IMG/VR virus record: IMGVR_UViG_3300037502_000288
Coordinates: 1 to 23,455 of that record
From: a virus
Length of the DNA stretch: 23,455 bases
Direction: 5' to 3' (one strand)
Part shown: positions 1 to 23,455 of the stretch, piece by piece
Layout of the letters: each line of letters starts with the position of its first letter
Position numbering within the stretch: position 1 is the stretch's first letter
Translations under genes and position numbers: made by a program
Notes under the pieces: model-generated
What the model was told of the DNA's origin: nothing
Database searches by the model: none
Seen by the model: the letters and a program-made list of their open reading frames with translations, nothing else

Positions 1-124
1 TAGGGCGGGAGACTTCTTTCTTTTCTTCGGGTTTCTTGTTGACTTTGAGTTGACTTTCCTTGTACTCAGGATTAGTCACACTTTTGACAAGACGGTTAAT
101 CTCGTCCTGTAGTCGTTTGTTTTC
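1..124 (-). other. Open continuation of the interrupted gene, past an in-frame TAA
   Basis: Reading on in the same minus-strand frame after the TAA at 125-127, the frame stays open for 41 codons to the window edge. The encoded stretch begins ENKRLQDEINRLV, a heptad-like pattern with spaced leucines, and then becomes Lys/Glu-rich. It has no ATG near its start, so it is better read as the broken-off C-terminal part of the gene at 125-454 than as a separate gene. The left end is cut by the window. Confidence 0.6.
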
Positions 125-454
125 TTAGTCGGTGAGTTGTAGCCCACGCAATGTCATACGTGCCAACCAGCAAATAGTAGGATTGAGTTCGCTTTCCTCA
201 ACCTTACGCATGACTTTTGCTAGACCATCGTTGCCAGTCAAATCCAAATACTGTACGATCAGGTCTTTTGCATCTTTGCGACCATAAAATCGGCTGTACC
301 AATTGAATGACCGAATCAGTTCACTAGTGCGATTCTCGGGCTGAATCGGAAATGCGGGTTCAGAACCAAAATATTTGGTATCAGCATCTTTTGGGTCAAG
401 TGCTTTGACTCCAAGGGTATCAACTAGTTTTTTGACAGTTTTGCGAGTAGCCAT
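125..454 (-). CDS. Conserved phage protein of unknown function, probably truncated by a nonsense codon
   Basis: A 109-residue soluble, charged protein. I do not recognise a named family, although its general look (MATRKTVKKLVDTLG start, then a conserved-looking NWYSRFYGRKDAKD block near residues 51-64) resembles hypothetical proteins of marine T4-like phages. The ATG at 454 is preceded by GGAG about 7 nt upstream. A perfect sigma-70 consensus promoter lies at 483-511, so this is probably an early gene. The reading frame ends at TAA (125-127) but continues open for at least 41 further codons with coiled-coil character. This suggests one point mutation (for example GAA to TAA), a sequencing error, or readthrough. 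TAA ends most other genes here, so a reassigned stop codon is unlikely. Confidence 0.7.
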   Translation of the reverse strand: MATRKTVKKLVDTLGVKALDPKDADTKYFGSEPAFPIQPENRTSELIRSFNWYSRFYGRKDAKDLIVQYLDLTGNDGLAKVMRKVEESELNPTICWLARMTLRGLQLTD

Positions 455-482
455 AATTGCTCCGTTTTGCTAGGTATATCGT

Positions 483-511
483 ATTATATATCATAGTCCA
501 TTTATTGTCAA
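483..511 (-). promoter_or_regulatory. Consensus sigma-70 promoter (early)
   Basis: On the minus strand TTGACA (506-511) and TATAAT (483-488) are separated by exactly 17 bp, matching the bacterial housekeeping consensus at all 12 positions. It points at the gene starting at 454, leaving a leader of roughly 20 nt that contains GGAG. Such a promoter would be read by host polymerase immediately after infection. Confidence 0.85.
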
Positions 512-522
512 GCCACATGTAC

Positions 523-530
523 GATAAATA
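523..530 (+). promoter_or_regulatory. T4-type late promoter box for gp14
   Basis: GATAAATA, one mismatch from the T4 late consensus TATAAATA. It ends 4 nt before the ATG at 535 with no Shine-Dalgarno between, so the predicted transcript is nearly or fully leaderless. It lies 12 bp from the -35 of the divergent early promoter. Confidence 0.65.
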
Positions 531-534
531 CTTT

Positions 535-2238
535 ATGCCAAGATTAAGCCTTTACCGCGAAAACAAACAAAACGACTATCGTTTTTTGGATAGAACCGTT
601 TCTGAACAATTGACTGTGGGTGGTACAGATTTGTACATTCACAAGTATTTGGGTCCTACGGATCAAGGAGCCAGTATTGACTACACTCAACCTCAATATG
701 ATAGCTTAAATCCCAATAATATTCAAGACCTGTTGTTCCTTGAAAACAGAGACAGGTCATATGATCCAAACATCTACAGATTACGCGGGCATTACAATGT
801 CCAAAACTTAGACTTTGACTTGTCGCAGTTTGGCTTATTCTTGAACAATGACATTATTTTCATCACCGTTCACTACAATGACATGATTGATATCATCGGT
901 CGTAAGTTGATGGTTGGTGATGTACTTGAGTTGCCTCACTTACTTGACTATAATCCTTTAAAGGAAACTATTCCTACAGCATTGAAACGTTTCATGCAAA
1001 TTACTGACGCAAACTATGCGTCCGAGGGTTTCAGTCAAACATGGTTCCCTCATCTATGGCGTATTAAATGCGAACCACTAGTTGACAGTCAAGAGTTTAG
1101 TCAGATTCTACAGGCTCCTATCAACAAAGACACATATCTTGGACCGTGGGACAGCACTAAAACTTATCCAACAGGATATGTTATTTCGTTTGGTGATAAG
1201 AACTACACTGCAATCGCTGACGTTCCTGCAGGGACAATGCCACCAAATGCAGACTATTGGGCATTGGATACTGCTGACAATCTTAAAGACATCCTTGGCA
1301 CTTACAACAAGAACATTGAAATCAACAACGCAAACATCAATGAAGCTAGACGCATCGTGCCTGAATCAGGATACAATAACAGCAAGATGTACGTTGTTCC
1401 TACATATGGTGTATATCAAGAAAACGGAGTGTTGTCAAATAAGCTCGATCAACCTGCTCCACCTATCAATATCAACACATCAAGTTCGGCACCTACAGGC
1501 ACTGTAGCAATGATGCGTGACCCCAACTACAAGAATGCTAGTCCGGTTATTAAAGTACCGAAATCAGCATTAAAGAGTATTTGGGATATGACTGCTGACA
1601 TGGATAGTGCTGAGTTACTAGACAAGTTTGTTCAAGCAAGTTTACAGTTAGTAGAAGTAGCACCGGAAAGAACCAGCACTGGGTCAGGCCCTCTGAGGGG
1701 AGATGTAATACTATCCGTTCAGAGCATGGGTGCGATTACAGGACCATACGGTACTGCCGATAATACTTATGCGACTGCCGATCAAAACCCAGAAGCCTCA
1801 GGCTTCACTGGTGATATCACGCAAGTGATGGACTATCGTGCAGATTGTGACCCTCGTTATCAATACATTGCACGTAGTAGCCCGAGAAGTTTTGGATATT
1901 CAGCAGGCTACTTAACCGGAGACGGTGAGGCACCAAACGGATACCCTACTGGTACAGGCATTGCATTTCCGCAGAACCCGCAAGTGGGTGATTACTTCTT
2001 ACGCATTGATTACATGCCACAATTATTGTTCCGTTGGGACGGCGTAATGTGGGTTAGAATAAGCTCAAACGTAAGAACTGATACCGGCTTCACTTCCGAT
2101 GATAAATCATTATTGTCTGGATTCATTAATAATGACCAAGAGATTTATCTACAACAAGAACAGAAATTCGTGCCACAAGCACAGGGTCTGTCTACGATAC
2201 TTCAACTGTCTCCAGACCCACTACCACCGATAGAATAA
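535..2238 (+). CDS. 14: Neck protein gp14 homologue with inserted chitin-binding-like module
   Basis: 567 residues from the ATG at 535. The protein probably forms the neck ring that closes the head and joins it to the tail, as T4 gp14 does. The N-terminal part resembles T4-like gp14 (about 256 residues in T4): DRTVSEQL near the start, then a FGLFLNNDI...GDVLELPHLL...FPHLWRIKCEPL series like T4 FSNFGMQVQDE...EGDLIYFP...INWVEPYDPF. The gene is twice the T4 length. Residues about 203-245 carry a W-x8-Y-x-x-G-x-x-V...Y-x-A...P...W pattern typical of carbohydrate-binding family 5/12 modules. The C-terminal GDYFLRIDYMP...FRWDGVMWVRI block is common in marine phage neck proteins. An earlier in-frame ATG at 517 and another at 457 exist; 535 is preferred because of the late box placement. 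Gene 15 follows after 1 nt. Identification is by remembered similarity. Confidence 0.8.
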   Translation: MPRLSLYRENKQNDYRFLDRTVSEQLTVGGTDLYIHKYLGPTDQGASIDYTQPQYDSLNPNNIQDLLFLENRDRSYDPNIYRLRGHYNVQNLDFDLSQFGLFLNNDIIFITVHYNDMIDIIGRKLMVGDVLELPHLLDYNPLKETIPTALKRFMQITDANYASEGFSQTWFPHLWRIKCEPLVDSQEFSQILQAPINKDTYLGPWDSTKTYPTGYVISFGDKNYTAIADVPAGTMPPNADYWALDTADNLKDILGTYNKNIEINNANINEARRIVPESGYNNSKMYVVPTYGVYQENGVLSNKLDQPAPPININTSSSAPTGTVAMMRDPNYKNASPVIKVPKSALKSIWDMTADMDSAELLDKFVQASLQLVEVAPERTSTGSGPLRGDVILSVQSMGAITGPYGTADNTYATADQNPEASGFTGDITQVMDYRADCDPRYQYIARSSPRSFGYSAGYLTGDGEAPNGYPTGTGIAFPQNPQVGDYFLRIDYMPQLLFRWDGVMWVRISSNVRTDTGFTSDDKSLLSGFINNDQEIYLQQEQKFVPQAQGLSTILQLSPDPLPPIE

Positions 2239-2239
2239 C

Positions 2240-3604
2240 ATGGCACAATACTTTTACGACAATCAGATACGCAGATTCTTATTGCAATTTGCAAAAATAT
2301 TCAGCGAATGGTCAGTTACCAAAGGTAAAGATCCTGCAGGTAACGAGATTTTAGTTCGTGTACCTATCATGTACGGAGACAGTAGCCGTCAAGCAAGTAC
2401 AATTATAGCAAAGAACAGTGCTAGTAACTTACCAAGCGCACCCTTGATTACGTATTACATCAGTGGACTAGAATACGATCAACGTAGGACACAAGACCCT
2501 ACGTTCGTAGATAAAATGACAGTAAGACAACGTACATATAATTCTTCTACACAAAGTTATGAAACTACACAAGGGCAAGCATTTACAGTTGAACGTCTAA
2601 TGCCTGTACCGTATACATTAAGGATAACAGTTGATTTTTGGACTACTAACTATAATCAAAAATTAGAGTTGATTGAGCAGTTAGGTACACTGTTCAATCC
2701 TTCATTAGAAATTCAATCTACTGATAACTTCATCGATTGGACATCTTTATCTGTTGTATACCAAGACGGGTTAACGTTCAGTAGTCGTAGCATCCCGCAA
2801 GGTACAGGTAACCCTATTGATGTTATGACTTGGAAATTCTATATGCCAATATGGTTGAGCACAAGTGCCAAGTTGAAGAAGATGGGCGTTATTCAGAAGA
2901 TCATTGCAAGTATCTTCCAAGGAAGCGCACTTGAGGCTACGCAAAATGATGACTTACTGTTGGGTACAAGACAGAAGATCACTCCATATGGATATAAAGT
3001 ATTGTTACTGAACAATACATTACAGTTAGTACCTGCTAATCAGACATTCAATCCTTCAAACGAAAATCTAACATTGCCCACTCCGCCCAATACATCATTG
3101 TATTGGCCATCATTACTAAACATGTATGGGGCATATCAGCCTGGCATAAGTCAGATATGGTTGCAAAATCCATATATGGATACTGAAATTGTAGGTACTA
3201 TAATCGTAGATCCTCTAGATGATCGTATATTAGTGTACAACATAGACCCTGACACATTGCCGCAGAATACATTAGATCCAGTCGATGCAGTAGTTAACCC
3301 TCTAACATCTGGTCCTGGTGCAGGATTACCTGCGCCTGTTCCCGGTAGAAGATATCTCATTGTAGAAAATATAGGTGGCTCAAACACCATTGCATGGGGT
3401 GACGTTGTTGCTAATGCTAATGATATCATTGAATACAATGGAACAGAATGGGAAGTTTCGTTTGATGCCGCAGAAGCTACAGATGTAGAATACGTGACCA
3501 ATCTGACAACTAATGTACAATATCGTTACGTACCAGCAGAAGCCGCGTGGATGAAATCATTTGAAGGTTGGTATGACCAGGGAGATTATTCTATAGTGAT
3601 TTAA
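2240..3604 (+). CDS. 15: Tail sheath stabiliser / tail completion protein gp15 homologue
   Basis: 454 residues. T4 gp15 forms the ring at the head-proximal end of the tail that stabilises the sheath and receives the head. The first ~240 residues follow the T4 pattern: a YFYDNQIRRF start (T4 YFYNSSFRRY), RVPIMYGD (T4 RVPITYAS), then LITYYISGLEYD...RRTQ and a VPYTLRITVDFWT...IEQLGTLFNPSLEI block matching the T4 ELSIFTRYEDDMFQIVEQILPYFQP region. T4 gp15 has 272 residues; the extra ~200 here are Pro/Asn/Thr-rich and end in a beta-like segment (PGRRYLIVENIG...IIEYNGTEWEV). The ATG comes 1 nt after the gp14 stop, so translation is probably coupled. The gp14-gp15 order is as in T4. Confidence 0.88.
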   Translation: MAQYFYDNQIRRFLLQFAKIFSEWSVTKGKDPAGNEILVRVPIMYGDSSRQASTIIAKNSASNLPSAPLITYYISGLEYDQRRTQDPTFVDKMTVRQRTYNSSTQSYETTQGQAFTVERLMPVPYTLRITVDFWTTNYNQKLELIEQLGTLFNPSLEIQSTDNFIDWTSLSVVYQDGLTFSSRSIPQGTGNPIDVMTWKFYMPIWLSTSAKLKKMGVIQKIIASIFQGSALEATQNDDLLLGTRQKITPYGYKVLLLNNTLQLVPANQTFNPSNENLTLPTPPNTSLYWPSLLNMYGAYQPGISQIWLQNPYMDTEIVGTIIVDPLDDRILVYNIDPDTLPQNTLDPVDAVVNPLTSGPGAGLPAPVPGRRYLIVENIGGSNTIAWGDVVANANDIIEYNGTEWEVSFDAAEATDVEYVTNLTTNVQYRYVPAEAAWMKSFEGWYDQGDYSIVI

Positions 3605-3608
3605 AACA

Positions 3609-3616
3609 GATAAATC
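3609..3616 (+). promoter_or_regulatory. Late promoter-like box before the Nudix gene
   Basis: GATAAATC ends 5 nt before the ATG at 3622. It matches the other late boxes except for the last base, and no Shine-Dalgarno is present. The same 5-nt spacing recurs at 5854, 7440 and 15523. Confidence 0.45.
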
Positions 3617-3621
3617 ATTAT

Positions 3622-4029
3622 ATGAGTACGTCAGCCGGCATCTTCTTTTATTGTAAAAACACTAGTAGGTATCTTTATCTGTTACGCACAGATAAGAATC
3701 CTAGTTGGAGCATGCCCGGTGGTAAGATCGAAAGTGATGAAACATTACTTGAGGGTCTTGAACGTGAATGCAATGAAGAAATGCAAGTTTGGGACAGCAA
3801 CTGGAAACTAGTACCAATACAAAAGTTTGTGAACGGGACATTTACATATCATACATTCTTTTGTGCAGTAGAAGATGAATTCAAACCCATATTGAACGAT
3901 GAACATTGTGGATATGCATGGGTCGGAGAAGAACACTATCCCAAACCGTTACATCCTGGATTGTTCAATACTGTGAACTTTGATGTTGTTCAATCTAAAT
4001 TAAATACACTAACAAAAAAAGCCCCTTGA
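3622..4029 (+). CDS. Nudix hydrolase
   Basis: 135 residues, a single Nudix fold that would hydrolyse a nucleoside diphosphate linked to another moiety. The Nudix box is complete at residues 34-56 (G-x5-E-x7-RE-C-x-EE-x-Q-V): G34, E40, R48, E49, E52 and E53 are the metal-binding and catalytic positions. The usual glycine near the box end is Gln55. The box is preceded by SWSMPGG, the usual entry to the motif. Possible substrates include oxidised or damaged nucleotides, ADP-ribose-type compounds or sugar nucleotides; the sequence does not decide. It lies 17 nt after gp15 with its own late-like box and ends inside a two-way terminator. T4 also carries a Nudix gene (nudE), but I cannot claim orthology. 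Confidence 0.9.
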   Translation: MSTSAGIFFYCKNTSRYLYLLRTDKNPSWSMPGGKIESDETLLEGLERECNEEMQVWDSNWKLVPIQKFVNGTFTYHTFFCAVEDEFKPILNDEHCGYAWVGEEHYPKPLHPGLFNTVNFDVVQSKLNTLTKKAP

Positions 4030-4042
4030 TTGGGGCTTTTTT
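4014..4042. terminator. Two-way intrinsic terminator
   Basis: AAAAAAA-GCCCC-TTGATT-GGGGC-TTTTTT: a 5-bp GC stem extended by A:T pairs, with a T-tract on either strand. It separates the convergent Nudix gene and the coiled-coil gene. Both stop codons (TGA 4027-4029 on plus, TAA 4041-4043 on minus) lie within or at the edge of the hairpin. Confidence 0.9.
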
Positions 4043-4355
4043 AATGTGTCAACAACTTTGCAATTGTATCGTATCCTAGAGATCCAAGTACTATACCCGC
4101 TCCCATCATCATCCATCGCCATTTCTCTAAACTAGAAATTTTGTCAGACATTGCTTTATGAGCATTAGCACTAGATTCAGCCATTGCCTTTAGAGTTTTT
4201 TGATTCTCTTCGGCATGATCTTCAATAGTTTGACGCAGGTCCTTCACGTCCTCTTTGATCTCACCGACTTTTTGCTCGATGTTCTCAACTTGAACTTGAA
4301 GGACCGCTACCTCAGTCTCGGTCTGTTGGAACTTAACTGTTTTTCCGGTAGCCAT
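4041..4355 (-). CDS. Coiled-coil protein with C-terminal membrane segment (XhlA-like)
   Basis: 104 residues. Residues about 12-78 form a long, highly charged helix with heptad spacing (VENIEQKVGEIKEDVKDL), followed by KWRW and one hydrophobic segment of about 20 residues (80-100, MMMGAGIVLGSLGYDTIAKL). This arrangement matches small phage XhlA/haemolysin-type membrane proteins that accompany holins, so a role in lysis or at the host membrane is possible, but it could equally be a tail or superinfection protein. The ATG follows the stop of the 4358-5737 gene by 2 nt (TAATCATG), implying coupled translation; no separate promoter or Shine-Dalgarno is visible. Confidence 0.65.
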   Translation of the reverse strand: MATGKTVKFQQTETEVAVLQVQVENIEQKVGEIKEDVKDLRQTIEDHAEENQKTLKAMAESSANAHKAMSDKISSLEKWRWMMMGAGIVLGSLGYDTIAKLLTH

Positions 4356-4357
4356 GA

Positions 4358-5737
4358 TTATGCACTAGCGATAGTTACAATTGGGTTAGGTTGACCAGCA
4401 TATGTATTTGCCGCTGCCGCATTACCGAATGTAGAAATTACGTCTGGGTCAGCAGAATATGCAATTGCGGTACCTGTACCAGAACCTGCTCCAGTAGCAG
4501 TGAATGTTACACCTGTCATGTTACTTGAAGCACCAACTGCTGTCCAGTTTGTTGTACCTGTAGTGTAGATTGTATACACGGTACCTGCAGAGATGGATCC
4601 TGCGGCAACTGTTGTTGGGAACACTTGTGATTGATAATCGTTCAATGCTTGTACATATGCAGTGCTTGTATCCTCGTAAGTTGCTAGGATGTTCATTGTA
4701 TTTGGTGTCAACGCTGTGTTAGCAACGTTAGCAGTGTAGCACTGTGCTGTTAGACCAGTCGTACCACCTGTTACTAAATACTTTGTCTTGCCCTTTTGAC
4801 GAACGATATAGCCCGCTTCGTCATCAGCAAATACAAATGCCGCATCAGTAGCTGACACAGATGCATTAGCTGCCAATGTCATACTATCTTGAACAGCATA
4901 TGATTCAGCATCTTCATCATCTAGTGCAACGTTTGCGCCGCCGGCAGTCAATGAAACACTGAATGCAGCCGCGTTAGCGATTGTACCGACATAGTAAACT
5001 TGTCCAGCAACTAGGCCACCGATGTTTGCAGTCAATACAACTGGTTGATCTTCAACTAGTGTTTCTGCGTTACCAACAGAAGTCAAGAAATCACCGGTTG
5101 CTGTAGCATTAGAGATTTCAATGTTGGCGATACCAGTGATGGAACTTACAAAACCTAAGTTTACATAATCTGTAGAACCGTTGATGTTAGCAACTGCAAC
5201 TTGAATTGCAGATCCTGTGCTAACAGTATTTGCTAGGTCTGTGCCAACACCAAATACATCAGCAGATGCGTCGGATGCATAAACAGTACCTGTACCTGTT
5301 TGACCGATAGCAACACGTACTAGAGTTTGATTACCATATAAACCAGTGTTGCCACCAACGACACCGAATGACTCACCGCTACCGGAAGGGCTAGCAGTAT
5401 TAGAGTTGTCTGGATTATTGAAACCACTGTCAACTAGACCAACTGTCAATGAAGAAGCTGTTGTACCTGTTGTCAATGTGACAGCAGTATATGTTGGGTT
5501 TGCGTTTAGTGGGGTTGCAGATACAGTGAATGTACTAGCACCTGTAATTTCTAGAATCCAGTATGTTGTGCCCGCTACTAAGTTTGTACCGGTTGTTGTG
5601 CCTGGTACGAAAGGCATACCAGCAATGACACCAACGTTAGCTAGTGTCTGAGACACTGTAACGATGTTAGTTGTTGCTGTTGTGTTTGTTACTGTCAAGA
5701 CTGTTTGAGCCTTGGCTATTTTTAGAGGACGTCCCAT
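4358..5737 (-). CDS. Beta-rich repetitive virion protein (unidentified structural protein)
   Basis: 459 residues, rich in Thr, Ala, Gly, Val and Asn and almost without Cys; no enzyme motif. Similar beta units recur: VAGTTYWILEITGASTFTVS (about 54-73), a related AGQVYYV...AAAFSVSLTAGG unit (about 244-268), and a C-terminal AGTVYTI...GTTNWTAVGAS...FTATGAGSGTGTA unit (about 384-424) of a kind widespread in virion proteins of marine phages. The MGRPLKIAKA start also resembles such proteins. I infer an abundant surface or decoration protein of head or tail. It has its own late promoter, a long leader with three hairpins and an AGGA Shine-Dalgarno, as suits high late expression. The exact function is unknown. 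Confidence 0.7.
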   Translation of the reverse strand: MGRPLKIAKAQTVLTVTNTTATTNIVTVSQTLANVGVIAGMPFVPGTTTGTNLVAGTTYWILEITGASTFTVSATPLNANPTYTAVTLTTGTTASSLTVGLVDSGFNNPDNSNTASPSGSGESFGVVGGNTGLYGNQTLVRVAIGQTGTGTVYASDASADVFGVGTDLANTVSTGSAIQVAVANINGSTDYVNLGFVSSITGIANIEISNATATGDFLTSVGNAETLVEDQPVVLTANIGGLVAGQVYYVGTIANAAAFSVSLTAGGANVALDDEDAESYAVQDSMTLAANASVSATDAAFVFADDEAGYIVRQKGKTKYLVTGGTTGLTAQCYTANVANTALTPNTMNILATYEDTSTAYVQALNDYQSQVFPTTVAAGSISAGTVYTIYTTGTTNWTAVGASSNMTGVTFTATGAGSGTGTAIAYSADPDVISTFGNAAAANTYAGQPNPIVTIASA

Positions 5738-5827
5738 TTGTTTTTCCTTAATGTTAGTGCGGGTTCTAGCCGCTACGCAGTGGGTACTGCATAAACTCTC
5801 CCTATGAGAGTGTATAAGTTATTTATC
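5738..5827 (-). promoter_or_regulatory. Late promoter and triple-hairpin leader of the 5737 gene
   Basis: On the minus strand GATAAATA (5820-5827) is followed by about 80 nt of leader. It can fold into three small hairpins: ACTCTC/GAGAGT (5795-5811), GCAGT/ACTGC with loop ACCC (5777-5790), and GCGG/CCGC (5759-5773). AAGGA lies just ahead of the ATG. The structure probably protects the 5' end or sets translation rate. Confidence 0.65.
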
Positions 5828-5853
5828 AAAAATGATAGGTTTTCATACTCCCC

Positions 5854-5861
5854 AATAAATA
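5854..5861 (+). promoter_or_regulatory. Late promoter box, leaderless arrangement
   Basis: AATAAATA ends exactly 5 nt before the ATG at 5867; the intervening TCGCT has no ribosome-binding site. It decides the start at 5867 over the in-frame ATG at 5804. Confidence 0.55.
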
Positions 5862-5866
5862 TCGCT

Positions 5867-7060
5867 ATGGCAATCATAAACAAAGACAACTACTATTATA
5901 TAGAATCATATAACGACCGCAATTCGACTGCTCCTGAACCCAAAATTAGATATACAGGATGGCCAGGCCAAGCAGTAAGGAACTGGGATGATAAGGACTA
6001 TTGGTATGTAGAGTTTATCAACGGCGACGCATTCTATCACAATACCATAGAAAAACTCGCAGGAACTGATATCTTAAATAAGATACGCAATGGTCAAGTA
6101 ACATTATGTGTGTCTAATTCCCATGAAGCGTATCACTATGTCATAGGAGATATCTATCACGATTTGGTAATCAACCAACGTATCCCGGCAAGTAATATAT
6201 TATACTTGACCAACTCAATGGATATTGACAAAGAAATAGAGATTGTCAGTACAAAACTAAACTATCCAAAAATAAAGTCTGAGTACATTAGCTTATTTGA
6301 AAAAGTAGCACAGGATCAGATCGAGAAGAACAAGAACGCATATGCGGCAATTTCAGTAAACAAGTCAGACTATGATAAGAAATTCATATCGTTGAACGGA
6401 CTATGGCGACCGCATAGGTTGTTGTTAGTTTCATTGCTTGAATCTCTGAATGTCAGAGAACAAGGATATGTCAGCTTGAATGCTAGCTCAACCGATTTAC
6501 CATCAATGACAGACATGTTTGGTGAAATGATTAATTGGACTAATGATTCCACTATCAAACAACTATTATTAGACAACAGAGAAAGATTGATGTCCCTCAA
6601 TCAACTTTATCTAGACACTGACCCCAATAATAATTGGACTGGTGCTGTGTATAATAGTCTTGATAAAAATTATTATGAGAATACGTACTTTTCAGTAGTT
6701 ACGGAAACACTATGCGCCCCTAACTTTTCACAAGCAGGCAACACATTGGGTAGAGCAATCAGTGAAAAGACATTCAAACCAATATTGAATCGTCATCCTT
6801 TCATGATTCTGGGAGTAACTGGTGTACTGAGATTATTAAGACAGTTGGGATACAGGACATTTAGTCCCTACATTGACGAATCATATGACGATGAACCTGA
6901 TTTTGTCAAACGATCTTTTATGATAGCGAAAGAAACAGAAAGATTATGTAGTTTACGAGGAAAAGACCTGCAAGATTTTCTAATCAATTGCAGGTCTATT
7001 GTCGAACACAACTTCAAAGTCTTATCTGATAAATCAGTGTTTACTTATCCAATGACTTGA
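5867..7060 (+). CDS. Glycosyltransferase-like protein, paralogue 1
   Basis: 397 residues, cytoplasmic, no signal or membrane segment. The C-terminal half carries YFSVVTET (274-281), ISEKTFKP (298-305), HPFMILG (310-316) and TFSPYIDESYD (331-341). The order 'E-T ... S-E-K-x-x-K-P-I ... P-F' resembles the donor-binding half of GT-B enzymes of the exostosin/fucosyltransferase type, so a glycosyltransferase is my best inference, not a firm call. The gene at 7453-8520 has the same motif series (YMIVVSET, LSEKTWKP, RPFLING) and an equivalent KHLYLAYNRKPR / KKFISLNGLWRP block, so the two are paralogues. The start at 5867 is chosen from the late box. The 3' end overlaps the opposing gene by 16 bp, and a terminator lies 25 bp beyond the stop. 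Confidence 0.6.
   Translation: MAIINKDNYYYIESYNDRNSTAPEPKIRYTGWPGQAVRNWDDKDYWYVEFINGDAFYHNTIEKLAGTDILNKIRNGQVTLCVSNSHEAYHYVIGDIYHDLVINQRIPASNILYLTNSMDIDKEIEIVSTKLNYPKIKSEYISLFEKVAQDQIEKNKNAYAAISVNKSDYDKKFISLNGLWRPHRLLLVSLLESLNVREQGYVSLNASSTDLPSMTDMFGEMINWTNDSTIKQLLLDNRERLMSLNQLYLDTDPNNNWTGAVYNSLDKNYYENTYFSVVTETLCAPNFSQAGNTLGRAISEKTFKPILNRHPFMILGVTGVLRLLRQLGYRTFSPYIDESYDDEPDFVKRSFMIAKETERLCSLRGKDLQDFLINCRSIVEHNFKVLSDKSVFTYPMT
6964..6997 (+). repeat. Perfect 10-bp inverted repeat inside the gene
   Basis: AGACCTGCAA (6964-6973) and TTGCAGGTCT (6988-6997) are exact reverse complements around a 14-nt centre, in which GATT and AATC can also pair. It lies about 65 bp before the stop of the 5867-7060 gene and is not followed by a T-tract, so it is not a standard terminator. 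Confidence 0.7.
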
Positions 7061-7416
7061 TCGTGATATCTTTTCTTTTCACGTATAGGATCGTTTAGTT
7101 TTTCTGCGATCCTATTTTTTATAGCATATCGGTCTTTGTTGATATCACGAATCAATATGGCTCTACGACCTATTTCTTCTAGTGGATACTTCAACTCAAC
7201 TACACACTTTTTAAAATCATCTTCCATTTCCCATATTCTACGATGAATGTCGGTCAATTCTGTTAAATCATCTTCTACACTAGAGATGTCAAACTCATTG
7301 CTGAGTTGTTCTCTGTAGAAATCAAATTCTTCTTGGTTGTTTCCAAGTATACTAAGTTTGACTTGTGCGATGCAATATCTGTCAACCAATTCAATAAGTG
7401 CTAGTTTAAATGCCAT
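7045..7416 (-). CDS. DUF6165-like helical protein
   Basis: 123 residues, all-helical and highly charged. The layout matches the DUF6165 family as I remember it: an ELVDRYCIAQVKLSIL opening, an IHRRIWEMEDD segment in the middle (family: VN..LW.IED), then an IRDINKDRYAIKNRI segment (family: ND.RA.iKr.IN) and an EKKRY end. Members are often found beside glycosyltransferases or sulfotransferases, which fits its position between two glycosyltransferase-like genes; the biochemical role is not known. The ATG has GGAG 7 nt upstream and a perfect late box (TATAAATA) 17 nt upstream. Its 3' end overlaps the convergent gene and contains that gene's terminator. Confidence 0.6.
   Translation of the reverse strand: MAFKLALIELVDRYCIAQVKLSILGNNQEEFDFYREQLSNEFDISSVEDDLTELTDIHRRIWEMEDDFKKCVVELKYPLEEIGRRAILIRDINKDRYAIKNRIAEKLNDPIREKKRYHDQVIG
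7085..7120 (+). terminator. Intrinsic terminator embedded in the opposing gene
   Basis: ATAGGATCG (7085-7093) pairs perfectly with CGATCCTAT (7107-7115) around a 13-nt loop, followed by TTTTT (7116-7120). It lies 24 bp after the stop of the plus gene ending at 7060, but within the coding sequence of the minus gene 7045-7416. Confidence 0.7.
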
Positions 7417-7433
7417 TTTTTAACTCCGTACCT

Positions 7434-7447
7434 TATTTATATAAATA
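7434..7447. promoter_or_regulatory. Palindromic bidirectional late promoter
   Basis: The 14-bp palindrome TATTTATATAAATA contains a perfect TATAAATA late box on each strand (plus 7440-7447, minus 7434-7441), overlapping by two bases. The plus box ends 5 nt before the ATG at 7453 with no Shine-Dalgarno; the minus box lies 17 nt before the ATG at 7416 with GGAG between. Confidence 0.8.
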
Positions 7448-7452
7448 TCAGC

Positions 7453-8520
7453 ATGGCTAAAGTTTACGAATTCAACAATCTGCCTCATCAGATTTTTCAC
7501 AAAAACACAAACGACATCATATACTATTCTAGCGAGCCACCTGAATTAGGTATATTTGAGCGTGAGTGGTTAGACTCATTAAAAAGAGAAATAGAACAGA
7601 CCTCTACTTATGAGCATAATGTCTTAGTTAATCTTACTTGGTTTAATTGCAATTGGGAAGCAACAAAACCACTAGTCAATTTAATTGAAAATTTAGGTAC
7701 ACCTGAAACAGTGAAACTGTGGTATGCTTGTAGTATTGATGGTGGTTATTTCATTACATACCCAAATATGAAATTCTATCATCTTATTAAAGAGAAAGGA
7801 TACAACCATTCATTTGTTGGTTTTTCTGATGAGCATTGGCATTCATGGATACCTCAGTGGTTTATTGACAATAATCTACGTGTCAATACCAATGATATTA
7901 TGCTTAATACTAACCCAAAGCACTTGTACTTGGCGTATAACAGAAAACCACGAATACATCGTGAATGGTTAGTCAATTCATTAATAGAAAACAACCTATT
8001 AGATAGGGGTTGGGTAACGTTCGAACGCGGGCATTATCCTGAAATAGATAGTAGAACTGAGTCAACAGATCAAGACAAACACACAAGTGATTTAAGATAC
8101 ACTAGACCTGAAGATATTTGCAGTATAGGTGATCTAGATAAATGGAGAGATAGTTATATGATCGTAGTTAGTGAGACAGACCACGATGATCCATGGCAAC
8201 TATCAGAAAAAACATGGAAGCCTATATTTGGATTGAGACCGTTCTTAATTAATGGCAGAAGAGAAGTCTATAATATACTAGAGAAGCTAGACTTATATAC
8301 TCCAAAAGACTTGTTTAAGAATGTTGACTTAGACTGTCACTATGAAAGTGTCGTAAAACAAATTCAGGCGCTTTATAACAAGACGCCTGAAGAATTGTAT
8401 GACCTTTGGGAGAGTCAATTTGAAATGCTATTGTACAATCGTAAACGAATGTTTGAGATAGCTAATAGTGACCCTACTAAAATACTGAACTGGCCTCAAG
8501 CAGTTCCTGTATTAGCGTGA
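7453..8520 (+). CDS. Glycosyltransferase-like protein, paralogue 2
   Basis: 355 residues, soluble. Shares with the 5867-7060 product the ordered blocks YMIVVSET (235-242), LSEKTWKP (250-257) and RPFLING (262-268), plus a KHLYLAYNRKPRIHREWL block (157-174) equivalent to KKFISLNGLWRPHRLLLV. The N-terminal halves differ, as expected if each recognises a different acceptor. GT-B-type glycosyltransferase activity is inferred from the motif arrangement and from the sugar-nucleotide genes at the right end of the window; no catalytic residue is proven. The start is fixed by a perfect late box 5 nt upstream. The 3' end overlaps the convergent 8496-8783 gene by 25 bp with no terminator seen between. 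Confidence 0.6.
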   Translation: MAKVYEFNNLPHQIFHKNTNDIIYYSSEPPELGIFEREWLDSLKREIEQTSTYEHNVLVNLTWFNCNWEATKPLVNLIENLGTPETVKLWYACSIDGGYFITYPNMKFYHLIKEKGYNHSFVGFSDEHWHSWIPQWFIDNNLRVNTNDIMLNTNPKHLYLAYNRKPRIHREWLVNSLIENNLLDRGWVTFERGHYPEIDSRTESTDQDKHTSDLRYTRPEDICSIGDLDKWRDSYMIVVSETDHDDPWQLSEKTWKPIFGLRPFLINGRREVYNILEKLDLYTPKDLFKNVDLDCHYESVVKQIQALYNKTPEELYDLWESQFEMLLYNRKRMFEIANSDPTKILNWPQAVPVLA

Positions 8521-8783
8521 GCCGCACCTAGATCAGTAATACTGAATGCCCCTGCAGTCCCTGCTACATTAATAAATGCAATGTAGTTTCCTTGACCTAC
8601 AATGAAACTGTTATCAACTGTGTTTGCAGGGATAATTTCACATGCAGTTAAGTTTGCAGTAACGTTAGCATCACCTACTGCAATAGCAATAGCTGATGTT
8701 GTAGTTGCTATACGTACCTTGTCTGTAGTAGCAGCCGATGATAGTTGGCTTGTTCCGTTTGCTGTATAAATTGCTGATGCCAT
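8496..8783 (-). CDS. Small beta-rich putative virion protein
   Basis: 95 residues, dominated by Ala, Thr, Val, Ile and Asn, with one Cys and very few charges. Composition matches the virion proteins in this window rather than an enzyme. It follows the tail-fibre gene by 12 nt with AGGA before the ATG, so it is probably co-transcribed and could be a fibre-associated or capsid decoration protein, or a small adhesin accessory protein. No named family is recognised. The stop lies inside the 3' end of the opposing gene. Confidence 0.6.
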   Translation of the reverse strand: MASAIYTANGTSQLSSAATTDKVRIATTTSAIAIAVGDANVTANLTACEIIPANTVDNSFIVGQGNYIAFINVAGTAGAFSITDLGAAHANTGTA

Positions 8784-8795
8784 TTTTATTCCTAA

Positions 8796-11696
8796 TTATA
8801 ATCTTCCTACGGCGATTTCAATAACGCCTTCTACACCGTCAAAGTTTTCTAATGCTTTGCCGATCACCGAACCCATGATAGGTGATGTTGTTGGTCTTGC
8901 ATATCCATTACCTGCACTAACCATCATATCACCTTTACGAATGTTGCCTCGTACCTTGACTGGGACACGACCTTGTAGAGCTATAGCAACTGCAATACCT
9001 TGACACTTGGCGTGCATTGCAAATGCAGGATCGGTTGATACTACGCCTGCAACTCTTGCTGTGCCATCTTCTGCTATAGTGACTTCTTTTTCGCCACCAA
9101 ACTCCAATACTGTACCAGGCTCATAGTGAACATCTGCTTCATAGTATTCTGCCAAGTCAGCGTATGTTGCGTTAAAGCGTGAACCAGCAGTTAATGTCCA
9201 GTTACCAGTGACTAAACCCGCTGTTGTGTTTGCACCTGTAGTCAACACATTTGCAGTGACACCTCCCCCGCCGCTTTCACCAACTACAATGCTACCATCA
9301 CGGGCTACGACAAACTTACTTGTTCCACCAACTTGTAAGTCCATTAAATAGCTACCAGACGCACTAGCAGTATTTGTGATGTTCTGTCTAAATCCAGTAA
9401 ACGCAACACTAGAATTATTCCATGTTTGTGTTAGTAACACAGGGGTAGTTGCAGTGATCGATCCACTTGCAACAGCTAATCCTGTCAATGTACCAACGCT
9501 AGTAATATTACCTTGTGCGGCATTTGTAACTGTATTAGCTGTTGAGGAATGTGTAGCATTTGCTACTGTACCACTGACGTTAGCACCCGGTATACTTGTC
9601 AATCCTGTTGCCGCACCGTAGAAAGCGGCTGCGTAAACATTACCACCGACACCTACACCACCTGCAACTTCTAATGCACCTGTTGTTGTAGAACTAGATG
9701 CAGTAGTAAATCGTACATTCATTTGAGTATCATCAATGATAACTCTGTCAGATAATGTTTGTACCGTGTTACCTGTACTACCGGCTGTTGCAGTTTGAAT
9801 CACTATCTTACCGGGCGTAGCATTTCCTGTACTAGCACCTGCCTTAATAGAAATATCACCACCAATGTGATTCAATCCTGCCGCTTCGCCGCCCGCAATA
9901 GTCATATCGCCGCCAGCACCATCATATGTTCCGCCAGTGATTACAACATTACCGCCCTTAGCACCGTATGTATTAGCACTAGCGCCGGATGCTATAGCTA
10001 CCGTGCCACCTTGACCTTGACCATAACCTGCGCCGCCGGATAGTATTGCAAGGCCGCCGGCTGCGTTACCAGTGGCTGATGCGTTACCACCGTATGCATA
10101 TATGCCGCCACCTGCACCGGTACCGTTACCAGTTCCGCTGGTTATATTAATGTTGCCACCACTATCATTCAATGTAGTAGTTGCACCTCCGGTGATGTTT
10201 AGATCGTCACCTGTTGAACCATATGTTGAAATATCGTTAGCAGTAATCGTACCTGATACTGTTAATGATGTTAATGTACCAACACTAGTAATGTTTGGTT
10301 GCGCCGCTGTAGTCACTGTACCGGCTGTTGTTGCTGTTGCCGCTGCCAAATTAGCAACGGTTGTAGTAGAAGTAACAGTAAACGGTGCGGTACCTGTTGC
10401 AATGTTTGATATTAATCTACTTGCAGTAACTATGCCTGCGGTGCTCACATTGCCACCGGTTATATTACCTGTTGCAGTTACAACGCCACCTGTTGTGATA
10501 TTGCCACCAGACACATTGCCTGTTGCAGCCACTGCACCAGCGGTAGTGATATTACCACCTGCTACATTACCTACTGCTGTAACGGTAGAAGTAGCATAAA
10601 ATAATGTAGATTTTAAGTTACCAGTTGCGGCATTGAATGCTAAATTGGCATTAGCCCCCTCAACTACATTACCTGAAGTAGCGTTAGCTAATACTGGATA
10701 AAATGTACCGGTTGTGACTACATTGGTATTAATGAAGTCAGCCACATTCGCATAAGCCACATTTAAATTAGCAACTCTGGTTGTACTAGTAACTGTTAAT
10801 GGCGCGGTGCCGTCTGCAACGTTACTTGTTAATGTACTTGCCACAACGCTAGTAGTTGCATTTAAATTGCCTGCATTGACATTACCACTAACCGTCAATA
10901 AATTAGTAGTGTTATTCCATGTAAAATCACTATCACCGTCCAAAACACCGCTGTTGTTAAATTGTATCGTACTATTTGAGCCACCTGCAACACCAGTACC
11001 GCCACCAGTGCCTGAAATAACACTAGTTGCAACAGCAACGTTAGCCGTACTTGCACCTAAGTTTGTACCTACTGCGGCAGTAGTTCTACCCGAGTCAGTG
11101 TACAGTTTGACGTTACCTGATGTAGCATAGTCGGTAGCAAGCGTAATATAGAATGTTTGTCCGTTGACAATTGAGTTAGCGTTTGCGCCGTTTGCACCTG
11201 TAATTGTGACAGCCGTACCGTTAGTGTACGGTACAGTGTTTGCAACCGTCATAATGATAGGAGTTGCATTACTGAGTGCAATGATAGGAGTGTATAATGT
11301 ACCTTTAGGTGTCCAAGCTAAGTTACCTAGTCCATCTGTTTCTAATACATAGCCAATAGCACCACCGCTGATGCTTACATTGGCTACACTTCCTAGGTCT
11401 ATTAGCCCACCTGCAGTACCACCTCGGTTAACCCAATTAGTGCCGTCATATGCAAGTACTTGACCGTCATCTACTGATATAGCAGATATGTCTAAGTTAC
11501 CAACTGCACCTTCAATTTGGCTGAAAGCAATATTGGAATAGGATGTGAGAACCTCAATGTTCTCATTAGGGGAAACTTTACCAATAAAAAGTCGTTTAGC
11601 ATCGCTAGCAAAGCCAAACTCAGCTTCATCAAGCTGTGGCAGATCAACGATGTTACCTGATCTTTGTTGGATTTTTGATATCTGTACTATGGCCAT
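8796..11696 (-). CDS. Tail fibre protein with repetitive beta shaft
   Basis: 966 residues. The N-terminal ~45 residues (IQQRSGNIVDLPQLDEAEFG, then LFIG) are of the type that attaches phage fibres to the baseplate. Residues about 56-500 are Thr/Ala/Gly/Asn-rich shaft with repeats, including three 17-residue units at 376-426 and two similar GTAP(L/F)TVTSTT blocks (297 and 435). Residues about 500-630 are a Gly-rich series with GG every 10-14 residues, suggesting a beta-roll or triple helix. TTGALEVAGGVGVGGNV (671-687) is a typical fibre motif. The last ~120 residues (YADLAEYYEADVHYEPGTVL onward, with GRVPVKV and GNIRKGD) form a compact domain found at the end of many phage fibres, possibly a chaperone or self-cleaving domain related to the Peptidase_G2 type. 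It probably recognises the host surface. Confidence 0.85.
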   Translation of the reverse strand: MAIVQISKIQQRSGNIVDLPQLDEAEFGFASDAKRLFIGKVSPNENIEVLTSYSNIAFSQIEGAVGNLDISAISVDDGQVLAYDGTNWVNRGGTAGGLIDLGSVANVSISGGAIGYVLETDGLGNLAWTPKGTLYTPIIALSNATPIIMTVANTVPYTNGTAVTITGANGANANSIVNGQTFYITLATDYATSGNVKLYTDSGRTTAAVGTNLGASTANVAVATSVISGTGGGTGVAGGSNSTIQFNNSGVLDGDSDFTWNNTTNLLTVSGNVNAGNLNATTSVVASTLTSNVADGTAPLTVTSTTRVANLNVAYANVADFINTNVVTTGTFYPVLANATSGNVVEGANANLAFNAATGNLKSTLFYATSTVTAVGNVAGGNITTAGAVAATGNVSGGNITTGGVVTATGNITGGNVSTAGIVTASRLISNIATGTAPFTVTSTTTVANLAAATATTAGTVTTAAQPNITSVGTLTSLTVSGTITANDISTYGSTGDDLNITGGATTTLNDSGGNINITSGTGNGTGAGGGIYAYGGNASATGNAAGGLAILSGGAGYGQGQGGTVAIASGASANTYGAKGGNVVITGGTYDGAGGDMTIAGGEAAGLNHIGGDISIKAGASTGNATPGKIVIQTATAGSTGNTVQTLSDRVIIDDTQMNVRFTTASSSTTTGALEVAGGVGVGGNVYAAAFYGAATGLTSIPGANVSGTVANATHSSTANTVTNAAQGNITSVGTLTGLAVASGSITATTPVLLTQTWNNSSVAFTGFRQNITNTASASGSYLMDLQVGGTSKFVVARDGSIVVGESGGGGVTANVLTTGANTTAGLVTGNWTLTAGSRFNATYADLAEYYEADVHYEPGTVLEFGGEKEVTIAEDGTARVAGVVSTDPAFAMHAKCQGIAVAIALQGRVPVKVRGNIRKGDMMVSAGNGYARPTTSPIMGSVIGKALENFDGVEGVIEIAVGRL
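10419..10571 (-). repeat. Three tandem 51-bp units in the fibre shaft
   Basis: Residues 376-426 of the fibre consist of three diverged 17-residue copies with the core G-N-V/I-x-G-G-N-I/V-x-T-x-G-x-V. The period is 51 bp at DNA level. The copies vary at several third and first codon positions, so this is an established array rather than a recent slip. Confidence 0.7.
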
Positions 11697-11732
11697 AAGT
11701 GTAATCTTTACCGGTTATTACACTTATTTATC
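11697..11732 (-). promoter_or_regulatory. Late promoter and inverted repeat ahead of the fibre gene
   Basis: GATAAATA (11725-11732 on minus) is followed immediately by a perfect 9-bp inverted repeat, AAGTGTAAT/ATTACACTT (11717-11725 and 11697-11705, loop 11 nt), which ends directly against the ATG at 11696. The loop contains GGTAAAG, the only candidate ribosome-binding stretch. If transcription starts about 6 nt after the box, part of the first arm is not transcribed, so a DNA-level operator is also possible. Confidence 0.6.
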
Positions 11733-11741
11733 ATTAAACCA

Positions 11742-12428
11742 TTATACAAACTTCATGTAGTATTCTTCAACTCGTTTGAACCACTTGTCTACCCAACCAT
11801 CAAACTCAGCACCTTCGATGATGAATTCTTGGTAGATATTGTCTGCTGTACACATGAAAATAACACCCTTACGAATGTTCGTCCCGTGTACTTCATTGTG
11901 TGCTGTAGCATAGGCCGCTAACTGAACAAAGTAATCATCAATCCACTCACGCTTCTTTAGTTTATTACTTTGTTTGTGGTCCATGATAGCAGGCTCACCA
12001 TTATGTACACCCACTAAGTCAGTAGTACCCGCATACACTTTAGGAAAGTAGAGAGGAACTTCTGTTCCCCAGTATTCACTGCAATTAACAAGACCCTGTC
12101 TAATGATAGAATCTGCCATTTTGTGACTTTGCTGACTATATGGATTAGAGCCGGGAACCCCCAACTCTCCTGTTTTGATATAATCCTCTATCCACTTGTG
12201 CATACGAGTACCACGACCAGCGGCTTCTGTTGTAATCTGTTGTGCTTTAGCAGGTCCCATGCGTTTTCGCCACTCATTCAATGCTTTTTTAGATTCTTCA
12301 CTTTTTGTAGCATCTAAGATAGTAGTGACTGAAGGTAGTTTCTCTCCGTCAGGTGTAGCATATCTGCGACCTTCGGGAGTATCGATTCTGTTGATTTTTA
12401 CGTAGTTGAATTTTGTTGGATTGTACAT
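11742..12428 (-). CDS. PD-(D/E)XK nuclease, RecB/Cas4-like
   Basis: 228 residues. Motifs of the RecB-type nuclease superfamily in order: GRGTRMHKWIE (71-81, the G-x-x-x-x-x-H helix), GTEVPL (E123), GTTDLVG (134-140, D137), then DHK at 150-152 as the D-x-K catalytic core, and VQLAAYA (168-174) with the characteristic Gln. These bind metal and cut DNA. In T4-like phages such nucleases act in recombination, host DNA degradation or genome processing; the exact substrate is not visible. I chose the ATG at 12428, immediately after the upstream stop (TAATATG); an ATG at 12443 would overlap the preceding gene by 14 nt. It is the last gene of the minus-strand run before the fibre promoter. Confidence 0.85.
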   Translation of the reverse strand: MYNPTKFNYVKINRIDTPEGRRYATPDGEKLPSVTTILDATKSEESKKALNEWRKRMGPAKAQQITTEAAGRGTRMHKWIEDYIKTGELGVPGSNPYSQQSHKMADSIIRQGLVNCSEYWGTEVPLYFPKVYAGTTDLVGVHNGEPAIMDHKQSNKLKKREWIDDYFVQLAAYATAHNEVHGTNIRKGVIFMCTADNIYQEFIIEGAEFDGWVDKWFKRVEEYYMKFV

Positions 12429-12429
12429 A

Positions 12430-13182
12430 TTATTCCCAAACACTGTGTCCGATTGTTCCTGTTATATCTTTGTTGTTGAATTCTTTGAGTGTGGTAAATT
12501 GAGCAGGTATAGGTGTTATCTCTTTGTATTTCTCTAGTATAGCATCATAGAAATAAGACGCAGTAAATTCCATTGCTTCTAACCCTTCATGTCCACATGG
12601 TAACTTTTCAAATTGTGCAACAAGTGGATATATTGGATCAACTGTGTTTGCTTTACTGTTTATAAAATCAAAATGCTTTTTGTATTTTTCGATAACCGAT
12701 GGGGTTTCTGGGTTGTTGAAATCAGCAAAAAATGATGCAGTGTATGGTACCGTCTGAGACTTGAACAAACTATCCAATGAGAGTTGATATAGCATTGTTC
12801 TACGCAAGAAATCTTCTTCGCTCCAATTGTCTAATAGAGCAGCCTCATAGAAGTTTCCCGGTTTACCTTTTGGAAATGTTATAGAAGAATATCCCGGTGG
12901 CATCGTCTTTGCATAGTATTTTCTACACCAATATTCTCTACGCCAGGTTTGAGACCAGCCAATTATATAGAGTGGATTATTATTGTTGGGCAGGTCTTCA
13001 AAGAAATACTCATAGGTACGTCTATGAATAGTATCATTACCTGACCCTGGCACTGCTAGATTGACAACAGGTACTCCTAGCTTCTTTGCTAGTAGTTGAG
13101 GCCAACCTTGTGATTTGGGATCTTCTAGACCTTGACAATAGGTCCAACTGCATCCATTTGTTACTAAGTGTGATATTTGCAT
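12430..13182 (-). CDS. SGNH/GDSL hydrolase-like protein
   Basis: 250 residues. The start TNGCSWT places a serine (Ser12) after a short beta strand, as in block I of SGNH hydrolases. VPGSGNDTI (44-52) resembles block II/III with Gly and Asn, and PCGHEG (195-200) near the C-terminus supplies a possible catalytic His198, although the usual D-x-x-H is not present. Phages carry several such proteins annotated as SGNH-like, possibly acting as esterases on surface glycans, but activity here is uncertain. The ATG overlaps the stop of the Fe-S carrier gene by 1 nt (TAATG), so translation is coupled. There is no signal peptide. Confidence 0.6.
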   Translation of the reverse strand: MQISHLVTNGCSWTYCQGLEDPKSQGWPQLLAKKLGVPVVNLAVPGSGNDTIHRRTYEYFFEDLPNNNNPLYIIGWSQTWRREYWCRKYYAKTMPPGYSSITFPKGKPGNFYEAALLDNWSEEDFLRRTMLYQLSLDSLFKSQTVPYTASFFADFNNPETPSVIEKYKKHFDFINSKANTVDPIYPLVAQFEKLPCGHEGLEAMEFTASYFYDAILEKYKEITPIPAQFTTLKEFNNKDITGTIGHSVWE

Positions 13183-13502
13183 TAAACTCTAAAACTTTCT
13201 CCACACCCACAGCGATCACGTTCATTTGGATTCATGAATTCGAACCCTTCATTAAGACCATTTCTTTTATAGTCTATAATCATACCTTGAACATATGGAC
13301 AACTCTTGGGGTCTATGTATATAGCGCACCCATCGCAATCCAATTTTAAATCACTGTCTATCGGTGTATCGACAAACTCTAGTACGTATGCAAGTCCAGA
13401 ACAACCTGTAGTCTTTACGCCTACACGTATTCCTAAACCTTTTCCTCTTTTTTGTATTTGTTGTCTTATCTTAGTAACTGCGGCTTCAGTTGCTTCTATC
13501 AT
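13182..13502 (-). CDS. A-type iron-sulfur cluster carrier (IscA/SufA/ErpA-like)
   Basis: 106 residues, the usual length for the family. The three conserved cysteines are present: Cys34 in TTGCSGLAY, and Cys98 and Cys100 in CGCGESF at the C-terminus. A-type carriers bind a [2Fe-2S] or [4Fe-4S] cluster and pass it to target proteins. Three additional cysteines (56, 59, 68) are unusual. Phage copies are thought to help supply Fe-S clusters during infection or to assist a phage Fe-S protein, since Fe-S sites have been described in some tail tip proteins; neither is shown here. The gene sits between unknown genes and is joined by TAATG overlaps on both sides. Confidence 0.93.
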   Translation of the reverse strand: MIEATEAAVTKIRQQIQKRGKGLGIRVGVKTTGCSGLAYVLEFVDTPIDSDLKLDCDGCAIYIDPKSCPYVQGMIIDYKRNGLNEGFEFMNPNERDRCGCGESFRV

Positions 13503-13828
13503 TATTTACCAGTGGCGTGTTTAGCCATGCCTGCGACAACTTTTTTGCTTTCTTCTTCAGGGGGTGCTTCTGGAGTACCGAAACCCTTGAAAACAATCTT
13601 GTCACCCTGAATGTTAGATATAAGATTTTTAAGTGGGAGTTGTTTAATCATATCGTACAAGTCTGCCTTGTCTAATATGATATCATATTTCTTGAGATAT
13701 TGCAAGAAATCGGGAAGAGACATATTGGGGTCTGCTTCCCCTTTTTGTAAGTCTGACTTTAACTGGTCCGCTACGGCTACAAGTTTTGTAACCATAGGGT
13801 CTGGACCAGCAAATTCATAAAGACGCAT
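13502..13828 (-). CDS. Conserved phage protein of unknown function
   Basis: 108 residues, soluble and mostly helical, beginning MRLYEFAGPDP. The middle (DFLQYLKKYDIILDKADLYDMIKQLPLKNLI) looks like a compact helical domain; the C-terminal 30 residues are Pro/Glu/Lys-rich and probably disordered. I recall similar short proteins in marine T4-like phages but know no function. The ATG follows the upstream stop by 2 nt (TAATCATG) and its TAA overlaps the ATG of the Fe-S carrier gene, placing it firmly in that operon. Confidence 0.65.
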   Translation of the reverse strand: MRLYEFAGPDPMVTKLVAVADQLKSDLQKGEADPNMSLPDFLQYLKKYDIILDKADLYDMIKQLPLKNLISNIQGDKIVFKGFGTPEAPPEEESKKVVAGMAKHATGK

Positions 13829-13830
13829 GA

Positions 13831-14565
13831 TTAACGCTTTGCTCGACCTATTGCGCCACCAGCACTTGGTTCTGGCTCTTCTTCGGGGGCTGGGATATCC
13901 ATGTCTGCGTCAGCACCCATGTCAGCATCTAGACCTGCATCCATGCCTGCGTCCATACCACCTAGCTCGTCACCCATGCCAGCATCTAAACCAGCATCTG
14001 CGCCTAGACCTGCATCGGCAAATCCAGCGGCGCCGCCACCAGTAATGCTGTCACGTGCAGACTTCATTTGTGCAAATGCTTCTTTCAATGCACCACTCAA
14101 TGTATCTAACTGTGCAGATACGATGTCGTTGTATGCTTGACTTTCGTTAGCGCCAATCTCAGATTCAATACTGTCAACAAGTGCGGGCAATTCTTTAACT
14201 TGCATTTGACCAACATCTTCAAGCATTTTCTGAATGCTGTCAACTAGGTCTTGTGCGGCTAGAACAACTTGAGACTTTTCAACTTCTTCGTTTTCTACAA
14301 CGATGCGAGTCTGTGGTCTGGATAGTAGTTCATTGTAATGTTGAACAAGTGCTTGCTCCATGAATACTAGCTTCATGTAACCAGGGCTTGTTTGATTCTT
14401 GTGAAAATCATGAGCCTCTTTGGCTTCCATAGCTAGTGTGCGTACTTTCTTCAACATCTTTTGTGTGTCATTTTTGCTCATGTTAGACACATCAAAGGAC
14501 ATTTGATAGTTTTCGGCTAGTGCTCTAGGAGCATAAACTTTTTTGTCAAAATCGGTTAATTTCAT
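13831..14565 (-). CDS. Helical phage protein with acidic Ala/Gly/Met repeat tail; possible scaffold-type protein
   Basis: 244 residues in two parts. Residues 1-175 are almost entirely helical and charged, with coiled-coil-like stretches around 60-170. Residues 181-223 are a low-complexity series of D-A-G-(L/M) units, followed by a Glu/Pro segment and a basic GRAKR end. Helical, acidic proteins of this sort occur among T4-like prohead core or scaffolding proteins, so an assembly role is conceivable, but I do not recognise a specific homologue. The start has a late box (14590-14597) 24 nt upstream with GGA in the leader. The next gene begins 2 nt after its stop. Confidence 0.6.
   Translation of the reverse strand: MKLTDFDKKVYAPRALAENYQMSFDVSNMSKNDTQKMLKKVRTLAMEAKEAHDFHKNQTSPGYMKLVFMEQALVQHYNELLSRPQTRIVVENEEVEKSQVVLAAQDLVDSIQKMLEDVGQMQVKELPALVDSIESEIGANESQAYNDIVSAQLDTLSGALKEAFAQMKSARDSITGGGAAGFADAGLGADAGLDAGMGDELGGMDAGMDAGLDADMGADADMDIPAPEEEPEPSAGGAIGRAKR
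13897..14025 (-). repeat. DAG(L/M) low-complexity repeat coding region
   Basis: Codes for residues 181-223 of the 13831-14565 product, built of near-repeats of D-A-G-L and D-A-G-M. At DNA level the unit is close to GATGCTGG(T/C)(A/T)TGGATG with variations. Such tracts can expand or contract by slippage. Confidence 0.65.
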
Positions 14566-14589
14566 AGTTGTATTCCAAACGTTATAGAG

Positions 14590-14597
14590 TATTTATC
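14590..14597 (-). promoter_or_regulatory. Late promoter box inside the end of the upstream gene
   Basis: GATAAATA on the minus strand. Its TAA is the stop codon of the 14593-15069 gene, so promoter and stop share bases. It lies 24 nt ahead of the ATG at 14565. Confidence 0.6.
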
Positions 14598-15069
14598 TTT
14601 TTGTTGCAAACTTTCTAGTTTGCCAGTTCTTAGATTCATTGATAAAGGATGACATTTCTGTTACCATTGATCGTCTGCGGGCTTGTTCTTCACTGAGTTT
14701 AGCCGCATAGATTAATCTATATTCGTCATCTTTGGCTTTTTTTAATAGATTTTTATGAACCTGTATGTTTACGTCAATTCCTGCAATCATGTGATCTAAA
14801 TATTCAATTCTGCGGGCTTGGGTATATTTTGTTCTGTTCTCAAAGATGCACCAAGTTAACGCATTCTTCAATGATGAAAATAGCTTTACATCTGAATTGT
14901 ATTTCATATACACCTTTACCCCGTTCTTATCAGAGTAAACGGTGTATCGATTGAAGAAGTCGTAGCTACCGTCCTCATTCTGTAACATAGCTATTTCTGT
15001 CATTTTGTTAAAGAATTCCTTCTTTAAAAATTGACTTATTTTGCCTAATGCAATGTCTTGGTCAGTCAT
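14593..15069 (-). CDS. Conserved phage protein of unknown function
   Basis: 158 residues. The first half has mixed strands (NEDGSYDFFNRYTVYSDKNGVKVYMKY); the second half is a pair of long charged helices (ARRIEYLDHMIAGIDVNIQVHKNLLKKAK and the KLSEEQARRRSMVTEM region) ending FINESKNWQTRKF. The pattern resembles hypothetical proteins of marine T4-like phages; no function is known to me. It starts within the last codons of the preceding gene (8-nt overlap, ATGACTGA), so it depends on coupled translation from the 15517 transcript. Confidence 0.65.
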   Translation of the reverse strand: MTDQDIALGKISQFLKKEFFNKMTEIAMLQNEDGSYDFFNRYTVYSDKNGVKVYMKYNSDVKLFSSLKNALTWCIFENRTKYTQARRIEYLDHMIAGIDVNIQVHKNLLKKAKDDEYRLIYAAKLSEEQARRRSMVTEMSSFINESKNWQTRKFATKR

Positions 15070-15517
15070 AGTTCACCATAAAATAAATGTTTCTCAACTC
15101 ATTAGTACCGTCTAAGAATGTCGGTAGTTTAGCCCATTCTGTACCACAATGAATCATTGGTACTTGATGGCAATCATTGTATAAATGACCCAATTCAGCT
15201 ATCCCGTCATTGAATACGCTGTGATGTTGTATGTCAAACACAAACTTCCAGCATGGGTAGGCTTCGTCATCTTGTTGTTCAAATAAGAATCCAAAATTGT
15301 CAAACTCGTCAAATCGAATATCAATGCGTTTTGGTGTAGAAATTATTTCAGGTTGGGACCTCAAGTTAATAACTTGTAGTATCGTGTCAAAGTTTGCTTG
15401 GGTATTGCGTTTCTTAGTCCACTCAGTAAGGTCTTGATCTTCACCTGGACGAGACCTATTCAACACCCCAGTCTGTGTTATATCAAAAAGTGTATAGCAA
15501 GTTATTCTGTAACTCAT
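15062..15517 (-). CDS. Phage protein of unknown function
   Basis: 151 residues from the ATG at 15517 (MSYRITCYTLFDITQTGVLNR). The frame is open further upstream, but through the terminator hairpin, so the longer version is rejected. The protein is mixed alpha/beta with no membrane segment; CWKFVFDIQHHSVFND and PMIHCGTEWAKLPTFLDGTNELRNIYF suggest a small folded domain, and several His and Cys residues could bind metal, but no known motif is apparent. It opens a chain of overlapping genes extending to 13831 or further. A late-like box 5 nt before the ATG and the absence of a Shine-Dalgarno indicate a leaderless message. Confidence 0.65.
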   Translation of the reverse strand: MSYRITCYTLFDITQTGVLNRSRPGEDQDLTEWTKKRNTQANFDTILQVINLRSQPEIISTPKRIDIRFDEFDNFGFLFEQQDDEAYPCWKFVFDIQHHSVFNDGIAELGHLYNDCHQVPMIHCGTEWAKLPTFLDGTNELRNIYFMVNYD

Positions 15518-15522
15518 ACAAG

Positions 15523-15530
15523 TATTTAAT
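15523..15530 (-). promoter_or_regulatory. Late promoter-like box, leaderless arrangement
   Basis: ATTAAATA on minus ends 5 nt (CTTGT) before the ATG at 15517. It lies immediately downstream of the terminator at 15537-15566, as expected for the start of a new unit. Confidence 0.5.
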
Positions 15531-15536
15531 AGCCAC

Positions 15537-15566
15537 AAAAAAACCCGAGAATTTCTCGGGTTTTTT
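15537..15566. terminator. Two-way intrinsic terminator
   Basis: CCCGAGA-ATT-TCTCGGG flanked by A7 on one side and T6 on the other, giving a 7-bp GC-rich stem extended by A:T pairs. On the minus strand it ends the transcript of the 15580-15945 gene. No plus-strand gene reads into it. Confidence 0.92.
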
Positions 15567-15579
15567 AAGTAAGTTAAAA

Positions 15580-15945
15580 TTAACCTGTGAATGTAGCAGA
15601 AGTAGCAACTGTACATGCTTCAACAGCCGCTGTCAAAGCAGTGTCTAAAGTTGTGTCAGTCCATGCGCCAACTGGATATACAGCGATAGCTAGTGTATCG
15701 TCAGTTGTATCTGTGTACTCGTACATATAGATTGTAGCTAGTTGTTGAATAGTCTGAACAGCAGTATTCAACTGAGTTGTTGTCAATGCACCTGTGAAAG
15801 TGATTGTGAAGAAGTCTAGCTTAGGACCTTGAGGTTGTACTGTAGCGCCAGAAGTAACTGCGTTTACGCCGCTGTTTGTATATGCTGGGGAGTCATAGTT
15901 AATAACTGGTAAGAAGTCACCGTTAACTCTTGTAAATTGTGCCAT
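15580..15945 (-). CDS. Small, probably abundant virion protein
   Basis: 121 residues, Thr/Ala/Val-rich, one Cys, low charge. Begins MAQFTRVNGDFLPV and contains GATVQPQGPKLDFFTITFTG followed by an alternating hydrophobic pattern and two helices (LNTAVQTIQQLATIYMYEY, LDTALTAAVEACTV). I remember very similar sequences from marine viromes, always unnamed. It is a single-gene unit with its own late promoter, hairpin leader, AAGGA Shine-Dalgarno and strong terminator, which points to high-level late expression and hence to a structural role such as head decoration or tail component. Confidence 0.7.
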   Translation of the reverse strand: MAQFTRVNGDFLPVINYDSPAYTNSGVNAVTSGATVQPQGPKLDFFTITFTGALTTTQLNTAVQTIQQLATIYMYEYTDTTDDTLAIAVYPVGAWTDTTLDTALTAAVEACTVATSATFTG

Positions 15946-15998
15946 GATAAATTTCCTTTAAGTAGTTTGAGACCTACTGTCTCATACACTTATTTATG
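15946..15998 (-). promoter_or_regulatory. Late promoter and hairpin leader of the 15945 gene
   Basis: CATAAATA (15991-15998 on minus) is followed by a leader of about 45 nt with the hairpin TGAGAC-AGTAG-GTCTCA (15968-15984) and AAAGGA ahead of the ATG. Confidence 0.65.
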
Positions 15999-16026
15999 CC
16001 TGGCACAAAAAAATGTCGGTTTTGGC

Positions 16027-17190
16027 TTATCTTCCGGCGAGATTTTGGCGTGAAAAGCCCATTCTATCTACGAATTTTAGTCCGTTAGCAACGAAACCCT
16101 CTTGAGTCTGTGTACCGTCTTGTAGATATCCTTTGACAGGACTTGTCTCCGCAGCCTTATTCAACTGAGCAACTACTGACATTTTCAATGCATAAATAGC
16201 GGCCCATATCTCAAAAGCGCCTTTAACACCGTCCATATTTTGTTCTAAGTGATGCTGAATCTTAGCTTTCATGCTAGCAGTCATAGGTCGATTTTCAACG
16301 AAATCCATAAAATTAGGAAGTAAGTTAGAAAGATCACCGGCAACAATTTTCTTGTTGATGAATACTGTGAATAACTGATTGAATGTGTTTCTTGCCTGTG
16401 GTGCTGTACTCATTAATTGATCTACCGCAGGGCCATACTTACTGATAGAACTCTGAGCAGCCTTAACTAGTTTATTGTCTAGTTTCAACTTTGGAGTAAT
16501 AGGCATTTTTGCAGGAACTATAGCTACATTGCTATTGTTCTTTAGTTTACCTATAGTACCGTCTAGAGAAACCGCATCATCTGTCGTGTACGCATCAGGT
16601 GAGAGGTATTGGTGTACAACGATGCCTGCTGTTTTACCTTTAAAAAACTGACCCATTTCACTGTCAACATCTACTGTGTATTCAATACCATTAGGGTTAG
16701 CCTTGAACCTGTAAATACCATTTTCGTCTTGTAGAGGTGCGCTGAATAATAAGTCTCCCCAATAATATCCCTTGCTATTGTCAGACTTTTCTAGTCCTGG
16801 CCAAATATTAGCAACCAGTTGATGTAGATTAGAACGATCCACACCACGATCCATATCGTACTTTACGAATTCTTCTGGGCTATAAACTTCACGACCTGAT
16901 CCATCTTTTTTGTTGAACATGTGCTTGTCCATAATACTGAATCGACCGTCTACCCCGCGTCCGAAAATCAATGCAGGATATCCGTCCCACTTGATAGTTA
17001 CTTTAGTTGGATTCTGTACAGTGTTTATTGCAGCCTGCACCGCCCTGTTAGCACCTTCACTGCCACCCAAAAATATCAAATCTTCAGGATGGTCTAGGTG
17101 ACCTTTGTCCTCATACAACATATGTTGTTCAGGTTGCTCGACTTCAGCAATGAAGTCTCTAAGTTTGCTTAATGATTCTGATAAGTTCAT
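16027..17190 (-). CDS. Nucleotidyltransferase/ligase-fold-like phage protein (DUF6267-like)
   Basis: 387 residues. KVTIKWDGYPAL (63-74) contains K67-W-D-G, the K-x-D-G motif I of DNA/RNA ligases and capping enzymes in which the lysine carries the AMP or GMP. It is followed by an Arg (R78), a YYWGDLLFS block (142-150) resembling motif III, a hydrophobic YRFKANPNGIEYTVD stretch, and KTAGIVVHQY (186-195) resembling motif IV, where Ala replaces the usual Glu. The C-terminal ~180 residues are helical and unlike ligases. I believe this is the phage family called DUF6267, function unproven. It could act on nucleic acid ends or have become structural. Starts by a 4-nt ATGA overlap with the upstream gene; ends before the hairpin leader of the 15945 gene. 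Confidence 0.6.
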   Translation of the reverse strand: MNLSESLSKLRDFIAEVEQPEQHMLYEDKGHLDHPEDLIFLGGSEGANRAVQAAINTVQNPTKVTIKWDGYPALIFGRGVDGRFSIMDKHMFNKKDGSGREVYSPEEFVKYDMDRGVDRSNLHQLVANIWPGLEKSDNSKGYYWGDLLFSAPLQDENGIYRFKANPNGIEYTVDVDSEMGQFFKGKTAGIVVHQYLSPDAYTTDDAVSLDGTIGKLKNNSNVAIVPAKMPITPKLKLDNKLVKAAQSSISKYGPAVDQLMSTAPQARNTFNQLFTVFINKKIVAGDLSNLLPNFMDFVENRPMTASMKAKIQHHLEQNMDGVKGAFEIWAAIYALKMSVVAQLNKAAETSPVKGYLQDGTQTQEGFVANGLKFVDRMGFSRQNLAGR

Positions 17191-18179
17191 TTTGACCCCA
17201 TTTGGCTTTGAATTCGCTTCTCTAGATTAGCATATTCGTCTGGTGTAGGAGCTCCGGGTTTATTGCCTCGTACTGCACCTGATGCTGAGGGGGCGACCCC
17301 AGTAGGTAGTTCAGAAGGAACAGGTGTGTTGGTTGCTTTTACTAATTCTTGAACTAATGTCTTGTAGGCAGTATTATCTAATTCATTGAGTTTCAATAGA
17401 CCTGCTCTAATAGTAGCCACTAATTCTTTCGCATTTGATGCAGAAGTTACTGCTTTAACCAATGGACTAGAAGGTTGTTGTGCTTGTTGTTCCGGCTTAC
17501 TTTGTGCTCCGTACCCCGGTGCATAACTGGCAGCGTATGCCGCATTAGCTAATTGAGTTAGTGCGGCTTTACCTTTATCCTGAGAATAAGTATCTTCTAT
17601 TTTTTGTATTAATTCTTGTGTATGAGGGTCTGCCATATTGACACCCCTCATATAAGTAGGTAACCAACGCTTAAAGAATTGACTAATTGTTTCTGCTTCT
17701 GTCAATAGACCTTCGAACAATGCGTTCAACTTATCGTATTGAGATTCACGCTGGATTTTTTTGAATACCGGCGCACCGGTAGCATCTGCTCCCTGAAATC
17801 TTTCGCCGCTACCTGCTACGTAATTCTTAAAACCCGCTCCTGTTTTTTTGCCTAAACCTTGACCTGCCTTCAAACGACCTTTTAATTTAGCAGCCGCTTG
17901 TGGGTCTAACTTAGAGGGTTCTTCCGGTTCCTGAGATTTTGGTGGGTTTGGATCAACTCGTCCGCTCTGTATTTCACTATTCAATGTACCATAAGCACGT
18001 GCAATGAAGTCGTTGATGAAACGATCTTTACCCATTTTTTGAGCAATGGTCAGTTCACCTTCGGTATCCTTATTCAGTCGATTTTTAATCTGTCTAGCTG
18101 CCGATGCGCCGTAATTACCGATCCAAGTCTCCAACTTTTCATCGATACGTGGTTTTGACCTCATATCACTCAGTCTCAT
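17187..18179 (-). CDS. Phage protein of unknown function with disordered linkers
   Basis: 330 residues. Helical, charged N-terminal part (1-80), a Pro/Ser/Glu linker (about 78-95), a Lys/Gly-rich basic stretch (KLKGRLKAGQGLGKKTGAGF, about 99-118), a central helical domain (about 150-215), a Gln/Pro/Ser linker, then another helical segment and a Pro/Gly/Ala-rich tail. The basic stretch could contact nucleic acid. There is no recognisable catalytic motif. It overlaps the upstream small gene by 14 nt and the downstream nucleotidyltransferase-like gene by 4 nt, so the three genes probably form one translation-coupled unit. Confidence 0.6.
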   Translation of the reverse strand: MRLSDMRSKPRIDEKLETWIGNYGASAARQIKNRLNKDTEGELTIAQKMGKDRFINDFIARAYGTLNSEIQSGRVDPNPPKSQEPEEPSKLDPQAAAKLKGRLKAGQGLGKKTGAGFKNYVAGSGERFQGADATGAPVFKKIQRESQYDKLNALFEGLLTEAETISQFFKRWLPTYMRGVNMADPHTQELIQKIEDTYSQDKGKAALTQLANAAYAASYAPGYGAQSKPEQQAQQPSSPLVKAVTSASNAKELVATIRAGLLKLNELDNTAYKTLVQELVKATNTPVPSELPTGVAPSASGAVRGNKPGAPTPDEYANLEKRIQSQMGSK

Positions 18180-18414
18180 GATTCTTCCTTATACTTTTGG
18201 AAAATCTTGCCTGGTCACGTCCCTTGATTGCGCTCAATAGCTTCTTTTCTAATAGCTCAGAGGTATCTTTATCATAGTGCTTGTTGATTAATTCTATTAG
18301 GTTAATCGCACTGGTAATGATGTTATGGGCACGGTTTTCGATAACATGTGTCATGTCACGATTGCTGCCAATTGCCTCTAATTCTTCCAGAAGGGAGCGG
18401 GTTTTCTTTTGCAT
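18166..18414 (-). CDS. Small helical phage protein, unknown function
   Basis: 82 residues, all helical: LLEELEAIG, then VIENRAHNIITSAINLIELINKHYDKDTSELLEKKLLSAIKGRD and a basic C-terminus. The E-x-R-A-x-x-I-I-x-S-A-I-N-L-I core looks conserved among T4-like marine phages as I recall them, but no role is known. AGGA lies 9 nt before the ATG and a late box (18432-18439) lies 17 nt before it. First gene of a three-gene late unit running to 16027. Confidence 0.65.
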   Translation of the reverse strand: MQKKTRSLLEELEAIGSNRDMTHVIENRAHNIITSAINLIELINKHYDKDTSELLEKKLLSAIKGRDQARFSKSIRKNHETE

Positions 18415-18431
18415 AAAATTTATCCTAATTG

Positions 18432-18439
18432 TATTTATG
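18432..18439 (-). promoter_or_regulatory. Late promoter box before the 18414 gene
   Basis: CATAAATA on the minus strand, 17 nt ahead of the ATG at 18414, with AGGA between. It lies 5 bp past the helicase stop, marking the switch from replication genes to late genes. Confidence 0.6.
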
Positions 18440-18444
18440 CTTTA

Positions 18445-19923
18445 TCACTTCTTTAGTGAATTCAGTAAGGCTTTGAGTTTTGTGCCCTGTACGTCAGCAA
18501 CGACTTTCTTTTCTAACGGGGAAAAGTCGAATTTATGATTAGGATCGGGGTTAGATGCTGTAATTTCTCCGGTCGAACTATCAACATTTTGAACCGTAGA
18601 TTGCGGTTTCAACTTATTCATAATGTCGTTAGGGCTAGGAGCCGGCTTGTATTTTGCTTGCTGGTCTGCATACCCATCAGGATCTTCATCAGTAATACGC
18701 ATTGTTTCGATGTTGTATTCCAAGTCAATCTTCTGACCAACACCCGTAGAACTACGAGATTTCATACACTGAATCTGATACTTGCCGCGCTCACGCATAC
18801 TACGACTTGTAAAGATACCGAACACGTTATCCGCTGTGTTAATCTTTGAGATACCACCTGCAATATGACTATGATCGAATTCGATTTCTTCAACCGCACT
18901 ACGGTTCAACTGACTCGCAGTTACTAATAGAATTCCTAGCTCTTTCGCTAAGTTACGCAATTCTTCTGAAACGTACTTGTCTTTGATAAACTGGTCGTTA
19001 GGGTTAACTTTGACGGATACAGGCATAACCAAGTCTAAGTAGTCAACCATCACAAAGTCAACTTTGATTCCAGTTTGAATCTGTACTTCTTTCAAGTAAG
19101 CACGAATGTCATTGACTGTAGATTGTGCTGGCATACCCTTAACACGATACTTACCTGATTGCTTACCTACCATCTTAACTTTAAGTTCAGTAGTATCAAT
19201 ATCTTTGCGAATCTCACGGGTACTCATGCTGGTCAACATCGCATCGGTACGCAATGAAGTTAGTTCTTCTGAAAGTTCAAGTGAGATATAAACACCACTT
19301 AATCCTGTTTGTAACCAGTTCAATGCTATGTTCATCATAACAAGTGACTTACCTGAGCCTGAGCCACCTGCAAAGATGTTCAACTCTCCGCGACTGAAAC
19401 CACCGTACAACAACTTGTCCATCTGGGGCCAGCCCGTAGATACTTGTCCACCTGCATTAAAGTATTTGTTAATACGTGCTTTAGGATCGGCAAAGTAATC
19501 CGTACCCATGTCTTTTTGTAGACTGATTTGTACAGCATCCTTGATTAGTTTTTCAACTGGGCCGTAATCGCCCTTCTCAAGCATGTCTGCCGCTTTGAGA
19601 ATCGCACGTTCTAGTTCTTGTCTTTTTGTGAACTTCTCAAATTCTTCTAAGAACTTGTCAGTATGTCCTTGTGTAATATTCTCAATTGGTTCTAACTTGA
19701 TACCGGTACTTGCTTCGATGAATTCCGGTTCAGGTATTGTACTAAATTTTTCTGTACTGTCTTTGAATAATTCAACAATAGGTCTTAATGACTTATCAAA
19801 GTTTTCTGGATTGATAATGTTAGCAACACGTGTGTATAGTTGACCATCGGTCAACATCATTTTCAAAAACCACTTTTGTATCTCAGATGTGTATTCTATT
19901 TTAAATTCCGATTTGTTTGCCAA
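18445..19923 (-). CDS. 41: Replicative DNA helicase, gp41/DnaB type
   Basis: 492 residues; a hexameric ring helicase that unwinds DNA 5' to 3' ahead of the fork and partners with primase gp61. Walker A is GGSGSGKS (186-193), Walker B VDFVMVDYLDL (288-298), and ASQLNR (336-341) is the DnaB/RecA-type sensor block; MKSRSS near 396 fits the nucleotide-contacting loop. The N-terminal ~140 residues form the helical DnaB-like collar, and the last ~60 residues are a Pro/Asn/Ser-rich linker ending in a short helix (LKALLNSLKK), possibly a partner-binding tail. It starts with TTG at 19923, supported by a strong AGAGGAAG Shine-Dalgarno, and overlaps the primase end by 23 nt. Confidence 0.95.
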   Translation of the reverse strand: MANKSEFKIEYTSEIQKWFLKMMLTDGQLYTRVANIINPENFDKSLRPIVELFKDSTEKFSTIPEPEFIEASTGIKLEPIENITQGHTDKFLEEFEKFTKRQELERAILKAADMLEKGDYGPVEKLIKDAVQISLQKDMGTDYFADPKARINKYFNAGGQVSTGWPQMDKLLYGGFSRGELNIFAGGSGSGKSLVMMNIALNWLQTGLSGVYISLELSEELTSLRTDAMLTSMSTREIRKDIDTTELKVKMVGKQSGKYRVKGMPAQSTVNDIRAYLKEVQIQTGIKVDFVMVDYLDLVMPVSVKVNPNDQFIKDKYVSEELRNLAKELGILLVTASQLNRSAVEEIEFDHSHIAGGISKINTADNVFGIFTSRSMRERGKYQIQCMKSRSSTGVGQKIDLEYNIETMRITDEDPDGYADQQAKYKPAPSPNDIMNKLKPQSTVQNVDSSTGEITASNPDPNHKFDFSPLEKKVVADVQGTKLKALLNSLKK

Positions 19924-20875
19924 TTTTCTTCCTCTGTAGTTCTACTTTAATTTTACTATTTGTTGCACTTCGCAAGATACTCAATAGGGTCGATAGTTTG
20001 CCATACTTAACAACAGCATCGTTTGTGTCCTTTACATCTGCGTCCCAGTCAGGCAAGCTAACCTTATAACCTAACTCTAGTGCTCTATCGCACATCTTTA
20101 AACCAGTCTTGTCTCTATCCGGGACTACTATTATTGTTCTGTTGAGAGTGCTCAATAGTTGAGCCTGTTCGTTGCTGATTTCATCGTGCATTACTGCCAC
20201 GCCGTCGATAGCAAGAGCATCGAAAATACCCTCTGTTACAATACAGACTGACCAGTCGGGATGTTGTGCATCAATATTGAATACATATCCGGGCTGTTGT
20301 TCATTTAAATATTTTGGAATTCTGTCATCTAAGAATCTACTCGTATGACCTACAATTTTGTTCTTGTACGTATAGGGTATGATGACTCGATTAGCCATAC
20401 GACCTTTTTCGTGTGGTGTAATCAAGAAGGGATATTCATTAATACTTATACCCCTTCGTTGCACATAATCAATGAATACTTTGTGCGATTCATTGTTTTG
20501 GTCAAGTAGCTCACCCTCTGGTAAAGTATGATCTTTGAATTTTATCTTTACCTTTGGTTTGGGTTTACTAAAATCTAGCAAGTCTTTATGTTGTAAACTT
20601 TCTAGACTCCATCGTTGTATTTCAATGTCATCAATGCCACACCAAGTGAGTAGCATACGTGCTGATTTAGATATTGACTTGCCTAATACGAATCCACACT
20701 TGAAACCGCAGTTGAAACAGTGATATGACCAATTGTTACCGTCTAAGTGAATGCCACCTCGACCTCTTTTGTCTACTTTATGCCCACGATTGTGGCAACA
20801 GATTGCATTGAAACTATGCCATCCACTAGAGGATAGTTTCTTTCTGCCCGGCACAATAGATAGGATATCAAACAT
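19901..20875 (-). CDS. 61: DNA primase, gp61/DnaG type
   Basis: 324 residues; makes RNA primers for lagging-strand synthesis as part of the helicase-primase complex. The N-terminal zinc-binding module has Cys26/Cys27, His28/His32 and C53-x-x-C56 (YHCFNCGF). The Toprim catalytic centre is in the C-terminal half: TEGIFDAL (214-221, Glu215 and Asp219) and VPDRDKTG (251-258, Asp253 and Asp255), the metal-binding residues. Length is close to T4 gp61 (342). The ATG lies in the arm of an inverted repeat 6 nt after a sigma-70 type -10 box, without a Shine-Dalgarno, so the message is probably leaderless. The helicase is translated from the overlapping 3' end. Confidence 0.95.
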   Translation of the reverse strand: MFDILSIVPGRKKLSSSGWHSFNAICCHNRGHKVDKRGRGGIHLDGNNWSYHCFNCGFKCGFVLGKSISKSARMLLTWCGIDDIEIQRWSLESLQHKDLLDFSKPKPKVKIKFKDHTLPEGELLDQNNESHKVFIDYVQRRGISINEYPFLITPHEKGRMANRVIIPYTYKNKIVGHTSRFLDDRIPKYLNEQQPGYVFNIDAQHPDWSVCIVTEGIFDALAIDGVAVMHDEISNEQAQLLSTLNRTIIVVPDRDKTGLKMCDRALELGYKVSLPDWDADVKDTNDAVVKYGKLSTLLSILRSATNSKIKVELQRKKIGKQIGI

Positions 20876-20910
20876 ACTATGATTTTAGCATAGTATGTAT
20901 CAATAAGCAA
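20873..20910 (-). promoter_or_regulatory. Sigma-70-type promoter with inverted repeat over the primase start
   Basis: On minus, TTGCTT (20905-20910), a 17-bp spacer and TAAAAT (20882-20887) form a good -35/-10 pair. A perfect 9-bp inverted repeat CATACTATG/CATAGTATG (arms 20889-20897 and 20873-20881, 7-bp centre) spans the -10 and ends with the ATG at 20875. It could be an operator for a repressor or activator. The ATG is 6 nt after the -10, so transcription would begin at or near it. Confidence 0.65.
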
Positions 20911-20923
20911 TAGAGTTGGTATT

Positions 20924-21625
20924 TTATCTGGACAAGATGTTTGTTATTGCGCCCGTATTGCTAGTGAACACCATACGGATATAAGGATGGTAACCCTGAA
21001 TCACATAGCCCTGTGTAGTGCTATTGTTAGAGTAAGTAGCAGTGGTAATAGGATACCAATCATTGTCTACAATAGTGGAACCTTCTACCGTTACGTCACC
21101 GTTGTATTGATAGAATGATGTCTGCAATGTCAATACTGGGTTGTCCTCTGTGTTGATTACACTAGAATAGTATGTGTTTGCATTGGGTAATACATTCGAT
21201 ATGCTATTGTTAGAGTCGATGTTAGGGAAAGGTTGACCAGTTGGAATAGTAACATTTGCGGATGGTATGAATGCAGGAAGAACAGAGTTGACAATGTTCA
21301 TGTCACCACGTGCACCTGCATTCTGATCCACAAATACAGGGAATCCAAATTCTCCTACTGGAATCTCTAATGAGTAATGTGCTTTTTGCGCCGGAATGTC
21401 TTCTATGTCTGCGGCGTTCAATGTCAACACTGCTAGGCCATTCAATGCTAAGGTAGGCGTTAGTGCTTTGCGTAACAATACTTCTGAACCGTTATAGCTG
21501 ATAATCCTGCAGGTTATCTCTTTTCCTGTGATATCTACAGGCTTTTGCTCTTGGTTCAAGAATTGGAATTGAATCTGATTGTCAACTCCCTTATGTAATG
21601 TCAATGGTTTGGCGTATACTGGCAT
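20924..21625 (-). CDS. BppU-like / baseplate or fibre-associated structural protein
   Basis: 233 residues from the ATG at 21625 (MPVYAKPLTLHKG), which has a strong GAGGAG 4 nt upstream; a GTG further up at 21703 lacks this. The N-terminal ~85 residues (LHKGVDNQIQFQFLNQEQKPVDITG, then ITCRII and a YSLEI strand) have the Ig-like pattern of BppU/upper-baseplate N-terminal domains that anchor receptor-binding parts. The rest is Asn/Ser/Thr-rich beta sequence, ending YVIQGYHPYIRMVFTSNTGAI, like phage adhesins. Its exact place in the virion is not known. It sits upstream of the replication genes and may be transcribed from a CTAAATA box about 97 nt before the ATG. Confidence 0.6.
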   Translation of the reverse strand: MPVYAKPLTLHKGVDNQIQFQFLNQEQKPVDITGKEITCRIISYNGSEVLLRKALTPTLALNGLAVLTLNAADIEDIPAQKAHYSLEIPVGEFGFPVFVDQNAGARGDMNIVNSVLPAFIPSANVTIPTGQPFPNIDSNNSISNVLPNANTYYSSVINTEDNPVLTLQTSFYQYNGDVTVEGSTIVDNDWYPITTATYSNNSTTQGYVIQGYHPYIRMVFTSNTGAITNILSR

Positions 21626-21721
21626 GTAGCTCCTCGCTGAATTTCCGGAAAGTAGTACAACAATCTGTCGTTGAGTATAGATAAAAACTGGGGTAGAATA
21701 CACAGATGAGGTCCTTTAATG

Positions 21722-21738
21722 TATTTAGCACCTAAATA
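21722..21738. promoter_or_regulatory. Inverted pair of late-like boxes between divergent genes
   Basis: TATTTAG-CAC-CTAAATA is a perfect inverted repeat with a 3-bp centre, giving a CTAAATA late-like box on each strand: one towards the 21625 gene, one towards the 21797 gene. A second plus-strand candidate, AGTAAATA, lies at 21766-21773. The region is very AT-rich, so the assignment is tentative. Confidence 0.4.
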
Positions 21739-21796
21739 TTAAAATATTAACTTCGGGCAGCCGGTAGTAAATATAATCATTGTTTGAAATTAATTA

Positions 21797-22177
21797 ATGG
21801 CACAAAACGAGTTTTTCAGAAAACTTAGCGAGAATCACCCGTTCATTACGGTCTGTTCGTATGCTAACCAAGACTATGTAGGAATCATACAGAACAGGGA
21901 TGATGTGGTTACCACTATCTATGATTATGGATCAATCATAGAAGCAGAAGTTAAGGCTAAGTTTTTAGAGTTAGGAGATATATGGTGGTGGGAATCAAAT
22001 AGACTGATTCCCATAAACCTATTCCTCAAAGAAGAATGGGCCATTTTCAGACCCTATCTTAGAACATTCACAAATAAGAATCTTACTGTATTACACGGTC
22101 CAGTAACAAGTATGAATGAGCTTCACAAGCGCCGTAGTAAAAGACGCAGTATCACATTAGTTAAACGATTACCGTAA
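21797..22177 (+). CDS. Conserved phage protein of unknown function
   Basis: 126 residues, mixed alpha/beta. Characteristic block: ELGDIWWWESNRLIPINLFL followed by a strongly basic C-terminus (LHKRRSKRRSITLVKR). I recall similar proteins with a WWWESNR motif in T4-like cyanophages and other marine phages, always unnamed. The basic tail suggests contact with nucleic acid; this is inference. It is the only plus-strand gene between 8520 and the window end. No clear Shine-Dalgarno is seen. Its 3' end overlaps the convergent DnaE-like gene by 17 bp. Confidence 0.65.
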   Translation: MAQNEFFRKLSENHPFITVCSYANQDYVGIIQNRDDVVTTIYDYGSIIEAEVKAKFLELGDIWWWESNRLIPINLFLKEEWAIFRPYLRTFTNKNLTVLHGPVTSMNELHKRRSKRRSITLVKRLP

Positions 22178-22742
22178 CTTCTTCTAGTAAATTCATGTGA
22201 ACAACTACTAGTTGGGCATATGCTATCCCGTGTGCTTTCTTAAAGCTATACCCGTCATTTCCTTTATCCCACACCGTTCTCGCAATATCTTTCCAACTCT
22301 TACCAATCAAGTGCTTCTTACCCGGACGAATCAATGCTAGAAACATAGCTAGTCTAGGAATGCTATTCACAGGTTCAGGCATAGACCTCAATGTGCTATA
22401 CTGATTATTCAAGTGAATCAGTTTCTCAACAAAGTCCTTGTTTTTAAGATTGTCCCAGTTGGGTTCACGCATCAAGTCAATCAGATGCAACTCGTCACGA
22501 ACCTGGTTGTATACATGAACATTCAACAAGTCTAGCTTTAGATAACCTCGCTTTTCAGCCTCAGTATAGTCTAACGCTGCCATGTCATTTATCGGATCAT
22601 ATGGTATATCCGTGACATGTACACCTGTAGCATGTTTGCGTATGGGATTAACTTTACGCATTGCCGCAGGGATGTGGTCTATCAAAGATAGAATCTTGTC
22701 TCTATCTCCAAAATCTATATCTACATCAGAATTAAACTTCAT
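22161..22742 (-). CDS. Miniature DnaE-like (family C DNA polymerase alpha-like) protein
   Basis: 193 residues carrying the ordered core motifs of bacterial DNA polymerase III alpha: SDVDIDFGDR (5-14; E. coli DnaE PDFDVDF with the catalytic Asp pair), RKHATGVHV (35-43; RNAGKHAGGVVI), GYLKLDLLNV (66-75; LVKFDFLGL with the third Asp, here D71), LALIRPG (135-141; a RPGP block), and a KKAHGIAYAQL segment (168-178; the NKSHAVAYA element). DnaE proteins normally exceed 1,000 residues; PHP, OB and most finger/thumb parts are absent here. It might be a minimal polymerase, an inactive regulator or a helper of the phage replisome. It overlaps the upstream cytidylyltransferase gene by 11 nt. I think similar short proteins exist in other marine T4-like phages, but cannot verify this. 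Confidence 0.7.
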   Translation of the reverse strand: MKFNSDVDIDFGDRDKILSLIDHIPAAMRKVNPIRKHATGVHVTDIPYDPINDMAALDYTEAEKRGYLKLDLLNVHVYNQVRDELHLIDLMREPNWDNLKNKDFVEKLIHLNNQYSTLRSMPEPVNSIPRLAMFLALIRPGKKHLIGKSWKDIARTVWDKGNDGYSFKKAHGIAYAQLVVVHMNLLEEVTVIV

Positions 22743-23226
22743 TTCTATCCTTCATAACTAGGTCAGGTGAATACTGTGGAGGCTCATTTTCTACTGATTC
22801 TACACCCTTCAATCGTTCTAGTCTAGCAGTACGGGCCCTCAACTCACTAGAACTATAGTCATGGTGTCGCTTATGATAATGTAGTTCGACTCCATTGTTC
22901 ATGCACCATTGCTTGCCCGTAAAGTCACGATTCAGATATTCATCACTGAGGAATCGAATGTCAATCTTCTGTGTCATTAGCATTTGAAGCAGGTCATACT
23001 CTGTTTCATAGATAAGAATCTCGTCCACATACTTACATGCCTGCAATTGAACATAGCGTTCATACGCACTTTGAATGGGCTTGTTCTTGACACCGGGTCG
23101 ATCAATTGTAGGGTCGATCTGTAATGCAACAATCAAGTAATCACATAGTTGCTTTTCCATCTTTAACATTGTAACATGACCTGCGTGTAACAAGTCAAAA
23201 CTACTGCAATTGAATCCTATCTTCAT
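22732..23226 (-). CDS. Cytidylyltransferase-family nucleotidyltransferase (TagD-like)
   Basis: 164 residues, a Rossmann-like nucleotidyltransferase that joins CTP (or another NTP) to a phosphorylated alcohol or sugar. The opening IGFNCSSFDLLHAGHVTML contains HAGH (14-17), the H-x-G-H nucleotide-binding motif. YERYVQL (55-61) gives the conserved Arg, and YSSSELRAR (124-132) is the equivalent of the S-T-T-x-I-x-x-R motif. Glycerol-3-phosphate cytidylyltransferase is the closest named type; glycero-manno-heptose or ethanolamine-phosphate relatives are also possible. The last ~30 residues are an extra polar tail. The ATG overlaps the stop of the RmlC gene by 4 nt (ATGA). With that gene it suggests synthesis of an activated sugar or polyol. 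Confidence 0.85.
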   Translation of the reverse strand: MKIGFNCSSFDLLHAGHVTMLKMEKQLCDYLIVALQIDPTIDRPGVKNKPIQSAYERYVQLQACKYVDEILIYETEYDLLQMLMTQKIDIRFLSDEYLNRDFTGKQWCMNNGVELHYHKRHHDYSSSELRARTARLERLKGVESVENEPPQYSPDLVMKDRNEV

Positions 23227-23455
23227 TTATCTTTCTCCGAGAGTACTGGTTCAATGTTTAAGGGCCATTGAATACCATATTCATTCCACTTGAAATTTTC
23301 TTCAAGTTCTTTATTGTATGGCTTATCAACAATGTATTGTACGATTGCACCTTCAGTTAGAGCCATGTACCCGTGTGCATATTCTGGTGGTATCAACAAT
23401 CCACATGTGTTGTCTAGTTCTATACCGAACCATCTTCCCGTCTCTGGCTCTAATG
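23223..23455 (-). CDS. rfbC: dTDP-4-dehydrorhamnose 3,5-epimerase-like (RmlC), C-terminal part
   Basis: Only the last 76 codons are in the window; the gene runs past the right edge. The readable part is diagnostic of RmlC cupin epimerases: RWFGIEL, then LLIPPEYAHGYMAL (family: pPG.aHGf..L), then YIVDKPYN, FKWNEYGIQWP (family: i.WND..igI.WP) and the terminal LSEKDK. The family epimerises C3 and C5 of dTDP-4-keto-6-deoxyglucose on the way to dTDP-rhamnose; relatives act on other NDP-sugars. The His of the AHG block is among the conserved active-site region residues. The stop TGA (23223-23225) overlaps the ATG of the cytidylyltransferase gene, so they are co-translated. It probably supplies a sugar nucleotide for glycan or DNA modification. 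Confidence 0.9.
   Translation of the reverse strand, partial: LEPETGRWFGIELDNTCGLLIPPEYAHGYMALTEGAIVQYIVDKPYNKELEENFKWNEYGIQWPLNIEPVLSEKDK

Follow-up and report, generated by a model that had tools for sequence, protein, structure and literature searches.

A Palindrome of Two Opposed Late-Type Boxes as a Probable Bidirectional Promoter in a T4-Related Environmental Phage

Introduction

Overlapping divergent late promoters were reportedly described in the base-plate cluster of bacteriophage T4 by Scarlato and colleagues, writing in Virology in 1989. In T4, overlapping or interleaved divergent late boxes are found at three junctions (26/51, 4/53 and inh/segE), the first of which contains the 12-bp palindrome TATTTATAAATA (L157, 46451-46462). 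The T4 late box occupies positions -13 to -6 (PMC1524935), and the direction of activated late transcription follows the nicked strand, which orients the sliding clamp (PMC2988020). For bacterial bidirectional promoters, steric exclusion between polymerases is accepted; however, five such promoters of Escherichia coli had a basal activity too weak for the two directions to compete, and competition emerged only once one direction had been strongly activated (PMC12825309).

The DNA analysed here, called the window, is an entire virus record of 23.5 kb. Between two of its divergent genes lies a perfect palindrome in which a late-type box can be read on each strand. We propose, with a probability of roughly 0.8, that this site is a bidirectional T4-type late promoter formed by two outward-facing boxes (NATAAATA) that have two base pairs in common.

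The Virus Record and the Divergent Gene Pair

The proteins encoded in the window are those of a giant T4-related myovirus and include a tail sheath stabiliser like gp15 of T4 (Pfam, 1.1e-19). By these proteins the closest named relatives are Atu_ph07, Phosso and PA5oct. Large phages of this group have late transcription of the T4 type, the late sigma factor family having matches in PA5oct (E = 6e-83) and Atu_ph07 (E = 6e-118). Homologues of gp55 and gp45 were not found in the records of this clade itself, all of which are fragments, so that these negatives are uninformative either way. No relative of the gene pair was found among named phages at either the DNA or the protein level.

The coordinates of the pair and of the other features discussed are collected in Table 1. 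The 355-aa product of the plus gene resembles that of the neighbouring gene at 5867-7060 (BLAST E = 3e-5 for the pair). It has no family match in Pfam or PHROG and no match among PDB sequences, and its structural model is so poor (pLDDT 52) that a fold search is uninformative; its former label, glycosyltransferase-like, finds no backing in any of these comparisons. The 123-aa product of the minus gene had been called DUF6165-like. Its own score against DUF6165 (PF19662) is 20.4 bits (E = 4.7e-4) and does not reach the gathering cut-off of 27 bits, but all seven homologues of the protein (7/7) match the family, the best at 3.9e-5, and the label appears weak but consistent. The predicted structure of this protein consists of helices and has no significant PDB match.

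Table 1. Coordinates, strands and characteristics of the features considered in the window
Feature	Position	Strand	Remarks
355-aa gene, leaderless type	7453..8520	+	SEKT(W/F)KPI motif common to neighbour gene 5867-7060
123-aa helical, DUF6165-like protein	7045..7416	-	Profile match below Pfam cut-off
Perfect 14-bp palindrome TATTTATATAAATA	7434..7447	both	Two overlapping late-promoter boxes; identical in G002
Late-type box TATAAATA	7440..7447	+	-13 to -6 if start at 7453
Late-type box TATAAATA	7434..7441	-	-13 to -6 if start at 7428
Predicted transcription start, A of ATG	7453	+	From T4 rule (PMC1524935) and conserved 5-nt spacing
Predicted transcription start, ~12-nt leader	7428	-	From T4 rule (PMC1524935)
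GGAG Shine-Dalgarno of minus gene	7424..7427	-	At extreme 5' end of predicted RNA; from sequence
Leaderless-type box AATAAATA	5854..5861	+	Gene start probably 5867 (398 aa), not 5804
Divergent partner box GATAAATA	5820..5827	-	82 nt before minus gene with ATG 5737
Leaderless-type box GATAAATA	523..530	+	4 nt, then ATG 535; 568-aa virion structural gene

The Palindromic Site

The sequence TATTTATATAAATA is its own reverse complement and is found at a single place in the window. Its length alone does not make it unusual: the window has five perfect palindromes of 14 bp or more, shuffling leads to an expectation of 1.8, and 80% of the shuffles contained one. This particular 14-mer was present in none of 200 dinucleotide shuffles (0/200), and the only exact TATAAATA sites in the whole window are the two within it. 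The ATGs at 7453 (+) and 7416 (-) begin open reading frames of 355 and 123 aa, and the palindrome, its box in each direction and both start codons are all present as the preliminary description had given them.

As at T4-type late promoters, a NATAAATA box lies on the coding strand upstream of each gene, an arrangement for which no -35 element is needed. As at bidirectional promoters, one symmetrical -10 element is common to the divergent predicted starts at 7453 and 7428. A sigma70 promoter at the site was rejected, since no two-hexamer promoter of that type was scored at 7417-7453.

The recurrence of the palindrome was examined in a sample from IMG/VR, in which 120 exact copies of TATTTATATAAATA among the matches listed were compared with 120 copies of a control palindrome, TATATTTAAATATA, with the same base composition; a copy was scored as divergent when it separated divergent genes and had an ATG at most 60 nt away in each direction. 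Divergent placement was found for 16 of the 120 listed palindromes and for 1 of 120 controls (Fisher p = 1.7e-4), in an unclustered sample in which several copies share one gene pair. This repeated pair comprises the head-closure gene gp4 and a baseplate tail-tube-cap gene, and gp4 starts 5-6 nt past the box.

Late Boxes and Gene Starts

The relation between the box and start codons was surveyed in the window together with ten relatives from IMG/VR, using the ATGs of called open reading frames and, as control, 20 permuted 7-mers of the same letters, pooled. ATAAATA lies within 45 nt of an ATG at 91 of 137 sites (66%, versus 10% for the permuted controls) and 3-8 nt from it at 37 of 137 (27% versus 1.4%). 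In this clade the box is a mark of gene starts, although such an enrichment is a sign of association with them and not of initiation as such, and the placement of TATTTATATAAATA is clearly not due to chance. The 39 box-driven gene families fall into 24 with the box 10 nt or more from the ATG and 15 with it mostly 3-8 nt away. When the box is at least 12 nt away a Shine-Dalgarno-like motif follows in 51 of 56 single genes, whereas the near class almost never has one; the leaderless-type families of the clade, with the ATG 3-8 nt past the box and no Shine-Dalgarno, are these 15 of 39. When some 207 kb of T4, Atu_ph07, P-SSM5, S-RIM2 and PA5oct were scanned in the same way, 1 such case in 35 was seen. 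Since the box occupies -13 to -6 in T4, the RNA of near-class genes would start on or beside the ATG.

A/T-rich sequence ahead of an ATG can aid translation without a Shine-Dalgarno. ATAAATA at 4-7 nt before the start codon might then be a translation-initiation signal or a plain A/T-rich leader, and the plus gene would be translated from read-through RNA, as would suit a near class devoid of Shine-Dalgarno motifs. However, the identical motif stands further upstream in 24 other gene families, mostly with a Shine-Dalgarno, permuted A/T-rich 7-mers give no such peak, and the motif is the known late promoter of T4 and cyanophages (PMC2984593). We regard this explanation as very unlikely and read the motif as a late box.

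The gene at 7453 has a conserved start codon a few nucleotides past the box, a conserved N-terminus and no Shine-Dalgarno in the sequence ahead of its ATG. A leaderless start is supported for this gene, its RNA start being predicted from the position of the box. Three plus-strand genes of the window are of the leaderless type (523-535, 5854-5867 and 7440-7453), and for the first of them the near spacing of 4-5 nt is kept in nine records. About two fifths of the box-driven families look leaderless, which affects start-codon annotation: the genes annotated as starting at 457 and 5804 probably start at 535 and 5867 instead.

The boxes at 5820 (-) and 5854 (+) form a second divergent late-promoter pair in the window (5738-5861), and the 82-nt leader of its minus gene includes inverted repeats. 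At 15946-15997 (-) in the window, and in G001, G003 and G005, a late box is followed by a mini-ORF, ATG-(AGA/AAT/AGG)-CAG-TAG, some 45 nt ahead of the true start of the gene; the mini-ORF is enclosed in a small hairpin, TGANNC-AGTAG-GNNTCA, in which two positions show paired changes. In G001, G002 and G007 a leaderless-type mini-ORF, M-x-x-R-W-stop, overlaps AGGTGGTAAACCT 54-55 nt before a gene of about 1200 aa and may be a leader peptide or a 5' hairpin. At 11696-11731 (-) in the window, and in G001, G003 and G005, a late box precedes an inverted repeat, AAGTGTAAT ... ATTACACTT-ATG, which ends at the ATG of a tail-fibre-like gene without a Shine-Dalgarno and shows paired changes in relatives.

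Conservation in Relatives

The plus-strand box is kept in nine relatives (G002, G003, G004, G006, G007, G008, G009, L290 and L306). The minus-strand box is kept in the same records as (T/C)ATAAATA or, in G008 and L290, as CTAAATA, which is reported to be the consensus of late promoters in phage Aeh1 (PMC1524935). The start-to-start spacing of the two boxes is 6 in the window and G002, 24 in G003, G004 and G009, and 22 in G006 and G007; determined by eye from the sequences, it is 10 in G008, 21 in L290 and 24 in L306. From box to plus ATG there are 5 nt in the window, G002, G003, G004 and G009 and 7 nt in G006, G007 and G008, while the plus-gene leaders of L290 and L306 are longer. The Shine-Dalgarno of the minus gene has AGGAG or AAGGA as its equivalent in relatives. 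The two opposed late-type promoters proposed earlier for this site are thus upheld by the recurrence of both boxes in most relatives, and the contrast between a leaderless plus gene and a minus gene with a Shine-Dalgarno by that of the 5-7 nt spacing and of the minus Shine-Dalgarno.

The palindrome itself is kept in the closest relative, G002, but not in the others, in which two separate boxes lie 10-24 bp apart, start to start. All 36 intergenic bases (36/36) are identical between the window and G002, although only 74% of third codon positions match in the minus gene and 57% in the plus gene, which points to selection on these 36 bases. Since symmetry is confined to the closest relative, it is not the conserved feature; as judged from this comparison, the conserved unit is the putative divergent promoter pair. 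Separated boxes in both sister and outer records make the overlap most simply a derived shortening, and the palindrome resembles a condensed, derived version of the conserved pair. The tree of the plus protein places the window beside G001, where the gene has another upstream neighbour, and a single origin of the palindrome is not settled by this tree.

Two further explanations can be weighed against this pattern. Perfect dyad symmetry, as present at 7434-7447, is typical of dimer binding sites, and the palindrome could be mainly the target of a dimeric phage or host regulator, its likeness to a promoter being secondary. Relatives lose the symmetry and keep both boxes, which leads us to reject this possibility as extremely improbable; moreover, the box is unpaired at most other gene starts and the 14-mer is present only once in the window. 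It could also be that one direction only is a working late promoter and that the second box arises as a side effect of an AT-rich -10 element being nearly symmetrical. TATAAATA is indeed nearly self-symmetric, and the symmetry of bacterial -10 elements yields much divergent transcription (PMC12825309), but separate, non-overlapping boxes persist, each upstream of its own gene, in G003, G004, G006, G007, G009, L290 and L306, and a single working direction seems unlikely to us. A promoter active in both directions remains the preferred reading.

Direction of Transcription

In the proposed bidirectional promoter, the NATAAATA boxes would be the -13 to -6 element for a gp55-type late sigma factor, facing outward and overlapping by 2 bp, and RNA polymerase with this factor would bind the site in either orientation. 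In the plus orientation RNA would begin on the A of the ATG at 7453, and the message for the 355-aa protein would have no leader. In the minus orientation it would begin near 7428, and a leader of about 12 nt with GGAG at its 5' end would precede the coding sequence of the 123-aa protein. We infer the use of a gp55-type holoenzyme, the exact starts and leaderless translation; the observations themselves are the sequence, the conservation of both boxes and the association of the box with gene starts across the clade, in two classes of leader.

By analogy with bacterial promoters, it is plausible that two polymerases do not occupy the site at once. The separated boxes of relatives, 10-24 bp apart, are probably mutually exclusive as well, so that overlap is not needed for exclusion. 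That the DNA would set the ratio of the two outputs, as first suggested, is not borne out by what is known of comparable systems, since basal transcription is too low at the E. coli promoters (PMC12825309) and direction in T4 follows the nicked strand (PMC2988020). Late promoters activated by the clamp might reach the strength that competition requires. Because the two boxes are identical on one site, direction might depend not on the DNA sequence but on which way round the replication sliding clamp arrives; the palindrome would then read out fork direction and switch between the genes as forks pass, a possibility that we consider improbable.

Comparison with Known Systems

Phage phiYS40 is a Thermus phage with a different promoter system. 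Its middle and late messages start at the ATG (PMC3594737), as proposed here, although in the present clade some late genes look leaderless and others do not. The leaderless late class of this clade also poses the problem of how such messages are translated in these phages.

The bidirectional promoters of bacteria and archaea (Warman et al.; PMC12825309) likewise have one symmetrical -10 element, divergent transcription and an expected steric exclusion. They differ in their use of housekeeping sigma or archaeal factors, where a phage late sigma is proposed here, and in their common start spacings of 10, 18 and 23 bp, where 25 is predicted here. The symmetrical bidirectional promoter is a known principle that very probably applies to T4-type late promoters as well and is met again at unrelated gene pairs of environmental phages. 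With its perfect symmetry, such a late promoter would be a clean template for studying how clamp orientation sets direction.

The T4 late promoters (gp55/gp33/gp45) share with those described here the same 8-bp box, its placement before genes and late or structural targets, and a late sigma is present in the nearest named relatives. However, the boxes of this clade often begin with G (44/95), and its large leaderless class is absent from the sampled 50 kb of T4. At the T4 26/51 junction, opposed late boxes likewise overlap as a palindrome between divergent late genes, but the overlap there is 4 bp in a 12-bp palindrome and here 2 bp in one of 14 bp, and both T4 genes have Shine-Dalgarno leaders whereas one gene is of the leaderless type here. 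The arrangement of opposed late boxes is already visible in T4, and the leaderless late class is the less expected part.
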